Source: Mesorhizobium escarrei | GTDB taxonomy: Bacteria; Pseudomonadota; Alphaproteobacteria; Rhizobiales; Rhizobiaceae | Length of the DNA stretch: 64,000 nucleotides | Direction of reading: 5' to 3' | Assembly (NCBI RefSeq): GCF_935825525.1 | Contig: NZ_CAKXZT010000168.1 | Span: 1-64,000 of the forward strand | Shown here: one piece after another, positions 1-64,000 of the stretch | Layout of the letters: each line of letters starts with the position of its first letter | Position numbering within the stretch: position 1 is the stretch's first letter | Notes under the pieces: generated by a model | Databases searched by the model: none | What the model was told of the DNA's origin: nothing | The model's input: only the letters and a program-made list of their open reading frames with translations | Made by a program: the position numbers and the translations under genes

Positions 1-24
1 GGGGCGATGGGTGACCATCGCCCC
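1..24. terminator. Perfect hairpin at the window edge
   Basis: GGGGCGATGG (1-10) and CCATCGCCCC (15-24) form a perfect 10-bp stem with a 4-base loop. No T-run follows on the plus strand, so this is a hairpin of terminator type rather than a proven terminator. It may belong to a gene left of the window. Confidence 0.5.
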
Positions 25-62
25 TACTCGACCGAAGTAGTGGTTTTAGCGCTTCGGCACAT

Positions 63-112
63 AGCGCTCGGCCGCGGCACGAAGCTCTGTTCGTGCCGCG
101 GCCGAAAGCGCT
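63..112. terminator. Long inverted repeat downstream of the small exported protein gene
   Basis: CGGCCGCGGCACGAA (69-83) pairs perfectly with TTCGTGCCGCGGCCG (90-104). The outer AGCGCT arms (63-68 and 107-112) extend the stem across a two-base bulge. It lies 20 bp beyond the stop of the minus-strand gene at 133-471 and is probably its transcription end or an mRNA-stabilising stem. No clear T-run is seen. Confidence 0.5.
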
Positions 113-132
113 AGTCCCGAAATCGATCTCGG

Positions 133-471
133 CTACTTGCCGCAGTGATTGTCGTTGACCGTCGGTGAAGCCGTGCCGGGGGCCTTGTGCGTTGCATCAG
201 GCATCGCGCCCTGCGGGCTTGGTGGGCAGTTCCGGTCGGCATTGGAATTCAAGCCGTCAGGGCCCGCAATGCTACCGGTAATCCCGGTATCCACAGTACC
301 CGGGTCAGCCAGGTTCGGATCGGTCGGGGCCGGGTCGATGACGACGCTTCTGTCGCTGCCGGTACCCATGTTAGCGTTTGGGTCAACGCCCGGGTCGCTG
401 GCATTCTGGGCCATCGCAGAGGTGGCCAGGCCGGCGGCGAGCACGGACGCTGCGAGTAATTTGGTAAGCAT
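133..471 (-). CDS. Small exported hypothetical protein
   Basis: The product is 112 aa. Residues 1-21 form a typical Sec signal peptide (MLTKLLAASVLAAG...AMAQ) with a probable AxA cleavage site. The mature part is low in hydrophobic residues and rich in Asp, Pro, Asn, Gly and Thr, with only two Cys. I do not recognise a domain. The start at 471 was chosen because GGAGG lies 7 bases upstream and the signal peptide begins exactly there; a longer reading frame to 513 adds a non-signal-like leader. It is transcribed divergently from the GntR gene at 711. A general-stress-type promoter candidate lies at 529-554. It is probably periplasmic or secreted; its function is unknown. Confidence 0.7.
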   Translation of the reverse strand: MLTKLLAASVLAAGLATSAMAQNASDPGVDPNANMGTGSDRSVVIDPAPTDPNLADPGTVDTGITGSIAGPDGLNSNADRNCPPSPQGAMPDATHKAPGTASPTVNDNHCGK

Positions 472-528
472 GATTTGCCTCCATTTGTCTCCATTTTTCG
501 GTTGTCGCCGCATCGCGACTACAGAAAA

Positions 529-554
529 AACCGGTCGGGGGTGGTGAAGGTTCC
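529..554 (-). promoter_or_regulatory. Possible EcfG/RpoE2-type promoter of the small exported protein
   Basis: Read on the minus strand, GGAAC (554-550) is followed after 17 bases by GGTT (532-529), so GGAAC-N19-TT. The rhizobial general stress sigma factor recognises GGAAC-N18/19-TT. The element lies about 60 bp upstream of the start codon at 471. Only one gene and short motifs are involved, so chance is possible. Confidence 0.35.
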
Positions 555-674
555 CACAAAAATCCAGCCTGCGACGAACCGTCGTGATCAGCAGGGCAAT
601 CTCTTTGGCCGGCCCGGGAGCTCTAAAGCGTGCCGGCCGCGAGCCGTTGACATGACCTGCGCTATCGCGGTATT

Positions 675-704
675 GAACAGGACTATACAGGTTTACTGAA
701 CAGG
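675..704. promoter_or_regulatory. Repeated ACAGG motifs upstream of the GntR gene
   Basis: GAACAGG occurs at 675-681 and 698-704, with TACAGG between them at 686-691, all within 36 bp of the GntR start at 711. Such repeats just before an autoregulated GntR gene are candidate operators or promoter elements. No clean inverted repeat is seen. Confidence 0.25.
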
Positions 705-710
705 TATTCC

Positions 711-1436
711 ATGGCGCGTCGCACGACCCCGTCGTCTCCCGGAACCGGCAAGCCCGAACGGATCGCCACCGTCCTCGAGCACGAGATCCGCTCCGGCGTG
801 CTCGGCTTCGGCGACCGCCTGCAGAGCGAGAACGAGCTTGTCCAGCGCTTCTCCGTCAGCCGCAACACCATCCGCAAGGGGCTTGAGGAACTGTCGAGCC
901 GCGGGCTGATCACCACCAAGGTCGGCATCGGCTCGTTCGTCACCTTCGACGGCATGCCGGTCGACGACGCCGTCGGCTGGTCGCGGGCGCTGGCCAATGC
1001 CGGCGCCAATGCCGACACGCGCACGCTCAGGCTCGAAGTCATGCAGGATGCCGAGCTCGCCGCCAGGCTTGGCGTCGAAAGCCCGTTCTTCATCGCCGTC
1101 GACCGGGTGCGCAGCAACGCCGATGACGGCCACGCCATCTCGATCGAGCGCAGCCGCCTGCCGCTGTCGCCCGAACTGGAGGACGTGCCGCTGCGCGGCC
1201 TACGCGAGGGCTCGCTGCACCAGACGCTGCGCGGGGCCGGGCTTGTCCCCGATCACGGCGAGGAGTGGGTCGATATCGAGATGCTGAGCGCCGAGGACGC
1301 GGCCATTCTCGACTGCGCGCCCGGCACGCCGTTCCTGCGCACACGGCGCCTGACGCGGGCTGCCGATGGCCGCGCCATCGAATTTGTCACCAGCCTGCTC
1401 AATCCGGCGCATTTCGCCCTGCACCTGGAGTTCTGA
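711..1436 (+). CDS. GntR family regulator with UTRA ligand domain (HutC subfamily)
   Basis: The 241-aa product has an N-terminal winged helix (about residues 10-80, with the conserved SENELVQRFSVSRNTIRKGL core and the wing ending in GIGSFV). A C-terminal UTRA small-molecule-binding domain follows (about 95-240, ending in PAHFALHLEF). UTRA domains bind substrates or intermediates of the pathway they control. The gene is first in a tight run with ADP-ribosylglycohydrolase (3 bp gap), PfkB kinase and an ABC transporter, so it probably represses its own operon. E. coli YegW, a GntR regulator beside yegU and yegV, is a plausible functional analogue. Confidence 0.88.
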   Translation: MARRTTPSSPGTGKPERIATVLEHEIRSGVLGFGDRLQSENELVQRFSVSRNTIRKGLEELSSRGLITTKVGIGSFVTFDGMPVDDAVGWSRALANAGANADTRTLRLEVMQDAELAARLGVESPFFIAVDRVRSNADDGHAISIERSRLPLSPELEDVPLRGLREGSLHQTLRGAGLVPDHGEEWVDIEMLSAEDAAILDCAPGTPFLRTRRLTRAADGRAIEFVTSLLNPAHFALHLEF

Positions 1437-1439
1437 AGC

Positions 1440-2504
1440 ATGGACGCTGGCAGCATCGAGACTGGCAGCATGGACACGGGCGAGGCGATCGACCGGGCGA
1501 TGGGTGCGCTTGTCGGCGCCGCGCTGGGCGATGCGCTCGGCATGCCGACGCAGCTTTTGTCGCCGGCCCGCATCGCCGAGCTCTACGGTCCTGTCGAGGA
1601 GTTCGTCGCGCCCGCCGCCGACCATCCGGTGTCGAAGGGCCTGGCCGCCGGCACTGTCACCGACGACACCGAACAGGCGCTGCTGCTCGGCCGCATCCTG
1701 GTTGCTTCAGGCGACGGCTTCGACCACACGCGCTGGGTCAAGGCGCTGCTCGACTGGGAGCGCGAGGTCAAGGCGCGCGGCAGCTACGATCTGCTCGGAC
1801 CTTCGACCAAGCGCGCCATCGACGCCATCAATGACGGCGTGCCGGCCGAGGAGGCGGGTCGCAGCGGCGACACCAATGGCGCGGCGATGCGCATCGCGCC
1901 GGTCGGCATCATGATGCCGCTGGAGCCGCTCAACGTGCTGGTCGCCAAGGTGGCGGAAACCTGCCGCGCCACGCACAACACCTCGATCGCCATTGCATCG
2001 GCCGCAGCCGTCGCTGCCGCCGTCAGCTGCGGTGTTGCCGGCGGCGACTGGCGAGCCGCCTCGGACCGTGCGGTTGTGGCGGCAAGGCAAGGGGCGGCAC
2101 TCGGACACTGGGTCACCGGCGGCGATATCGCCGCGCGGATCGACTGGGCGAGGGGCCTCGTCCGCGGCAAGGCTGTCACTGACGGCATCCGGCTGATCGT
2201 CGACCTGGTCGGCACCGGCGTCGCCAGCCAGGAATCGGTTCCGGCGGCCTTCGCGGTGCTGGAAATCGCCGGCGGCGATCCCTGGCAGGCGGCCGTCATC
2301 AGTGCCAATCTCGGCGGCGACACCGACACGATCGGCGCTATTGCCGCCGGCATGGCAGGCGCCTGCACCGGCTTTTCCCGATTGCCAAGGGAACACGTCG
2401 CCCGGCTCAAGGGCCTCGACATGGAGCAGGTGCGCGCGCTCGCCGCCGACCTGGTCGCGGCGCGGATGGCGAAACGCGGTTCAGCCAAGGATGCGGCGGC
2501 ATGA
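1440..2504 (+). CDS. ADP-ribosylglycohydrolase family protein (YegU/DraG-like)
   Basis: The 354-aa product belongs to the ADP-ribosylglycohydrolase (ARH/DraG) fold, which uses two Mg ions to cleave N- or O-ribosyl bonds. Visible family motifs are GALVGAALGDALGMP near the N-terminus, TVTDDTEQALLLGR (metal-binding Thr-Asp-Asp), GDTNGAAMRIAPVG and the C-terminal GGDTDTIGAIAAGMAGA. The start could be 1440 or the in-frame ATG at 1470, just before the conserved domain. The stop overlaps the kinase start by ATGA. In an operon with a sugar kinase and an importer, its likely role is catabolic: release of ribose from an imported N-riboside. Reversal of protein ADP-ribosylation is less likely here. The substrate is unknown. 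Confidence 0.85.
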   Translation: MDAGSIETGSMDTGEAIDRAMGALVGAALGDALGMPTQLLSPARIAELYGPVEEFVAPAADHPVSKGLAAGTVTDDTEQALLLGRILVASGDGFDHTRWVKALLDWEREVKARGSYDLLGPSTKRAIDAINDGVPAEEAGRSGDTNGAAMRIAPVGIMMPLEPLNVLVAKVAETCRATHNTSIAIASAAAVAAAVSCGVAGGDWRAASDRAVVAARQGAALGHWVTGGDIAARIDWARGLVRGKAVTDGIRLIVDLVGTGVASQESVPAAFAVLEIAGGDPWQAAVISANLGGDTDTIGAIAAGMAGACTGFSRLPREHVARLKGLDMEQVRALAADLVAARMAKRGSAKDAAA

Positions 2505-3499
2505 GCGGAGCTCAGCCTGACATGAGCGGGCGTCTCGTCCATATCGGCAGCGCGGTGGTCGACTATGTCTACCACATCGACGCCTTGCCGGCGCCCGGCG
2601 CCGAAAAGACCGCGTCGAGCCATGCCCAGGTCGCCGGCGGCGGCTTCAACATGATGGTCGCGGCCAGCCGCACCGGCATGAAGGTCGTCTTCGGCGGCCA
2701 GCTCGGCAGTGGGCCGAATGGCGACTTCCTGCGCGCCGCTTTTGCCGCCGAAGGCATCGCAACGCTGACCCCGCCATCGCCGCTGATGGACAGCGGCAAT
2801 TGCGTCGCCATGATCAGCGGCGACGCCGAGCGCACCTTCGTGTCATGGCCTGGCGCCGAGAGTGTGCTCAGCCTCGGCATGATGGCGCCCGTCCGGGTTG
2901 CGCCGGGCGATTGGGTGTTCGCCTCCGGCTACACGCTGAGCTATGTCGGCAGCCGCGACGCGCTGGCCGACTGGATCGAGGCGCTGCCGGCGGAGATTCC
3001 CCTGGTCTTCGATCCGACGCCTGTCATCTCGGAGATTCCGCGCGCCATTCTCGACCGGGTGCTGGTGCGCACGAGCTGGCTGAGCTGCAACACCGTCGAA
3101 GCGGCCGAGATCGCCGGCGGGGGCGATGTCGAGGCCATTGCTGCCCGGCTGCTGGCCAGCCACTGCCCGAGCGCCGAGGGGGTCGTCATCCGCGCCGGGG
3201 CAAAAGGCTGCTTCGTGCGGCTGGCTGACGGCACCGCGCAGGCCGTGCCCGGTTTCAACGTCACCGCCGTCGATACCAACGGCGCCGGCGACACCCATAT
3301 TGGCGCCTTCGTCAGCGCGCTGTCGCGCGGCGTGCCGCCCCTCGAAGCGGCGGGCTACGCCAATGCGGCGGCAGCGCTCTCGGTCACCCGCCATGGCGGG
3401 TCGTCGGCGCCGACCGAGCAGGAGATCCAGACATTCCTCAGCCATGACGATCGACCCGTGCATGGCCGGAAGCAAAAAGGCCCATTTATGACAGCCTAA
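2501..3499 (+). CDS. PfkB family carbohydrate kinase (ribokinase-like, YegV-like)
   Basis: The 332-aa product is a ribokinase-fold sugar kinase. The N-terminal signature GGGFNMMVAASRTG (about residues 47-60) and the C-terminal anion hole and catalytic base motif DTNGAGDTHIGAF (about 257-269) are both present. The family usually has DTxGAGDxFxGA, so a Thr-His replaces the common Thr-Phe or Ala-Phe pair. It starts inside the stop of the glycohydrolase gene (ATGA), so the two are translationally coupled. It would phosphorylate the sugar freed by the upstream enzyme. The last 25 residues are basic and not conserved in the family. The substrate is inferred to be ribose or a nucleoside. Confidence 0.87.
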   Translation: MSGAQPDMSGRLVHIGSAVVDYVYHIDALPAPGAEKTASSHAQVAGGGFNMMVAASRTGMKVVFGGQLGSGPNGDFLRAAFAAEGIATLTPPSPLMDSGNCVAMISGDAERTFVSWPGAESVLSLGMMAPVRVAPGDWVFASGYTLSYVGSRDALADWIEALPAEIPLVFDPTPVISEIPRAILDRVLVRTSWLSCNTVEAAEIAGGGDVEAIAARLLASHCPSAEGVVIRAGAKGCFVRLADGTAQAVPGFNVTAVDTNGAGDTHIGAFVSALSRGVPPLEAAGYANAAAALSVTRHGGSSAPTEQEIQTFLSHDDRPVHGRKQKGPFMTA

Positions 3500-3546
3500 A
3501 TGACGCAACAAGCCCGCCAACCGGGCAAACAATGAGAGGAACGAAC

Positions 3547-4608
3547 ATGCGCATGCCCAAACTGACTGCTTTTCTGACGGCAACCGCCGTCTTCGCTTCG
3601 GCACTTACGCTGGCCGCCAGGGCCGACGAGGTGCATGTGCTCAACTGGAAGGGCTACGGCGCCGACGAGCCCTGGGCCATCGCCGCCTTCGAGAAGGCGA
3701 CCGGCAACAAGGTCGTCAACGACTTCTTCAATTCCGAACAGGAAATGCTGACCAAGCTGAGGACCAATCCCGCCCTCTACGATGTCGTCATGATCAACGC
3801 CGCCTTCAACGACCAAGCGATGGCGGAAAAGCTGATCCAGCCGATCGATGTCTCGAAAATTCCCAACTATGCCGACATCAGCCCGGACAAGGCAGGCTCG
3901 CCGATGCTCGCCCGCGATGGCAAGGTCTATGGCGTGCCATGGGTGTGGGGCTTGACCGCGCTCGCCATCAACGAAAAATCCTTTGAGACGCCGCCGACCA
4001 GCATCGCCGAGATGTGGAACGAAGCGCATAAGGGCCGCGTCACCATTCGCGACGATGCGGTCGAGGGGGTCCAGTTCGGCGCCATCGCCACCGGCCAGAA
4101 CATCAACGAAATCAAGGATATGGAGGCGGTCAAGTCGAAGCTGACCTCGCTGATGCCGCAGATCAAGACGTTCTGGAGCTCGGAAAACGACTGGAACCAG
4201 ATGGTTGCCTCCAACCAGATCGACATCGGCACTTATTGGAGCGGCTCGGCCGACCGCGCCAAGACGCATTTCAAGCTGCCGGTGTCGCTGGTCATCCCAA
4301 GGGAAGGCGCCGTCGCCTGGCTCGACGCCTTCTCCATTCCGGCCGGCGCCAAGAACGTCGCCGGCGCCGAGGCATTCATCAACTACATGATCGACCCGAA
4401 ATTCTATGTCGAATGGGTCACCAAGGTCGGCGCGCCGGTGTCGGCAAACACCAAGGCGGTCGCCGCCCTTCCCGAAGATGCCTTCAACCGCAAGGTGATG
4501 GGCGACCCTGACGTCGCCAAGCGCATCCAGTTCCAGGCGCCGATCACCGACGCGCAGCGCGAGGCCTATCTGGCGCTGTGGCAGGAGCTGAAGGTCAATG
4601 TGAAGTAG
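3547..4608 (+). CDS. ABC transporter substrate-binding protein, polyamine type (PotD-like)
   Basis: The 353-aa periplasmic binding protein has a signal peptide (residues 1 to about 26, ending in ALTLAARA). It belongs to the extracellular solute-binding protein type that includes spermidine/putrescine PotD and Fe-binding relatives (VLNWKGYGADEPWAIAAFEKATG at the mature N-terminus, split here into WKGYGADEP and FEKATG motifs). The start at 3547 is preferred to 3532 because GAGAGGA lies at 3534-3540. It sits 47 bp after the kinase gene and precedes two permeases and an ATPase. Polyamine-type proteins bind cationic ligands through acidic side chains, which hints at a positively charged riboside. 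The true ligand is unknown. Confidence 0.85.
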   Translation: MRMPKLTAFLTATAVFASALTLAARADEVHVLNWKGYGADEPWAIAAFEKATGNKVVNDFFNSEQEMLTKLRTNPALYDVVMINAAFNDQAMAEKLIQPIDVSKIPNYADISPDKAGSPMLARDGKVYGVPWVWGLTALAINEKSFETPPTSIAEMWNEAHKGRVTIRDDAVEGVQFGAIATGQNINEIKDMEAVKSKLTSLMPQIKTFWSSENDWNQMVASNQIDIGTYWSGSADRAKTHFKLPVSLVIPREGAVAWLDAFSIPAGAKNVAGAEAFINYMIDPKFYVEWVTKVGAPVSANTKAVAALPEDAFNRKVMGDPDVAKRIQFQAPITDAQREAYLALWQELKVNVK

Positions 4609-4649
4609 TGGCCTGGGTGAAGTAACGGCCGACTTTCGGGGAGGAGCAT

Positions 4650-5519
4650 ATGGCAGGACAGGTCGTGACCGGTTCGAGGAGCGGATTGCGATCGGCTTTG
4701 CCCCTGCTCCTGCCCGCCTATCTCTGGCTGACGGTGGCGATCTTCCTGCCGCTGTCGGCCATGGTTTTTTTCTCCTTCATGACCGAGCTGCCGCTGTCGG
4801 GGAGGGCGTGGTCGTTCACGCTGGACAACTACGCCACCTTCTTCTCGCAAGGCCTCTACTGGACGCTGCTGCTGGCCTCGCTCAGGCTCGGGCTCGAGGT
4901 GACGCTGTGGTGCGTCGTCATCGGCTATCCCGCGGCCTATGTGCTGGCCAAGGTGTTTAGGGGGCGCAGCCGCGAGGCGATCTTCCTGCTCGTCATCCTG
5001 CCGTTCTGGTCGAACGGCCTGGTGCGCATCTTCTCCTGGGCGATGGTGCTGCGCGAAGGCGGCATTCTCGACACCGCGCTCAACGCTGTGCTGCCGTTCA
5101 AGATCAACATCGACCTGATGTATTCCTATCCGGCCGTCATCATCGGCCTGGTGCACTCCTATGTGCCCTACATGGTGCTGACCTGTTACCTGACGCTGCA
5201 GGCGATCGACGATTCGCTGATCGAGGCTGGGCGCTCACTCGGCGCCTCGCGGCTGCAGATGCTGAAAAGGGTGATCATTCCGCTGTCGATGCCGGGGCTG
5301 GTCGCGGGAGCGGCGCTGATCTTCGTTCCCGTGGTCGGCTCGTTCATGGAACCGCGTATCCTCGGCGGCCGCACCGGCACTTTTTACGGCACGGTCATCG
5401 AGGACCAGTTCGTCGCCGTGTTCAACTGGCCGCTTGGCGCTGCCTTGTCCTTTATCCTGCTGGCCGTCGTGCTGGTCATCCTGGCATTGGCGTCGCCGGT
5501 GCTGAAGAGGGTTGCGTGA
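4650..5519 (+). CDS. ABC transporter permease, PotB-like
   Basis: The 289-aa inner-membrane protein has about six hydrophobic segments. A cytoplasmic EAA loop near the C-terminal third (EAGRSLGASRLQMLKRVIIP) contacts the ATPase. It matches the PotB side of spermidine/putrescine-type importers. A strong ribosome binding site (GGGGAGGAG) precedes the ATG at 4650. The stop overlaps the next permease start (TGATG), which fits a heterodimeric permease pair made in equal amounts. Confidence 0.88.
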   Translation: MAGQVVTGSRSGLRSALPLLLPAYLWLTVAIFLPLSAMVFFSFMTELPLSGRAWSFTLDNYATFFSQGLYWTLLLASLRLGLEVTLWCVVIGYPAAYVLAKVFRGRSREAIFLLVILPFWSNGLVRIFSWAMVLREGGILDTALNAVLPFKINIDLMYSYPAVIIGLVHSYVPYMVLTCYLTLQAIDDSLIEAGRSLGASRLQMLKRVIIPLSMPGLVAGAALIFVPVVGSFMEPRILGGRTGTFYGTVIEDQFVAVFNWPLGAALSFILLAVVLVILALASPVLKRVA

Positions 5520-6307
5520 TGGCGACGACGCGTATCCTGGAATGGTGTGGGCGCCTCTACATCTGGCTGCTGCTCGCCTTCCTCTACCTCCCGATCATCA
5601 TCATGGCGCTGATGTCGTTCAACGTCTCGCCCTTCTACCAGTTGCCGTTCGAATGGACGACTGAGTGGTACGCCTCGTTGTGGCTGAACGACCAGCTGAT
5701 CTCGGCCACCTGGAACAGCATCGAGATCGCCATCATCACCACCGTAATCTCCACGGTGCTCGGCTCGGCGGCTTCGCTGGCGCTCTACCGCCATGAGTTT
5801 CGCGGCAAGAAAGCTTTGCAGGCGCTGCTGTTTCCACCGATCGCCATTCCGTGGCTGATCACCGGCACGGCGATGCTGATCTTCTTTTTCGGCGTCGGCA
5901 TCGGGCGTGGCCTGTTTGCAATCCTGCTCGGCCATGTCGCGCTGGCGCTGCCCTATGTCATCGTCGTCGTCTCGGCCCGGCTGCAGACCTTTGCGCCGGA
6001 GCTGGAGGAGGCGGCGCGATCGCTGGGCGCCAACCAGTGGCAGGTGACTTCGCGCGTGACGCTGCCCTGGATCATGCCGGGCGTCATCGCCGGCGGGCTG
6101 TTCGCCTTTGCCGTGTCGTTCGACCAGTTCGTGGTCTCCTACTTTCTGTCGACGCCGGGCCAGACGACGCTGCCGGTTGAGATCTATGCCGCGATCCGCA
6201 AGGGTTTTACGCCGGAGATCAATGCCGTCTCGACGATCATCATCGTCGTCTCGATGGCGCTGATGCTGCTCACGGCACGGTCCTTCAAATTCGGCGGAGA
6301 AAAATAA
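5519..6307 (+). CDS. ABC transporter permease, PotC-like
   Basis: The 262-aa second permease of the transporter has six predicted membrane spans and the EAA motif EEAARSLGANQWQVTSRVTL. The ATG at 5519 overlaps the upstream stop by one base; a GTG three bases earlier is also in frame but less likely. The stop overlaps the ATPase start (TAATG). PotC-type permeases pair with PotB-type proteins, as the gene order here predicts. Confidence 0.88.
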   Translation: MATTRILEWCGRLYIWLLLAFLYLPIIIMALMSFNVSPFYQLPFEWTTEWYASLWLNDQLISATWNSIEIAIITTVISTVLGSAASLALYRHEFRGKKALQALLFPPIAIPWLITGTAMLIFFFGVGIGRGLFAILLGHVALALPYVIVVVSARLQTFAPELEEAARSLGANQWQVTSRVTLPWIMPGVIAGGLFAFAVSFDQFVVSYFLSTPGQTTLPVEIYAAIRKGFTPEINAVSTIIIVVSMALMLLTARSFKFGGEK

Positions 6308-7383
6308 TGGCCGGCGTGCAGGTAGCGAATTTGTCGCGCAGTTTTGGCGCGCACAAGGCACTGGACGACGTCTCGATCGATTTCGCCGACGGTGGCTTTT
6401 ATGCGCTGCTCGGGCCGTCGGGCAGCGGCAAGACCACGCTCTTGCGCCAGATCGCCGGCTTCGATTTCCCCGACTCCGGTCGCATTGCGATCGGCGGCGA
6501 GAGCGTCGAGCGGGTGCCGGTCGAGAAGCGGCGTATCGGCATGGTGTTCCAGAACTATGCGCTGTTTCCCAATATGAGCGTCGCCGACAATGTCGCCTTC
6601 GGCCTGTCGGTGCGTGGCGAGGCCAAGGCAACTATTGCAAGCGAGGTGCAGCGTGCGCTCGACCTGGTTCAGCTCGGCAAGCTCGGCGCCCGCCGCCCGC
6701 ACCAGCTGTCCGGCGGCCAGCGCCAGCGCGTCGCGCTAGCGCGCGCCATCGTCACCAAGCCGCGTGTGCTTTTGCTCGACGAGCCGCTCGGCGCGCTCGA
6801 CAAGGCGCTGCGCGTCGACATGCAGATCGAGCTGAAACGCATCCAGCGCGAGATCGGCATCACCACCATCTTCGTCACCCACGACCAGGAAGAAGCGCTG
6901 ACGATGAGCGACCGCATCGGCATCCTGCGCGACGGTCGGCTGGTGCAGGAAGGCCCGCCGGAGGAGATCTACGACAAGCCGAAGAGCGAGTTCGCCGCCA
7001 CCTTCCTCGGCGACGCCAACATCTTGCGCGGCGAGACCACCGGCACCGGCATCCGCTTGGCCGACGGCACGGCGATCGCCGCCGGCGCCGGCGCGACGCT
7101 TGCCGCCGGCGCCAAGGCCAGCTGCGCGGTGCGGCCCGAACGCATCCGCATTGGGACCGATTCAGGGACGTCTGATCCGAACGCAAATATGCTCCGGGGC
7201 CAGATTTCCAAGCGCATCTTCGCCGGCAACAACAGTACCTATTTCGTCGATCGCGACGGGCAAACCATCAAAGTCATCGTGCAGAACACAGGCGTTGAAA
7301 AATTGGCGGAGGGGCAAAAAGTGGTGCTGCGCTGGTCGCCGGAGAGCACGGTGCTGATCGCGGCCAGTCAGGATATGGACTAA
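6307..7383 (+). CDS. ABC transporter ATP-binding protein, PotA-like
   Basis: The 358-aa ATPase has Walker A GPSGSGKTT (about residues 36-44), a Q-loop region (VFQNYALFP), signature LSGGQRQRVALARA, Walker B VLLLDEPLGALD and the H-loop FVTHDQEEA. A C-terminal TOBE-type regulatory domain (about 280-355) is typical of PotA, CysA and MalK-like subunits. It is the last gene of the operon, which faces the convergent LacI gene ending at 7425. With the binding protein and two permeases it completes the importer. Confidence 0.9.
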   Translation: MAGVQVANLSRSFGAHKALDDVSIDFADGGFYALLGPSGSGKTTLLRQIAGFDFPDSGRIAIGGESVERVPVEKRRIGMVFQNYALFPNMSVADNVAFGLSVRGEAKATIASEVQRALDLVQLGKLGARRPHQLSGGQRQRVALARAIVTKPRVLLLDEPLGALDKALRVDMQIELKRIQREIGITTIFVTHDQEEALTMSDRIGILRDGRLVQEGPPEEIYDKPKSEFAATFLGDANILRGETTGTGIRLADGTAIAAGAGATLAAGAKASCAVRPERIRIGTDSGTSDPNANMLRGQISKRIFAGNNSTYFVDRDGQTIKVIVQNTGVEKLAEGQKVVLRWSPESTVLIAASQDMD

Positions 7384-7424
7384 GTCGAAAGCTGGCGCGG
7401 CCTCTGATATCCCTGAGCCGCCGT

Positions 7425-8456
7425 TCAGATCTCCGGGATGCTCTCCCTAAAAATCACCTGCAGCCTCGGCTGGTGCAACTCGTAAGGCAAGCCCCTGATC
7501 GCGTGGCTCAAGGTGTTGAGCGCTTCGCGGGCCTCGACGCGCGGGTTCTGGTCGATGACCGCGTCGAGCGTGCCGTCGAGCAAAAGGTCCTTGGTGCCTT
7601 CCGTCACTTCGTGGCCGAGAAACACGGTCGACAGCGCCCGCCCTCGCTCCTTGAGCGCGCGGGCGATGCCGGTGTTGCCGGCGCCGACATTGTAGATCGC
7701 GGCCAGGTCCGGGTGCCGGTCCAGCAGGGCGGAGGCCTCCGAATAGGCCTTTTCCCGGTCGTCAAGCATCTCACGCATCTCGACGATCTGCAGATTGGGC
7801 GAGTCTTCCGTCAGGATGTGGCGGAAGCCCATCTCACGTTCCTCATGGCCGCGATAGGAGAGCGAGCCGGCGAACAGCGCGACCTTGCCCGGACGCTCTG
7901 TGCCCATGAAGCGGTTGAGCAGATAGCCGGCGAGCCGGCCGGCGGCGCGGTTGTCGATGCCGATATAGGCGACCCTCGGCACATGCAGGATGTCGGACGC
8001 GATGGTGACGACCTTGACGCCGCTGGCCGACAGCGAGCGGATCGCCTCGCGGACCGTCGGGTGATCGAGCGCGATGACGCCGACGCCTTGCGTCTGGCCG
8101 CGCAATTCCTGCAACAGGCGGGCAAGCCGGTCGGGATTGAAGCCTTCGATCGTGGCGACGCGCACATCGAGGTCCGGTCTTGACTGCGCCTGCGCCTCGA
8201 TGTGCCGGTGCAGCATCTTGATGAAGGAATTGGTGCCGGCAGGCAGGGCGAAGTCGAGCCGTATCACATCACCGGAGAGCGCGTTGCGCGTGGTCGGGCT
8301 GTTCGAATTTTCAGCGATGTAGCCAAGCCGCCGCGCCGTTTCCAGCACGACTTCGCGGGTGCGCGCCCTGACCCCGGCGCGGTTGTTGAGCACACGATCG
8401 ACCGTCGCTGCTGAAACGCCGGCTTCCCGGGCTATGTCTATCAGGGTGGACCGCAC
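7425..8456 (-). CDS. LacI family transcriptional regulator
   Basis: The 343-aa product has the LacI helix-turn-helix at its N-terminus (TLIDIAREAGVSAATVDRVLN, residues 4-24) and a hinge near residues 50-60. A periplasmic-binding-protein-like sensor domain follows. The Asp-Arg in the recognition helix (ATVDRVLN) is typical of the subset whose sensor domain resembles ribose-type binding proteins. It is divergent from the moc-like operon starting at 8907, with a 450-bp shared promoter region, so it is the probable repressor of that operon. The inducer would be the imported cyclitol or sugar, or its first product. Confidence 0.87.
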   Translation of the reverse strand: MRSTLIDIAREAGVSAATVDRVLNNRAGVRARTREVVLETARRLGYIAENSNSPTTRNALSGDVIRLDFALPAGTNSFIKMLHRHIEAQAQSRPDLDVRVATIEGFNPDRLARLLQELRGQTQGVGVIALDHPTVREAIRSLSASGVKVVTIASDILHVPRVAYIGIDNRAAGRLAGYLLNRFMGTERPGKVALFAGSLSYRGHEEREMGFRHILTEDSPNLQIVEMREMLDDREKAYSEASALLDRHPDLAAIYNVGAGNTGIARALKERGRALSTVFLGHEVTEGTKDLLLDGTLDAVIDQNPRVEAREALNTLSHAIRGLPYELHQPRLQVIFRESIPEI

Positions 8457-8492
8457 AGTCGATCACCTCATTGCTGGTGCGCTACAGGCGCA

Positions 8493-8555
8493 TCAAAATC
8501 GCGGATTAACGGATCGAATGGCGGACGACCATTTCATTGTCATCCGCGATTCTGA
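8493..8555. promoter_or_regulatory. Inverted repeat in the LacI/moc-like divergent promoter region
   Basis: TCAAAATCGCGGAT (8493-8506) is repeated in inverse as ATCCGCGATTCTGA (8542-8555), 13 of 14 bases matching, with 35 bases between. It lies 37 bp upstream of the LacI start at 8456. It could be a pair of operator half-sites or an mRNA leader stem. The rest of 8457-8906 holds no gene I can support. Confidence 0.35.
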
Positions 8556-8748
8556 TGGGAAATGATGTATCCGGCCTTAGCCGATGCGCAAGCCGGCGCG
8601 CTACACCAAATTGTCGAGCCGAGCCGAAAAGGATCGGCGCGGGGCTCGGTTCCCTCAAATTCAAGCACTAGGTCCCGTGGGCTGACCTCGCTGAACTGCA
8701 TCCCTGCCTCATTTGCGATGTAATGACGCGTTTTGATTATTTATGATG

Positions 8749-8779
8749 TTGACAGCCTTCGCCAGGTGCCGTCAATATC
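8749..8779 (+). promoter_or_regulatory. Possible promoter of the moc-like operon
   Basis: TTGACA at 8749-8754 is a perfect -35 hexamer. A weak -10-like AATATC follows at 8774-8779 with a 19-base spacer. It points towards the dehydrogenase gene at 8907, leaving a leader of about 125 bases. The weak -10 makes this a candidate only. Confidence 0.35.
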
Positions 8780-8906
8780 CATCATGAGGGCCGGACGCGA
8801 TGGTGGCGATATCCTGCGAGCCGGGCAGGGTGCATTATTTCGGGCAAAGCGGGGGAGCGCTGGCACGATGACAGCGGTTTTAAAAAACGAACTTCGGGAG
8901 GAAGGC

Positions 8907-10019
8907 ATGGCGAGCGCAGGCGGGCCAAGAAACGGCTTCGAGCCGGACATTAAAGTCCGCACCAGGGAATACAGGATCGGCTGCGTTGGCGCCGGCATGA
9001 TCATGGCCGAATGTCACCTTGCCGCCTATAAGGAAGCTGGTTTTCCCGTGGTGGCGATCGCCTCTAGGACCAAGGCCAGCGCCGAGAAGGTCGCCAGGCG
9101 CTGGCAGATCCCGACCGTCCGCGACACGCCGGAACAGCTTATCGAGGACAAAAACGTCGAGTTCATCGACCTTGCGTTTCCGCCGGACCAGCAGCCGGCA
9201 CTGATCCGCCATGCGCTGAAGCAGCAGCATATCAAGGCGATCCTGGCGCAGAAGCCGCTGGCGCTGTCGCTCGATGAAGCGGTCAAGCTGCGCGACGAGG
9301 CAGCCAAGGCCGGCAAGATCCTCTCGGTCAACCAAAACATGCGCTACGACCAGTCGATGCGGGTGCTGAAGCAGATCATCGACAGCGGCGCGCTCGGCGA
9401 CGTCGTCTTCGCCCAGATCGACATGCACGCCATCCCGCACTGGCAGACCTTCCTCGAAGACTATGACCGGCTGACGCTCGCCAATATGAGCGTCCACCAT
9501 CTCGACGTGCTGCGCTTCCTGTTCGGCGATCCCGATGAGATTACGACGCTGACGCGTAAGGATCCGCGCACACGTTTCGAGCATTCCGACGGCATCACCG
9601 TTTCGACGCTGCGATTTCCGTCCGGAGTGCTCGCCGTGTCGCTGGAGGATGTCTGGTCCGGCCCGCGCCAGGACGGCTACAAGGACGACCAGCACATCAA
9701 CTGGCGCGTCGACGGCACCAAGGGCGTTGCCAAGGGCACGATCGGCTGGCCGACGGGTTCTGCCTCGACGCTGACCTATGCTTCAATCGAGACCACCGGC
9801 GGCGAATGGATCACTCCCAGCTGGAGCACGATGTGGTTCCCGCATGCTTTCATTGGCGTGATGGAGCAACTCCAGCATGCGGTCAAGACGGGCGAGCCGC
9901 CGGCACTTTCCGTCGCCGACAACGTCAAGACCATGGCGCTGATCGAAGCCGGCTATCGCTCGATCGATGAGGGTCGCACGGTCAAGCTCTCCGAAATATC
10001 GACAAACTCAATCAACTGA
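8907..10019 (+). CDS. Gfo/Idh/MocA family oxidoreductase
   Basis: The 370-aa NAD(P)-dependent dehydrogenase has a Rossmann motif near residue 30 (GCVGAGMIMAECH). The family substrate/cofactor loop usually reads EKP; here it is AQKPLALSLDEA, with Gln for Glu but the catalytic Lys retained. The C-terminal alpha/beta domain includes the helix with HHLDVLRFLFG, which carries the usual catalytic Asp and His. The start at 8907 has an excellent ribosome binding site (GGGAGGAAGG), while the open frame upstream to 8733 does not look like protein. It is first in the moc-like operon. Family members oxidise a ring hydroxyl of inositols or sugars; MocA acts in rhizopine use. The exact substrate is unknown. 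Confidence 0.87.
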   Translation: MASAGGPRNGFEPDIKVRTREYRIGCVGAGMIMAECHLAAYKEAGFPVVAIASRTKASAEKVARRWQIPTVRDTPEQLIEDKNVEFIDLAFPPDQQPALIRHALKQQHIKAILAQKPLALSLDEAVKLRDEAAKAGKILSVNQNMRYDQSMRVLKQIIDSGALGDVVFAQIDMHAIPHWQTFLEDYDRLTLANMSVHHLDVLRFLFGDPDEITTLTRKDPRTRFEHSDGITVSTLRFPSGVLAVSLEDVWSGPRQDGYKDDQHINWRVDGTKGVAKGTIGWPTGSASTLTYASIETTGGEWITPSWSTMWFPHAFIGVMEQLQHAVKTGEPPALSVADNVKTMALIEAGYRSIDEGRTVKLSEISTNSIN

Positions 10020-10045
10020 ATCGCTTACAGGGAGGACTTCACATC

Positions 10046-10960
10046 ATGATGCAGGCAGGTATCTTCACGGGCTATTTCCCGTACGGCCTCAAGGAAACCG
10101 CGCAGAAGATCCGCGCGCTCGATTTCAACACGGTGCAGCTCGACCTGCATTTCAGGGATATCAACCTGTCCGCCGGGCAGATCACCAAGGAAAAGGCCAG
10201 GACGGTTCGCGACACATTCCGCGACCACAACCTGCCGGTGTGCTGCGTGTCGGGCTACACCAACATCGTCCATCCGGACATGGCCGAGCGCGAGAAGCGT
10301 GTCGGCTATCTCAAGGAGATCATCCGCAATGCGCGCGAATTCGGCTCGCCTTACGTGATCTCGGAAACCGGCACCTACAACACCGAGTCCGACTGGGTGC
10401 ATCATCCCAAGAACAAGACCGAGGAAGGTTTTGAGAAATGCCGCAAGGTCATCGCGGACCTTGCCCAGACCGCCTACGACCACGGCGCGGTCTTCCTGCT
10501 CGAAACCTATGTCAACAATGTCGTCGGCTCGGTCGAGGAGACGGTGAAGATGTTCGCGCAGGTCGACCATCCCGGCCTCGGCCTGTTGATGGATCCGACC
10601 AATTATTTCGAGACCCATAACATCGACAGGATGGACCAGATCCTGAACCAGGTATTCGACACGCTGACCGACAAGATCAAAATAGCCCACGCCAAGGACG
10701 TCAAGCGCTCGGGCGGCGACAAGTCGGAGAAGCACGCCGATATCGGCGACGAGGACGCGCTGGAAAGCCACACCTTCCGCGGCGTCGGCGAAATCGAGCT
10801 GCCGGCGCCCGGCCTCGGTTCGCTGAACTACGATCTCTATCTAAAGCGGCTGTCCGAAAAGCACCCGAACATCCCGGTCATCATCGAGCATCTCTCGGAG
10901 GACGACGTGCCGCGCGCCAAGAAATTCCTCGACGAGAAATTCCGCGCCAACGGACTGTGA
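10046..10960 (+). CDS. Sugar phosphate isomerase/epimerase family TIM-barrel protein
   Basis: The 304-aa product is an AP-endonuclease-2-fold TIM barrel (the IolE, IolI and MocC family). Probable metal ligands are Glu in LLETY, Asp in LLMDPTNY, His in KIAHAKD and Glu in VIIEHL, a full set for a divalent-metal isomerase, epimerase or dehydratase. A GGGAGG ribosome binding site lies 10 bases before the ATG; a second ATG follows directly. It is downstream of the dehydrogenase by 26 bp, a pair seen often in inositol-like pathways, in which the dehydrogenase makes a ketone that this enzyme would isomerise or dehydrate. Confidence 0.83.
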   Translation: MMQAGIFTGYFPYGLKETAQKIRALDFNTVQLDLHFRDINLSAGQITKEKARTVRDTFRDHNLPVCCVSGYTNIVHPDMAEREKRVGYLKEIIRNAREFGSPYVISETGTYNTESDWVHHPKNKTEEGFEKCRKVIADLAQTAYDHGAVFLLETYVNNVVGSVEETVKMFAQVDHPGLGLLMDPTNYFETHNIDRMDQILNQVFDTLTDKIKIAHAKDVKRSGGDKSEKHADIGDEDALESHTFRGVGEIELPAPGLGSLNYDLYLKRLSEKHPNIPVIIEHLSEDDVPRAKKFLDEKFRANGL

Positions 10961-10996
10961 CGGCACAGTTCGGCCACGAAAAAGGGAGGAAGAGAA

Positions 10997-11938
10997 ATGT
11001 TGAGATTCATATCGAAAATCGCGGCTGCGGCGACCGTGTTCGCCGGTGTTGCACTGGCTGCACCGGCGCTGGCGCAGGATGCTCAGAAGATTTTCTACCT
11101 GCTGTCGCATGGCGGGCCGTCGGACGCCTTCTGGATCGACTGGAATGCCGGCGCGACCAAGGCCTGCGACCAGCTCAAGGTGACCTGCAAGATCTCGTTC
11201 ACCGGCGGCGACATGGCGGCGCAGAAAGAGGCCTTCAACTCGGCACTTGCCGCCAAGCCGGACGGCATCGCCACCACCTCGGCGCAGCCCGGCCTATGGA
11301 CCGAGGAGGTCAAGGCAGCCAAGGCGGCTGGCATCCCGATCGTGTTCTTCAACACCGACGATCCGGCGACCGGCCGGCAGGCCTATATCGGCGCCGACCT
11401 CAGGGAAGCCGGCGTCATCTGGGCGAAATATCTGGTCGACCACAAGATGGTGAAGCAGGGCGACAAGGTGTTCCTGCCGGTCGAGGTGCCGGGCGCCAGC
11501 TATCAGCAGCTCGAGACCGAAGGCATCGCCAGCGTCTTCGATCCGCTCGGCATCAAATATGATGTGGTCGATTGCGGCACCGATCCGGCCGGCATCATCG
11601 CCAAGATGACCGACTACATGGTCGCCAACAATCCGCCGGCGATCATCGCGCTCGGCGATTCCGTGGCGGCCAGCATCAAGCGGGTGTTCGACGGCGCCGG
11701 CGTGCCGGCCGGCAAGATCCCGGTCGTCGGCTGGGGCAATTCCAGGGAAACCGCCGAAGCCGTCAAGGCCGGCTTCGTCAACGCGGCGGCCTGGCAGTTC
11801 CCGTCGGCGCAAGGCTTCATGCCGGTTGCATTGCTCGGGCTCGCCGCCTCGGGTGAGCCGATCGGCTACGACATCCACACGTTCAGCCTCTACGACGCCT
11901 CGAGCGTCGAACCGATCCTGAAACTCTACAACAAGTGA
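10997..11938 (+). CDS. Sugar ABC transporter substrate-binding protein, ribose type (MocB-like)
   Basis: The 313-aa periplasmic binding protein has a signal peptide (residues 1 to about 26, ...APALAQ) followed by a peripla_BP_4 fold: lobes with FYLLSHGGPSDAFW, Walker-like KPDGIATTSAQP and VVGWGNSRE segments. GGGAGG lies just before the start. It belongs to the ribose/inositol class that includes rhizopine-binding MocB. A strong hairpin (11949-11972) lies between it and the permease gene, which fits the usual excess of binding protein over membrane parts. Confidence 0.87.
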   Translation: MLRFISKIAAAATVFAGVALAAPALAQDAQKIFYLLSHGGPSDAFWIDWNAGATKACDQLKVTCKISFTGGDMAAQKEAFNSALAAKPDGIATTSAQPGLWTEEVKAAKAAGIPIVFFNTDDPATGRQAYIGADLREAGVIWAKYLVDHKMVKQGDKVFLPVEVPGASYQQLETEGIASVFDPLGIKYDVVDCGTDPAGIIAKMTDYMVANNPPAIIALGDSVAASIKRVFDGAGVPAGKIPVVGWGNSRETAEAVKAGFVNAAAWQFPSAQGFMPVALLGLAASGEPIGYDIHTFSLYDASSVEPILKLYNK

Positions 11939-11948
11939 TGGAAACTGA

Positions 11949-11972
11949 CGCCCGCCGGGCAGGCGGCGGGCG
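11949..11972 (+). terminator. Intercistronic hairpin after the binding-protein gene
   Basis: CGCCCGCCG (11949-11957) pairs perfectly with CGGCGGGCG (11964-11972) around a 6-base loop, 10 bp after the stop codon. There is no T-run, so partial termination or 3' end protection of the upstream message is more likely than full termination. Confidence 0.5.
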
Positions 11973-11984
11973 CCGCCTTGAAGT

Positions 11985-13004
11985 ATGGTCCGATCCGTCA
12001 TGACAATTGCCGCAGAAGAGGAAATGCCTGTTGTGAAACGCAGGTCGAGCCTGATCCGCTCGCCGCAATTCTCCTCGCTCGTCATCCTCATGGTGCTGCT
12101 GGCGGTGTTCGCCATCGCCGACGCCAACTTCCTGTCGCCGCTCAACATCTCCAACATGATGGCCTTCCTGCCCGAGCTCGGCATCATCGCACTCGGCATG
12201 ACGCTGCTTTTGACGGCGGGCGAATTCGACCTTTCGGTCGGGGCCGTGTTCGGGCTGGCGCCGGTCGTGGTCATGCTGCTGGTGCAGAACGGCGGGTTTG
12301 ACATCGGCATCGCGCTGCTTGCCGGCCTGCTGCTCTGCATAGCGATCGGTGCGGTCAACGGGCTGATCGTCACCAAGATCGGTATCTCCTCCTTCCTGGT
12401 GACGCTGTCGATGCTGCTCGTCGTGCGGGGGGCGGCGCTATACATCACGCAAGGCTTTCCGCTGAAATCCTGGGACCAGCCAGGCTTTTTCGTGACACTG
12501 CTGGCCGGCAGCTTCAATATCGGAACGTTCCGTTTCTATACCTCGCTGTGGTGGTTCATCGGCCTGTCGCTGCTGGCGATCTACGTGCTGCACTACGCCA
12601 AGCTCGGCAACTGGATCAGCGCCATCGGTTCGAACCGCAACGCTGCTGTGGCGCGCGGCGTGCCGGCCGATGCGGTCAAGATCTGGCTGTTCATCCTGAC
12701 CTCGGTGCTGGCGGGTCTGGCCGGCATGATCAGCGCCTTCCGCATCTCGGCCGCCTCGCCGGTGGCCGGCACCGGATACGAGCTCGAAGTGATCGCCATG
12801 GTGGTGGTCGGCGGCACGGCGCTGACCGGCGGGCGCGGCACCATCCTGGGCACCATCGTCGGCGCGCTGATGCTGCGCAGCATCCGCAACGGCATCGTGC
12901 TGATCGGCGTGCCCGGCCTCGCCTACAACATCTTCGTCGGCGTCATCATCCTCGCCATGCTCATCCTGCACGCTTTGCTGCAGAAGAACGCCGCCAGGAG
13001 CTGA
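11985..13004 (+). CDS. Sugar ABC transporter permease, RbsC type
   Basis: The product is about 339 aa with 8 to 10 hydrophobic segments. It carries the family motif around LTAGEFDLSVGAVFGLAP in the first half and the conserved VVGGTALTGGRGTILGTIVG loop in the second. The start is uncertain: 11985, 12000 and 12024 are all in frame and none has a good ribosome binding site. The stop lies 2 bp before the ATPase start region (13007). It would form a homodimeric channel for the ligand of the binding protein upstream. Confidence 0.87.
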   Translation: MVRSVMTIAAEEEMPVVKRRSSLIRSPQFSSLVILMVLLAVFAIADANFLSPLNISNMMAFLPELGIIALGMTLLLTAGEFDLSVGAVFGLAPVVVMLLVQNGGFDIGIALLAGLLLCIAIGAVNGLIVTKIGISSFLVTLSMLLVVRGAALYITQGFPLKSWDQPGFFVTLLAGSFNIGTFRFYTSLWWFIGLSLLAIYVLHYAKLGNWISAIGSNRNAAVARGVPADAVKIWLFILTSVLAGLAGMISAFRISAASPVAGTGYELEVIAMVVVGGTALTGGRGTILGTIVGALMLRSIRNGIVLIGVPGLAYNIFVGVIILAMLILHALLQKNAARS

Positions 13005-13006
13005 CC

Positions 13007-13783
13007 ATGGAAGTGCTCCGGCTGCACAATCTGCAAAAGTCCTTCGGCAGCGTCCGCGCGCTGAAGAGCGCCTCCTTCACGCTCAACGAGGGCGAAGTGG
13101 TGGCCTTGCTCGGCGACAACGGCGCCGGAAAATCGACGCTGATCAAGGCGATCTCCGGCGTCTTTCCGGTCGACCGCGGCGACATCTATGTGCGCGGCCA
13201 AAAAGTCTCGATCCGCTCGACCCGCGACGCGATGGATCTCGGCATCGAGACCATTCACCAGGATACCTCGCTGGCGCCGGACCTGAGCATCGCGCGCAAT
13301 CTGTTTCTCGGTCGCGAGCCGGTCAATCTGAAATGGCTGGGCGTGTTCGCGCCGCTCGACCTCGCCAAATTGCGCGATGCCGCTTCGGCGCTTTTGAAGC
13401 GCGTCGGCATTTCGAAAAAACTCGACGCCGATGCGCTGGTCAGCACGCTTTCGGGTGGCGAGCGCCAGTCGATCGCCATTTCGCGCGCCATGCAGTTCGC
13501 CGCCAAGGTCATCATCCTCGACGAGCCAACCAACAATCTCGGCGTCGAGGAAACACATGGCGTGCTGCGCTTCGTCAAGGAGGTGCGTGATGCCGGCCAT
13601 TCGGTGCTGTTAATCACCCACAACATCCACCACGTCTTCCAGGTCGCCGATCGCATCATCGTCATGCGCCGCGGCGAGATCGTCGCCGAGCAGACGGTCG
13701 CCGACACCGACCTCTTGACTGTGGAAAGCATTATCACCGGCGCCGACATGTCGGCCCTGCTGCGAGAGGCTCGGGCAAAATGA
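13007..13783 (+). CDS. Sugar ABC transporter ATP-binding protein, single domain
   Basis: The 258-aa ATPase has Walker A GDNGAGKST, signature LSGGERQSIAISRAM, Walker B VIILDEPTNNLG and H-loop LLITHN. Most ribose-type importers use a double ATPase of about 500 aa; this one is a single-domain, FrcA-like form that must dimerise. The ATG at 13007 has CAGGAG upstream. The reading frame is open far upstream, but that part overlaps the permease gene and is not coding. Confidence 0.88.
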   Translation: MEVLRLHNLQKSFGSVRALKSASFTLNEGEVVALLGDNGAGKSTLIKAISGVFPVDRGDIYVRGQKVSIRSTRDAMDLGIETIHQDTSLAPDLSIARNLFLGREPVNLKWLGVFAPLDLAKLRDAASALLKRVGISKKLDADALVSTLSGGERQSIAISRAMQFAAKVIILDEPTNNLGVEETHGVLRFVKEVRDAGHSVLLITHNIHHVFQVADRIIVMRRGEIVAEQTVADTDLLTVESIITGADMSALLREARAK

Positions 13784-13810
13784 AGTCGGGAACGAAGTGA
13801 TGGCCGTCAC

Positions 13811-14992
13811 ATGGTAGAGCTTTACGGCAAGACGCTGTCGCGCCGGCAGGTTTCGGAGCGCTCCGGCATGCTGTCGCAATTCGCCGGCGTGCGGCTGATG
13901 ACGCTTGGCGACGGCGTTGAGCGCGGCATCCGCATGCTCGAATTCCGCACCGGCTCCGGCCTGCGCTTCACCGCGCTGGTCGACCGGGCGCTCGATATCG
14001 CCGACTGCGATTTCAAGGGCCAGGCGATCGGCTGGCATTCGCCGAGCGGCTTTCGTCATCCCGGCCTGCACGAATACGAAGGCGAGGAGGGGCTGGCCTG
14101 GGCGCGGTCGTTTTCCGGCCTGCTGCTGACCTGCGGCCTCGACCATATCCTGTTCATGAACGAGGTGCCGGCCGACAGCTACAATTATCCGCCGAAGAAG
14201 ACGGTGCGTCATTCGCTGCATGGCCGCGTCAGCACCATCCCGGCGCGCCTGACCGGCTATGGCGAAACCTGGGACGGCGACCGCTGCGTGCTGTGGGCCG
14301 AAGGCATCGTCCAGCAGTCGACGGTGTTCGGCGAGGATCTGCATCTGTTGCGGCGGATCGAGGCCGATGTCGGCGGCAACGAGATCCGGCTGTCAGACCG
14401 TGTCGTCAATCACGGCTTCAGCCGCACGCCGCATATGTACTTTTATCACATCAATGTCAGCCATCCGGTGCTCGACGAAGGCTCGCGCTATCTGGCGCCG
14501 ATCCGCGACGTCGTCTGGGCGGGCCATGCCGGCGAGCGCTATGAGGCGCAGAAGGTCGGCTACCGCACGGCGCCGGCACCGCAACTGGGCTTCACGGAAC
14601 AGGTCTGGCAGCACGAACTCGGCGCCGACGCCAACGGCGACGTGCCGGTGGCGGTGGTCAACGACCATCTTGGCCTCGGTCTGGAAGTCGTCACGCGCAA
14701 GAACCAGTTGCCTTGCGCCTACCAATGGCAGAATTTCCAGGCTGGGCATTATGCGCTCGGCATCGAGCCGTCGACTCATCACGTGCTCGGCAATCTGGCG
14801 GCGCGCGAACGCGGCGAGATGATCTGGCTGGAGCATGGCGAAAGCCGCTCCTACAATGCGCTATTCCGGGTTCTTGATGGCGCCGGCGATATTGCTGCTG
14901 CCGAAAGTCGGATCGCGGCGATCGCCAGGCAGCCGCAGCAGGATTATCCGCGGCCGTCAGGCAATTTTCCGGTTCTCGAGGGCAGGTCATGA
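13811..14992 (+). CDS. DUF4432 family protein, aldose 1-epimerase-like
   Basis: The 393-aa cytoplasmic protein is a galactose-mutarotase-like beta-sandwich by its motifs: TALVDRALDIADCDFKG early, HGRVSTIPA near the middle (the likely His of the active site) and YFYHINVSHPVLDEGS later. Such proteins often sit in sugar catabolic operons and are thought to interconvert anomers or epimers. No enzymatic role is firmly known to me for this subgroup. It lies 27 bp after the ATPase gene and 88 bp before the oxygenase gene, inside the moc-like operon. The start has no strong ribosome binding site. Confidence 0.78.
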   Translation: MVELYGKTLSRRQVSERSGMLSQFAGVRLMTLGDGVERGIRMLEFRTGSGLRFTALVDRALDIADCDFKGQAIGWHSPSGFRHPGLHEYEGEEGLAWARSFSGLLLTCGLDHILFMNEVPADSYNYPPKKTVRHSLHGRVSTIPARLTGYGETWDGDRCVLWAEGIVQQSTVFGEDLHLLRRIEADVGGNEIRLSDRVVNHGFSRTPHMYFYHINVSHPVLDEGSRYLAPIRDVVWAGHAGERYEAQKVGYRTAPAPQLGFTEQVWQHELGADANGDVPVAVVNDHLGLGLEVVTRKNQLPCAYQWQNFQAGHYALGIEPSTHHVLGNLAARERGEMIWLEHGESRSYNALFRVLDGAGDIAAAESRIAAIARQPQQDYPRPSGNFPVLEGRS

Positions 14993-15080
14993 TGGCGATG
15001 ACGATGCGAAGCACCAGTTGGGAGGCTGGATGCGGTCGGAGCGGGGAGGGCTCGCGGCCCATCAGTTTCTGGAGGTCACA

Positions 15081-16169
15081 ATGGCTGGCACAATGAAGCG
15101 CGACTACAGCCTGGTCGGCGAAAGCACACGCAGGGCGATCGAGATGGGACTGGCCTCGGCCGAATGGTATCACACCGACGTCCCGCGCAAGGCGATCAAG
15201 GAGTTGATGCAACGCTCGGATGGCCCTGCGATCCGCGACACGATGATCTGGATCGCCGCCATCCTGGGTTCCGCTGCCGGCGGCATTTATTTCTGGGGCA
15301 CCTGGTGGTGCGTGCCTTTCTTCTTCGTCTATGGCGTGCTCTACGGCTCCTCCAGCGACTCGCGCTGGCACGAATGCGGCCATGGCACCGCCTTCCGCAC
15401 GCGCTGGATGAATGATGTGGTCTACCAGATCGCCAGCTTCATGCTGATGCGCAATCCGGTGACCTGGCGCTGGAGCCATGCCCGCCACCACACCGACACC
15501 ATCATCGTCGGACGCGATGCCGAGATCGCCGTGATGCGCCCCCCGGACCTTTTGCGCGCGGCACTCGCTTTCACCGGTATCCTTGATTTTCGCTATTCGC
15601 TTCCGGCGCTGGTGTGCCAGGCATTCGGCAAGCTCACGCCCCACGAGAAAAGCTACGTTCCCGAGATGGAACAGCACAAGGCCGTCATCGCCGCGCGCTG
15701 GCATGTCGCCATCTACATCGCGACGATTGCGCTCGCCCTCACTATGCGGTCGTGGGTGCCGCTGGTGCTCATCGGGGTGCCGCGCCTCTACGGCACCTGG
15801 CACATGGTGCTGACCGGCCTGCTGCAGCACATCGGCCTGGCCGACAATGTGGTCGACCACCGGCTCAACACGCGCACCGTATACATGAATCCGATCAGCC
15901 GCTTCATCTACTGGAACATGAACTACCACGTCGAGCATCACATGTTCCCGATGGTGCCCTATCATGCGCTGCCAAAACTGCACGAATTGATCAAGCACGA
16001 TTTGCCGGAGCCTAACCCGTCTATATGGCATGCCTATCGCGAGGTCTGGCCGGTCCTGCTCCGGCAGCTCAAATATGAGGATTATTTCCTCAAGCGCGAG
16101 CTGCCGCCGACGGCGCGGCCTTATCGTGGCGAGTTCCACGAAGTGAACATGTCGGCAGCAGCTGAATAG
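15081..16169 (+). CDS. Fatty-acid-desaturase-fold di-iron oxygenase (MocD-like)
   Basis: The 362-aa membrane protein has the three histidine boxes of the di-iron desaturase/hydroxylase fold: HECGHGT (box 1), HARHHTD (box 2) and NYHVEHHMFP (box 3). About four membrane spans lie between them. GGAGGT at 15071-15076 fixes the start at 15081; the upstream open frame overlaps the previous gene. In rhizopine-using rhizobia, MocD is a protein of this fold that acts with ferredoxin MocE in removing the O-methyl group. The next gene encodes just such a ferredoxin, so an oxidative demethylase or hydroxylase role for a small cyclitol or sugar is more likely here than lipid desaturation. No ferredoxin reductase gene (MocF) follows. 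Confidence 0.85.
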   Translation: MAGTMKRDYSLVGESTRRAIEMGLASAEWYHTDVPRKAIKELMQRSDGPAIRDTMIWIAAILGSAAGGIYFWGTWWCVPFFFVYGVLYGSSSDSRWHECGHGTAFRTRWMNDVVYQIASFMLMRNPVTWRWSHARHHTDTIIVGRDAEIAVMRPPDLLRAALAFTGILDFRYSLPALVCQAFGKLTPHEKSYVPEMEQHKAVIAARWHVAIYIATIALALTMRSWVPLVLIGVPRLYGTWHMVLTGLLQHIGLADNVVDHRLNTRTVYMNPISRFIYWNMNYHVEHHMFPMVPYHALPKLHELIKHDLPEPNPSIWHAYREVWPVLLRQLKYEDYFLKRELPPTARPYRGEFHEVNMSAAAE

Positions 16170-16213
16170 CACTGCGCAGCACAGCAAGGCGAAATTTCGG
16201 GGAGAAAATAGAG

Positions 16214-16525
16214 ATGGCCGATTGGGTCGAGGCGTGCGCCGTGGACGATGTCGACGAAGAGGATGTCATCCGCTTCGATCATGGCGGCCGCAGCTTCGCA
16301 ATCTACCGTTCGCCTGACGATGAATTCTTCGCCACAGACGGCTTTTGCACACATGAAAAGGCGCATCTGGCCGATGGGCTTGTCATGGACGACATCATCG
16401 AATGCCCCAAGCACAATGGCCGCTTCAATTACAAGACCGGCCAGGCCAAGGGGGCTCCGGTCTGCGTCAATCTGCAGACCTATCCGGTGAAGGTCGAAGC
16501 TGGCAAGGTGATGGTCCAGATCTAA
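16214..16525 (+). CDS. Rieske [2Fe-2S] ferredoxin (MocE-like)
   Basis: The 103-aa soluble ferredoxin has the Rieske ligands in FCTHEKAHL (Cys-x-His) and ECPKHNGRF (Cys-x-x-His), 17 residues apart. It is the length of stand-alone Rieske ferredoxins such as MocE and BphF. It lies 44 bp after the di-iron oxygenase gene, so it probably passes electrons to that enzyme. The reductase that would supply them is not in the operon and must come from elsewhere in the genome. Confidence 0.88.
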   Translation: MADWVEACAVDDVDEEDVIRFDHGGRSFAIYRSPDDEFFATDGFCTHEKAHLADGLVMDDIIECPKHNGRFNYKTGQAKGAPVCVNLQTYPVKVEAGKVMVQI

Positions 16526-16526
16526 A

Positions 16527-16591
16527 GCATGACCCCGAAAAGTGGGAACCGGTTTCTGCTCCGCTGACCTTCGGTTCGGAAAAAATCATGC
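16527..16591. repeat. Palindromic rhizobial intergenic repeat (GCATGACCCCGAAAAGTGGG type)
   Basis: The element begins GCATGACCCCGAAAAGTGGG and ends GGAAAAAATCATGC, so its ends are inverted copies of GCATGA. I know this motif as a frequent intergenic palindrome of Rhizobium and Mesorhizobium genomes. It lies between the Rieske and PanB-like genes and may form an mRNA stem there. Confidence 0.6.
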
Positions 16592-16643
16592 AAAATTGAA
16601 GCCTGACCAGCCTTCCGTAATGCAACATAGGGGACCAGAATCG

Positions 16644-17444
16644 ATGAGCCGGAAAAGACCGACCGTGGCAGACCTGCGCGCCATGAAGGGCAAGCGGCAA
16701 TTGACCATGCTGCGGGTGCTGACGATGGACGAGGCCGAGGCAGCCGAAAGAGCCGGGGTCGACATCGTTTCGGTGCCGCCGGAACTGGTTCTCAATCCAC
16801 AATACCGCGATGCCGCACCCAGCCTGTTCACCATGCCGGGCGACAATTTCTACGAGATCGGCACAGCCGACGATTTCGTGCGCTGGGCGTTCCGGCTCTA
16901 CAAGGCGAGCGCCGACGCGGTTTATTGCAGCGCCGGCTTTGCCACTGTCAAACGGCTGGCCGATGACAATATCCCGGTGATCGGCCATGTCGGCCTGATC
17001 CCGTCGCGCGCCACCTGGACCGGCGGCTTCAAGGCTGTCGGGAAAACCGCCGACAGCGCCATGCAGATTTTCGAGGCAGTCAAGCAGTACGAAGCGGCCG
17101 GCGCGATCGGCGCCGAGATCGAAGTGGTGCCGGTCGAGGTGGCCAAGGCGATTTCGGAGCGAACCTCGCTGATCATGCTGTCGATGGGGGCCGGCACCGG
17201 CTGCGACGCGCAATATCTGTTCGCCGACGACATTCTTGGCCAGAACCGTGGGCACATGCCGCGCCATTCCAAGGTCTATCGCAATTTCGCCGCCGAATAT
17301 GACCGCCTGCAGGCCGAACGCATCGCCGCCTTTTCCGAATATGTCGCCGACGTGAACAGCCTGGCTTATCCGGAAGACAAGCATGTCGTGCATATGGACC
17401 CGGACCAGCTCGGTCAGTTTATGGAGAAGATCGACGCCGGATGA
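16644..17444 (+). CDS. PanB-like ketopantoate hydroxymethyltransferase family protein
   Basis: The 266-aa product has the PEP mutase/PanB TIM-barrel fold. Matching segments are ITAMTA-like positions at LTMLRVLTMDEAEAAERAG, GHVGLIPSRATWTGGFKAVG (close to the PanB GHxGLxPQ loop) and GAIGAEIEVVPVEVAKAI, which carries the PanB catalytic Glu position. PanB makes ketopantoate from 3-methyl-2-oxobutanoate and methylene-THF. Here, at the end of a sugar/cyclitol operon, an aldol-type reaction or use of a one-carbon unit released by demethylation is an attractive but unproven role. The start at 16644 was chosen for AGGGGA upstream; the longer frame from 16542 crosses the repeat. Confidence 0.75.
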   Translation: MSRKRPTVADLRAMKGKRQLTMLRVLTMDEAEAAERAGVDIVSVPPELVLNPQYRDAAPSLFTMPGDNFYEIGTADDFVRWAFRLYKASADAVYCSAGFATVKRLADDNIPVIGHVGLIPSRATWTGGFKAVGKTADSAMQIFEAVKQYEAAGAIGAEIEVVPVEVAKAISERTSLIMLSMGAGTGCDAQYLFADDILGQNRGHMPRHSKVYRNFAAEYDRLQAERIAAFSEYVADVNSLAYPEDKHVVHMDPDQLGQFMEKIDAG

Positions 17445-17469
17445 GACGCGCCGGCCAGGACCTGCTGTG

Positions 17470-17658
17470 ACCTTCTCCCCTTGTGGGAGAAGGTGGATCG
17501 GCGCGTAGCGCCGAGACGGATGAGGGGTGTTGGAAGAAACGCGGCGAGAAAAAATTGAGGAATTTAGGTGCTTACGCTTCGAGGTAGCGATCCTTCCAGC
17601 ACCCCTCATCCGACCTCGTTTCGCGAGGCCACCTTCTCCCACAACAAGGGGAGAAGGA
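17470..17658. repeat. Mosaic Mesorhizobium-type inverted repeat
   Basis: Left arm ACCTTCTCCCCTTGTGGGAG (from 17470) running to GATGAGGGGTG is mirrored by CACCCCTCATCCG (from 17600) running to GGGGAGAAGG (17658). Each arm also contains its own small hairpin. It separates the convergent PanB-like and amidohydrolase genes and probably serves as a bidirectional transcription end. The stretch 17445-17672 contains no gene. Confidence 0.65.
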
Positions 17659-17672
17659 GAGGGCGCTGCTTG

Positions 17673-18563
17673 CTACACCGGCCGATATACCTTCTCCGCC
17701 GTGTTCCAAAAGATGTCCGCCTCGGCGGCCACACCATGCTTGGCTACTGCCTGCCGGTGCGCCTTGATCAGTTCGGCGTGGCTGGTCCACAGCTTCTCGA
17801 TCGGGAAGTTGGAGCCGAACATCAGACGGTCGCTGCCGAGGATCTCGATTGCGTTGTCGACGATGTAGGCGATCAGCGCCGGGTCGTTGCGGTGGACGAA
17901 GGTGCCGAGGCCGGACAGCTTGGCGTAGAGGTTTGGCGCTGCTGAAAGCGTGCGCAAGCCGGCCTTCCAGGCTTGCGTAGTTTCCTCCGACATGTCGGTC
18001 AGCATGCCGGCATGGGTGAGGATGAAATTGGTTTCAGGATTTTCGCCGACAAGCGTCAGCCCGTCCTTCATCTGGGTCGGGAAAAGCTGCAGGTCGAAGG
18101 ACAGACCATAGTCCTTCAGCCGCGCCACATTGGCCCGCACCTTCGGGTCGACGACCTGATCGGCGTACGTGGCAAAGCGGAAGGCCGGCGTTTCGTGCCA
18201 GTGCAATTGCATGCGCACGCCGCGCAGCAGGGGGTATTTTTTGAGCCGGTCGATCTGGGGCCTGATATCATCCACCGTCATTTCGGCATAGCCGACGACC
18301 GCATGCGGCCAGCCGGTTTCGTTAGCCGTCTTCTGCAGGAAGGCGACTTCTTTCTCGAAATCCTCCTTGGCCCAATTGGTCTGGACATAGACCGCCTTCT
18401 CGACGCCAGAGCCTTGCTGGTCGGCGAGGAATTCCTCGATCGGGTAGTCGCGGCGGATCGGCTCGTAAGGGCCGAAGATGCGCGGCACCATCGGCCCGCG
18501 CAGCCAGGGCTGGTCCTGCTGTCGCCAGATGTGGAAATGCGCGTCTATCGCCTTTTGCATCAT
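17673..18563 (-). CDS. Amidohydrolase family 2 protein (metal-dependent TIM-barrel hydrolase)
   Basis: The 296-aa product starts with IDAHFHIWRQ, the HxH metal motif of amidohydrolase-2/ACMSD-like enzymes. It also has RGVRMQLHWHE, FILTHAG (metal-side His) and a C-terminal DRLMFGSNFPIEK in which the catalytic Asp position of most members (GSDxP) reads GSN. Family members hydrolyse lactones or C-N bonds or decarboxylate aromatic acids. The ATG overlaps the VWA gene stop (ATGA), which places it as the last gene of the molybdenum hydroxylase operon. A lactonase or ring-opening step after hydroxylation is plausible. Confidence 0.83.
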   Translation of the reverse strand: MMQKAIDAHFHIWRQQDQPWLRGPMVPRIFGPYEPIRRDYPIEEFLADQQGSGVEKAVYVQTNWAKEDFEKEVAFLQKTANETGWPHAVVGYAEMTVDDIRPQIDRLKKYPLLRGVRMQLHWHETPAFRFATYADQVVDPKVRANVARLKDYGLSFDLQLFPTQMKDGLTLVGENPETNFILTHAGMLTDMSEETTQAWKAGLRTLSAAPNLYAKLSGLGTFVHRNDPALIAYIVDNAIEILGSDRLMFGSNFPIEKLWTSHAELIKAHRQAVAKHGVAAEADIFWNTAEKVYRPV

Positions 18564-19828
18564 GAAACCCTTTTCCAGATTGCTGCGGCCGCCGCAGCGG
18601 GGCGGGCGAGCGACAGGATAAAATCGCTGAGACCGGCGATCGATGAGCCGTCGACCAGATCATCCAGCACCGGCAGGATGGCGCAAAGTGCTGCCGTCGC
18701 CGGCTGGAAACGCGGATCGCCGGCCAGCGGCGTCGCCAGCGACAGCCGGAAGGCCCTGGCGCTCAGCCGGCGCATTGCCATTTCAAGCTCGGCATGGTCG
18801 CCGCGCTCCAGCGCATCGGACAGGATGACGACCGCCGCCCCGCGCGCGAATGCGGAAAAGCGCGGCACCGACAGGAAAGCGAGCAGCGTCGGTCCCATGC
18901 GGGTGCCGCCGTCCCAGTCGTCGACCAATGCTGCCACGCGGGTCAGCGCCTGGTCGCGGTCGCGAATGCGCAGCGCAGGGGTGATGCGGGTCAGCCGCGT
19001 GCCGAAAGTGAAAATTTCAGCCCGGTCCGCGCCTTGCACCGCTGCCTGCGCCAGTTTGAGATAGTCCGATGTGTAGAGCTTCATCGAGCCGGACACGTCG
19101 ATCAGCAACAAAAGCTTGCGCGGCACGATCTGCCGGCGGCGCAGCATCGGCGACGGTATATCGCCGTCGGCACTGACGATTTCGCGCAGCGAGCGGCGCA
19201 GATCGAGTTTGCCGCGCGCGTGCGTGCGCACGGTGCGGAAGGAGCGGCGGGCGGGCAAGGCGGTAGCGAGCTTGCGGCAGAAAGCGGCAAGCCCGTCGCC
19301 GTCGCGCTGGAAGTCGCGGGCGCTCAACTGTTCGGCGCCGGACGATAGCGCGCCGCCTTCCTCCTGGCGCGCCACCTCGCTCTCCTCGTCGCTGGCGCCG
19401 CCGTCATCCTTGATGCGGGTTTCCTCGTCGGCCTCGCCTTCGATGACGGCCGTGGTGCTGCCGTAGAAATGGCTTTGGAAATGCGCCTCGAATTCGTCGC
19501 GGCGGTCGGGCGGCGGCGCCAGGGTGGCAAGGGCGGCCTCGTGGATGTCGGCCATCGAGCGGGGCCCGAGCAGCGTCACCGCCTGCATGAAGCCGGACAC
19601 CTGCTCGGGCGCGACTGGAAAGCCGTAGCGGCGCAGCAGCCGGCCGAAGCTGAGCAAGGGGGCTGCGGCGCGGGGCAAGCTCTCCTCTCCCCGTTCACGG
19701 GGAGAGGATGCCGGCAGGCAGGTGAGGGGCGGCGCCGACATTCGCGGTTGGCGCTGCCCCTCATCCGCCCCTTCGGGGCACCTTCTCCCCGTAAACGGGA
19801 AGAAGGGGTCGTTGAAGTCGCGTGTCAC
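18560..19828 (-). CDS. VWA domain protein, CoxE-like
   Basis: The 422-aa product has a C-terminal von Willebrand A domain with a complete MIDAS: DVSGS (Asp-x-Ser-x-Ser), the Thr in GGTRMG and the Asp in LSDALERG. CoxE works with the MoxR-type ATPase CoxD in maturing the active site of carbon monoxide dehydrogenase; the same pair is next to many molybdenum hydroxylases. The GTG at 19828 overlaps the ATPase stop (GTGA). Residues about 11-50 are encoded by a mosaic intergenic repeat (19680-19808) that is open in this frame. Translation could instead begin after it. The native fold resumes at LLSFGRLLRRYGFPVAPEQV. Confidence 0.82.
   Translation of the reverse strand: MTRDFNDPFFPFTGRRCPEGADEGQRQPRMSAPPLTCLPASSPRERGEESLPRAAAPLLSFGRLLRRYGFPVAPEQVSGFMQAVTLLGPRSMADIHEAALATLAPPPDRRDEFEAHFQSHFYGSTTAVIEGEADEETRIKDDGGASDEESEVARQEEGGALSSGAEQLSARDFQRDGDGLAAFCRKLATALPARRSFRTVRTHARGKLDLRRSLREIVSADGDIPSPMLRRRQIVPRKLLLLIDVSGSMKLYTSDYLKLAQAAVQGADRAEIFTFGTRLTRITPALRIRDRDQALTRVAALVDDWDGGTRMGPTLLAFLSVPRFSAFARGAAVVILSDALERGDHAELEMAMRRLSARAFRLSLATPLAGDPRFQPATAALCAILPVLDDLVDGSSIAGLSDFILSLARPAAAAAAIWKRVS
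19680..19808. repeat. Mosaic repeat inside the 5' end of the VWA gene
   Basis: The segment carries CTCTCCCCGTTCACGGGGAG, GGTGAGGGGCGGCGCC, GGCGCTGCCCCTCATCCG and CCTTCTCCCCGTAAACGGG. These are the same modules found between genes at 17470, 30241 and 52673. Here they lie inside an open reading frame and add about 40 Arg/Pro/Ser-rich residues. Confidence 0.65.
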
Positions 19829-20730
19829 GCCAATGCCTCCTCGACGATCCGGCCAAGCTCGGGGGCGATGTAGGACAGGTCCTCCTCGTCCTTGATCAGC
19901 ACGCCGATGGCGCGGCGGAACGCTTCCGGCCACGGGCTGCCGCCCTTTTCGAGGATCGTCGCGGCGTTCGCCCATTCGACCGCTTCGGCGATGCCCGGCG
20001 GCTTGGCCAGCGGGCGGGCGCGGATGTCGCGCACGGCGGTAGCCACGGCGCGCGCCGTGGCGTTAGCGACGTCACCGGCGCGCAGCATGATGATGGCGGC
20101 CTCGCGCTCGGCGTCGGGATAGGTGATCCAGTGATAGACGCAGCGCCGCCGCAACGCCTCCGCCAGTTCGCGGGTGCGGTTCGAGGTCAGGATGACGATC
20201 GGCTGCGCCGTCGCGCGGATGGTGCCACGCTCGGGAATGCTGATCTGGAAATCGGAAAGGAATTCCAGGAGCAGCGCTTCGAACTCATGGTCGGAACGGT
20301 CGATCTCGTCGACCAGCAGCACGCGCTTTTCCGGCGCCTTCAGCACCTGCAGCAGCGGCCGTGCGATCAAAAAACGGTCGTCATAGATGTCGACCTCATG
20401 CTCGCCGGCATGACGAATGGCGAGCAACTGGCGCTGATAGTTCCATTCGTAGAGCGCGTGTGCGGCGTCGATGCCTTCGTAGCATTGCAGCCGCACCAGA
20501 TCGCGCCCGAGCAGTTCGGCTATCGCCTTGGCCGCCTCGGTCTTGCCGACGCCCGGCGCGCCTTCGAGCAGCAGCGGCTTGCCCAGCCGGATCGCCAGGA
20601 AAATGGCGGTGGCCAGGCTTTCATCGGCCAGATAGCGCGAGGCGGCGAGGCGCGATGCCACCGCCTCCGGCGAGGTAGCGACAGTCTCGGCGCTTCTAGT
20701 CCGGGCGCTTCTCGTGGGCATTTCCAGCAC
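19825..20730 (-). CDS. MoxR family AAA ATPase, CoxD-like
   Basis: The 301-aa ATPase has Walker A LEGAPGVGKTEAAKA (near residue 55), Walker B VLLVDEIDRSD and sensor-1 VILTSN, then a lid domain. The frame opens with GTG at 20730, directly abutting the upstream stop; an ATG at 20721 is an alternative. MoxR ATPases act as chaperones with VWA partners to mature metal enzymes. Its place between the Mo-subunit genes and the VWA gene suggests it helps insert or sulfurate the molybdenum cofactor of the adjacent hydroxylase, as CoxD does. Confidence 0.87.
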   Translation of the reverse strand: MLEMPTRSARTRSAETVATSPEAVASRLAASRYLADESLATAIFLAIRLGKPLLLEGAPGVGKTEAAKAIAELLGRDLVRLQCYEGIDAAHALYEWNYQRQLLAIRHAGEHEVDIYDDRFLIARPLLQVLKAPEKRVLLVDEIDRSDHEFEALLLEFLSDFQISIPERGTIRATAQPIVILTSNRTRELAEALRRRCVYHWITYPDAEREAAIIMLRAGDVANATARAVATAVRDIRARPLAKPPGIAEAVEWANAATILEKGGSPWPEAFRRAIGVLIKDEEDLSYIAPELGRIVEEALA

Positions 20731-21735
20731 TCAGTTCGAGGCTTGCGCCTTCAGCGCCCGCAGGATGCGTTCCGGTGTGATCGGCAGCGTGTCGATGCGA
20801 ACGCCGACGGCGTCGAAGACCGCGTTGGCGATCGCCGGGATTTGCGGGTTGGCGCACATTTCGCCTGGCCCCTTGGCGCCGTACGGCCCGTCGGCCGATG
20901 GCCGTTCCAGCACGATGATCTCGGTTTGCGCAAGATCGCCTGGTCCCGGCATCAGATATTGGTTGAAGTCGGTGCCGCCATGATCGCGGTCGGGGTAATA
21001 GGGTTCTGTCGTCTCGTAGAGCGCGTGGCTGATGCCCATCCACGAGCCGCCGACGAGCTGCTGCTCGACCATTTTCGGGTTCAGCGCGCGGCCGATCTCA
21101 AAGACGTTCTTGACAGTCAGCACGGTGATCTCGCCGGTCTCGTCATCGACCTCGACCTCGGCCACAGTGCAGGCATGCGCATAGCAGGTCGACGGTTTCA
21201 TCGCGCCGGTTTCTTTCTCAGGATATGAGCGCGGGATCAAAAACATGCCGCGGCCGGAAATCGAGCGGCCGCGCTTGAAATGCGCCGACAGCGCGACATC
21301 GAAGATCGAGATCGATCTTTGCGGCGCACCCTTGACTAGGATGTTGCCCTGGCCGTCGGTCTCGAGGTCCGAGGCGTTCACTTCCAGTTCCTCGGCCGCC
21401 ACTTCCAGCATCACCTGGCGGGCTTCCCTGGCCGCCTGGATGACGGCGTTGCCGGCGCGGTGGGTGCCGCGCGAGGCGAAGGTGCCCATGCAGTGCGGGC
21501 CGGTGTCGGTGTCGGCGGTGTCGACAACGACGCGGTCGGTCGGCACGCCGATCGTCTCGGCGCAGATCTGCGCCATGATCTGCTTCATGCCCTGGCCGAG
21601 ATCGACACTCGACAGCGTCACCATGAAATTGCCGGTCGGCGTCGAATGGACCAGCGCCTGCGTTGGGTCGCCACCGAGATTCATGCCGGTCGGATAGTTG
21701 ATTGCGGCGACGCCGCGTCCGCGCTTGATCGCCAT
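20731..21735 (-). CDS. Molybdenum hydroxylase large subunit, C-terminal piece
   Basis: The 334-aa product corresponds to the second half of a xanthine dehydrogenase/CoxL-type molybdopterin subunit. It has the VDLGQGMKQIMAQICAETIG helix, TDTGPHCMGTFASRGT and the C-terminal AKGPGEMCANPQIPAIANAV, where Glu of GPGE is the expected catalytic base. The ATG at 21735 comes one base after the stop of the N-terminal piece and has its own ribosome binding site (GAAGGGAGC). Thus the subunit is split between domains. The piece lacks the first Moco-binding loop, which lies in the upstream gene, so both products must assemble. Confidence 0.85.
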   Translation of the reverse strand: MAIKRGRGVAAINYPTGMNLGGDPTQALVHSTPTGNFMVTLSSVDLGQGMKQIMAQICAETIGVPTDRVVVDTADTDTGPHCMGTFASRGTHRAGNAVIQAAREARQVMLEVAAEELEVNASDLETDGQGNILVKGAPQRSISIFDVALSAHFKRGRSISGRGMFLIPRSYPEKETGAMKPSTCYAHACTVAEVEVDDETGEITVLTVKNVFEIGRALNPKMVEQQLVGGSWMGISHALYETTEPYYPDRDHGGTDFNQYLMPGPGDLAQTEIIVLERPSADGPYGAKGPGEMCANPQIPAIANAVFDAVGVRIDTLPITPERILRALKAQASN

Positions 21736-21736
21736 T

Positions 21737-23104
21737 TCAAGCTCCCTTCGCGTAGGACGACATCGCCATGAACTTCTCCGCCACCGGCCAGTTGGCGGCG
21801 CGCGAGGCTTCCTGCATGCACTCGATCAGAGCCGCGCCCTCGGTCGGCTGGCGGTGCGCCTTCATGTCGCCGTCGCGGTAGGCGTTGATGAAGCGGAATT
21901 CGAGCGGGTCCATGCCGATCAGCCGGGCGAGCTTGTCCATCTGCACCTCAAGCGCGAAATCGCCGATGGTGACGCCGAAGCCGCGCATGGCGGAGGAGGG
22001 GGTCCGGTTGGTGTAGACGCAGTAGGTGTCGATCCAGACATTCGGGATGGTGTAAGGGCCGGGATAGTGGCCGGCGCCCTTCTGCGCGCCATAGGGCGAA
22101 TGGCGCGAATAGGCGCCGGCATCGGTGTAGCCGGTGACTTTTCTGGCGACGATGCGGCCATCCTTCATGGCGCCGTCCTTGATGACGACCTTTTCGGCGG
22201 CGCGCGGCGAGGAAATCTGCATCTCCTCCTCGCGGCTATAGATGAAGGAGACCGGCCGCCCGGTTAGCTTGGCGCCGAGGATGGCGATCGGCTCGACGAT
22301 GACGTCGACCTTGCCGCCAAAGCCGCCGCCGACGGTGCCGCCGACGAAATGCAGTCTGTTGCCGGGCATCTGCAGGATGATCGAGGCGTTGTCGAGGGTG
22401 AAGAACATCGCTTGCGTGTTGGTGTAGCAGGTGAAGCGATCGTTGCCCTCCGGCGCGACGATGCAGCCGGTCGTCTCGGTCGGCGCGTGCTCGATCGGCG
22501 ACGATTGATAGGTCTGTTCGAGCACGTGATCGGCGCCGGCGAAACCGGCCTCGACATCGCCGAAGCGCACCTTGCGGCATTCGCCGCTGTCATAGAGGTA
22601 ATAATTCCGGCCGTGATATTCGTTGACAACAGGCGCGCCGGGCTTCAGCGCTTCTTCCATGTCGAAGACGGCCGGCAGCACCTCGTAGTCGACCTTGACC
22701 TTGGCCGTCGCTTCCTGGGCGGCACGCTCGGTCTCGGCCAGCACCGCCACCACGGCTTCGCCTTTCCAGCGCACCTTGCCGTCGGCCAGCACCGTCTCGT
22801 CCTCCGGGCCGATCTGGATCAGGATCAGGATGGTGTAGACATTGTGCGGCACATCCTTGGCGGTCAGGATTTTCACCACGCCCGGGTGCATCTGCGCCTC
22901 TGAAGTGTCGATGCTGCGGATGCGGGCGTGATGATACGGGCTGCGCACCATCTTCAGATGCAGCATGCCTGGAAAATTGCGGTCGGCGAAATAGGCGGTC
23001 TTGCCGGTTACATGACCGGGCGAATCGGAGCGCGGCCGGGGCTGGCCGATCTCGTGCAGATCGTCCTTGCGCTGGTCGGCGAAGTAGCTCTTGCGGAGTT
23101 CCAT
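21737..23104 (-). CDS. Molybdenum hydroxylase large subunit, N-terminal piece
   Basis: The 455-aa product begins with the aldehyde oxidase/xanthine dehydrogenase a/b hammerhead domain (about residues 20-140, GKTAYFADRNFPGMLHLKMV region) and continues into the first molybdopterin-binding domain. That domain has GGTVGGGFGGKVD near residue 250 and SSAMRGFGV near residue 385. It stops after MSSYAKGA, where a full subunit of 750-800 aa would continue with the next gene. GAGGGAG precedes the ATG. CoxL-type enzymes have an AYRGAGR loop with a special Cys; this one does not, so it is not a true CO dehydrogenase. The substrate is probably an N-heterocycle or aldehyde. Confidence 0.86.
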   Translation of the reverse strand: MELRKSYFADQRKDDLHEIGQPRPRSDSPGHVTGKTAYFADRNFPGMLHLKMVRSPYHHARIRSIDTSEAQMHPGVVKILTAKDVPHNVYTILILIQIGPEDETVLADGKVRWKGEAVVAVLAETERAAQEATAKVKVDYEVLPAVFDMEEALKPGAPVVNEYHGRNYYLYDSGECRKVRFGDVEAGFAGADHVLEQTYQSSPIEHAPTETTGCIVAPEGNDRFTCYTNTQAMFFTLDNASIILQMPGNRLHFVGGTVGGGFGGKVDVIVEPIAILGAKLTGRPVSFIYSREEEMQISSPRAAEKVVIKDGAMKDGRIVARKVTGYTDAGAYSRHSPYGAQKGAGHYPGPYTIPNVWIDTYCVYTNRTPSSAMRGFGVTIGDFALEVQMDKLARLIGMDPLEFRFINAYRDGDMKAHRQPTEGAALIECMQEASRAANWPVAEKFMAMSSYAKGA

Positions 23105-23118
23105 TTTTTTTGACTCCC

Positions 23119-23601
23119 TCAGGCCGCATTCTGCGAATTGGACCGCGCGGCGGTCAGCACCGCCTGGATGATCGGCTCGTAGCCGGTGCAGCGGCAGATA
23201 TTGCCCGACAGCGCCTCGACCACCTCGTCACGGCTGGGATCCGGCGTGTGATCGAGCAGCACCTTGGCGGCCATGATCATGCCCGGCGTGCAGAAGCCAC
23301 ATTGCGTGGCGAAGGCGTCGAGGAAGGCGCGCTGCAAAGGATGCAGCACGCCGCCTTGCGAAAGCCCCGATGTCGTGGTGATCGCCGCACCGTTGCAGGT
23401 TTCGGCCAGCGTCAGGCAGGACAGCCGCAGCTCGCCGTCGATGATGACCGAGCAGGCGCCGCATGTGCCCTGATGGCAGCCGCCCTTCGGCGAGGTGTCG
23501 CCGATCTTGTCGCGCAGTGCATGAAGCAACGTCGTGCCGCTGTCGATGAATTCGGCCTTCTCCGCGCCGTTGAGCGTGAACTGAACCGGGATCTTTGCCA
23601 T
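23119..23601 (-). CDS. Molybdenum hydroxylase [2Fe-2S] small subunit
   Basis: The 160-aa product has the plant-type ferredoxin cluster motif GGCHQGTCGACSV followed by the fourth Cys in LRLSCLT (about residues 40-70). The second cluster domain has QCGFCTPGMI and NICRCTGYEPI (about 100-150). This is the usual length for CoxS/XdhC-type subunits. It carries electrons from molybdenum to FAD. The gene is 14 bp upstream of the large-subunit gene. Confidence 0.92.
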   Translation of the reverse strand: MAKIPVQFTLNGAEKAEFIDSGTTLLHALRDKIGDTSPKGGCHQGTCGACSVIIDGELRLSCLTLAETCNGAAITTTSGLSQGGVLHPLQRAFLDAFATQCGFCTPGMIMAAKVLLDHTPDPSRDEVVEALSGNICRCTGYEPIIQAVLTAARSNSQNAA

Positions 23602-23649
23602 CTTTTACTCCTTGCGCCGCAGCCAGGCGGACATGTGCGCCATTGGCTT

Positions 23650-24441
23650 TCAGGCGAGCAAAAGCCGGCCGAGATGAACCGGCAGGACTTCGTTGCGATA
23701 CCAGGCACTGGCGATCGGATCGGTGACGGGCGAGGTGCCGTCGCTCGCGACGGCCAGCGCCGGCGCGATGCCGTCGCTGGTGAGTTTTCTGCCGAGCAGC
23801 GCCTCCTCCGCCGCCTTGGCGCGCATCGGCCGGTCGGCCATGCAGCCAAGCGCGATGTGCGCCGATGACACGGTTCCGTCCGGCGCCTGTTCCAGCACGG
23901 CGGCGATGCTCAGCACCGAGACGCCCTTCGGCTTGACCCTCGACACTTTCAGGAAGCGAAGGCCTTCCGCCGGAAGCGTAAATCCAACTTCGGTAACAAT
24001 GGCGTGGTTGCTTTGGCGTTTTGCCAGGAAGGTTTCGATCGGCTTCTCGCCGCCCTCGGTGCTGACAATTGCGTCCAGCGCCAGCAGCGCGACGGTGAAA
24101 TCGCCATAGGGCGCCGGGGCGAAGAGATTGCCGCCGACCGTCGCCATGTTACGGATCGCCGGGCCGCCAACGGCGCGCGCGGCACGGGCAAGTGCCACGA
24201 GATTCGGATGGCCGGCGATCGCCGCCATGGTCAACGAGGCGCCGATGCGAACGTTGTCGCCGGAAACGGTGATGGCCGACAGCGCCGGCTCGGTCGACCT
24301 GATGAGGCTGGAGACCGAGACATCGCCTTCATTGGCGCCGCGCACGACCAGCGTGCCGCCGCCGAGATAGCGGGTGCCGGCGGCTTTCAGCGCCGCATTG
24401 GCGTCCTTGACCGTCGAGAAAGTCTGCAGTGCAAGCGCCAT
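23650..24441 (-). CDS. Molybdenum hydroxylase FAD-binding medium subunit
   Basis: The 263-aa product has the two FAD-binding loops of the CoxM/XdhB family: YLGGGTLVVRGANEG (about residues 24-38) and GGPAIRNMATVGGNLF (about 92-107). The C-terminal CO dehydrogenase flavoprotein domain is shorter than in CoxM (about 280-290 aa). It passes electrons from the FeS subunit to an acceptor. The gene is 31 bp downstream of the START-domain gene and 48 bp upstream of the small-subunit gene in the same operon. Confidence 0.88.
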   Translation of the reverse strand: MALALQTFSTVKDANAALKAAGTRYLGGGTLVVRGANEGDVSVSSLIRSTEPALSAITVSGDNVRIGASLTMAAIAGHPNLVALARAARAVGGPAIRNMATVGGNLFAPAPYGDFTVALLALDAIVSTEGGEKPIETFLAKRQSNHAIVTEVGFTLPAEGLRFLKVSRVKPKGVSVLSIAAVLEQAPDGTVSSAHIALGCMADRPMRAKAAEEALLGRKLTSDGIAPALAVASDGTSPVTDPIASAWYRNEVLPVHLGRLLLA

Positions 24442-24472
24442 GGAACGCTCCCCTTCCTCAGCCCAATTCGGT

Positions 24473-24916
24473 TCAACCTTGGCCAGCGAAATGACTTTTC
24501 AAAGCGTTGAAACCGCCCTGGAAGACGTTGGCGCCCATGCCTTCGGCCAGTTTGTCAGCTTCCTCGGGGGCCGCGTCGAAGCTTGCGGTCCATTCGGCAT
24601 AGGTGCGCTCGCCATCGGTCACCCGGCGCAACTGCAGCGTCGCCTTGTGGTTGGTGAGCGGTTGCGGCGTCTCCAGGATGGAGTAGCTGACGAGGAAATT
24701 GTCGTCGGCGAAGTCGAGCAGCTTCTCGCGGATGCGGGCGCCGCTGGCGAGCTGGAAATTGCGCACGCAGCCGATCGCTCCGGCGTCCTTGCCGTCCTCG
24801 ATATGGCTCTCGACCATGCGCGGGTGCCAACTCGGCAGCCCGTTGAAGTCGCGTATGCGCGCCCAGACCTTTTCGACCGGTGCGTCGATGACGCTGGAGA
24901 CGGTGACTTTCGCCAT
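24473..24916 (-). CDS. SRPBCC (START-like) family protein, possibly CoxG-related
   Basis: The 147-aa product is a polyketide-cyclase/START-type hydrophobic-cavity protein: VTVSSVIDAPVEKVWARIRD at the N-terminus, then FNGLPSWHPRMVESHIEDG and a long C-terminal helix. The start at 24916 has AAGGGA upstream; the longer frame from 25003 is not conserved-looking. CoxG of CO dehydrogenase clusters has a similar SRPBCC domain plus a membrane tail that is absent here. As the first gene of the operon it could bind the hydrophobic substrate or product. Confidence 0.8.
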   Translation of the reverse strand: MAKVTVSSVIDAPVEKVWARIRDFNGLPSWHPRMVESHIEDGKDAGAIGCVRNFQLASGARIREKLLDFADDNFLVSYSILETPQPLTNHKATLQLRRVTDGERTYAEWTASFDAAPEEADKLAEGMGANVFQGGFNALKSHFAGQG

Positions 24917-25072
24917 ATGATCGTTCCCTTGCAAGTATCTGTGTCGCGAGGGTAGGGCGGCGGGCCCGGCAGCACTTATCAATGCGTCTTGAACGCCTAT
25001 CAATAAGTCTGAAAAAAGCTGGCAGTCTGAAAAAAATGGGCAGTCTTAAAAAGCGGGCAGTCTGAATATGGC

Positions 25073-25900
25073 TCAGGAGATGGCCCGCGCCGCCTCGCGA
25101 TAGAGTGTCGGCGGAACGCCGACATGATCGCGGAAGAAGCGCGAGAAATTGCCCTGCGTGGTGAAGCCGAGATTGCAGGCGACCGAGATCAGCGGTTCCT
25201 GCGACCACTGCAGCTGCCGTACCGCTTCCTCCATGCGCAGCGTGTTCCAGTAGACATTGGGCGTCAGATTGGTCTGCTCCTTGAACAGCGCGAAGAAATG
25301 CGGCCGCGACAGGCCGACGCTGCGCGCCACCTCGTCGAAGCAGATGCGTTCGCAGACATTGGCCTTCATCAACTGGATCGCCTTGCGGACACGGAAGTCC
25401 TGCACGGTGTGGACGCGGGCCCGCGCCACTTGTGGCGCCGAGGCGTCGGCGGCGTCGAGCACGCTGTCGATGAAGCGCTCGATCTCGTAATTGGCGATGT
25501 CGTCGATGCTCTCATTGTCGCTGAGATGGTCGAGAAGATTGGCTGCCGCCTTGTGCAGCCACGGCTCCAGCGTGATGGCCGGTGCTGAAAATAGCGGCGC
25601 GGTCGACGGCAGGTCACGGCGCCGGCGCGCCCAGTCCGGATCGATGTAGAAGGCGAGGAACAGGCCGGGCCGGCCGTCGCGGGACAAAGCGTGGCTGTGC
25701 GGCTGGAAGGAATTGATGCCGGCGGCGGTGCCGGGTCCAAGCCGCACCGTCTCGCGGCCGATGGTCATCTCGCCGGCCGTGCCTTCCAGCCAGATGATGA
25801 TATGCGCCTCGACATGGGCATGGGTGACGAAGTCGCTGGCGACGTTCAGGACAGAAACATGTCCGAACCGGCCCCAGTAGAGCCTGATCGCTTCCGTCAT
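25073..25900 (-). CDS. AraC family transcriptional regulator
   Basis: The 275-aa product has an N-terminal cupin-like sensing domain (HAHVEAHIIIWLEGTAGEMT region) and two C-terminal helix-turn-helix motifs of AraC type (about residues 165-270). The second contains LGFTTQGNFSRFFRDHVGVPPTLYR in pieces such as NLGFTTQGNFSRFFRDHVG. GGGAGGATG precedes the start at 25900; the frame opens at 25978 but without a good start. It lies 156 bp upstream of the hydroxylase operon on the same strand and is its probable activator. Confidence 0.87.
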   Translation of the reverse strand: MTEAIRLYWGRFGHVSVLNVASDFVTHAHVEAHIIIWLEGTAGEMTIGRETVRLGPGTAAGINSFQPHSHALSRDGRPGLFLAFYIDPDWARRRRDLPSTAPLFSAPAITLEPWLHKAAANLLDHLSDNESIDDIANYEIERFIDSVLDAADASAPQVARARVHTVQDFRVRKAIQLMKANVCERICFDEVARSVGLSRPHFFALFKEQTNLTPNVYWNTLRMEEAVRQLQWSQEPLISVACNLGFTTQGNFSRFFRDHVGVPPTLYREAARAIS

Positions 25901-26049
25901 GGGTACATCCTCCCGCAGGCGACTGGCCTCCCTTCGCCTGCAATCGGGATAGTGCGGCGCAGTCCGGGCCTGCGTCAAGGCGCAGGCATACGCTTGGCGC
26001 CCGTCATGAACCGTGCCGGCCGATTTTTCAGACTGAGCGATAGGAAGCG

Positions 26050-26084
26050 AACGAATAGCGCGCGTGACCTGCGGCCTATTCGTT
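26050..26084 (-). terminator. Stem at the 3' end of the permease gene
   Basis: CTATTCGTT (26076-26084), which contains the permease stop codon, is inversely repeated as AACGAATAG (26050-26058) with 17 bases between. It is a possible termination or mRNA-stabilising stem for the minus-strand importer operon. The rest of 25901-26075 holds nothing I can name. Confidence 0.35.
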
Positions 26085-27074
26085 GCGCCTGAAATTGCGG
26101 AGCCGGTCGAACAGGACCGCCATCAGAATGGCGCCGCCGATGAACACCCCCTGCCAGAAGGCGTTGATGCCGAGCAGGCCAAGGCTGTTGCGGATCACTT
26201 CGATCAGCGCCGCGCCGACGACGGCGCCAAAGGCCGTGCCCATGCCGCCGGCCAGGTTGGCGCCCCCGATGACGGTGGCGGCGATGACCTGAAGCTCCAT
26301 GCCGTTGCCGAGATTGGTGGTGACGGCGCCCAGCCAGCCGGTCTGGATAATGCCGGCAAGACCCGCTGCGAGCGCCGAGATCATGTAGACCGCGACCTTG
26401 ATCTGGCGCACCGGAACGCCGGTCAGCGTCGCCGCATGCTCGTTGCCGCCGATGGCGAAGATGTGCCGGCCGAATTTCGTCCAGCGCAGTACGAAGCCGG
26501 TGATCAGCGCCAGCACGATCATGTAGAGCACCGGATTGGCGATGCCGAACACAAAGGCGCCGCCGCCCAGCGCCAGAAGCTTGTCGTGGTCGGGCCCGAA
26601 CTGGAAGACGACGGTGTTGTTGGAGGCAACCATGGCCAGGCTGCGCGCGATCGATAGCATGCCGAGCGTCACCACGAAGGGCGGAAAACCGAGATAGGCG
26701 ATCAGGATCCCGTTGAAGGCGCCGATGATCAGCGCCGTCGCGATCGCAGCGGCAATGCCGATCTCGATGCCGTAGCCGGCATGCATGGTCACGGCGAGCA
26801 CCATCGAACACAGGCAAAGCACCGAGCCGACCGACAGGTCGATGCCGCCGGTGATGATGACGAAGGTCATGCCGAGCGCGACGATGGCAACGAAGGTGAT
26901 GTTGCGGGTGATGTTGTAGAGGTTCTTCGTCGTGGCGAATGAATCCGTGGCGACGGACAGGAACAGGCAGGCGAGGATGACCGCGATCACCACCCAGAAG
27001 GTCTGGCTGGCAAACACCCTGGTCAGCAAAGTGTGCTGTTTCTGCGCGATCGTCTGGTCAAGAGTTACTGCCAT
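26076..27074 (-). CDS. Sugar ABC transporter permease, RbsC type
   Basis: The 332-aa polytopic membrane protein has the family motif FVIITGGIDLSVGSVLCLCS in the first half and VIGGANLAGGMGTAFGAVVG in the second. The N-terminus is a long amphipathic lead before the first span. It is 40 bp downstream of the ATPase gene, and the operon is divergent from the binding-protein gene at 28283. The pair forms a complete importer with that protein. Confidence 0.88.
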   Translation of the reverse strand: MAVTLDQTIAQKQHTLLTRVFASQTFWVVIAVILACLFLSVATDSFATTKNLYNITRNITFVAIVALGMTFVIITGGIDLSVGSVLCLCSMVLAVTMHAGYGIEIGIAAAIATALIIGAFNGILIAYLGFPPFVVTLGMLSIARSLAMVASNNTVVFQFGPDHDKLLALGGGAFVFGIANPVLYMIVLALITGFVLRWTKFGRHIFAIGGNEHAATLTGVPVRQIKVAVYMISALAAGLAGIIQTGWLGAVTTNLGNGMELQVIAATVIGGANLAGGMGTAFGAVVGAALIEVIRNSLGLLGINAFWQGVFIGGAILMAVLFDRLRNFRRNE

Positions 27075-27114
27075 CGTCGACCTTTATCTGCTTGCGTGGT
27101 GAAACCAGCTGGTA

Positions 27115-27855
<741 letters not shown>

Positions 27856-27994
27856 CAGACTGCTTCCTCCCCGTGCTTCCGGCTGCAGTTCTGCCGCGGC
27901 CTCGCTCTTCCCAGCTCCTCCCGAGAACAGCGCTTTCGCCCATTTACGCACATGCCCCCTTGCCGTCAACAGCGGCTTCTTTCGAAAAATCCGT

Positions 27995-28007
27995 TTTGTA
28001 GGACAAA
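27995..28007. promoter_or_regulatory. TTTGT-N3-ACAAA operator, probable FCD-GntR site
   Basis: TTTGTAGGACAAA is a perfect 5-bp inverted repeat with a 3-base centre. It lies in the promoter region between the divergent ATPase (27855) and binding-protein (28283) genes, just upstream of the TTGACG at 28014. A second palindrome with the same TTGT-N3-ACAA core is at 31533-31547. FCD-type GntR proteins bind sites of this form, and two such genes are at 29408 and 32578. Confidence 0.55.
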
Positions 28008-28013
28008 TAGCAA

Positions 28014-28040
28014 TTGACGTTGGTCGCAAGCCGATATTAG
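28014..28040 (+). promoter_or_regulatory. Possible promoter of the binding-protein gene
   Basis: TTGACG (28014-28019) and TATTAG (28035-28040) resemble -35 and -10 hexamers with a 15-base spacer, shorter than the usual 17. The palindrome at 27995-28007 ends 6 bp upstream. The leader to the gene at 28283 would be about 235 bases; I see no gene in it. Confidence 0.35.
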
Positions 28041-28282
28041 CTAAGCGTCGGAGGAGATTATGCCGATCTCCTGTTACGGTGCGCCGGGCGGAATCGGCGG
28101 AGGTTTATCGGTCGAGGAACTGGCAGCGTCCGTATTCGCGCTGGTCTGCGGCCGCATCTGGAAATGCTTATCGGCCCGGCTTGGCGACACGAGCGCTCGC
28201 GAAACGAACCTCTGTCATCGCGCATCCGGGCTGGTCTGTGTGGCGGGCACGCCGTGTCCGTCTGTTTCAAGGGAGGACTGAA

Positions 28283-29272
28283 ATGAGGAAATCACTATTG
28301 CTCGCTGCCGTCGCGATGTTGGCATTGGGCGCCGGGCCGGCCATGGCCAAGAAACAGCTCGTCATCGTGGTTAAGGGGCTCGATAATCCGTTCTTCGAGG
28401 CTATCAACCAGGGTTGCCAGAAATGGAACTCGGAAAACGCCAACTCGGAATATGAATGCTTCTACACCGGTCCGGCGTCGACCTCGGACGAGGCGGGCGA
28501 AGCTCAGATCGTCCAGGACATGCTGAGCAAGCCGGACACGGTGGCGATGGCCATTTCGCCGTCCAACGCGCCGCTGATCGCGCAGACGATCAAAAGCGCC
28601 AATCCGTCGATCCCGATCATGACGCTCGACGCCGATCTCAGCAAGGAAGATGCGGCGCTGCGCAAGACCTATCTCGGCACCGACAACTACCTGATGGGCT
28701 ACAAGATCGGTGAGTACATCAAGAAGGCCAAGCCGGAGGGTGGCAAGATCTGCACCATCCAAGGCAATCCGGCGGCCGACAACATCCTGCGCCGCGCCCA
28801 GGGCATGCGCGACGCGCTTACAGGTCAGAAGGATCTCCCGGCGCTCGCCGGCGAGGGCGGCTGGACCGAGGTCGCCGGCTGCCCGGTGTTCACCAATGAC
28901 GACGGTGCAAAGGGCGTGCAGGCGATGACCGATATCCTCGCCGCCAATCCCGATCTCGACGCCTTCGGCATCATGGGCGGCTGGCCGCTGTTCGGCGCAC
29001 CGCAGCCCTATCGCGACCTGTTCAAGCCGATGGCCGACAAGATCGCCAAGAACGAGTTCGTCATCGGCGCTGCCGATACGATCGGTGAGGAAGTGGCCAT
29101 CGCCAAGGAAGGCCTGGTGACCGCGCTGGTCGGCCAGCGGCCGTTCGAGATGGGCTACAAGGCGCCCTCGGTGATGATCGACCTGATCGAAGGCAAGCCC
29201 GTCGCCGATCCGGTCTTCACCGGTCTCGACGAGTGCACCAAGGATACGGCCGACACCTGCATCCAGAAGTAG
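28283..29272 (+). CDS. Sugar ABC transporter substrate-binding protein, ribose type
   Basis: The 329-aa periplasmic binding protein has a signal peptide (MRKSLLLAAVAMLALGAGPA to MAKK, cleavage near residue 22) and a peripla_BP_4 domain (QLVIVVKGLDNPFFEAINQG at the mature N-terminus). Four Cys in the mature part (QGCQKW, YECFY, GKICT, AGCPV), plus two near the C-terminus, suggest disulfides. The start at 28283 has GGGAGG upstream; the longer open frame covers the promoter region. It is divergent from its presumed permease and ATPase genes. Confidence 0.88.
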   Translation: MRKSLLLAAVAMLALGAGPAMAKKQLVIVVKGLDNPFFEAINQGCQKWNSENANSEYECFYTGPASTSDEAGEAQIVQDMLSKPDTVAMAISPSNAPLIAQTIKSANPSIPIMTLDADLSKEDAALRKTYLGTDNYLMGYKIGEYIKKAKPEGGKICTIQGNPAADNILRRAQGMRDALTGQKDLPALAGEGGWTEVAGCPVFTNDDGAKGVQAMTDILAANPDLDAFGIMGGWPLFGAPQPYRDLFKPMADKIAKNEFVIGAADTIGEEVAIAKEGLVTALVGQRPFEMGYKAPSVMIDLIEGKPVADPVFTGLDECTKDTADTCIQK

Positions 29273-29285
29273 GATCGCAGTTTTC

Positions 29286-29310
29286 GGGGCGCCCGATCGA
29301 CGGGCGCCCC
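29286..29310 (+). terminator. Hairpin downstream of the binding-protein gene
   Basis: GGGGCGCCCG (29286-29295) pairs perfectly with CGGGCGCCCC (29301-29310) around a 5-base loop, 14 bp after the stop codon. There is no T-run. It is a likely end or protective stem of the binding-protein message. Confidence 0.6.
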
Positions 29311-29407
29311 GTCACCCCGGTTCACGAAAACCTACGAGGTGAGATTGCTGGGGCGAACCGCTCCTGCTTTGCCGCGCCTTGAGTTCCGCCTGTGCCGGAG
29401 ATCATAG

Positions 29408-30223
29408 ATGTCGGACGCAAGATCAAGAAAGCCACTTAGCACGGTCAAGCCACGGGCCACGGTCAAGGAACGGGGCAAGGTCAAGGCACAGGCTGCCCGT
29501 CCGTCCGGCGCCCGCCGTGCCGACGCGGCGCTGATCCCCGGATCGAGCGTGCATGCGTCGCTGGCCAACGAGATCGGGCTCAGGATCGTGCGCGGCGACT
29601 ATCCGCCGGGAACCATCCTGCCCAACGAGGCCAAATGGTCCGAGACTTTCGACGTCAGCCGCTCGGCGGTTCGCGAAGCGATCAAGATGCTGATGGCCAA
29701 GAGCCTGCTGGCCTCACGCCCCAAGATCGGCAGCTGGGTCGAGCCGAAAGAGCGCTGGAACCTGCTCGACCGTGACGTGCTCGCCTGGTACGCGACGGCG
29801 CCCGATCGCGAAATGTTCCTGCGCACCGTCCAGGAATTCCGTCACATCATCGAGCCGGAAGCCAGCGCCTTTGCCGCGATCCGGCGCACAGACGAGCAGA
29901 TGGCCGAAATCAGCCTGGCCTGCCGGGAGATGGGCGAGGCGGCGACGCTGCCGGAGCGCACCCGCGCCGATACGCGTTTTCACCTGGCCATCCTGCGGGC
30001 GTCGGGCAACGACCTGCTGGTGCCGCTCGGCGTGCTGATCGAATCGGCGCTCGATCATCTCTTCGTTTTCGTCACGCGCGAAACCAGCGACCAGCCTCGG
30101 GCGCAGGCGCTGCATGAGGCGATCGAAAAGAATATCCGTCTCAGGCGCCCGGCGGCTGCAAGGAATGCCGTGCACAGGCTGCTCGCCAACACCGACGAGG
30201 TTATCGGGCGGTCGCGACGGTGA
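29408..30223 (+). CDS. GntR family regulator, FCD (FadR) subfamily, copy 1
   Basis: The 271-aa product has an N-terminal extension rich in Arg, Lys and Ala (about 40 residues), then a winged helix (GDYPPGTILPNEAKWSETFD, VSRSAVREAIKMLMAKSLL; about residues 55-115). The all-helical FCD ligand domain (about 135-255) has metal-site positions in FRHIIEPEA and TRFHLAILRASGN. It is nearly identical, over about 215 residues, to the regulator at 32578. The pair brackets a dehydrogenase and an SDR gene and follows an importer; all probably belong to one sugar-acid regulon. Candidate operators are at 27995 and 31533. Confidence 0.87.
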   Translation: MSDARSRKPLSTVKPRATVKERGKVKAQAARPSGARRADAALIPGSSVHASLANEIGLRIVRGDYPPGTILPNEAKWSETFDVSRSAVREAIKMLMAKSLLASRPKIGSWVEPKERWNLLDRDVLAWYATAPDREMFLRTVQEFRHIIEPEASAFAAIRRTDEQMAEISLACREMGEAATLPERTRADTRFHLAILRASGNDLLVPLGVLIESALDHLFVFVTRETSDQPRAQALHEAIEKNIRLRRPAAARNAVHRLLANTDEVIGRSRR

Positions 30224-30240
30224 TTTGCCACCGCAAAGTC

Positions 30241-30440
30241 GGCGCCGCCCCTCATCCGGCTGCCACCTTCTCCCCGTATAGTGACGGGGAGAAGGGGCTG
30301 GCCGCGATCTTGGCACACCTTCTTGCAACGCAGGTAGTTGCTTGCAACGCAGGTAGTTGGCGAAATCACCAGCGAAAGCGTCCTTCTCCCCGTCACTATA
30401 CGGGGAAGAAGTGCCCGGCAAGGCGATGAGGGGCAGCGCC
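30241..30440. repeat. Mosaic inverted repeat with an internal tandem duplication
   Basis: Outer arms GGCGCCGCCCCTCAT (30241-30255) and ATGAGGGGCAGCGCC (30426-30440) are inverted copies with one mismatch. Inside are CCTTCTCCCCGTATAGTGAC and its inverse near 30383. A perfect 19-bp tandem duplication, CTTGCAACGCAGGTAGTTG, occupies 30322-30340 and 30341-30359. The element fills the gap between the convergent GntR and dehydrogenase genes, and no gene is seen in 30224-30484. Confidence 0.65.
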
Positions 30441-30484
30441 GACCTTGATCGAAAAATAGTGCGCCGAGCGTATTGCCCAAGCTC

Positions 30485-31423
30485 TCAAATCGTCTGTTTC
30501 TTCCCATCCTTCGTCGGCGTCAAATCGACGCCGTTGACCTTGCCAATATGCGTGGCCAGCATCGGCACATATTGATCGGCGGGCCCAGCGGCGAATGCGC
30601 CGGCGAAGGCGTTCTTGGTGGCATTGCCCAGCGGGTTGGCGATGCCGGCGGCACCGGCCATCGATTCGAGATAGGTGAGGTCCTTGAAGGCGTTGGCGAT
30701 GGTGAATTTGTGCGCGTCGCGGTCGCCTTCCAGCGTCCAGCGCATAAAAGTCTGGTAGAAGCCGCAATCCATGCGGCCGTTGCGGATGACGCTGTCGAAA
30801 CGCGGCGGCGAGATGCCGACCTTCTCAGCCAGCGCCAGCGCCTCGGAATAGATTGCCGCATAGCCCAGCGAGATGAAATTGTTGAGCAGCTTCATACGGT
30901 GGCCGTCGCCGGTGTCGCCGATATGGACGATACGTCCGGCCCAGGTGTTGAGCACCGGCTTCAGCCGGGCAAAGGCCGCGTCGGATGCACCGACCATGGC
31001 GTCGAGCGTGCCTTCCCAAGCCTCCTTCGGGGTGCGGCTGAGCGGGGCATCGACATAGTCGACGCCGAGCGCCTTGAGTTCGGCGGCAAGCGCCACCGTC
31101 GAGGTCGGGTCGGAGGTCGAGCAATCAACGACCACCGAACCCTTCTTCAAGCCTTCCTTGAGGCCGCCCGGCCCGCGGATGATAGCCTCGACCTCGCGCG
31201 AGCCGGTGACGCAGATGAAGACGATATCGGATGCCACTGCCACCTCACGCGAAGTCGCGGCTTCCTTCGCACCGCGGCCGAGCAGGTCTTGCGCCGGCGC
31301 GCGGTTCTTGCGGCCGAGAAACGTCAGGAAGTAGCCCTTGTCTACGATGTTTTTCGCGATTCCGTGACCCATCAAGCCAAGTCCGATGAAGCCGATCTTT
31401 TCGCTCGCGGAAGTCGTATTCAT
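30485..31423 (-). CDS. NAD(P)-dependent beta-hydroxyacid dehydrogenase (3-hydroxyisobutyrate dehydrogenase family)
   Basis: The 312-aa product has the N-terminal dinucleotide-binding GFIGLGLMGHGIAKN, the substrate-binding VDAPLSRTPKEAWEGTLDAM segment (the family has DAPVSGG) and the catalytic Lys motif GHRMKLLNNF. The family oxidises 3-hydroxyacids such as tartronate semialdehyde precursors, 3-hydroxyisobutyrate or sugar acids. Replacement of the usual SGG by SRT in the substrate loop suggests a bulkier or more acidic substrate. The start at 31423 has AGGACG upstream; the longer frame crosses the operator at 31533. It is divergent from the SDR gene at 31579. Confidence 0.86.
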   Translation of the reverse strand: MNTTSASEKIGFIGLGLMGHGIAKNIVDKGYFLTFLGRKNRAPAQDLLGRGAKEAATSREVAVASDIVFICVTGSREVEAIIRGPGGLKEGLKKGSVVVDCSTSDPTSTVALAAELKALGVDYVDAPLSRTPKEAWEGTLDAMVGASDAAFARLKPVLNTWAGRIVHIGDTGDGHRMKLLNNFISLGYAAIYSEALALAEKVGISPPRFDSVIRNGRMDCGFYQTFMRWTLEGDRDAHKFTIANAFKDLTYLESMAGAAGIANPLGNATKNAFAGAFAAGPADQYVPMLATHIGKVNGVDLTPTKDGKKQTI

Positions 31424-31532
31424 GACGTGTCGTCCTGTGTTGCTGATATCGATGACGGCGCTGCACTTTGGCAGCCGAATTGTTGAGGCGGGTTTTTGCC
31501 GCAGGCGGTTGGCAGGCGATTGCGGAATGCCA

Positions 31533-31547
31533 TATTGTCTGACAATA
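31533..31547. promoter_or_regulatory. TATTGT-N3-ACAATA operator, probable FCD-GntR site
   Basis: TATTGTCTGACAATA is a perfect inverted repeat (6-bp arms, 3-base centre). It lies 32 bp upstream of the SDR start (31579) and 110 bp upstream of the divergent dehydrogenase start (31423). It shares the TTGT-N3-ACAA core and spacing with the site at 27995-28007. Probably one or both nearby FCD-GntR proteins bind it. Confidence 0.6.
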
Positions 31548-31578
31548 CACATGAATTCCAGAAAATGTGGAGAGCAAA

Positions 31579-32475
31579 ATGACGAAACGGATCATGTTCA
31601 CCGGCGGCAGCGGCAAGGCCGGGCGTCATGTCGTGCAGTATCTGGTCGAGCAGGGCTGCCAGGTGCTCAACATCGACACCAAGCCGCTCGACAACCCCAA
31701 GGTGCGCACCTTGATCACCGACATCACCGATAGCGGGCAGGTGTTCAATGCGCTGTCGAGCTATATGGGCCTGCATGAATTCGACCCGTCGCTGCGCACG
31801 CAGCCGGTCGACGCCGTGGTGCATTTCGCGGCGATCCCGCGCATCATGATCACGCCCGACAACGAGGTGTTCCGCATCAACGCGCTCGGCACCTACAATG
31901 TCATCGAGGCGGCGGTGAAGCTCGGCATCCGCAAGGTGGTGATCGCCTCCAGCGAGACCACCTATGGGCTGGTCTTCGCCAACGAGCCGCGCGACCCGAC
32001 ATATTTCCCGCTCGACGAGGACTACGACGTCGATCCAATGGACAGCTATGCGCTGTCGAAGATCGTCAATGAGAAGACGGCGCGCGCCTTCGCGCTGCGC
32101 AGCGGCATCGACATCTACGCCTTGCGCATCGGCAACGTCATCGAGCCGCATGAATATTCGCTGTTCCCGAAATGGTTCGCCGACCCGGGTTTCCGCAAGC
32201 GGATCGCCTGGAGCTATATCGACGGGCGCGACCTCGGCCAGATCACGCTGCGCGCCATCGAGAAGGACGGGCTCGGCTATCAGGTGTTCAACGCCGCCAA
32301 TGACGACACCTCCTCCGACCTGCCTACGGCTGAACTCTTGAAGCGGTTTTATCCCGGCGTGCCGGTCAAGGTTGAGCTCGGCGAATACGAGACGCTGCTC
32401 TCGAACCGCAAGGCGCGGGATATGCTCGGGTTCCGCCCGGAACACAGCTGGCGGAAATACGTCAAAACGACATGA
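31579..32475 (+). CDS. NAD(P)-dependent SDR dehydrogenase/epimerase
   Basis: The 298-aa extended short-chain dehydrogenase/reductase has the nucleotide-binding TGGSGKAGRHVVQYL at the N-terminus (TGxxGxxG), the catalytic Ser in IASSETTYG and the YALSK motif (Tyr-x-x-x-Lys). It resembles sugar nucleotide epimerases and uronate dehydrogenases in outline. With a hydroxyacid dehydrogenase and an FCD-GntR gene next to it, oxidation of a sugar or uronate is more likely than nucleotide-sugar epimerisation. The start at 31579 was chosen for GGAGAG upstream; 31567 is an in-frame alternative. Confidence 0.83.
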   Translation: MTKRIMFTGGSGKAGRHVVQYLVEQGCQVLNIDTKPLDNPKVRTLITDITDSGQVFNALSSYMGLHEFDPSLRTQPVDAVVHFAAIPRIMITPDNEVFRINALGTYNVIEAAVKLGIRKVVIASSETTYGLVFANEPRDPTYFPLDEDYDVDPMDSYALSKIVNEKTARAFALRSGIDIYALRIGNVIEPHEYSLFPKWFADPGFRKRIAWSYIDGRDLGQITLRAIEKDGLGYQVFNAANDDTSSDLPTAELLKRFYPGVPVKVELGEYETLLSNRKARDMLGFRPEHSWRKYVKTT

Positions 32476-32577
32476 AGGGGTCGCTGTATCCTGGCTGATC
32501 TGTGCACAGAAGCAGGCTTTGCAGCCCGAGGCTTTTCCGGTGCTTGACAGCTTTCGGAATCCGGACTTTGTGAACGC

Positions 32578-33354
32578 ATGCGGGACGGCAAGCCGAATAA
32601 GGGAAAAACACCGGCCAAGGCGGCGTCCGCCGAGCGCCCGGCTGTCGTTCGCCGTGCCGATACGGCACGTATGCCTGGGGCGAGCGTGCATGCGTCGCTA
32701 GCCAACGAAATCGGTCTCAGGATCGTGCGCGGCGACTATCCGCCGGGAACCATCCTGCCCAACGAGGCCAAATGGTCGGAGACTTTCGACGTCAGCCGCT
32801 CGGCGGTGCGCGAAGCGATAAAAATGCTGATGGCTAAGAGCCTTTTGGCGTCGCGTCCAAAGATCGGCAGCTGGGTCGAGCCGAAAGAGCGCTGGAACCT
32901 GCTCGACCGCGACGTGCTGGCCTGGTACGCGACGGCGCCCGATCGCGAAGTGTTCCTCAGAACCGTGCAAGAGTTCCGCCACATCATCGAGCCGGAAGCG
33001 ACCGCCTTTGCCGCCATGCGGCGCACAGACGAGCAGATGGCCGAAATCAGCCGGGCCTGCCGGGAGATGGGCGCGGCGACGACGCTGCAGGAGCGCACAC
33101 GCGCCGACACGCGTTTTCATCTGGCGATCCTGCGCGCCTCCGGCAACGACCTCCTGGTGCCGCTCGGCGTGCTGATCGAATCGGCGTTCGATCATCTGTT
33201 CGCCTATACGACGCGGGAACTGGACGATTTGCAGCACGCGCAGAAGCTGCACGAGGCGATCGAAAAGAACATCCGCCTGCAGCGGCCGGATGCGGCACGC
33301 AACGCGGTGCGCAAGCTGTTGGCCAATACAGACAGCGTCATCAAATCACGCTGA
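32578..33354 (+). CDS. GntR family regulator, FCD (FadR) subfamily, copy 2
   Basis: The 258-aa product is a paralogue of the regulator at 29408. From SVHASLANEIGLRIVRGDYP through the FCD domain the two differ at only a few dozen positions, and the DNA is also closely similar, so the duplication is recent or kept similar by gene conversion. The recognition helix (VSRSAVREAIKMLMAKSLLA) is identical, so both should bind the same operators. The ligand domains differ mainly after the FDHLF segment (YTTRELDDLQHAQK against VTRETSDQPRAQA). The N-terminal 35 residues are unrelated. It starts 102 bp after the SDR gene. Confidence 0.87.
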   Translation: MRDGKPNKGKTPAKAASAERPAVVRRADTARMPGASVHASLANEIGLRIVRGDYPPGTILPNEAKWSETFDVSRSAVREAIKMLMAKSLLASRPKIGSWVEPKERWNLLDRDVLAWYATAPDREVFLRTVQEFRHIIEPEATAFAAMRRTDEQMAEISRACREMGAATTLQERTRADTRFHLAILRASGNDLLVPLGVLIESAFDHLFAYTTRELDDLQHAQKLHEAIEKNIRLQRPDAARNAVRKLLANTDSVIKSR

Positions 33355-33399
33355 TAAATCGCGCCGGACCACTGCAGCGCTTCATCTCGGTCTTACTCC

Positions 33400-33439
33400 G
33401 CCGTTCGCAATTTTGCCGTTCGCAATCTCGCCGTTCGCA
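33400..33439. repeat. Triplicated CCGTTCGCA motif
   Basis: CCGTTCGCA occurs three times with 15-base spacing (33401, 33416 and 33431), encoding PFAILPFAISPFAP in the frame of the small ORF that follows. It may mark a damaged or slipped 5' end of that gene. Confidence 0.5.
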
Positions 33440-33664
33440 CCATTGGCGGCCTTCGGCAACATTGGGCAGCAGAGCCAAGCTGCCGGCGATTTTGTCGTCA
33501 AGATCGGCCATCGCGGCCATCGTCATGGCCACCGTTGGCACAAGCGTTTCGGCTTCTACGACTACTATCCCGTCTATGATTATCCCGGCTATAGCTGCTG
33601 GACCAAGAAGAAGATTTTCACCAAGCATGGCATTTTCTGGAAGAAGATCTGGATTTGCGACTGA
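33413..33664 (+). CDS. Small His/Tyr/Lys-rich protein, possibly missing its 5' end
   Basis: The frame is open from the upstream gene to 33664, with no ATG start; TTG at 33413 or 33443 are the only candidates nearby, giving about 73 to 83 aa. The product has a short hydrophobic lead and then KIGHRGHRHGHRWHKRFGF, a Tyr-rich stretch (YDYYPVYDYPGY) and a basic, aromatic C-terminus (TKKKIFTKHGIFWKKIW). This layout resembles small exported rhizobial proteins of unknown role, but no intact signal peptide is seen. A perfect terminator at 33686-33718 supports a real transcript. It may be a decaying copy. Confidence 0.45.
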   Translation: MPFAISPFAPLAAFGNIGQQSQAAGDFVVKIGHRGHRHGHRWHKRFGFYDYYPVYDYPGYSCWTKKKIFTKHGIFWKKIWICD

Positions 33665-33685
33665 ATTTTAGCCTGGACACCCACC

Positions 33686-33718
33686 GAGGCCCGGCCAATT
33701 GCTGCCGGGCCTCTTTTT
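33686..33718 (+). terminator. Rho-independent terminator
   Basis: GAGGCCCGGC (33686-33695) pairs perfectly with GCCGGGCCTC (33704-33713), followed by TTTTT (33714-33718). It lies 21 bp after the stop of the small ORF at 33413-33664 and is the clearest intrinsic terminator in the window. Confidence 0.8.
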
Positions 33719-33741
33719 GGATTTGGCTGCCGTAGGCCCCC

Positions 33742-34120
33742 ATGCCTTCGTCATCCTGGGGCGGAGCAAGGAGCGAAGCGACCCGGCGGGGTCCATGCCG
33801 TTTCCTCGAGCGCTGCGATGCAGAACCTTTGATCGTGGAGGGACAGCGCCCCCCTCTGTCCTGCCCTCTTTGCCAAGACTCGGCATCTCCCCCACAAGGA
33901 GGGAGATTTGCCTTCATCACTGATTTCGCCAACCACCAACCTTGCAAAATGGACGCGGTCCGCGAAGCTGCCGATCTCCCCCACGTGGGGGAGATGTCCG
34001 GCAGGACAGAGGGGGGCGCGAAGGATCGCTACAGAGCGCTTTTATTCTGAGCCTCAGCATTCCTCGGCTGATGTAACGGAATGGATTCCAGGGTCTGCGC
34101 CGCGTAGCTTCGCTCCTTGC
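33742..34120. repeat. Cluster of intergenic mosaic repeats, no gene
   Basis: The stretch holds GGAGCAAGGAGCGAAGCGAC with an inverse copy near 34108-34122. It also has two arms of the GGCATCTCCCCCAC...GGAGGGAGAT type (33881-33910 and 33974-33993) and TTCCAGGGTCTGCGCCGCG near 34086. These are modular palindromes of rhizobial style. I see no credible coding sequence in 33665-34120. Confidence 0.6.
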
Positions 34121-34408
34121 TCAGTGTTCTCTCGGGCGCCCAAACGCGGCGCGCAGTTCGTCCTTGGCATCCTCCAGCACTTTCTTCTGCTTGGCCGGCA
34201 GGTTCGTGCCGGCGCGGTTGATGTAGAAATTCAGCATCGACATGGCGGACTGGAACGGCTCGGCCTTGCGCCGCTCGCTGTACTCGGCTGATCGCTTCAA
34301 CGAGGCCGCGATCTTCTTGGGGTCGTCGGATTCGAATATATGCTCCTCGAGGTCCAGCGCATCACTATGCTCGGTGACCTCGCCCGACCATTTCCTTTTC
34401 GCGGTCAT
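34121..34408 (-). CDS. DUF3175 family protein
   Basis: The 95-aa product is predicted to be helical, soluble and rich in Lys, Glu and Ala. It carries the segments KRKWSGEVTEHSDALDLEEH (N-terminal) and SLKRSAEYSERRKAEPFQSA (middle) that mark the DUF3175 family, whose role is unknown. A GGAAC-N19-TT element upstream (34442-34467) suggests control by the general stress sigma factor. It is isolated, between repeats and the divergent MFS gene. Confidence 0.8.
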   Translation of the reverse strand: MTAKRKWSGEVTEHSDALDLEEHIFESDDPKKIAASLKRSAEYSERRKAEPFQSAMSMLNFYINRAGTNLPAKQKKVLEDAKDELRAAFGRPREH

Positions 34409-34441
34409 GACAAACTCCTTCTATCGATAAGTTTGATGAAA

Positions 34442-34467
34442 AACTCCGGGACGGCGGCCACCGTTCC
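34442..34467 (-). promoter_or_regulatory. Possible EcfG/RpoE2-type promoter of the DUF3175 gene
   Basis: On the minus strand GGAAC (34467-34463) is followed after 17 bases by AGTT (34445-34442), giving GGAAC-N19-TT, the spacing expected for the rhizobial general stress sigma factor. The start codon at 34408 is about 34 bp downstream, a fitting leader length. Confidence 0.45.
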
Positions 34468-34497
34468 ACTGCAGCTCAAGTTTCTGGAGCCACGGAT

Positions 34498-35820
34498 TTG
34501 CGCGATGTGGCGCTGCACGGCGCCGCCAATGTGCCGATAGTGGTGTCAAACCGGTCGACTTGCGCAGAACCGCGGACAGAAAACGCCTTGACCACAACCG
34601 TCTCCAGCCAGGCAAGCAGCCCCGGCATCGATAGCGCCTATGCCTGGATGCGGCTCGGCACTTCGGTGCTGCTGGCGACGATCGGCGGCGTCGGCATGTG
34701 GGCGGTGGTCGTGGTGCTGCCCGCCGTGCAGGCGGAATTCGGCGTCGATCGCGCGGCCGCGTCGATGCCCTATACCGCGACCATGGTCGGTTTCGCCGCC
34801 GGCAATGTGCTGGTCGGCCGCGCCATCGACCGCATGGGCTACTGGATCCCGGCGATCATTGCCTCGGTGGCGCTCGGTACCGGTTTCCTGCTGGCGTCGC
34901 TGACCACTTCGATCCTGCAGTTCACTCTTGTCCAGGGACTTTTGATCGGCGTCGGCACGTCGGCGATTTTCGGGCCGCTGATCGCCGACATCTCGCACTG
35001 GTTCAGCCGCCGCCGCGGCGTCGCGGTGACGGCTGCCGCCGCCGGCAACTATCTCGCCGGGGCGATCTGGCCGTTGGCGATGCCCTTTGTCATGAAGGCC
35101 GAAGGCTGGCGTTTCACCTATGCCGCGATCGGCGTCGTCTGCCTCGCGACCATGGTGCCGCTGATCCTGCTGCTCAGGCGTCGCGCACCACGTGCCGCCG
35201 CTCCCGGCTCACCCGGCAGCCGGCCGGTCCAGCCGATCTCACTGTCACCGGCAGCGCTGCAGGTGCTGCTCGTCGTCGCCGGCCTTGGCTGCTGCGTGGC
35301 GATGTCGATGCCGCAGGTCCATATCGTCGCGTATTGCATGGACCTCGGCTACGGCGTGGCGCGAGGCGCCGACATGCTGTCGATCATGCTGGCGGCGGGC
35401 GTTGTCAGCCGGCTGGCGTCCGGCTTCATTGCCGATCGCATCGGCGGTGTGAAAACCCTGCTGATCGGCTCGGTGCTGCAAGCCCTGTCGCTGTTGTTCT
35501 ACATCCCGTTCGACGGGCTCGCGTCGCTTTACGTCGTCTCGCTGGTCTTCGGCCTGTCACAGGGCGGCATCGTGCCTTGCTATGCCATCATCGTGCGCGA
35601 ATACATGCCCGCCAAAGGGGCCGGCCAGCGAGTCGGCATCGTCATGATGGCAACCATCTTCGGCATGGCGATCGGCGGCTGGATGTCGGGCTGGATCTAC
35701 GATCTGACCGGCTCCTACGCTGCGGCGTTCCTCAACGGCATTGCCTGGAATCTGCTGAATATGGCGGCCATGGTGCTGCTGCTGTGGAAGGCACGGCGCA
35801 GCGCCGCGGCGATGGCCTGA
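34498..35820 (+). CDS. MFS transporter
   Basis: The product is up to 440 aa with 12 hydrophobic segments. It has the loop 2-3 motif region NVLVGRAIDRMGYWIP (MFS signature GxxxDRxGxR-like) and a matching half in RLASGFIADRIGGVKTLLIG. A basic cytoplasmic loop with SRRRGVAVTAAAAGNYLAG resembles the oxalate/formate and monocarboxylate carrier group. The first 30 residues of the longest frame look unlike protein, so the start may be the TTG at 34588 or another near it. No gene next to it gives a substrate. Confidence 0.82.
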   Translation: MRDVALHGAANVPIVVSNRSTCAEPRTENALTTTVSSQASSPGIDSAYAWMRLGTSVLLATIGGVGMWAVVVVLPAVQAEFGVDRAAASMPYTATMVGFAAGNVLVGRAIDRMGYWIPAIIASVALGTGFLLASLTTSILQFTLVQGLLIGVGTSAIFGPLIADISHWFSRRRGVAVTAAAAGNYLAGAIWPLAMPFVMKAEGWRFTYAAIGVVCLATMVPLILLLRRRAPRAAAPGSPGSRPVQPISLSPAALQVLLVVAGLGCCVAMSMPQVHIVAYCMDLGYGVARGADMLSIMLAAGVVSRLASGFIADRIGGVKTLLIGSVLQALSLLFYIPFDGLASLYVVSLVFGLSQGGIVPCYAIIVREYMPAKGAGQRVGIVMMATIFGMAIGGWMSGWIYDLTGSYAAAFLNGIAWNLLNMAAMVLLLWKARRSAAAMA

Positions 35821-35969
35821 GCACTGACCCCGCTGGCCTGCCGCTGGCCAGAGCGACGGAAGAGACAGGGGTAGCCCCCGTGACGCGGAGTTCGGTCCAC
35901 GCTCCTGCTTGACTTACACATATCTCGGTGGTTATTGGTTTATAAATAGCCAGCGAGTTATCGATTGCG

Positions 35970-36293
35970 ATGCCACAGCCCCACGAGATAATCTTTAAAA
36001 CGCTTGCCGATCCGACGCGACGGGCCATCTTCGAGCGGCTGTGTCGCGACGGCGACCAAACCGTCGCGGCTCTGACCGCTCGGGCCGGGGTCTCGCAACC
36101 GGCCGTGTCAAAACATCTGGGGGTGCTGAAACAGGCCGGGTTGGTGCGCGACCGCCACGAAGGCCGCAACACGCACTACAGCGCGGAGCTCGGCGCCTTG
36201 GCGCCGCTGATCGACTGGACAAACCAAATGGCTGGGTTCTGGCAAAGCCGGTTCGACAATCTCGAAGATCTGCTCAAAAGGATGGACCAATGA
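35970..36293 (+). CDS. ArsR family transcriptional regulator
   Basis: The 107-aa winged-helix protein has IIFKTLADPTRRAIFERLCR at the N-terminus and the recognition helix region GVSQPAVSKHLGVLKQAGLV. It lacks the Cys pairs of metal-sensing ArsR proteins. Such small ArsR proteins are commonly coupled to an AHSA1/SRPBCC gene, as here, where the stop overlaps the next start (ATGA). It probably represses its own operon in response to an unknown signal. Confidence 0.88.
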   Translation: MPQPHEIIFKTLADPTRRAIFERLCRDGDQTVAALTARAGVSQPAVSKHLGVLKQAGLVRDRHEGRNTHYSAELGALAPLIDWTNQMAGFWQSRFDNLEDLLKRMDQ

Positions 36294-36700
36294 CCAATAC
36301 TGAGACCGAAACGCGCGCCGTCGTTGTCGAACGGGAGGTCGCTTTTCCGCCGGAAAAGATCTGGCGCGCTCTCACCCAATCACACCTGATCGAGGAGTGG
36401 CTGATGAAGAACGATTTCAAGCCAGACGAGGGGCACCGTTTCAATCTGAGCGCGGATTGGGGGACGGTCGACTGTCAGGTCCAGGCAGTCGAGCCCAACA
36501 AGACGCTGTCTTACACGTGGGATACCAAGGATCTCAAAAGTGTCGTCACGTGGACGCTCACCCCTACGAGCACAGGGACCCATCTGCGCATGGAGCAGTT
36601 GGGCTTCCGGCCGGATCAGCAGCAGTATTATCAGGGTGCCAAATACGGGTGGCAGCGGTTCTTTGCGAACCTGGAGCAGGTCCTGGCGCGGATAGAATAG
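36290..36700 (+). CDS. AHSA1/SRPBCC domain protein
   Basis: The 136-aa product begins with VVVEREVAFPPEKIWRALTQ and contains LIEEWLMKNDFKPDEGHRF, the usual start of AHSA1 (activator of Hsp90 ATPase homologue) domain proteins of the SRPBCC fold. The C-terminal helix is GAKYGWQRFFANLEQVLARI. Its cavity may bind a small hydrophobic ligand. It is translationally coupled to the ArsR gene. The biochemical role of such bacterial proteins is mostly unknown. Confidence 0.85.
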   Translation: MTNTETETRAVVVEREVAFPPEKIWRALTQSHLIEEWLMKNDFKPDEGHRFNLSADWGTVDCQVQAVEPNKTLSYTWDTKDLKSVVTWTLTPTSTGTHLRMEQLGFRPDQQQYYQGAKYGWQRFFANLEQVLARIE

Positions 36701-36825
36701 GCGTGCCGATGCCATAGGCATCTGCGGGCGAAACGCAATGCCAACAGTCGTCCATCAACGAAACAAGGTAGCAAAAAGGCCGCCGCCAAGCGGGTCGTGC
36801 GGCTCGTCTTCAGAGGAGGTCCCCA

Positions 36826-37047
36826 ATGAACTGGAACATTTGGATCCGGCAATTCCACCGCTGGCTGTCGATCATTTTTACGGCGGTCGTCGTCGCCATC
36901 TTCATCACTTTGGGCGTAGGTGTCGCGCCCGCCTACTGGGTATACCTCATGCCGCTGATCCCGCTCGCCTTGCTCATGCTCAGCGGTCTCTACTTGTTCG
37001 CGTTGCCCTATGCCATGAGGTGGCGCAGCGGAGGACGCACGGCGTAG
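36826..37047 (+). CDS. Small inner-membrane protein
   Basis: The 73-aa product has two hydrophobic segments (about residues 16-38 and 42-62) and short charged ends (MNWNIWIRQFHRW and RWRSGGRTA). GAGGAGG lies 5 to 11 bases before the ATG, a strong ribosome binding site. It lies 125 bp after the AHSA1 gene on the same strand and may share its transcript. I do not recognise a named family. Confidence 0.7.
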   Translation: MNWNIWIRQFHRWLSIIFTAVVVAIFITLGVGVAPAYWVYLMPLIPLALLMLSGLYLFALPYAMRWRSGGRTA

Positions 37048-37290
37048 AAGCCTGAGCACGGTGGACTACAAGACGCCGCTCACCACCCAAAGCCGAAATT
37101 CAAACTGTGGCGCTAGCCGAGTTCGGGATAGCTGTCCTGGCCCGTTCGCTTGACAATGGGCTAAGGCTGCGCGACGCCAGTCGGGGTGCGCGGCAGCTAT
37201 AATCTCTGGGTGGCATGGCGAAGTGGCAAAGACGCTGAACAGCATTTCGTGGCCGCGCTTCGGCGAAGGCGCCGCGTGCGGGACAAGGCT

Positions 37291-38319
37291 ATGACCAAAC
37301 CGCGCTCGCGCCGTGGCGGCGGCCGTCCGACGATCGCCGATGTCGCGCGCAAGGCCGGCGTCGGCGCCATCACCGTCTCCCGCGCCTTGCGCGAGCCGGG
37401 GCGCGTTTCGGAGGATCTGCGCCGCCAGATCCAGGCGGCTGTCGATGAGCTCGGCTATCTGCCCGACCCGAATGCGCGAGCGTTGGCATCGGCGCGTGCC
37501 GAGGTCTTTGGCGTGCTGGTGCCGTCGCTCACCAACAGCGTCTTTGCCGAAGTGCTGCGCGGCATTTATGACAGTCTGTCGGACAGCTCCTACCGTATCC
37601 AGCTCGGCAACACCCATTATTCCGGCCTCGAGGAGGAGCGGCTGCTGCAGGTGTTCGGCCCGCAGCGCCCGGCGGCGCTGATCGTGGCGGGCATCGACCA
37701 GACGCCAATTTCGCGAAGACTGCTCGAGACGGCCGGCTGCCCAGTGGTGCAGGTCATGGAAACCGGGCCCGATCCGGTCGACATGATGGTCGGCTTCTCG
37801 CATTTCGACGGCGGCAAGGCGGCGACTGAGCACATGATCGAAGCGGGCTATCGCCGCATCGGCTTCATCGGCGCGCGCATGGACCCGCGCTCGCAGCGGC
37901 GTCTGGCCGGTTATCGCGCGGCGATGGAGGCAGCTGGCCTGTTCGACGCGCGGCTTGTTACCACCACGCCAGTGCCGTCCAGCGTGACGCTCGGGCGCGG
38001 ATTGTTTCGCGACGCGCTGGCTAAGATGCCGACGCTGGACGGGGCTTTCTGCAACAATGACGACATCGCGCTCGGCGCTCTGTTCGAGTGCCACCGCGCC
38101 TCGATCGCCGTGCCGAAGACGATCGGCATCACAGGCTTCAACGATCTCGACATGATGGAAGTGGCTTTCCCCTCTGTCACTAGCGTCCGGACGCCTCGCT
38201 ATGAGATCGGCCGGCTGTCAGTCGCCATGGCGCTCGCGGCGATTGCAGGCAAGCGGCCGCAAGAGCCGGTCGTCGATCTCGGCTTCGAACTCAAGCGCCG
38301 CGAGAGCACGGCCCGCTGA
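37291..38319 (+). CDS. LacI family regulator, GntR (gluconate)-repressor-like
   Basis: The 342-aa product starts with a LacI helix-turn-helix (RPTIADVARKAGVGAITVSR, residues 11-30, then RALREPGRVSEDLR). It continues into a sugar-sensing domain (FGVLVPSLTNSVFAEVLRG, then CNNDDIALG and ITGFNDLDMMEVAFPSVTSV). The overall pattern is that of GntR, the E. coli gluconate repressor. The palindrome ATGGTAGCGCTACCAT, which resembles known LacI-family operators, lies 43 bp after its stop, in front of the importer operon. Together with gluconokinase at the operon end, this suggests repression relieved by gluconate or a similar acid. The start at 37291 fits family length; the ORF is open from 37186. Confidence 0.86.
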   Translation: MTKPRSRRGGGRPTIADVARKAGVGAITVSRALREPGRVSEDLRRQIQAAVDELGYLPDPNARALASARAEVFGVLVPSLTNSVFAEVLRGIYDSLSDSSYRIQLGNTHYSGLEEERLLQVFGPQRPAALIVAGIDQTPISRRLLETAGCPVVQVMETGPDPVDMMVGFSHFDGGKAATEHMIEAGYRRIGFIGARMDPRSQRRLAGYRAAMEAAGLFDARLVTTTPVPSSVTLGRGLFRDALAKMPTLDGAFCNNDDIALGALFECHRASIAVPKTIGITGFNDLDMMEVAFPSVTSVRTPRYEIGRLSVAMALAAIAGKRPQEPVVDLGFELKRRESTAR

Positions 38320-38361
38320 CCTGCCTTCGAGACGCAGTGAAATGACGCTTTACACAACGTC

Positions 38362-38377
38362 ATGGTAGCGCTACCAT
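38362..38377. promoter_or_regulatory. Perfect palindromic LacI-family operator
   Basis: ATGGTAGCGCTACCAT is a perfect 16-bp palindrome with the central CG of LacI-family operators. It lies between the LacI/GntR-like gene and the importer operon, about 240 bp upstream of the first gene, and is the probable target of the regulator at 37291. Confidence 0.7.
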
Positions 38378-38413
38378 CCATCTCTGGCAAAGACTCACGG
38401 CAATGGGGCTAGT

Positions 38414-38462
38414 TTGTTTATTATATATAATCGACAGCTAATGCTTGTTTATTATGTATAAT
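38414..38462. promoter_or_regulatory. AT-rich direct repeat with internal palindromes
   Basis: TTGTTTATTATATATAAT (38414-38431) and TTGTTTATTATGTATAAT (38445-38462) match at 17 of 18 bases and are 31 bp apart, about three helical turns. Each has a palindromic ATTATATATAAT-like core. Such AT-rich doubling in a GC-rich genome suggests a promoter or activator site pair for the importer operon. Confidence 0.45.
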
Positions 38463-38614
38463 ATGATAGTTTTTACTGTGGTTGCCGAGCGGCAAGGGAG
38501 GAGATCGGGTCGGCATTCGGCCACCTGATAAAGCGCGACGGGCAAGGCGGGAGGTGCCGGGCCGGACGCGCGAGACGCGTGAACAATCAAAAACTGCAAC
38601 TGGGAGGAATATCG

Positions 38615-39739
38615 ATGTTCAAGTCACTTGTTGGTGGCATCGTTGCCGCCACTGCATTCGTCATGCTGAGTTCGTCGGCGCTCGCCGAGCCAGAAATCGT
38701 CGCAGGCCCATCCGCCGAGCCGGAATGCTTCGCGCCATGGGCCGTCGACACGCAGTTCTTCAAATTCCCCAAAAAGGAAGGCCCGTACCGCGTCGCGCTC
38801 GCCAATGGCTATATCGCCAACACTTGGCGCATCCAGATGGTGCAGACGGCGAAGGCCTATGCGGCGCAGCCGGATGTCGCAGCCAAACTGAAAGAATTCA
38901 AGGTCGTTTCGACCGGCGAAGACGTGCCGGCGCAGATTTCGGCGATCAACAACTTCATCGATTCCGGTTATGACGCGATCGTCGTCAACGCGCAGAATCC
39001 AACGGCTTTCGGGCCGGTCATCAAACGCGCCAAGCAAGCCGGGGTCGTGCTGGTCGCCTTCGACAACATTCTCGACACCAAGGACGCCATCAACGTCAAT
39101 GTCGACCAGAAAGGCCTTGGCGAGTTGTGGGCCAACTGGCTGATCAAGCATATTCCCAATGGCGGCAAGATCCTCGAAGTGCGTGGCGTCGCCGGTACGT
39201 CGGTCGACACCGACCGCCACAACGGCATTCATGAGACCCTCGATGCTTCCGGCAAGAAGTGGGAGGTCACCGAAGTCGTTGGCAAATGGGACGATGGCGT
39301 GGCGCAAAAGGCTACGGCCGACGCGATCGCCACCAACGGTCCCTTCGATGGCGTCACCGGGCAGGGCGGCGACACCGGCATCGTCCAGGCGATGATCGAC
39401 GCCAAGCATCCGTTCGTGCCATTCGGCGGCGAAACGGAAAATGGCTTCCGCAAATTCTGCGCCAAGTTTGCCGCAGAGGGGCTGAAGTGCTCGTCGGCCG
39501 GAACCGGTCCCGCCCAGGTGGCGGTCGCCATCAAGACGGCGATTGCCGCGCTGGAGGGCCAAGTCGTCCCGCAAGCGGTGAAACTGCCGCTGGCAATCGT
39601 CGAGGATCCGAACTTTAAGGAAGGCGAGGACTATTTCCCCGACCAGTCCGACAATTTCTTCGTCGGCAACTCTTTCCCGACCTGCGGCATCAATTTCACC
39701 GCGCAGGAAATCATGGGCCAGAGCAAGGAAAACCAATAG
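38615..39739 (+). CDS. Sugar ABC transporter substrate-binding protein
   Basis: The 374-aa periplasmic binding protein has a signal peptide (MFKSLVGGIVAATAFVMLSS to ALAEPE, cleavage near residue 24) and a peripla_BP_4 fold longer than the usual 300-330 aa. The mature protein starts with an unusual Cys-containing lead (AEPECFAPWAVDTQFFKFPK) before the canonical YRVALANGYIANTWRIQMVQ. GGGAGG precedes the ATG. Five Cys in total hint at disulfides. A hairpin separates it from the ATPase gene. The ligand is probably a sugar or sugar acid. Confidence 0.87.
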   Translation: MFKSLVGGIVAATAFVMLSSSALAEPEIVAGPSAEPECFAPWAVDTQFFKFPKKEGPYRVALANGYIANTWRIQMVQTAKAYAAQPDVAAKLKEFKVVSTGEDVPAQISAINNFIDSGYDAIVVNAQNPTAFGPVIKRAKQAGVVLVAFDNILDTKDAINVNVDQKGLGELWANWLIKHIPNGGKILEVRGVAGTSVDTDRHNGIHETLDASGKKWEVTEVVGKWDDGVAQKATADAIATNGPFDGVTGQGGDTGIVQAMIDAKHPFVPFGGETENGFRKFCAKFAAEGLKCSSAGTGPAQVAVAIKTAIAALEGQVVPQAVKLPLAIVEDPNFKEGEDYFPDQSDNFFVGNSFPTCGINFTAQEIMGQSKENQ

Positions 39740-39749
39740 ACTGATTGAC

Positions 39750-39775
39750 GGCGCCGCGGGATATCCCACGGCGCC
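39750..39775 (+). terminator. Intercistronic hairpin after the binding-protein gene
   Basis: GGCGCCG (39750-39756) and CGGCGCC (39769-39775), with an inner GGG-ATAT-CCC stem, form a long hairpin between the binding-protein and ATPase genes. No T-run is present. It matches the position of the hairpin at 11949 and probably protects or partly terminates the upstream message. Confidence 0.5.
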
Positions 39776-39808
39776 GGTCCCGAAGAACAAGCGCCTTGGG
39801 AGGGGCCG

Positions 39809-41377
39809 ATGGACGGTGCGGTTCCGCTCTTCCGCATGGAGGGCATATCCAAGCGCTATGGCGGTGTGCGGGCGCTGGAAAAGGCCGAGCTTTCGGTCAC
39901 ACCAGGCAGCATTCACGCCATCCTCGGCGAGAACGGCGCCGGTAAATCGACGCTGATCAAGGTCATGGCCGGCGTCGTCGCGCCTGACGAAGGCCGCATG
40001 ATGCTGGACGGAAGCGAGGTGACTTTCGCGTCGCCGGCAGCGGCCAACCAGGCCGGCATCGTCTGCATTTTCCAGGAACTGTCGCTCGTCCCCGAACTCA
40101 GCGTTTCCGACAACATCGTCATTTCCGATCCGCCCAAACGCTTCGGCATGATCGACCGTAAGGCGCAGCGACGCATCGCGGAAGAAGCCCTGGCTCGCGC
40201 GGGCGCTGCCGATATCCACCCGCTGGCGCTGGTCAAAGACCTTCCTCTTTCAAGAAGGCAGATGGTCGAGATCGCCAAAGCACTCGCCAGGAAGCCGCGC
40301 ATCCTGATCCTCGACGAGGCGACCTCGGCGCTGACCGCGGCCGACGTCGCCAAGATTTTCGGCGTCTTGAAGCGGCTACGCTCGGAAGGGCTGGCGCTGC
40401 TCTACATCTCGCATCGAATGAACGAGATCGCCGAGCTTGCCGACCAGTGCACGGTGTTCCGCAACGGCCGCAATGTCGCCAGTTATGCTGCTGGATCGAA
40501 GAGCGACAATGAAGTCGTCGAGCTGATGATCGGCCGCGAATACAGCCATATTTTCCCGCCGAAGCCGGTGCGCGCGCCGGCCACCGCCGCGCTCGTGCTG
40601 GAGGCGCGCAAGCTTTCCTGGACCGACCGGCTGGACAATATCTCGCTGTCGGTCGGCGCAGGCGAGGTCGTCGGCCTCGGCGGTCTCGATGGCCAGGGCC
40701 AGCGCGAATTGCTGCTCGCCTTCTTCGGCGTGCTGCGCGGCCTCAGCGGCCAGATATTGATCGACGGCAAACCGGTGGCGATCGCCAGCCCGGCCAAGGC
40801 GCGCGGTGACCGGATCGGCATGGCCCTGATCCCGGAAGACCGCAAGACGGAAGGCCTGATGCTGCCGATGACGGTGCGCGAAAACCTCTCCTTCGCAACA
40901 CTCGACCGGCTGTCCAGGGCCGGCATCATCGACCGTGCCGCCGAGCAGCGGCTGATCGACGACATGGTAGCTCTGCTGGCGATCAAAACGGCAGGTCTCG
41001 ATATTCCGGTCGGCGCGCTGTCCGGCGGCAACCAGCAGAAGGTCGTCATCGCCAAATGGCTGATGCGGCAGCCGCGCATCATCCTGCTCAACGACCCCAC
41101 GCGGGGTATCGATGTCGGCACCAAACAGGAACTGTATCAGCTAATGCGCAAGCTTGCCGACCAAGGCGCGGCGATACTGTTTTACTCGACCGACTATGAC
41201 GAGTTGATCGGCTGCTGCGACCGGGTGCTGGTGCTCTATGACGGAGCGGTCAAGCGCGAACTCGTCGGCGCCGAGATCACCGAGCGGGCGCTGATCGCCA
41301 GCGCGCTCAACATCCATGGCGAAGAGACGCCTGCCAGAGGCATGGCGAAGACGCCAGCCCGAGGAGCGGACGCGTGA
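39809..41377 (+). CDS. Sugar ABC transporter ATP-binding protein, tandem domain (RbsA type)
   Basis: The 522-aa protein has two ATPase domains. The first has Walker A GENGAGKST and Walker B ILILDEATSAL, but its signature is altered to LPLSRRQMVEIAKALA. The second lacks a standard Walker A (GLDGQGQRELLLA) but keeps LSGGNQQKVVIAKWL and Walker B IILLNDPTRGID. This asymmetry is normal for RbsA, MglA and XylG proteins. The stop overlaps the next start (GTGA). Confidence 0.9.
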   Translation: MDGAVPLFRMEGISKRYGGVRALEKAELSVTPGSIHAILGENGAGKSTLIKVMAGVVAPDEGRMMLDGSEVTFASPAAANQAGIVCIFQELSLVPELSVSDNIVISDPPKRFGMIDRKAQRRIAEEALARAGAADIHPLALVKDLPLSRRQMVEIAKALARKPRILILDEATSALTAADVAKIFGVLKRLRSEGLALLYISHRMNEIAELADQCTVFRNGRNVASYAAGSKSDNEVVELMIGREYSHIFPPKPVRAPATAALVLEARKLSWTDRLDNISLSVGAGEVVGLGGLDGQGQRELLLAFFGVLRGLSGQILIDGKPVAIASPAKARGDRIGMALIPEDRKTEGLMLPMTVRENLSFATLDRLSRAGIIDRAAEQRLIDDMVALLAIKTAGLDIPVGALSGGNQQKVVIAKWLMRQPRIILLNDPTRGIDVGTKQELYQLMRKLADQGAAILFYSTDYDELIGCCDRVLVLYDGAVKRELVGAEITERALIASALNIHGEETPARGMAKTPARGADA

Positions 41378-42354
41378 AAGACTGGCGCTACTGGCTTGCC
41401 GAACAACGCGGAACGCTGCTGGCGTTCGGCATCTTCATCGTGATGTTTACGATCTACACCTCGAACCATCCGGCCGGCTTTACCGCCAACGTCGTGCAGA
41501 CGGCCTCGAACAAGGGTGTGCTGCTCGCCTTCGTCGCCATGGCGCAGACGCTGGTGGTGATCACCGCCGGTATCGACCTTTCCGTCGGCATGATCTTTCT
41601 GCTGACCAATTGCCTGGCCTCATGGCTGGTCATCGGCACCGGCATCGAAACCGCGTTCGGCGTCGTCGCGGTGCTCGGCACCGGGCTGCTGTGCGGGGCG
41701 ATCAACGGCGCCATCGTCATCTACGGAAGGCTGCAGCCGATCGTCACCACCATCGCCACCGGCGCGGTATATTTCGGCATCGCCCTGCTGCTTCGGCCGT
41801 TCCCGGGCGGCTCGGTCAACGAGGATCTGGCCGACGCCCTGACCGGGCGGCTGTTCGGCGTGGTGCCGGCGAGCCTGGTGGCGCTGCTGGCCGTCGTGCT
41901 CGTCGTCTGGGTGCCGTTCAGCCGGTCGGTGCTCGGCCGTGCGGCCTATGCTGCGGGATCGTCGGAAATGGCGGCCTACATGTCCGGCGTGCCGATCCGC
42001 CGCGGCAAGTTCGCCGCCTATGCGCTGGCCGGCCTGCTGGCCGCGATCGGCGGGCTGTTCCTGACCTTCTTCACCTATACCGGCGAGGCGGCCTATGCCA
42101 GCGGCAATGCCTATACGCTGTTCTCGATCGCTGCCGTGGTGCTTGGCGGCGTCTCGCTGTTCGGCGGCAAGGGCAGCGCCATCGGCGCGATCTTCGGCGC
42201 GCTCGCCTTCCGCACCATCGGCGACCTGCTCTTCGTCTTCGATTTCGATCCGCTCTGGCAGCCGCTGTTCCAGGGCGTCATCCTGCTGATCGCCGTCAGC
42301 CTCGGCGCCTTCGCCCTGTTCAGGGTTCGCAACCGGCTGGAGTGGTTCCTGTGA
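41374..42354 (+). CDS. Sugar ABC transporter permease (first of two)
   Basis: The 326-aa polytopic protein has LVVITAGIDLSVGMIFLLTN in the first half and VVLGGVSLFGGKGSAIGAIF in the second, the two RbsC-type signatures. The GTG at 41374 overlaps the ATPase stop and has GAGGAG 7 bases before it. The stop overlaps the second permease start by GTGA, so the two are translationally coupled and probably form a heterodimer. Confidence 0.88.
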   Translation: MKDWRYWLAEQRGTLLAFGIFIVMFTIYTSNHPAGFTANVVQTASNKGVLLAFVAMAQTLVVITAGIDLSVGMIFLLTNCLASWLVIGTGIETAFGVVAVLGTGLLCGAINGAIVIYGRLQPIVTTIATGAVYFGIALLLRPFPGGSVNEDLADALTGRLFGVVPASLVALLAVVLVVWVPFSRSVLGRAAYAAGSSEMAAYMSGVPIRRGKFAAYALAGLLAAIGGLFLTFFTYTGEAAYASGNAYTLFSIAAVVLGGVSLFGGKGSAIGAIFGALAFRTIGDLLFVFDFDPLWQPLFQGVILLIAVSLGAFALFRVRNRLEWFL

Positions 42355-43337
42355 GCGAAACGACCATCGGCGGCATCGCCGGCCGCATGCCGAAATTCAT
42401 TCGCCGCGCCGATCCGGCGGTGCTGACCGCCTTTGCCTGCATCGTGCTGCTGCTGTTTGTCGGCAGCCTCTATTCGCGCAGCTTCCTGTCGCCGGAATAT
42501 CTGCTGCAGCAGCTCAAAGTGGCCTCGTTTCTCGGCGTCATCGCCACCGGCATGATGCTGGTCATCCTGCTCGGCCAGATCGACCTGTCGGTGCCATGGT
42601 CGGTGGCGGCGGGCGCGATGATGGCCTGTGCGGCCGCCGCCTACGGCCCGCTCGGCGTGGCGCTGGCGATTCCGTTCGGCATTTTGTGCGGTGTCGCGAT
42701 CGGCATCGTCAACGGCATCGGCGTTGCTTATCTGCGCATTCCCTCGATGATCATCACGCTCGCCACCAATGCCGTCGCCCAAGGGCTGATGGTGGTCTAT
42801 ACAGGCGGCTTCTCGCCGCAGGATTCGGCGACCCGGGCGATGCGCTTTCTGGCGACCGGCATTGCCATTCCGGGCGTGCCCAATGCGGTCGTCATCTGGG
42901 CGCTGATCGGTGCTGCGATGGTTTTCGTGCTGACCCGCACCGGCTTCGGCCGCACGGTCTACGGCATCGGCAACCGCGAGCGCGCCGCCTACCTCTCCGG
43001 CATCGACACGCGGCGCGTGGTGCTGATCGCCTTCGCCGTTTCCGGCGGGCTCTCCGCCTTTGGCGGCGTGCTTCTGGCCGGCTATGCCTCCAAGGCGGCC
43101 CAGTCGATGGGCGACGCCTATCTCCTGCCGTCGATCGCTGCGGTGGTGCTTGGCGGCACCTCGATTCTCGGCGGCCGCGGCTCCTATCTCGGCACGGTCG
43201 CGGGCGTTATCCTGATCACACTTTTGCAATCCATTCTTTCCGTCATGCAGATGCCGGAGGCGGGGCGGCAGATCATCTATGGCGTCGTCATCGTCGCCAT
43301 GCTCCTGCTTTACGGCCGCGCGCCGGCCAGCCGCTAA
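42351..43337 (+). CDS. Sugar ABC transporter permease (second of two)
   Basis: The 328-aa paralogue of the preceding permease has LVILLGQIDLSVPWSVAAGA and VVLGGTSILGGRGSYLGTVA. In it the common GGIDLSVG reads GQIDLSVP. The GTG at 42351 overlaps the upstream stop; the frame is open much further upstream, but that stretch is in another frame of the first permease. Two distinct permeases in one ribose-type importer are found in some autoinducer-2 and sugar systems. Confidence 0.87.
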   Translation: MSETTIGGIAGRMPKFIRRADPAVLTAFACIVLLLFVGSLYSRSFLSPEYLLQQLKVASFLGVIATGMMLVILLGQIDLSVPWSVAAGAMMACAAAAYGPLGVALAIPFGILCGVAIGIVNGIGVAYLRIPSMIITLATNAVAQGLMVVYTGGFSPQDSATRAMRFLATGIAIPGVPNAVVIWALIGAAMVFVLTRTGFGRTVYGIGNRERAAYLSGIDTRRVVLIAFAVSGGLSAFGGVLLAGYASKAAQSMGDAYLLPSIAAVVLGGTSILGGRGSYLGTVAGVILITLLQSILSVMQMPEAGRQIIYGVVIVAMLLLYGRAPASR

Positions 43338-43366
43338 TCCGCATCGTGGACGAAAAGATAGCAAAA

Positions 43367-43894
43367 ATGCAGAGCGATCGCATTCGGCCCGCACCGGCCC
43401 TCGTGGTGATGGGCGTCGCCGGCTGTGGCAAGTCGGCTGTCGGCGAAGCGCTGGCGGCGGAATTGGGCGCTGTCTTCGTCGAGGGCGACAGGTTGCATCC
43501 ACCGGAAAACGTCGCACGCATGGCAAGCGGTGAGCCGCTGACCGACGCATTGCGCGAAGGCTGGCTCGACGCGATCGGCCGGCGCATTGCCGGATCGGTC
43601 GGCGATGGGCAAGCCGTCGTCGCCGCCTGCTCGGCGCTGAAGCGCAGCTACCGCGAGCGTCTGCGCGGTTTTTGCCAGGACATCGTTTTCCTCTATCTGG
43701 AAATCGATCCCGCGACCGCAAAGCAGCGTGTCGGCTCCCGCCGGGGCCATTTCATGCCGGCAAGCCTGGTCGACAGCCAGTTCGCCACGCTCGAAGCGCC
43801 GGCAGCCGACGAGAATGCATTGACGCTCGATGCAACGCGCCCGATCGCCGACATTGTCGCCGACGTCTTGGGCCTGTTTGAGGCGAATTCATGA
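43367..43894 (+). CDS. gntK: Gluconokinase, GntK type
   Basis: The 175-aa product has the P-loop GVAGCGKSAVG (about residues 16-26), the DRLHPPENVARMASGEPLTD segment typical of thermoresistant gluconokinases, CSALKRSYRERLR and SRRGHFMPASLVDSQFATLE. Length and motifs match E. coli GntK (175 aa). It phosphorylates gluconate to 6-phosphogluconate for the Entner-Doudoroff or pentose phosphate pathways. GTG at 43346 is an alternative start. Being last in the importer operon, it is the best pointer to the imported substrate. Confidence 0.88.
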   Translation: MQSDRIRPAPALVVMGVAGCGKSAVGEALAAELGAVFVEGDRLHPPENVARMASGEPLTDALREGWLDAIGRRIAGSVGDGQAVVAACSALKRSYRERLRGFCQDIVFLYLEIDPATAKQRVGSRRGHFMPASLVDSQFATLEAPAADENALTLDATRPIADIVADVLGLFEANS

Positions 43895-43932
43895 GCGGAT
43901 GGCTGGCGCGGATCCGCCTCAGCGGCGCCTGA

Positions 43933-44382
43933 TCAGATCTGCGACGTCAGCTCGACTGGAAAATCGTCATTGTCGGCGTCGCGCATGGCGGCGAGGCTGC
44001 GATTGTCCAGCACCTCGGCGATCGCCTGGCGCACCTCCAGCATCATGTTCCGGACCTGGCATGTCGCCTCGTCGCAGTCCTCGCAGCGCTGATATTGGGT
44101 GCGGCTGGCGCAAGGGATCGGCGCCAGCGGCCCGTCGAGGACGCGCACGACATGGCCGATCTTGATCTCCGAGGCCGGGCGGGCGAGGCGATAGCCGCCT
44201 TCCTTGCCCTTGCGGCTCTGGACGAAGCCGGCATTGCGCAATTCGCCCAGAATGGCATCCAGGAATTTCTTCGGGATGTTGTTGGCGACCGCAATGTCGT
44301 TGACGAACGCCAGCTGGCCGACCGGCAAGCCTGACAGATGCACGAGGGCCTTGAGGCCGTATTTGCCTTTTTTGGTAAGCAT
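43933..44382 (-). CDS. Rrf2 family transcriptional regulator
   Basis: The 149-aa product has an N-terminal winged helix (LTKKGKYGLKALVHLSGLPV, then NNIPKKFLDAILGELRNAGF and the wing with RKGKEGGYRLARP). A C-terminal cluster of Cys is present (PCAS, QRCEDCDEATCQVR). Rrf2 proteins such as IscR and CymR sense FeS cluster or cysteine status. The neighbouring sulfate transport genes point to control of sulfur assimilation. The number and spacing of Cys could bind a [2Fe-2S] cluster but differ from IscR. Confidence 0.87.
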   Translation of the reverse strand: MLTKKGKYGLKALVHLSGLPVGQLAFVNDIAVANNIPKKFLDAILGELRNAGFVQSRKGKEGGYRLARPASEIKIGHVVRVLDGPLAPIPCASRTQYQRCEDCDEATCQVRNMMLEVRQAIAEVLDNRSLAAMRDADNDDFPVELTSQI

Positions 44383-44406
44383 GCCCGATTCAGTTCATGA
44401 AACCCC

Positions 44407-44427
44407 AACCGCCCGCATCTGGCGGTT
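44407..44427. other. Inverted repeat upstream of the Rrf2 gene
   Basis: AACCGCC (44407-44413) and GGCGGTT (44421-44427) form a 7-bp stem about 25 bp before the Rrf2 start at 44382. It may be an operator for autoregulation or a leader stem. The remainder of the gap to 44634 contains only the terminator at 44583. Confidence 0.3.
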
Positions 44428-44582
44428 GTTTGTGTGCAAATCATGACGTTTTGGTCGCGCGATGCAGTTTCGCGAAACAAGCCGTCCGATGGTACAGTAG
44501 GCACAAACACGTTGATTCTTCGTGACGTTTTGGACGGCGCGCTGGGAACGTGCGGGAAATCACCTGTCCGGAGCGTAAAAAC

Positions 44583-44611
44583 GAAGAAAGCCGGCAAAAG
44601 CCGGCCTTCTT
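44583..44611 (-). terminator. Rho-independent terminator of the downstream sulfate-binding protein gene
   Basis: On the minus strand the sequence forms GAAGGCCGGC-TTTT-GCCGGCTTTC (near perfect stem of about 10 bp) followed by TTCGTTTTT. It lies 24 bp after the stop codon at 44635. Confidence 0.75.
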
Positions 44612-44634
44612 ATCCAGTTCGAAGATCGCTTGCT

Positions 44635-45621
44635 TCAGCGGCTGCCATAGGTCTGGTCGAGCAGACCGCCGGCTGCGAAATGCTCGGCCTGGATCTTGTC
44701 CCAGCCGCCGAAGACATCCTCCACCGTCAGCAGCCGGACATCGGGGAACTCGGCCTTGTATTTGGCGGCGACCGCCGCGTCGCGGGCTCGCAGGCCGTTG
44801 CGGGCGGCGATGTCCTGGCCCTGCGGCGTGTAGAGGAAGTCGAGATAGGTCTTGGCGAGGTCACGCGTGCCATGCTCGTCGGCGACCGTGTCGACGATCG
44901 CCACCGGAAACTCCGCCAGCAGGCTGACCGAAGGCGTCACCTGCTCGAACTTGTCATCGCCATACTCCCTGCGGACGCCGCGCGTTTCCGACTCGAAGGT
45001 GATCAGCACGTCGCCGATCTCACGCTGCACGAAGGTGGTGGTGGCGGCGCGCCCGCCTGAGTCGAAGATCGGCACGTTGTTGAACAGCTTGGTGACGAAT
45101 TCCTTCACCTTGGCGTCGTCGCCCTTGAAGGCCTCCTTGGCGTAGGCGGTGGCCGCGAGATAGGTGTAGCGCGCATTGCCCGACGTTTTCGGGTTGGGGA
45201 AGATCACCTGGACGTCGTCGCGCACGAGATCGTTCCAATCCTTGATGTTCTTTGGATTGCCGGCGCGCACCAGGAAAGACGGCAGCGAATAGAAAGGCGA
45301 GGCGTTGGCGGGGAAGTCCTTTTGCCAGTCGGCGGAGACAAGACCCTTCGAAACCAGGAAATCGATATCGAGGACCTGGTTGAAGGTGACGACATCGGCG
45401 CCGAGGCCTTCGGCGATGGCACGCGCCTGCGCCGACGTCCCGGCATGCGACTGGTCGACGGTCACGCCGGGATGCTCGGCGACGAAGGCCTTGTTTATCT
45501 GCGCAAACAATTCGCGGCCGACATCATAGGACGCGTTCAGCAATTTGTCGGCCGACCACGCTTGGGAGGATGCGAGGAACAGGCCGGCCAATGTGGCGAC
45601 GCCAAGCAAAAATCGCTTCAT
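44635..45621 (-). CDS. Sulfate ABC transporter substrate-binding protein (second copy)
   Basis: The 328-aa periplasmic protein has a signal peptide (MKRFLLGVATLAGLFLASSQ to AWSADK) and the Sbp/CysP pattern: LNASYDVGRELFAQINKAFV, QSHAGTSAQARAIAEGLGAD, IFPNPKTSGNARYTYLAA and VAIVDTVADEHGTRDLAKTY. These residues bind tetrahedral sulfate or thiosulfate. The start at 45621 has GGAG upstream. It has its own terminator, and the Rrf2 gene follows on the same strand, about 250 bp on. It is clearly related to, but not a copy of, the binding protein at 49196. Confidence 0.9.
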   Translation of the reverse strand: MKRFLLGVATLAGLFLASSQAWSADKLLNASYDVGRELFAQINKAFVAEHPGVTVDQSHAGTSAQARAIAEGLGADVVTFNQVLDIDFLVSKGLVSADWQKDFPANASPFYSLPSFLVRAGNPKNIKDWNDLVRDDVQVIFPNPKTSGNARYTYLAATAYAKEAFKGDDAKVKEFVTKLFNNVPIFDSGGRAATTTFVQREIGDVLITFESETRGVRREYGDDKFEQVTPSVSLLAEFPVAIVDTVADEHGTRDLAKTYLDFLYTPQGQDIAARNGLRARDAAVAAKYKAEFPDVRLLTVEDVFGGWDKIQAEHFAAGGLLDQTYGSR

Positions 45622-45840
45622 GAAACAGAACTCCAATGCACTTATTGCCGAAGCATAGCGGCAAGGCATGATGGGCGACGAGACACGTAGGACAGCTTCG
45701 CCACGTCACCGCTAGAAAAATGTTCCCATTCCGGGCCGTCGTTAGGATTTTCTTTCACGCAGAGTCTTTAGGGACACCTGGGCAGCGGTCCCTATCCGTT
45801 GGCAAGACGATTGTATCGCGACTCTGTTTGGCATCTACAT

Positions 45841-45850
45841 TGCATATACA
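45841..45850. promoter_or_regulatory. Near-palindromic TGCATATACA box before vapB
   Basis: TGCATATACA (45841-45850) is a 10-bp near-palindrome that abuts the AAGGAG ribosome binding site of vapB. VapB antitoxins usually autoregulate through palindromes near their promoter, so this is a candidate site, and could also serve as the -10 region. Confidence 0.3.
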
Positions 45851-45864
45851 AAGGAGCCATTGCC

Positions 45865-46137
45865 GTGCCCCAGCACCGCCATTCCAAAACGCCACCAAAA
45901 GAGGCGAAGCTGTTCCGCAACAATTGCAGCCAAGCGGTGCGCATTCCTGTCGAGTTCGATCTTCCAGGCGAAAAGGTCTTGATCAGCCGTGAAGGCGATC
46001 GCTTGGTCATCGAGCCGGTCCGCAAACCTGGCCTGTCGGCGCTGCTCGCGCAATGGGCGCAAGAGCCGCCGCTCGGTCCCGAGGAAGACATCCCCAAGAT
46101 CGACGATATGCCTGTCAAATCCGAGAAATTATTTTAA
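45865..46137 (+). CDS. vapB: VapB-type antitoxin (AbrB/SpoVT fold)
   Basis: The 90-aa product has the VapB pattern KLFRNNCSQAVRIPVEFDLP, VLISREGDRLVIEP: a swapped-hairpin DNA-binding AbrB-type domain, then an acidic C-terminal tail that would wrap the toxin (LGPEEDIPKIDD). GTG at 45865 is preferred, with AAGGAG 8 bases before it. The longer frame from 45799 crosses the promoter. Its toxin partner, directly downstream, is broken. The gene lies on the opposite strand to the flanking sulfate genes and appears to be an insertion into that locus. Confidence 0.85.
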   Translation: MPQHRHSKTPPKEAKLFRNNCSQAVRIPVEFDLPGEKVLISREGDRLVIEPVRKPGLSALLAQWAQEPPLGPEEDIPKIDDMPVKSEKLF

Positions 46138-46311
46138 TACGGTTCACGCTGGACACCGACATTATCAGCGACATGGTCCGAAACCCGGCGGGGCAGGGCC
46201 ACCATTGGCCAAAACGGCCTTTTTATTGCTGCCCACGCCTACGCACTGGGCACGACCCTGGTGAGCGCCAACCGGATCAAAGGCCTGAAGGTCGAGAACT
46301 GGCTGGCGTAG
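46137..46311 (+). pseudogene. vapC toxin remnant, start lost and centre deleted
   Basis: Right after vapB the sequence reads ATA CGG TTC ACG CTG GAC, encoding RFTLDTDIISDMVRNPAGQ, the N-terminus of a PIN-domain VapC with its first catalytic Asp. The expected overlapping start TAATG is TAATA here, so the start codon is lost. From about 46204, in another frame, IGQNGLFIAAHAYALGTTLV followed by NRIKGLKVENWLA and a stop at 46309-46311 is the VapC C-terminus. About 80 central residues, including the other acidic residues, are missing. Confidence 0.75.
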
Positions 46312-46325
46312 CGCCCGATAGAGGA

Positions 46326-47369
46326 TCAAGCAGCCGGAAAAAGCTTCCAGCGTCGCGGCCTGAACGCCACGCGGCTTTTTTGCGCCGCCGGATGGTCGAC
46401 CGGCAGCTCGATCTCGACCCGCTGGCGATCGCCGCCGATTTCGAGCTCGACCCGTCTGGTGCCGGCGACGCGGCGGCTGGCGGCGACCGTGCCGGCGATG
46501 CAGCCATTGCATTCGTCCACCAGGTCGACATCGTGCGGGCGGAAGAACAGCGTTGCTTCGCCTCGCGGTGCCTGCGGCGCGGACAGCCCGATCGGGCGGT
46601 CGGCGATCCAGACCTGGCCGTCCTCGACCTTGACGGGAAGCGCGCTCGATTCACCGATGAAGCCGTAGACGAAGGGCGAGTTCGGCGTGTCGTAGATTTC
46701 GTCGGCGGTGCCGACCTGCTCGATGCTGCCCTGGCTCATCACCACGACGCGGTCGGCAAGCTCGAGCGCTTCTTCCTGGTCATGGGTGACAAAGACCGTG
46801 GTGTGGCCGGTGGCGTCGTGGATGTCGCGCAGCCAGCGGCGCAATTCGCGGCGGACCTGGGCGTCGAGCGCGCCGAACGGCTCGTCGAGCAAAAGCACGG
46901 CCGGTTCGATCGCCATCGCGCGGGCAAGCGCCACGCGCTGGCGCTGGCCGCCCGAAAGCTGCGCCGGATAGCGCTTTTCCAAGCCGGAAAGCTGGACGAG
47001 GTCGAGAAGCTCTGAAGCCCGGCGGCGGATTTCCTGCGCCGACGGCCGTGACGGCCCGTGCCGAACTTTTAAGCCGAAGCCGATATTGTCGGCGACCGTC
47101 ATATGGCGAAACAGCGCATAATGCTGGAAAACGAAGCCGACATTGCGCTCCTGGATCGATTTTTGCGACGCATCCTCCTCGCCAAAGAAGATCCTTCCTT
47201 TCGTCGGCCGCTCCAGCCCGGCGATCAGCCTGAGCAGCGTCGTCTTGCCGGAGCCGGAAGGCCCGAGCAGCGCGATCAGTTCGCCGGACTTGATGTCGAG
47301 CGAAACGTCGTGGAGGGCCGGAAACCGCTCAAACTCCTTGCGCACGTTGGCAACGCGAACTTCCATCAA
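46326..47369 (-). CDS. cysA: Sulfate ABC transporter ATP-binding protein
   Basis: The 347-aa ATPase starts with MEVRVANVRKEFERFPALHD and has Walker A GPSGSGKTT, signature LSGGQRQRVALARAM, Walker B VLLLDEPFGALD and H-loop VFVTHDQEEALE. A C-terminal TOBE-like domain follows (about residues 240-345). It is the last gene of the sbp-cysT-cysW-cysA run; the gap to cysW is 65 bp. It ends 14 bp from the convergent vapC remnant. Confidence 0.92.
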   Translation of the reverse strand: MMEVRVANVRKEFERFPALHDVSLDIKSGELIALLGPSGSGKTTLLRLIAGLERPTKGRIFFGEEDASQKSIQERNVGFVFQHYALFRHMTVADNIGFGLKVRHGPSRPSAQEIRRRASELLDLVQLSGLEKRYPAQLSGGQRQRVALARAMAIEPAVLLLDEPFGALDAQVRRELRRWLRDIHDATGHTTVFVTHDQEEALELADRVVVMSQGSIEQVGTADEIYDTPNSPFVYGFIGESSALPVKVEDGQVWIADRPIGLSAPQAPRGEATLFFRPHDVDLVDECNGCIAGTVAASRRVAGTRRVELEIGGDRQRVEIELPVDHPAAQKSRVAFRPRRWKLFPAA

Positions 47370-47434
47370 CCGTCCCTTTTTTGTCGATGCATGTAGTTAT
47401 CCCAAAACCGCTGCGCACTTTTGGGCGACATGCA

Positions 47435-48319
47435 TTAGTGTCCGCGCGTCGCGGCGAGCTCGGCGCCGTAGCGCATCTCGAGAAGTGTTTTCAAGACCAG
47501 CGTGACGAGCGCCAGGCCCGCAAGCAGTGAAGCGACGGCGAAGGCGGCTGCGGCATTGTACTCGTTATAGAGGATTTCGACATGCAGCGGCATGGTGTTG
47601 GTCAGTCCGCGTATGTGGCCCGACACGACGGAGACCGCGCCGAACTCGCCCATGGCGCGGGCATTGCACAGCAGCACGCCGTAGAGCAGCCCCCATTTGA
47701 CGTTGGGCAGCGTTACGTACCAGAAAGCCTGCCAGCCATTGGCGCCGAGCGACAGCGCTGCCTCCTCGTCACCATTGCCCTGTTCCTGCATCAAGGGGAT
47801 CAGTTCGCGGGCGACGAAGGGGAAGGTGACGAAGATGGTAGCGAGCACGATGCCCGGCACGGCAAACAGGATGACGATGCCATGCGCCTTCAGCCAGGCA
47901 CCGAACAGGCCCTGCGCGCCGAACAACAGCACATAGACCAGGCCGGAAATGACCGGCGAGACCGAAAACGGCAGGTCGATGAGCGTGGTAAGGAAGGCCT
48001 TGCCCTTGAACTCGAACTTGGCGATGGCCCAAGCGGCGGAGATGCCGAAGACGACGTTGAGTGGCACCGAGATCGCCGCCACCAGCAGTGTCAGATGGAT
48101 CGCCGAGCGCGTGTCTGGGTTGGTCAGCGCCTCGGTGTAAGCGCTGAGGCCCTTTGCGAAGGCTTCGTTGAAGACGACGATCAGCGGCAAGAGCAGGAAA
48201 ATGCCGAGGAAGGCAAAGGTCACGATCATCAGCACGGCTTTCGCCGGGCGGCTTTCGGTCACTGCCGCCGACTGGCTTTCGTGGTGCGGTGCGTAGGATT
48301 TGATCTCCGGATCAGCCAT
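47435..48319 (-). CDS. cysW: Sulfate ABC transporter permease CysW
   Basis: The 294-aa inner-membrane protein has six spans. The EAA-type loop is [20 protein letters not shown], and [20 protein letters not shown] is characteristic of CysW. The start overlaps the end of cysT by 8 bp, so the two permeases are coupled. It forms the sulfate/thiosulfate channel with CysT. Confidence 0.92.
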
Positions 48320-49163
48320 AGCGCTTGCGGCTCCACGTCTGCACCAGATTGATGACCAGCAGCATCACGAACGACAAAGCGAGCATGATTGCCGCGATCG
48401 CGGTCGCTGCCGCATAATTATATTCCTCCAGCCGGATGACGATCAGAAGCGGCGCGATCTCGGATTTGTAGGGCAGATTGCCGGCGATGAAAATGACGGA
48501 GCCGTACTCGCCGACACCGCGTGCGAAAGCCAACGCGAAACCCGTGACGATCGCGGGCGCCAGGCCCGGAAGCAGAACCCGGGCGATGGTCTGGAAGCGA
48601 TTGGCGCCGAGCGTCGCGGCCACTTCCTCCACCTCCTTGTCGATCTCCTCCATGATCGGCTGGACAGTGCGCACGACGAAGGGCAGGCCGATGAAGATCA
48701 GCGCTATAACGATGCCGAGCGGCGTGTAGGCGACCTTGATGCCGAGCGGCGCCAGCAGGCTGCCGAGCCAGCCATTCGGCGCGTAGAGCGTGGTCAGCGC
48801 GATGCCGGCCACCGCCGTCGGCAGTGCGAAGGGCAGGTCGACCATGGCATCCACGATGCGGCGGCCAGGAAAGTTGTAGCGCACCAGCACCCAGGCGACG
48901 ATCGTGCCGAAGACGACATTGACGGAAGCGGCAATAAAGGCCGTGCCGAAGCTGATTTCAAGCGCATTGACGGTGCGGCGGTCGGTGGCGATCGCCCAGA
49001 AATCGGCCCAGCCGAGCGCGGCCGATCGCCAGATCAGCCCCGACAGGGGAATGAGAATGATGAGCGTGAGGTAGGCAAGCGAGAAGCCGAGCGTCAATCC
49101 GAAACCCGGAATGACGCTCGGCTGTCTGAACCGCCACCCCGCCTTGGCGGGTGCTGTGGTCAT
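48312..49163 (-). CDS. cysT: Sulfate ABC transporter permease CysT
   Basis: The 283-aa permease has [20 protein letters not shown] at the N-terminus, [20 protein letters not shown], the EAA loop [20 protein letters not shown] and [20 protein letters not shown], all typical of CysT (CysU). It lies 32 bp after the sulfate-binding protein gene. With CysW and CysA it imports sulfate delivered by the periplasmic protein. Confidence 0.92.
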
Positions 49164-49195
49164 ATCGTCCTGATCTAGAGTCTAGCTAACTGGGT

Positions 49196-50224
49196 CTACT
49201 GGGCCGGCTTGTAGATCTGGTCGAATATACCACCGTCGCCGAAATGGTAAGGCTGTGCTTTCTTCCAACCGCCAAAAAGCGGATCGTCGATGGTGATCAG
49301 CTTGATCTCCGGCAGTTTGGCGAGGTCCTCCGCCGGTACCAAATCCGGCTTCGACGGGCGATAGTGGTTCTTGGCGATCAGCGTCTGGCCTTCCTTGGAG
49401 TAGAGGTAGCTCAGATAGGCTTCGGCGACTTTTCGCGTGCCCTTGGCATCGACATTGGCATCGACCACGGCGACCGGCGGCTCAGCCAGGATCGAGGTCG
49501 GCGGGTAGACGATATCGAAATTGTCGGCGCCGAATTCGTCGAGCGCCAGATAGGCCTCGTTCTCCCAGGCCAGCAGCACATCGCCCAAGCCTTTTTGCGC
49601 GAAGGTCACGGTCGCACCGCGCGCACCGGTATCGAGCACTGGAACATGCGCGTAGAGATTGCCGACGAATTCCTTCGTCTTGGCGTCGTCGCCGCCATCC
49701 TTGGCGTTGGCATAGGCCCAGGCGGCGAGATAGTTCCAGCGTGCGCCGCCCGAAGTCTTGGGGTTCGGCGTGATCACCTGGACGTCGTCCTTGACCAGAT
49801 CGCCCCAGTCCTTGATGCCTTTCGGATTGCCCTTGCGGACGAGGAAGACGATGGTCGAGGTGTAGGGCGCCGAATTGTTCTCGAATTTGGTCCGCCAGTC
49901 GGGATTGATCTTCTTCGATTTCTCGACGATGGCGTTGATGTCGCCTTCGAGCGCCAGCGTCACCACGTCGGCGTCGAGGCCGTCGATCACGGCGCGGGCC
50001 TGCGCGCCCGACCCGCCATGTGACTGCTGGACGGTTACCGTCTCACCGGTCTCGGCCTTCCAGTGGGCGGCAAAAGCCTCGTCGAATTGCTTGTAAAGTT
50101 CACGCGTCGGGTCATACGACACGTTGAGGATGGTGGTATCGGCAAACGCGAAACCGAGCGTGCCGAACTGGACAGATGTGGCGACCAGTGCGCCGAGCAG
50201 TTTCCTGAAATGAGGATTGGTCAT
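49196..50224 (-). CDS. Sulfate ABC transporter substrate-binding protein
   Basis: The 342-aa periplasmic protein has a signal peptide (residues 1 to about 28, ending in GFAFA), then [60 protein letters not shown] and [18 protein letters not shown]. The last segment with NEA(Y/F) is usual for Sbp; the second copy at 44635 has FESETRG there, so ligand preference (sulfate against thiosulfate) may differ. GGAGG precedes the start at 50224. It is the first gene of the sulfate operon. Confidence 0.91.
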
Positions 50225-50250
50225 TTCTGCCTCCGTTGAGATCACCTCAA

Positions 50251-50267
50251 TCTACCGAATTAGTAGA
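50251..50267. promoter_or_regulatory. TCTAC-N7-GTAGA palindrome upstream of the sulfate operon
   Basis: TCTACCGAATTAGTAGA has 5-bp inverted arms around an AT-rich centre, 27 bp upstream of the binding-protein start at 50224. Its form fits sites of Rrf2-type regulators, and an Rrf2 gene is at 43933. The rest of 50268-50575 (to the end of the pbpC gene) holds no gene I can support. Confidence 0.45.
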
Positions 50268-50575
50268 AATTAGATGCATTCAAAGTTGCTTTTTTCGCCC
50301 TTTTGAAGCAATTTTTCGCCGGCTTTCGGCCTCACGAAAAAATTCTTTCCTCGCAACGCCGCTATGCGGAATCCGAGCACATGAAGCGATCTATCTAGAG
50401 GCAGGTCGCTCCTCGGCAATGGCTGGATGTGGTGCGAGCGGTGGCTGGCGAAAGAGTGGCAAGGAGACGGCGCCCTTGCGGAAGACGCGCTTCGGTGCCT
50501 CGGAACAGGCATGGGCAAGTATCCTGCTACCCGCCGACCTCGTGGAAGCCAATTCCGTGAATCGCTTGGCGCATT

Positions 50576-52666
50576 CTATTCAACGAACACTTTCACGCTG
50601 GCCGCACGCCCGGCCGCGTCGATCACGGTCAGGGTCGAATAGCCGGCGCCGTCCGGCTGCCAGGTCGCGGTGCGCCGCCGGTCGATGCCGACCAGCGGCT
50701 TGCCGTTGGCCAGCCAGCGGAACGGGGCGCGGCCGCCTTGCAGCTTCAGCACCAGTGGCGTGGCGCCGGCGGCGGTGGCGCCGAGATCGACGTGAGCGCC
50801 GTCGGGCGGAAAGATGATCGTCGGCGCGGGCTCGGTCGGCGTTGCCTGGACCAGCCCGTCGGCGCCAGAACCGAAGCGCGCCAATGTCACCGGCAGATCG
50901 TCGCGCCTGGGTCTGGCGACGCCGGCCGGCTGGCTTGGCAGCGGCACGGCAACCAGGCCGGAGCGGACAAAGCCCTCGAACAGGATCGGTGCGGCCGAGA
51001 CATAGCCGGACAGGCCGGGCACCGCGCCGGCATCGGGACGGCCGACCCAGACGCCCAGTACGTAGCGCCCGTCGAAGCCGACCGACCAGGCATCGCGGTA
51101 GCCGTAGGAGGTGCCGGTCTTGTAGGCGATGCCGCGCTGGGCGGCGCCCTCGGGCGGCTTGACGCCCGACAATATGTCGGTGATCTGCCAGTTCGCCTGA
51201 TCGTCGAGGACGGTAGCGGTCGAGCGCTCGGCATTCGCCGGCTCGGTGCCGTCATGCAGCGTGTGTGCCTTGCCGCCATTGGCGAGCCCGGCATAGAGCT
51301 GGACGAGGTCGCGCAGCGTCACGCCGACGCCGCCAAGGCCGATGGCGAGACCCGGCGCCTTGTTAACGGGCAGGATCGGCGTGACGCCGGCCTGCCGGAA
51401 GCGCGCGAGCAGCCGCGCCGGCCCGACCGCGTCGAGAACACTGATCGCCGGCACGTTGAGCGACAGCTGCAGCGCTTGCCTAATGCTGACGTCGCCCTGA
51501 TAGCCCATGTCGAAATTCTTCGGCCGATAGCCGGAGAAATCCGTTGGCCTGTCGTCGATCAGCGTCTCCTGCGCCACCAATCCCTGCTCGAAGGCGAGCC
51601 CGTAGATAAACGGCTTCAGCGTCGAACCGGGCGAGCGGACAACCCTGGTCATGTCGATCCAGCCCGAGCGGCTGGCGTCGAAATAGTCGGCAGAGCCGAC
51701 TTCGCCGAGGATGCCGCCGGTGCGGGCGTCGGCCAGCACCATGGCGACGGACAGGCGAGGGCCGAGCCTGGCGGCGGCATCCCTGGCCACCCGTTCCAGC
51801 CCTTCCTGGACGCTCTTGCGGATCGTCAGTCGCAGCTTCTGGCCCGCGACGGCCCTTGGCAGCACTGCATAAGCGGCGTGGGCGGCAAGTGCCGGCAGCG
51901 GGCGGCGGATGGCGGGAACATCGTCGAGCGCGGCACGTGCGGCCTCGCGCTCGCCGAGCAGGCCTGACGAGACCATGCGCGTCAGCACCCGGTCGCGGGC
52001 GGCGTGGGCGATTGAAAGGTTGCGGTCGGGCCGGCGCTTTTCCGGCAGTTGCGGCAGCGCGACGAGCAGGGCCGCCTCCGAGACGGTCAGCTGCTTCGGC
52101 TCCTTGCCGAAATAGGCCAGCGAGGCGGCGCGCACGCCTTCGAGATTGCCGCCATAGGGCGCCAGCGTCAAATAGCGTTCGAGGATCTCGCGCTTGGTGA
52201 GCCGCCGCTCGATCTGCAGGGAGCGCAGCAGCTGCTTGAGCTTGGAGCCGAGGCTGCGGCTGTCGCGCGGTTCGGTCAGCCGGGCGAGCTGCATCGACAG
52301 CGTCGAGCCGCCGGAGACGATACGGCCATTGGTCACGAACTGGCCGGCGGCGCGGGCCAGCGCCAGCACATCGACGCCTTGATGGTCCCAAAAGCGCTTG
52401 TCCTCGTAAGTCACCAGCATGTCGACGAACTGTCTGTCGACCTGGTCAAGGCGGGTGACGAGCCGCCAATAGCCGTCCGGCGTGGCGAAGGCCCGCAACA
52501 GCTGGCCGTCGCGGTCCTGCACTTCTGTCGATACCGTCAGCGCCGCCGGCAGCGGCGGCGGAAAGGCGCGGTCGAGCTGCCAGAGGGTGGCAGCGGCGAT
52601 TGCTGCGAAGCCGGCGAGGGAGGCGGCGGCGGTGGCCGAACGGCGCAAAATTTGTCGGGAAAGCAC
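50576..52666 (-). CDS. pbpC: Penicillin-binding protein 1C
   Basis: The 696-aa inner-membrane peptidoglycan synthase has one N-terminal membrane anchor (about residues 10-32) and a GT51 glycosyltransferase domain with the YEDKRFWDHQGVD catalytic Glu motif and GGSTLSMQLARL. The transpeptidase domain has SPGSTLKPFIYG (Ser-x-x-Lys), SLNVPA and KTGTSYGYRDAW (Lys-Thr-Gly). A C-terminal BiPBP_C domain is rich in beta strands. The likely start is GTG at 52666; the ORF extends into a repeat up to 52741. It lies downstream of the alpha-2-macroglobulin gene, the usual pairing with YfhM-type proteins. Confidence 0.9.
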   Translation of the reverse strand: MLSRQILRRSATAAASLAGFAAIAAATLWQLDRAFPPPLPAALTVSTEVQDRDGQLLRAFATPDGYWRLVTRLDQVDRQFVDMLVTYEDKRFWDHQGVDVLALARAAGQFVTNGRIVSGGSTLSMQLARLTEPRDSRSLGSKLKQLLRSLQIERRLTKREILERYLTLAPYGGNLEGVRAASLAYFGKEPKQLTVSEAALLVALPQLPEKRRPDRNLSIAHAARDRVLTRMVSSGLLGEREAARAALDDVPAIRRPLPALAAHAAYAVLPRAVAGQKLRLTIRKSVQEGLERVARDAAARLGPRLSVAMVLADARTGGILGEVGSADYFDASRSGWIDMTRVVRSPGSTLKPFIYGLAFEQGLVAQETLIDDRPTDFSGYRPKNFDMGYQGDVSIRQALQLSLNVPAISVLDAVGPARLLARFRQAGVTPILPVNKAPGLAIGLGGVGVTLRDLVQLYAGLANGGKAHTLHDGTEPANAERSTATVLDDQANWQITDILSGVKPPEGAAQRGIAYKTGTSYGYRDAWSVGFDGRYVLGVWVGRPDAGAVPGLSGYVSAAPILFEGFVRSGLVAVPLPSQPAGVARPRRDDLPVTLARFGSGADGLVQATPTEPAPTIIFPPDGAHVDLGATAAGATPLVLKLQGGRAPFRWLANGKPLVGIDRRRTATWQPDGAGYSTLTVIDAAGRAASVKVFVE

Positions 52667-52672
52667 GGTGCC

Positions 52673-52885
52673 GCCCCTCATCCGCCTGCCGGCACGTTCT
52701 CCCCGTATGGTGACGGGGAGAAGGGGGCTGTCATGGCCCACGGCGGCGTTTCTGCAGCGTTCGAGATTGGCGAAAACTTCGGCGCAGGCCTCTTTCTCCC
52801 CGTCACTATACGGGGAGAAATGTCCGGTCCACCCTCCGCAGCTGCAGCGCAGCTGCTGCGGAGGACGGGCAGGGCAATGAGGGGC
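52673..52885. repeat. Mosaic inverted repeat between the macroglobulin and pbpC genes
   Basis: GCCCCTCAT (52673-52681) and ATGAGGGGC (52877-52885) are the outer inverted ends. Inside are CCCCGTATGGTGACGGGGAG and the opposite CCCCGTCACTATACGGGGAG (from 52799), plus CTCCGCAGC and GCTGCGGAG. It belongs to the same family as the elements at 17470, 19680 and 30241. It fills most of the 256-bp gap, so the two genes may still be co-transcribed through a large stem. Confidence 0.65.
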
Positions 52886-52922
52886 AGCGCCATCGCCATG
52901 TTCCTGTTCGCCATCCTTTGCC

Positions 52923-55900
52923 TTACGGCGCTTTGACCTCCATCATGCCGGTGGCGGTGCGGGCCGAATATTGCGGCCGGTACATGTCCTCGACGGTTGC
53001 CGCCGGGTGGGCATAGGTGCCCGGCGTCACCGCACGCACGACATAGGCGAGCGTGATGTTGCGGTCGCCGTCGCCATCGTTCGGATTGAAGGCGGCGACG
53101 AAACGGTCGTCGCGGAATTCGAGATGGGCGGCGTCGGTCTGGGCCAGCCAGGAAAAATTCGACAACTGGGCGCTGGAAACCAGGCCCGGATTGTCGATCT
53201 CGAAGCCGGCAGGCAGCAGATCGGTGATCAGCAGCCGCGACGGCCATCTGTTCTGCTCGTAGATATTGAGCACGACGACATAGCGTTCGTTCTGGGTCGC
53301 CTGCGTGACATTGGCTTCGGTGCCGTCGAGCTTGTAGTAGGTGCGACCGATGGTGAAGCCGTCGCCGCCGGCCGGCAGCGGCTGGATCGGCGAGGCCACC
53401 GTGGTGACGACCGCCTGCAGCGGCTTGCTGCCGGTGTTGGCGACGGTCAGCGGGCTGTCGGCAATGTCGCTGCCGGCGGTCTGGTCCGAATAGGCGCCGG
53501 CATGCGGCGCGCCATTGATGGTCAGCGCGATCGCATCATTGCCGGCCTTCAGCGCACGCGTCGCCAGCAGCATCCAGGACTCGTCCTGCGTGCTGGTCCA
53601 TCTGACGGCGGCGCGTTCCTGCGTCACCCGCTTGATCAGCGCCAGCACGATCGCCGGCACTGGCTTGGATTCGGCGGCAAGCGCCAGCATCGCCGCGCCG
53701 TCACGCAGCGGCGAGCCATAATCGGATCTGTAGTAGTCGTATGCGGAGGTCGAATTGGCCAGTTGCAGGGCGGCCTGGAAGGTGGCTTCCGAGCGCTGCG
53801 TGTCGCCATAGAGCGCCAGGCCCGCCGCCAATTGGGCGACGGCCATCGGGCTGGTAAAGGCTTCGAGCTGGGTGTCGGCGTAGTAGCGCAGATCGCCGAT
53901 CGAGGCCTTCTTGTTGCGGGCCAGAACATAGAGCGCATAGGCGATCTCGCTGCCGCGATCCTTGACGTCCTGGTCATAGCCGATCGCGTTTTGCAGATTG
54001 CTCAGCGCCTGGTTCATCGCCAGGGCCGGCACGTCGTATTTCTGCTCGCGCGCCCGGGTCAGGAAGTCGGTGACATAGGCGTCGAGCCACAGGTCGCCTG
54101 AGCCCGGGCCCCACAGGCCGAAGCTGCCGGCCGAGGCCTGATAGCTCAGCACCTTGTAGATGGCGTCCTGGATGCGGCCGTGCAGGTCGGCGTCGCTGGC
54201 CATGCCGATGCCCGACGCCATCTCGTTGACATAGAGCAGCGGCATGGCGCGGCTGGTGGTTTGCTCGGCGCAGCCATAGGGGTAGCGGTCGAGCGTCATC
54301 AGCAGCGACGGCACGTCGAAGGCCGCCGCCTGTGAAACGCCGACGCTGACCGAAGCGCCGTCGAGCAGGCTTGCCGCCAGCAGCTCCTTGTCGACGCGCA
54401 GCGAGCCGCCATTGCCCTTGAGGTCGACCACCATGCGGGTGGTCACCGGCAATTGCGCCGGGCGCACCGGAACATAGAGCGTCTGCTCGACGGCGGTGCC
54501 GTCGGCATGGGCGAGCTTGATGGTGATCGAGGCGTTGCCCGGCGTCTCAGCGATCAGCGGCACGGTCAGCGTTTGCCGCTTGCCCTTGGCCAGCGTCAGC
54601 TTTTCGGGCAGGGCGGCATTGCCGGTCGAAAGGTCGCCGGTGGTATCTATCGACAGCGCATAATCGCCCTCCGGACCGTCGGCGTCGGTGACGTCAAGCC
54701 GCATGACGGCCGAATCGCCGGGCGCCAGGAAGCGCGGCAGGCCGGCGGTGATCACCACCGGATCGCGCACGATCACGTCGGACTGGGCATGGCCGACCCC
54801 GTCCTTGGTCCAGGCGACGGCCATGACGCGCACGGTGCCGTTGAACTGCGGGATGTCGAAGTCGATCCGCGCCTTGCCGTCGGCGTCGAGCTGGACCGGA
54901 CCGGAGAAGAAGGCGACCAGCTTTTCGGTCGGCGGGCTGCCTTGCGACTGGATGTTGGCGCCGTCGCCGCCGCTGCGCAGCTTGCCGGTCGTGCCCAGCG
55001 AGCCGTCGATCAGGCGGCCGTAGAGGTCGCGTACTTCAAGGCCGAGCATGCGCTGGCCGAAGAACCAGGTCTCCGGATCCGGCGCCTTGTAGTTGGTCAG
55101 GTTGAGGATGCCGACATCGACGGCCGCTACCATGACATAGGCGTTGGCGCCCGGCTGGACGCCGGCCACCGAAACCGGGATCGACAGCTGCTGGCGCGGC
55201 ATGGTCTTGTCCGGCGGCGTCAAGCTGACGGCGAGCTTCTTGGAGCCCGGATCGACCTTCAGCCATTTGACGCCGATGGCGCGCGCCGGCATGCGGGTTT
55301 CCTGCGCATCGCCCGGCCTGAACAGCGTTGCCGTGACATAGGCACCGGCGCCCCAGTCGTCGCCGACCGGGATGTCGATGGTGGTGCCGCCGGCCGGCAC
55401 GCTGGCGGTGACGGTCTTCAAGAGCTTGTCGGCGCCGATGGTGACGAGCAGCTCGCCGGCAAAATGCGGCGATACTTTGAGCTTGGCCACTTCGCCCGCC
55501 GCGTAATTGTCCTTGTCGAGGGCGATCTCGAGGCCATCGGGCGTTTCGGTGGTGGTGGAGCTGACATACCAGCCGGCGTCGAATTCGTAGCTGGTCGCCG
55601 GGCCTTCCGGGTCCGAGGTCTCGATCTCGAGCCGATAGCGGCCCCAGTCGACCGGCAGTGACACGGTGGCCTCGCCGTTAGCGGTCAGGTCGACCTGGCC
55701 GTTGGCCACCGACTTGGTGAAAGTGACCGGCTCATAATTCCAGGAATTGCTCGAGCGGTACCATTGGTAATTGCGTTCGACCTTGACCAGCGACCATTGA
55801 GCGCCCTGCAGCGCCTCGCGCTTGCCGTCGGTGTCGACGGCAATCAGGCTGAACTTCGCCGTGCCGCCTTGCGGCACCTCGTCGCCGTCGAAATCCGGGC

Positions 55901-58403
55901 GGATGCCGATCATGTGGCCCTGCGGCCGGACGCCGATGTTGAGCGAGCGCTCGACGGCGCGGCCGCCGGTCTCGCGCATCCTGACCGTAACCTTGGCGTC
56001 GACCAGCTTGGTGGTCGAGGGCAACTGGTCGACAGAAACCGGGAAGGTAGCCTTGCCGTCCTCGCCGACCACCGGCAGGCCGGTGAACGGGGTGACCGAC
56101 GGTTCCGCCGACTGCTCGTCGGCGAGGCCGAAGGAATAGCCCTTGAAGCGATCCCAGTCGCGGGTGGTCGACAGCGTCAGCTCGCCTTCGAGCGCTAGCC
56201 CGGCGGCCGGCGCGCCATAAAGGAAGCGGCCGTCGACGGTGACGTTGGCGGTCTCGCCTTGCGCGATCTCCTGCTTGTCGGAGGACAGGTCGAACTCGAT
56301 GCGATCCGGCACGAAATCTTCGACCAGGAACATCTGGCTGGCGACCGCCGCCTGCTTGGGGTCGGTGTGGATCGCCACCGTCCAAGTGCCGCGCATGGCG
56401 TTGGGTTCGAGCGGCAGGTCGACGGCATGGCCGCCGGCCGATGCGCCGTCGCTGACGATGCGGCGGTTCTCGACGCCGTCGGGACGGGTGAAGATGAAGG
56501 TCAGCGGCAGGTTCTCGACCGCCTTGGCGGCGCCATCGCGGGCAAGTGCTGCGACATGGACGTCCTCGCCGGCGCGGTAGATGCCGCGTTCGGTCCAGGC
56601 ATAGACGTCGAGCGCGCCTGGCGCCGGACGTCCGGTGACGCCGCGATCGGAAAGATCGAAGCCGGCGCGGCCCATGTCGAGGAAGACGAAGTCGCTGTCA
56701 TCCTGCTTGGCTGTCAGTACGGCCGGCACCATGCCGCCGTCGCCGCGCGTCAGTCCGGGGTTGAAGACGGCGCGGCCTTCCGCGTCCGTGGTTGCGGTGC
56801 CGAGGATCTCGTTGTTCCTGGCCAGCAGCGTCAGTTCAGCGCCTGATATCGGCTTGGCGGTTCCGAGCGAACGGGCAAAGACGTTCAACCCATCCTGTCC
56901 GGTATAGGTCGACAGGCCGATATCGGAGACGACGAACCATTGCGTGGCGCGCGAATCATAGTCGTCGTCGTTCTTGTCGACCGGTTGCGCGGTCAGCACA
57001 TAGACGCCGGGTTTGCGCTGCGGCAGGGCTTCGTCGACCGGGAAGGAGGTGGTGACTTCCTTGTTCAGGTCGTTAGCGATGTCGAGCTGGCCCTGCCAGA
57101 CGGGTTCGCCCATCTGATCGGAAATGTTGGAGATGTCGTAGCCGTCAAGCTGGCGCAGGAACTGGTAGCCGGACAGAAGCTGGGTCAGAGAACGGTCGCC
57201 GATGCGATAAAGCTTCATTTCGGCGGCGCCCATGTTGACGGTGACGACCGGGATGCCGCGGCGCGCGCCGGCCGGCAGCACGAAGCTGTCGCCGGTGAAA
57301 CGGGCAGACGGGGCGCGGTCCTGCACATAGATCGACAGCACCACCGGGGTGGTGATCACCTCGCCGACGGCGGCCGGCAGGCCGGGGCGGAAGGTCACGT
57401 CGTAATGCTGGCCGTGCTCGAGCCCTTCGACGCAGATCTGCTTGTCCTTGGCCTCGACGCCCTTGGGCGCGGCGTTGTCGACGGTGACGAATTGCGAATA
57501 GTCGACGCCGGTCTTGACCAGGTCTTCTGAAAACTGCGCGCAGATGCGTGGCGCGCTGGTGTCGGCGTCGACCGTGTGATCGACGACGCGGAAGCCCTTG
57601 CGCGCCTTGAGGTCCTGATAGGCGGCCGCGACCCAAGGCGAACTGACCAGCGCGAGGCTCGCTTCGTAGGCCTGCAGGGCCGGCCGAGCGAGGTCGCGGC
57701 GATCGAGCCCGTCGCCAAGCAGTGCCAGCGCTTCGGCGCGCGTTTTTGTGGTGCGCAGCAATTTGAAGGCGTTGAAGCCGGCGGAGGTGGCGTTCGCCGG
57801 CAGGGTCGACGCCTCCGGGCTGTTGGCGGTCGGCTGCACGGCAAGCGTTTCCCGCGCCAGTTCAAGCCAGAGTTGGCCATCGTCGGGCAATACCGAAACC
57901 AAAGCTTCGTATTTTTGAACGGCCAAGCGGTGGTCGCCGGTCTGCGACGCTTGCTTTGCCGCCTCCCGCAGCGCCGTCAGCCCTTCGGTGGGCTTGGTGT
58001 AGGCCGGGCCGGTGAGCCTGTTGCGGTATTGCTGGGCCTGGTCGGCCATCCAGGCGGGGAAGAAGGCGAGCTCCGGCGGCGCGCCGATATCGGGGTCGCC
58101 TTCGACGTTGACGACCTTGCCGGCGACGGCGCCCTTGAAGGGCTTCAGCGTGTTAAAATCGGATTTGAGAAAACACCATTTGGCCTTGGGGTTGTAGGTG
58201 AAGGCGCGGCAGGCGGGATCGCCGAGACATGTCGTCGTACAATGATCGAGGCTGACATTCTGGTCGGATCTGAGGTCGAAGCCGAAATAATCGGAATTTT
58301 CCGATGTCACCACCCGGCGCGCTTCGGCCGCTTGCGCGACACTGCCCGAGGCGAAATAGAGAAGAAAAAGAATCGACAGACCACGAGCCGCGCGCATTGC
58401 CAT
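52923..58403 (-). CDS. Bacterial alpha-2-macroglobulin (YfhM-type) with N-terminal PAN/apple domain
   Basis: The 1826-aa exported protein has a signal peptide (residues 1 to about 25), a PAN/apple-like domain (about 30-100) with Cys in HCTTTCLGDPACRAFTYNP and KWCF, and a helical TPR-like stretch (about 130-240). Macroglobulin (MG) beta domains follow. The thioester site YGCAEQTTS has Cys at 1378 and Gln at 1381, so this is a thioester-active form that can trap proteases covalently. The complement-like helical domain and final MG domain follow, to YRPQYSARTATGMMEVKAP. Bacterial forms guard the periplasm with PbpC, whose gene follows. No lipobox Cys is seen after the signal, unlike E. coli YfhM, so it may be soluble. 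Confidence 0.9.
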   Translation of the reverse strand: MAMRAARGLSILFLLYFASGSVAQAAEARRVVTSENSDYFGFDLRSDQNVSLDHCTTTCLGDPACRAFTYNPKAKWCFLKSDFNTLKPFKGAVAGKVVNVEGDPDIGAPPELAFFPAWMADQAQQYRNRLTGPAYTKPTEGLTALREAAKQASQTGDHRLAVQKYEALVSVLPDDGQLWLELARETLAVQPTANSPEASTLPANATSAGFNAFKLLRTTKTRAEALALLGDGLDRRDLARPALQAYEASLALVSSPWVAAAYQDLKARKGFRVVDHTVDADTSAPRICAQFSEDLVKTGVDYSQFVTVDNAAPKGVEAKDKQICVEGLEHGQHYDVTFRPGLPAAVGEVITTPVVLSIYVQDRAPSARFTGDSFVLPAGARRGIPVVTVNMGAAEMKLYRIGDRSLTQLLSGYQFLRQLDGYDISNISDQMGEPVWQGQLDIANDLNKEVTTSFPVDEALPQRKPGVYVLTAQPVDKNDDDYDSRATQWFVVSDIGLSTYTGQDGLNVFARSLGTAKPISGAELTLLARNNEILGTATTDAEGRAVFNPGLTRGDGGMVPAVLTAKQDDSDFVFLDMGRAGFDLSDRGVTGRPAPGALDVYAWTERGIYRAGEDVHVAALARDGAAKAVENLPLTFIFTRPDGVENRRIVSDGASAGGHAVDLPLEPNAMRGTWTVAIHTDPKQAAVASQMFLVEDFVPDRIEFDLSSDKQEIAQGETANVTVDGRFLYGAPAAGLALEGELTLSTTRDWDRFKGYSFGLADEQSAEPSVTPFTGLPVVGEDGKATFPVSVDQLPSTTKLVDAKVTVRMRETGGRAVERSLNIGVRPQGHMIGIRPDFDGDEVPQGGTAKFSLIAVDTDGKREALQGAQWSLVKVERNYQWYRSSNSWNYEPVTFTKSVANGQVDLTANGEATVSLPVDWGRYRLEIETSDPEGPATSYEFDAGWYVSSTTTETPDGLEIALDKDNYAAGEVAKLKVSPHFAGELLVTIGADKLLKTVTASVPAGGTTIDIPVGDDWGAGAYVTATLFRPGDAQETRMPARAIGVKWLKVDPGSKKLAVSLTPPDKTMPRQQLSIPVSVAGVQPGANAYVMVAAVDVGILNLTNYKAPDPETWFFGQRMLGLEVRDLYGRLIDGSLGTTGKLRSGGDGANIQSQGSPPTEKLVAFFSGPVQLDADGKARIDFDIPQFNGTVRVMAVAWTKDGVGHAQSDVIVRDPVVITAGLPRFLAPGDSAVMRLDVTDADGPEGDYALSIDTTGDLSTGNAALPEKLTLAKGKRQTLTVPLIAETPGNASITIKLAHADGTAVEQTLYVPVRPAQLPVTTRMVVDLKGNGGSLRVDKELLAASLLDGASVSVGVSQAAAFDVPSLLMTLDRYPYGCAEQTTSRAMPLLYVNEMASGIGMASDADLHGRIQDAIYKVLSYQASAGSFGLWGPGSGDLWLDAYVTDFLTRAREQKYDVPALAMNQALSNLQNAIGYDQDVKDRGSEIAYALYVLARNKKASIGDLRYYADTQLEAFTSPMAVAQLAAGLALYGDTQRSEATFQAALQLANSTSAYDYYRSDYGSPLRDGAAMLALAAESKPVPAIVLALIKRVTQERAAVRWTSTQDESWMLLATRALKAGNDAIALTINGAPHAGAYSDQTAGSDIADSPLTVANTGSKPLQAVVTTVASPIQPLPAGGDGFTIGRTYYKLDGTEANVTQATQNERYVVVLNIYEQNRWPSRLLITDLLPAGFEIDNPGLVSSAQLSNFSWLAQTDAAHLEFRDDRFVAAFNPNDGDGDRNITLAYVVRAVTPGTYAHPAATVEDMYRPQYSARTATGMMEVKAP

Positions 58404-58707
58404 GACACCCCTCCGGACACTGCTTACGTTACGTCCAATTTACGTCCAGGCATGTTCAAGCTTCGGTCCAGCTTGTCAACACAAGGACGCGGCAGGTTCC
58501 CGCCTGCCAACGGTTTCCTTTCCGGCCGATGACCGGTAGTACCTCCATAGGACAGGGATCACGCTTTCTTGCGGCGACGCAGAAGGTGTGAATTCCAAGC
58601 CCTGTCCATTTCAGACAATTGGATTGTGGCAATTGGATTGTGGCCCGTTTACGAGCAATTCAGAACTTCATTCCAATTTTAGCTTTGGCCGCTAGTGTAG
58701 AGTTGTA
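58404..58707. other. Divergent promoter region of the macroglobulin and tamA genes
   Basis: This 304-bp gap holds no gene I can support. It contains a perfect 14-bp tandem duplication, CAATTGGATTGTGG, at 58616-58629 and 58630-58643, about 65 bp upstream of tamA. It could be a regulatory duplication or a slipped repeat. Confidence 0.5.
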
Positions 58708-60636
58708 ATGTCGGCGTATGAAAGGCAGATGTGGGGAGGAACCGCGCCACGGCGCGTGTTTTCGCTCGCCTTGCTTTCCGCCTTGCTATGCTCGACTGCA
58801 CTGATTGGCGCGAGCGGAAATGCGGCCGCTTTCGAGATCTTCGGCATCAAGCTGTGGGGATCGTCGGAGGATGAAGATGCCGACATCGTCGATCCGCTGC
58901 GCTATGCGGTTACAATCGAGGCACCCGACGCCGACGAGGATCTCGCCGAGAAACTCGAAAACGCCTCGGCGCTGAAGGACGACGAAGAACGTCCGGTCTC
59001 CGGTTCGCTCGGCCTGCTGGCCAAGGCGCGTGCCGACCGCGATCAGCTTGTCGCCGCCCTTTATGCGGACGCCCGCTACGAGGGCGTCGTCACCATTACC
59101 ATCGAAGGCAAGCCGCTCGACGATTTGCCGCCAGACGCCGAATTCTCGGGTCCGCAGCCGATTCCGGTGGTGATCAACATTGCGACCGGGCCGAAGTTCA
59201 CGCTTGGCGACATCAGGCTGGAGGGCGACGCGGCGGGGCTGGCTGGCGCCGATTTCGGCCTGATCGCCGGCGGCGATGCCGGTTCCGGTGCCGTGCTCAA
59301 GGCCGAGGCGTCGATCGTGCGGGCGCTCAAGGAGGAAGGCAGGCCGCTGGCCAAGGTGACCGCCCGCGAGATCGTTGCCGATCACGCCACCTCGACGCTC
59401 GACGTGACGCTGACCGTAGCGGCCGGGCCCGTTGCCGGCTACGGCGACACCACGGTCGAAGGCACCGAAAAGGTCGACCGCAATTTCACCGAATACATGA
59501 TCGGCCTGAAGCGCGGCCGCCAATATTCGCCGGAAGAGGTCGACGAGGCGCGCGACCGGCTGCTCGGGCTGGAAGTCTTCAACAGCGTGACGCTGAAGGA
59601 GGCCGACGGTCTCGACGCCGACGGCAACATCCCGATCGGCGTCGAAGTGAGCGAGCGCAAGCCGCGCTATTTTGGCCTTGGCGGCACCTTCTCCAACACC
59701 GAGGGGCTCGGCCTCGAAGGATATTGGGGTCACCGCAATCTGTTCGGCCGTGCCGAAAAACTGCGCATCGAGGGCGAAATCAGCGGCATCGGCAGCAATG
59801 AGCTGACGGAGCTCAACTACAATGCCGGCATCATGTTCGAAAAGCCGGGCGTGGTCGGGCCGGCGTCTAAATTCTTCGCCGGCGTCAACACCGTGCTGGA
59901 GCATCCCGACGCCTACGACCATTTCTCAGTCAAGGGCAACACCGGCCTGTCTTATGACCTCGACCGGCAGCAGACGGTTTCCGCGGAAGTCGCGCTCGAC
60001 TATTCGAAGATCACCGATTCTTTCGGCAAGCACACCTATCTGATTGCCAGCATTCCGCTGCGATATGTCTACGACAGCCGCGACAACCGGCTCAACCCGA
60101 CGACCGGATTCAGGGCACTGGCCTATGCCGAGCCGAGCTACGACATTTTGAACGGTGCGGCCTTCGTCAAGCTGAGGGGCGAAGGATCGGCCTATCAGTC
60201 GCTCGACGCGGCCTCGAAGTTCGTCCTGGCCGAACGTGTCGCCATCGGCTCGATCATCGGCGCCGGCCTTCAGGACGTTCCGGCCGACCGGCGCTTCTAT
60301 TCCGGCGGCGGCGGCTCGGTGCGCGGTTATGCCTATCAGGGCATCGGTCCGAAGGACGTCGACGGAGAGCCGATCGGCGGGTTATCGTTCTTCGAGACCT
60401 CGATCGAGATGCGCATCGCCATCACCGACACGATCGGCGTCGTGCCGTTCGTCGACGCCGGCGCCGTTTCGACCAATCAATTTCCGGATTTTTCTGGCAT
60501 GAAGGTCGGCGCCGGCGTCGGCTTGCGCTATATTACGCCGTTCGGACCGCTGCGCATCGACGCGGCGGTGCCGCTCAACCGGGGTCCCGACGACCCGGAT
60601 TTCGGCATTTATGCCGGCATCGGCCAGGCGTTCTGA
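58708..60636 (+). CDS. tamA: Autotransporter assembly factor TamA (BamA/Omp85 family)
   Basis: The 642-aa outer-membrane protein has a signal-like N-terminus (residues about 14-40), a linker, three POTRA-like domains (about 65-330, with GDIRLEGDAAGLAGADFG and DTTVEGTEKVDRNFTEYM) and a C-terminal 16-stranded beta barrel. The barrel carries the conserved GSVRGYAYQGIGPKD (Arg-Gly-Tyr loop 6 motif) and ends in a typical terminal strand (FGIYAGIGQAF). It inserts proteins and moves lipids at the outer membrane with TamB. The start may be 58708 or the ATG at 58729. The stop overlaps the tamB start (TGATG). Confidence 0.88.
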   Translation: MSAYERQMWGGTAPRRVFSLALLSALLCSTALIGASGNAAAFEIFGIKLWGSSEDEDADIVDPLRYAVTIEAPDADEDLAEKLENASALKDDEERPVSGSLGLLAKARADRDQLVAALYADARYEGVVTITIEGKPLDDLPPDAEFSGPQPIPVVINIATGPKFTLGDIRLEGDAAGLAGADFGLIAGGDAGSGAVLKAEASIVRALKEEGRPLAKVTAREIVADHATSTLDVTLTVAAGPVAGYGDTTVEGTEKVDRNFTEYMIGLKRGRQYSPEEVDEARDRLLGLEVFNSVTLKEADGLDADGNIPIGVEVSERKPRYFGLGGTFSNTEGLGLEGYWGHRNLFGRAEKLRIEGEISGIGSNELTELNYNAGIMFEKPGVVGPASKFFAGVNTVLEHPDAYDHFSVKGNTGLSYDLDRQQTVSAEVALDYSKITDSFGKHTYLIASIPLRYVYDSRDNRLNPTTGFRALAYAEPSYDILNGAAFVKLRGEGSAYQSLDAASKFVLAERVAIGSIIGAGLQDVPADRRFYSGGGGSVRGYAYQGIGPKDVDGEPIGGLSFFETSIEMRIAITDTIGVVPFVDAGAVSTNQFPDFSGMKVGAGVGLRYITPFGPLRIDAAVPLNRGPDDPDFGIYAGIGQAF

Positions 60637-63600
60637 TGACAATGTTCAAACGCGTCCTTCGCATTGTCCTTTACCCGCTGCTCATCCTGGTGGCGGCGGT
60701 GGTCGGTGTGCTCGTCGTGCTGACCAAGACCGAGCGCGGCCGCGACAATCTCGCCGGCATCATCTCGACCGTGGCCTCGACCGATGACCGGAAGGTCACG
60801 GTCAGCGGCATCGACGGCATCTGGTCCGGAGCCCTGACCGTCGACCATGTGGTGCTGGAGGATCGCCAGGGCGCCTGGCTGGTGGCGCGCAAGGTGGCCG
60901 TCGACTGGTCGCCCCTGGCGCTTCTGTCGAAGAACTTCAGCGCCGGCCGCGTCGCCGCCGATCGCATCGAGCTGGCGCGGCTGCCGGTAGCCGGCACGCA
61001 GCCGAGCCAAGGTGGCGCCACCACGCTGCCGGTGTCGCTTGACATCAAGCAGATCGACCTGCCGGAAATCGCGCTTGGGCAGGCACTGGCCGGCAGCGGT
61101 ATCGCCGAGCTCGCGGCCAAGGGATCGTTCAAGGCCGATGCGGCGCCATTGGCGCTCGAAACCAGCCTCAACATCACCCGCCACGACGGCAAGCAAGGCA
61201 GGGTCGATGCCAACATCCATTTCGCGCCCGCCGACAACAAGCTGGACCTCGATCTGAAGGCATCGGAGCCGGCCGGCGGCATCATCGCCAATCTACTCAA
61301 ATTGCCCGATGCGCCGCCGGTCAACATCGTCGTCACCGGCACCGGGCCGGTCGCCAACTGGAGCGGCATCGGTACCTTTGTCGTCGACGGCCAGATCGTC
61401 ACCCAGCTCACCGGCCGCCACCAGCTCACCGACAAGGGCAACTATGTCGAGGCCAAGGGCGACGGTGACTTCCAGCGCTTCTTGCCCGAAAATCTGAAAT
61501 CCTTGTTTGCCGGCAAGACCAGCTTCGACCTCGCCGGAACCGCGATCGTGACGGGCGGCGTCGAAGTCGAGCGCGCCAGCATCGACAGCGATGCCGTGCA
61601 TGGCACCGCTGCGGGCATCATCGACCCCAACGGCGCCAGCGACCTTTCGGTGGAACTCGCCGCCAAGGGTCCACCAATCGTGCTCAGCCTCGGCGCCGCG
61701 GCGCAGCCGGTGACGGTCGCGATTACCGGCGCCACGGCCCGCGCGTTCGGCGGCGGCAAGGCGCCGATAGTCGACATCGGTGCGTCTCTGGTCTCGGTGG
61801 TGGCGGGCGGCACCCGGGTGGACGATCTGGTGGCCGAAATCCATTCCGACGGCTTCGACATCCAGGACCGCAGCGGACCGGTCACCATCAAGCTTATCGC
61901 CGGCGGCCTGAACACCGACGTGGCGACGCTGGCGCCGCTGGTGACCGGCAGGGTCACCGCTGACCTCGCCGGGTCGGTCAGCAAGGACGAGATCGTCGTC
62001 GATCAAGGCACGCTGCGCAGCGATGCCCTCAATGCCTCGGTGACATCCAGGGTGACGCTGGCCGATCTGGCGATGACGCTCAAGATGAATGCCGATGCCG
62101 TCTCGACTGCGCTGCCGCCGCAGATCCGCCCGGTTCTCGGCGAGCGTGTGACATTCTCGGCGACCGCGACCCGCGACCCGCAAGGCTTGTTTGCCGCCAA
62201 TGCGCTGCAACTCACTTCGGGCTCACTCAGCGCCAGCGGCACCGCCAGCGCGACGGGCACCGACATCCAGGCCGACATCAGGGGCACGCTCGGCGACGTT
62301 TCGGTGCTGTCGCCGATGGTTGGCGTACCAGTCGGCGGAGCCGTCAATTTCGCGCTGACGGCGAGCGGCGCGCGCTCGGCGCCGGACTTCTCGGTCTCGG
62401 CCGACAGCGACAGTCTGACCGCGTCGGGCCGGACGGTCAAGACGATCAAGCTGACTGCGACGGGGAAGGCCGACATCGTCAATCCGGCTGCCGATGTCGC
62501 ACTGACCGGGTCCGTCGACGATCAGCCGCTCGATCTCAGGGCATCCTTGGTGACGAGCGACGGAACGCGTTCCATCAACGGGCTTAGCCTGTCGCTGGCC
62601 GACAATAAGGTCTCGGGCGATCTCGTGCTCGACGACAGCTTGCTGCCGCTCGGCACGCTGACACTCGAAGCGCCCGATATCGGCCCGCTGGCTGCGCTTG
62701 CCGGGCAGACGGCGGCCGGCGACGTGCGGGGCAGCATCCGCCTCTCGAATGATCGTGGCGCGCCGACGGTAGCCATCGATATGACGAGCGGGTCTATTTC
62801 GCGCGGCGATCTGGCGGCGAAGACCATCGCCGTCAACGCGCTGGTCGCCAACTATCTCAAGTCACCGGCGATCTCCGGCACGATCAGGGCCGATACGGTC
62901 ACATCGGGAACCACCGTGATCAGCGGTATCGGTGTCGATTTGAAGCGCGACGGCGACTGGACCGGGTTTTCCGGCGGCGCCACCGTCGCCGGCATTCCGG
63001 CCACCGCCGAAGGCAGGGTGAAGATCGCCGACGGCACGACAAACGTCGAGATCGCCTCGGGCGACGCGACCATTCGCGGCATCAAAGCGGCGGTCGCGCA
63101 GCCGTCGACCCTGAGCATCGCCAATGGCACGGCCAGCATCGAGAAGCTGATGCTCGATGTCGGCGGCGGATCGGTGACCGTGTCCGGCACCGCCGGCCCG
63201 ACGCTCGACCTCGCGGCGGAGTTTTCCGCACTGCCGGCCGCCCTGGCCAATGATTTTTCACCCGGCCTCGTCGCCGCGGGTACGCTCGGTGGAACGGCGC
63301 AAGTGACGGGACCGTCGGCAGCCCCCAACATTCGTTTCAAGGCGCAGCTCAGCGGCGCCGAGACCAGCCAGACCCGCCAGGCGGGGCTCGGGCCGCTCAC
63401 CTTCGATGCGGCAGGCAGTTTCTCCTCCGCCGGCGGCATTGCCATCGACCACGCGATGCTTGCAGGAGACAAAATTTCCGGCAAGGCCGCCGGCACCATC
63501 AATCCGAACGGCGCCAGCGATTTTGCGCTCGACCTAGCTTCGACCGGTCCGAGCCTGCCGCTGGCGCTTGGCAGCACCGAGAGCCCGATCAATCTCGAGT

Positions 63601-64000
63601 TGCAGGCGCTGTCGGTGGAGGTCGCGGGGCAGGGCATGCAATCGACGCTGAATATCTCCGCGACACTGCCGTCGGTCGCCACCAACCTCGCCAAGGCCGA
63701 AGGGATCGCGCTTGCGCTCCATTCCGACGCCTTCGATCTGAAGGGCCGGACAGGGCCGATCTCCGGCACGGTGACGGCGGACAAGATCGGCCTGGACAAT
63801 CCGACCATCGCGCTGCTGCTCGCCGGAAAGATCACTGCCAAGGTCGCCGGCGATCTCGCTACCGATACCATCGTCATCGACAGCGGCTCGGTGACGAGCG
63901 AGGTACTGGACAGCGGCTTTAATGGAAGGGTCTCGCTGGCCGATGGCGCCATCGATCTCAACCTCAGGGCGGTTGCGGCTTCCGCAGCACTGCCGGCGGC
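60636..64000 (+). CDS. tamB: Translocation and assembly module TamB, 5' part (runs off the window)
   Basis: Starting with ATG at 60636 (overlapping the tamA stop), the frame stays open to the end of the window: at least 1121 codons, with no stop seen. The product has an N-terminal membrane anchor (about residues 9-28, IVLYPLLILVAAVVGVLVVL), then GRDNLAGIISTVASTDDRKV and VSGIDGIWSGALTVDHVVLE, as in TamB. Long Gly/Ala/Ser/Thr-rich repeats follow, predicted to form the beta-taco groove that carries lipid across the periplasm. The C-terminal DUF490 domain is expected beyond 64000. Confidence 0.88.
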   Translation, partial: MTMFKRVLRIVLYPLLILVAAVVGVLVVLTKTERGRDNLAGIISTVASTDDRKVTVSGIDGIWSGALTVDHVVLEDRQGAWLVARKVAVDWSPLALLSKNFSAGRVAADRIELARLPVAGTQPSQGGATTLPVSLDIKQIDLPEIALGQALAGSGIAELAAKGSFKADAAPLALETSLNITRHDGKQGRVDANIHFAPADNKLDLDLKASEPAGGIIANLLKLPDAPPVNIVVTGTGPVANWSGIGTFVVDGQIVTQLTGRHQLTDKGNYVEAKGDGDFQRFLPENLKSLFAGKTSFDLAGTAIVTGGVEVERASIDSDAVHGTAAGIIDPNGASDLSVELAAKGPPIVLSLGAAAQPVTVAITGATARAFGGGKAPIVDIGASLVSVVAGGTRVDDLVAEIHSDGFDIQDRSGPVTIKLIAGGLNTDVATLAPLVTGRVTADLAGSVSKDEIVVDQGTLRSDALNASVTSRVTLADLAMTLKMNADAVSTALPPQIRPVLGERVTFSATATRDPQGLFAANALQLTSGSLSASGTASATGTDIQADIRGTLGDVSVLSPMVGVPVGGAVNFALTASGARSAPDFSVSADSDSLTASGRTVKTIKLTATGKADIVNPAADVALTGSVDDQPLDLRASLVTSDGTRSINGLSLSLADNKVSGDLVLDDSLLPLGTLTLEAPDIGPLAALAGQTAAGDVRGSIRLSNDRGAPTVAIDMTSGSISRGDLAAKTIAVNALVANYLKSPAISGTIRADTVTSGTTVISGIGVDLKRDGDWTGFSGGATVAGIPATAEGRVKIADGTTNVEIASGDATIRGIKAAVAQPSTLSIANGTASIEKLMLDVGGGSVTVSGTAGPTLDLAAEFSALPAALANDFSPGLVAAGTLGGTAQVTGPSAAPNIRFKAQLSGAETSQTRQAGLGPLTFDAAGSFSSAGGIAIDHAMLAGDKISGKAAGTINPNGASDFALDLASTGPSLPLALGSTESPINLELQALSVEVAGQGMQSTLNISATLPSVATNLAKAEGIALALHSDAFDLKGRTGPISGTVTADKIGLDNPTIALLLAGKITAKVAGDLATDTIVIDSGSVTSEVLDSGFNGRVSLADGAIDLNLRAVAASAALPA

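Follow-up and report, generated by a model that had tools for sequence, protein, structure and literature searches.

The window, by which is meant the whole stretch of 64,000 nucleotides of Mesorhizobium escarrei DNA that was analyzed, contains a sugar-type uptake cluster, which has on the reverse strand genes for a CUT2-type sugar ABC permease (26076-27074; Pfam BPD_transp_2, E 5.5e-40) and a CUT2-type ATPase of 247 residues with one ABC domain (27115-27858, the start being approximate; ABC_tran, E 6.7e-34). The forward strand carries sbp, for a periplasmic sugar-binding protein (28283-29272; Peripla_BP_4, E 6.7e-43), followed on its 3' side by gntR1 (29408-30223), and also sdr, for an SDR of the NAD-dependent epimerase/dehydratase type (31579-32475; Epimerase, E 6.5e-24), followed on its 3' side by gntR2 (32578-33354); between these pairs lies dh, on the reverse strand (30485-31423), which encodes a 3-hydroxyisobutyrate-dehydrogenase-like oxidoreductase (NAD_binding_2 and NAD_binding_11). 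The top NCBIfam matches of the permease are sugar permeases, all below their cut-offs (AraH, 210.7 bits against 378), and the top match of dh is TIGR01505 (171.5 bits against 340.75). A substrate was sought by solved-structure searches with the SDR, dh and sbp products and was not found: the SDR has distant relatives only (best E 1.7e-13), dh has family-level relatives only, and sbp matches ribose-type or other sugar-binding proteins. The term "sugar-acid" for the substrate class is a guess, because no search result names a substrate. No treatment of this gene cluster was found in the literature, and the accessible part of PMC3454389 holds nothing that can be linked to this CUT2 transporter.

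Two further features surround sbp. A strong hairpin lies between sbp and gntR1 (29285-29311, forward strand; the fold of 29272-29325 gives −33.9 kcal/mol, z −4.34), with no run of T behind it, and a terminator scan does not call it a terminator. The leader of sbp (28030-28290, forward strand) preserves both ends of an SDR gene that has been lost, as judged by similarity to the corresponding gaps of relatives, in which an SDR frame is present: positions 28030-28089 match the promoter side and gene start in locus L073 (E 7e-10), and 28158-28290 match the end of the gene together with the gap before sbp in locus L077 (E 1e-19), the best value from 30 base shuffles being 6e-4.

Two palindromes with the same core lie in the divergent gaps of the cluster, as the sequence-only reading of this DNA had described: site 1, TTTGTAGGACAAA (27995-28007, within a conserved 15-mer, TTTTGTAGGACAAAT), separates the permease and ATPase genes from sbp, and site 2, TATTGTCTGACAATA (31533-31547), separates dh from sdr. 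The TTGTNNNACAA core occurs three times in the window against 0.23 expected, a number reached in none of 100 shuffles; its third occurrence, at 27581, is within the ATPase gene. The genome scan proposed in that reading gave no enrichment, since TTGT-N3-ACAA is found at 51 places in 7.7 Mb, fewer than the 84 of a backward-read control, and the core is thereby ruled out as a genome-wide marker of the regulon. When flanked by W on both sides it is found 12 times, against 5 in the control, and two of the 12 are sites 1 and 2. In the absence of genome-wide enrichment the core alone is weak evidence, and the case rests on position and conservation. The suggestion that the shared core defines the regulon did not hold, as this core is subfamily-wide (PMC4494728, and DgoR IR1 in PMC12288454, in the portions of both that were accessible); being common to the FadR subfamily, it names no regulator by itself. 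The accessible text of PMC4494728 gives a FadR-subfamily consensus of TKGT/ACMA, with 3 nucleotides between GT and AC, for DgoR, ExuR, FadR, GlcC, LldR and PdhR, and according to that of PMC12288454 the IR1 operator of Escherichia coli DgoR contains TTGTAGTACAA, with the core TTGT-N3-ACAA. Both of the present sites fit TKGT-N3-ACMA near predicted promoters and are conserved in relatives.

Conservation in relatives that keep the genes had been set beforehand as a test of the two sites. Where a gntR ortholog is present in the locus, 54 of 55 relatives have the site 1 core, the single miss (L082) having one mismatch, and 54 of 54 have that of site 2. Over all relatives, which are mostly of one genus and are not independent of one another, the site 1 core is kept in 57 of 61, and the site 2 core in 54 of the 55 in which dh and sdr are divergent, the 15-mer being identical in 51 of these 54; in loci lacking gntR the corresponding figures are 3 of 6 and 0 of 1. 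Site 1 has all eight of its arm bases intact in 48 of 51 aligned relatives (10 more, with an extra gene or a long insert in the gap, were left out of the alignment), a level reached by only 4 of 414 windows in that gap: the site, the windows shifted by one base to either side and the one at 28241. The site 2 arms are retained in 54 of 55 relatives, equaled by 2 of 145 windows (the site and a one-base neighbor). In the gap alignments both sites stand out against variable flanks, and the arms of site 1 are near-constant while its center varies among AGG, ATG, AAG, CGG and CAG, with changes in Ensifer, Aminobacter, Microvirga and others. At the level of sequence, both palindromes are nearly invariant throughout the Mesorhizobium-type loci. 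That they are functionless chance matches might be argued from the frequency of the core, which is not rare and falls below the control, but median arm retention among gap windows is 7 in the site 1 gap (51 relatives) and 5 in the site 2 gap (55 relatives), and because of the conservation test chance is so very unlikely as to be nearly negligible.

The two regulators match PF00392 (GntR) and PF07729 (FCD) above the gathering scores, which places them in the FadR (FCD) subfamily, and they are 85% identical to each other (212 of 248 columns). Their DNA-binding regions, said in the sequence-only reading to have identical recognition helices, are identical over 89 residues in a row, a run that covers the winged helix, as counted on the GntR1/GntR2 alignment. 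In the Mesorhizobium-type loci both sites are accompanied by syntenic gntR genes. Since the sites have operator-like conservation and mostly travel with gntR, and since each gntR gene is downstream of one of them, the simplest reading, to which we would give a probability of about 0.7, makes both palindromes the operators of a single small FCD-GntR (FadR-subfamily) regulon with GntR1 and GntR2 as its regulators. Of the earlier proposal of one regulon under a duplicated repressor, the regulon is consistent with the conserved sites mostly accompanying gntR, but the duplication is dispensable: 14 loci in which only the sdr-linked gntR is present retain both sites, and therefore one regulator can serve both.

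The sites could also be real operators whose main binder is some other FCD-GntR protein encoded in the genome, with GntR1 and GntR2 just happening to lie nearby or sharing them, which we regard as distinctly unlikely. The subfamily-wide core would allow this, and five other genes of the genome are related to GntR2 at E values under 1e-10 (by similarity alone; one has an internal stop). Ensifer and Sinorhizobium retain site 1 without a local ortholog: three Ensifer loci (L071, L074 and L076) keep the site in genomes where no gntR relative reaches E 1e-40, so that another protein may bind it there, and of five plasmid loci read, out of 113 matched records, those of S. meliloti, S. fredii and E. 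canadensis keep a core although the 8 kb around sbp contain no gntR. Labrys loci L089 and L092, which also tell against the favored reading, have the core before sdr but lack a local gntR, and their genomes hold relatives of at most 38-39% identity. In the six gntR-less genomes that were searched the best relatives are 36-38% identical. Against another binder, however, are the joint presence of core and gntR, in 54 of 55 loci for site 1 and 54 of 54 for site 2, their synteny in Mesorhizobium-type loci, and the altered left arm of site 1 in three loci without gntR (L067, L069 and L093). Against the favored reading, six loci (L075, L077, L078, L082, L088 and L094) have gntR in a different gene order and no exact core before sdr, that of L094 having one mismatch.

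The predicted promoters, mostly read by eye on conserved blocks, place the two sites differently. That of the ATPase and permease genes (27941-27969, reverse strand) consists of TTGACG (27969-27964) and TAAATG (27946-27941) with a spacing of 17 nucleotides, and that of sbp (28014-28042, forward strand) of TTGACG (28014-28019) and TTAGCT (28037-28042), also 17 nucleotides apart; site 1 is upstream of both predicted −35 boxes, which is not the classical position of a repressor. The predicted sdr promoter region (31509-31548, forward strand) is a conserved block with two alternatives, TTGGCA-16-CATATT from the scan (31509-31536) and TTGCGG-17-CAATAC by eye (31520-31548), and the −10 box of either overlaps site 2. 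Under the reading favored above, both sites would be occupied, when no inducer is present, by dimers of GntR1 and GntR2, either homo- or heteromeric. On site 2 these would block the −10 region and silence sdr-gntR2; on site 1, which lies between two importer promoters placed back to back, they would hold down both promoters. Release would come from the compound taken up or from an oxidized product, so that import, the dehydrogenase, the SDR and the regulators would be induced together. We infer repression by GntR1 and GntR2, and consider it unlikely that the same regulators activate, or act in both ways, at site 1 while repressing at site 2. Activation would suit the center of site 1, located 13 bp ahead of the −35 box predicted for sbp and 32 bp from that of the ATPase gene, and a second putative operator in relatives such as L070, L021, L033 and L054, about 10 bp from the ATPase −35 box. 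However, these boxes were assigned by eye and neither promoter flanking site 1 was reported by the consensus promoter scan, and DgoR, the closest solved relative, is a repressor that overlaps its promoter, according to the accessible text of PMC12288454.

Phylogenetic analysis separates the Mesorhizobium-type copies linked to sbp (34 rows) and to sdr (51 rows) into distinct clades (98/93 and 100/97, the bootstrap being incompletely settled and three partial or interrupted rows having been dropped), on which ground a recent duplication or gene conversion of gntR1 and gntR2 was rejected; it should be noted that the tree rows labeled "dn" (L082, L088 and L094) are actually behind sbp. Deeper in the tree both clades group together (97/89), apart from the Aminobacter and Microvirga copies, so that one copy may long ago have replaced the other. 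Within a locus, the two copies average 94.5% identity in the winged helix and 83.1% elsewhere. Third codon positions of the winged helix are 74.4% identical within loci compared with 70.4% between genomes, and in 10 of 36 cases the closest partner of a copy is the one in its own locus; the within-locus value being only slightly the higher, minor gene conversion may have occurred. A tentative, somewhat doubtful elaboration is a split self-regulating circuit, in which old paralogs with a common DNA-binding domain and diverging sensor domains would each stand behind one of the two operators that they share, and a second, weaker putative operator about 41 bp from site 1, found in approximately half of the relatives and absent from the window, would add cooperative control of the importer in those relatives. 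Two effectors, for example the compound that is taken up and an oxidation product further down the pathway, would then be read on one set of operators.

ExuR and UxuR are FCD-GntR regulators of sugar-acid use. The regulators described here give weak profile matches to the Uxu regulator (46.4 and 48.1 bits) and ExuR (37.8 and 38.1 bits), far under the equivalog cut-offs of 442 and 396 bits, and score below the NCBIfam cut-offs of PdhR, LldR, GlcC, NanR, UxuR and ExuR, the best being PdhR (76.1 bits against 330). Their NCBIfam matches include no DgoR profile, but the solved sequence closest to GntR2 is the C-terminal domain of DgoR (7c7e, E 1.1e-29). Among the nine scanned proteins of the locus there is no uxu or uxa enzyme and no galactonate (dgo-type) enzyme, and the importer is a CUT2-type ABC system. 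The D-galactonate regulon of DgoR in Escherichia coli likewise combines an FCD-GntR protein with a TTGT-N3-ACAA core (PMC12288454, accessible text), but DgoR acts as repressor of a single operon by way of two closely spaced repeats, whereas the present system has two paralogs and two transcription units with one palindrome each in the window. The FadR-subfamily divergons of Suvorova et al. (2015) resemble it in having TKGT/ACMA motifs as single sites between divergent operons, and double sites are also described there (PMC4494728, accessible text); the terms Mesorhizobium and Rhizobi- are absent from the main text of that paper.

This is well-conserved but ordinary bacterial gene control, with a core that is a normal FadR-subfamily operator, and existing knowledge of GntR regulation in principle is unchanged by it. 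What it would provide is a concrete regulon for an uncharacterized uptake cluster that is syntenic across the Mesorhizobium-type loci sampled, where the operators are nearly fixed, and is partly kept in Aminobacter, Microvirga and Ensifer. The natural variants, with one or two regulators, one or two site 1 operators, or a site without a regulator, form a ready comparison set for studying the loss and retention of a duplicated regulator and of its operators.

The 12 W-flanked cores were viewed in 3-kb loci, and in longer stretches for C147:19752, C13, C126:308974 and C131. The core at C147:19752, TTTGTCTGACAAT, is a candidate third member of the regulon; it is in a divergent gap before a gene for a CUT2-type binding protein, opposite GH15, 6PGD-type and G6PD genes (Pfam). 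Of 18 matches to this binding protein, 17 were examined, L137 (a second copy, 52% identical) being left out, and the core is within 140 nucleotides before the gene in 9 (8 of the 16 other genomes and G000) and has one mismatch in L122. The remaining 7 have no core in the 140 nucleotides; in the six that were read, a different gene, which by eye we take to be an SMP-30-like lactonase, precedes that of the binding protein, and two of the six, L131 and L132, have TTGTCTGACAA further upstream. Since every genome with the site in the 140 nucleotides also has gntR, presence and absence cannot decide what binds it. The cores at C13 and C126:308974 are inside gene-like frames, and rough frames place those of C173 and C186 between divergent frames and that of C46 between two frames.

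The palindromes at 27995-28007 (site 1) and 31533-31547 (site 2), which share the core TTGT-N3-ACAA, lie at the coordinates proposed by the sequence-only reading, whose observation is confirmed, and with a probability of about 0.7 they are operators of a single GntR regulon. That reading had envisaged one sugar-acid uptake and oxidation regulon under a duplicated repressor; the single regulon remains likely, but neither action as a repressor nor the sugar-acid label nor a requirement for two regulators was borne out. The genes are arranged in the order permease-ATPase (minus strand), site 1, the binding-protein gene sbp and gntR1 (plus), the dehydrogenase gene dh (minus), site 2, and the short-chain dehydrogenase gene sdr and gntR2 (plus). 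Family profile searches place the binding protein, ATPase and permease in the CUT2 sugar kind and dh in the 3-hydroxyisobutyrate/tartronate-semialdehyde reductase superfamily, below every curated NCBIfam cut-off; sdr is an SDR of epimerase/dehydratase type, for which they gave no curated family name. The translation of dh (30485-31423) contains DAPLSRTP in place of the usual family substrate loop, D-x-P-V-S-G-G; its substrate may be unusual. The source genome (7.71 Mb; window on contig C168) has as its nearest SDR relatives in the named collection Mesorhizobium records that are 97-98% identical. A search of the open-licence literature, outside which most subscription papers fall, found no paper on this cluster.

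The core TTGTNNNACAA occurs three times in the window as compared with 0.23 expected (0 of 100 shuffles contained three), one copy (27581) falling within the ATPase gene. Since it is found at 51 places genome-wide versus 84 for a backward-read control, the core is no regulon signature by itself; when flanked by A or T on each side, it occurs 12 times versus 5 for the control. It corresponds to the operator of the FadR subfamily, TKGT/ACMA with GT and AC three bases apart, as given for DgoR, ExuR, FadR, GlcC, LldR and PdhR (PMC4494728). The DgoR repeat IR1 contains TTGTAGTACAA (PMC12288454). Among solved sequences, the nearest to GntR2 is 7c7e, the C-terminal domain of DgoR. The two sites are a further case of this known operator kind.

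Conservation in relatives was the decisive test and favors the reading of both palindromes as operators. Relatives' loci were collected with the SDR, the 80 top matches out of no fewer than 585 being taken, and those at a contig end, with a missing gene or with a different order were omitted from the counts, as was the window. This left 61 loci with divergent ATPase and sbp genes and 55 with dh and sdr as divergent neighbors; the core is retained in 57 of the former and 54 of the latter, counts that are not independent events because the relatives are mostly of one genus. The site 1 core is present in 54 of 55 loci with a gntR ortholog and 3 of 6 without, and the site 2 core in 54/54 and 0/1, respectively. 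The sole site 1 miss with gntR, L082, has one mismatch (TTTTGTATGATAAAT), and the three without gntR all read TTATAGTATGACAAATA, with the left arm changed and the right arm intact. The 15-mer TTTTGT...ACAAAT of site 1 is found in 55 of the 57, the other two differing by one flanking base each, with AGG, ATG, AAG, CGG or CAG as central bases; that of site 2 is identical in 51/54. In gap alignments of 51 relatives for site 1 (ten with gaps >700 bases being excluded) and 55 for site 2, both sites are conserved islands, equalled by no unrelated window in the site 2 gap and by one (28241, near the sbp start) in that of site 1.

Against the reading, sites and regulators also occur apart. Six gntR loci with another gene order (L075, L077, L078, L082, L088 and L094) have no exact core before sdr, L094 being one mismatch from it. 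Conversely, three Ensifer loci (L071, L074 and L076) keep site 1 with no gntR relative in the genome at E 1e-40. The search for plasmid loci matched 113 records, five of which were read: the core is kept in S. meliloti, S. fredii and E. canadensis (L183, L185 and L187) and absent in two Phyllobacterium, and none of the five has gntR within 8 kb of sbp. Two Labrys loci (L089 and L092) carry TATTGTCATACAAAA about 44 nt before sdr, at the site 2 position, in genomes whose best GntR relatives are 38-39% identical; the best relatives in the six gntR-less genomes searched are 36-38% identical. The Ensifer, plasmid and Labrys loci indicate that presence of the operator does not require this regulator; where the core stands without gntR, another FCD protein has to be taken into account as the binder.

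Site 2 overlaps the predicted sdr -10 box in either promoter assignment, TTGGCA-16-CATATT (31509-31536, from a consensus scan) or TTGCGG-17-CAATAC (31520-31548, by eye), a position that would fit repression. Two conserved promoter-like blocks, arranged back to back, flank site 1, with 13 bp separating it from the predicted -35 box of sbp and 32 bp from that of the ATPase gene; both sets of boxes were read by eye and are absent from the consensus scan output. The position of site 1 fits either repression of both promoters or activation.

In 32 of the 61 relatives, a second copy of the operator, usually AATTGTCNGACGAWT and never more than one mismatch away, is centered 39-42 bp from site 1 on the ATPase side (exactly 41 bp in 28); allowing two mismatches, it is found in 38. 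The chance of a match in five positions is ∼0.001 from base shuffles of short gaps. The copy is present also in Aminobacter, Microvirga and M. zhangyense, and S. meliloti and S. fredii have it with one mismatch at a distance of 40 bp; it is absent in Ensifer and a few others, in six near relatives of the window (L017, L018, L019, L023, L034 and L045) and at 27950-27990 of the window itself. Of the examples read, L070, L021, L033 and L054 have about 10 bp between the copy and the ATPase -35 box, an arrangement that mirrors that of site 1 and the sbp promoter, and the -35-like box of L022 is farther away. The distance from the ATPase -35 box to the site 1 center is 32 bp in the window and the six near relatives, as compared with 51 bp in six loci whose copy has two mismatches and in L070. 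The FadR subfamily is known to have double sites in divergons (PMC4494728).

Ten of the 61 relatives, including Aminobacter, Microvirga and Ensifer, have a site 1 gap >1.2 kb, and in those read, site 1 and sbp are separated by an SDR gene (about 326 codons), which is intact in these three genera. Window positions 28030-28089 match its promoter side and first codons (L073, E 7e-10) and 28158-28290 its final part together with the gap after it (L077, E 1e-19), as compared with 6e-4 for the best of 30 base shuffles. Because both ends align, the long untranslated sbp leader (28030-28290) is most simply read as the remnant of an SDR gene whose middle was removed by internal deletion. A search of the rest of the genome, run without a positive control, gave no copy of this SDR.

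GntR1 and GntR2 are 85% identical, with identical winged helices. A tree of 97 rows places the sbp-linked copies of Mesorhizobium-type loci in one clade and the sdr-linked copies in another; the duplication therefore predates the split of these loci. Two regulators are not needed for two operators, because 14 loci (L021, L026-L030, L035, L040-L043, L046, L051 and L052; twelve named Mesorhizobium and two MAGs) have the sdr-linked gntR only, sbp and dh being found on either side of the gntR1 position, and keep both palindromes. A different sample held 17 genomes with a match at E 1e-60, and in 4 of them there is just one such match. The gntR1 frame of L025 (about 1015-1809) has an in-frame stop, which suggests decay of this copy in one MAG. 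Given their places behind sbp (gntR1) and sdr (gntR2), the two regulator genes would each plausibly be expressed from the promoter beside one operator; a strong hairpin without a T-run between sbp and gntR1 makes partial read-through, rather than a plain operon, possible.

Elsewhere in the genome (G000), TTTGTCTGACAAT at C147:19752-19764 (L109, L115) precedes the gene of another binding protein of CUT2 type, which is divergent from GH15, 6PGD-type and G6PD genes; in 8 of the 16 other genomes covered, the core is kept no more than 140 nt ahead of the ortholog, and this site is a possible third regulon member. W-flanked cores also lie between divergent, roughly drawn frames at C173:89669 (L112) and C186:42119 (L114). 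Xanthine-dehydrogenase-type genes occur near the same importer in the window (20731-24441, by frame reading) and in Phyllobacterium zundukense (L186, 13079-16987, by annotation). A LacI-type gluconate-repressor-like gene (37186-38319; NF052440, 435.6 bits, cut-off 400) is followed from 38579 onwards by frames reading as a second sugar importer, together another sugar-type region within about 6 kb. A short palindromic repeat forms an inverted pair at 30264-30413; exact matches to CTTCTCCCCGTCACTATACGGGGA number 12 across the genome, including two in this pair, as compared with 0 for the control.
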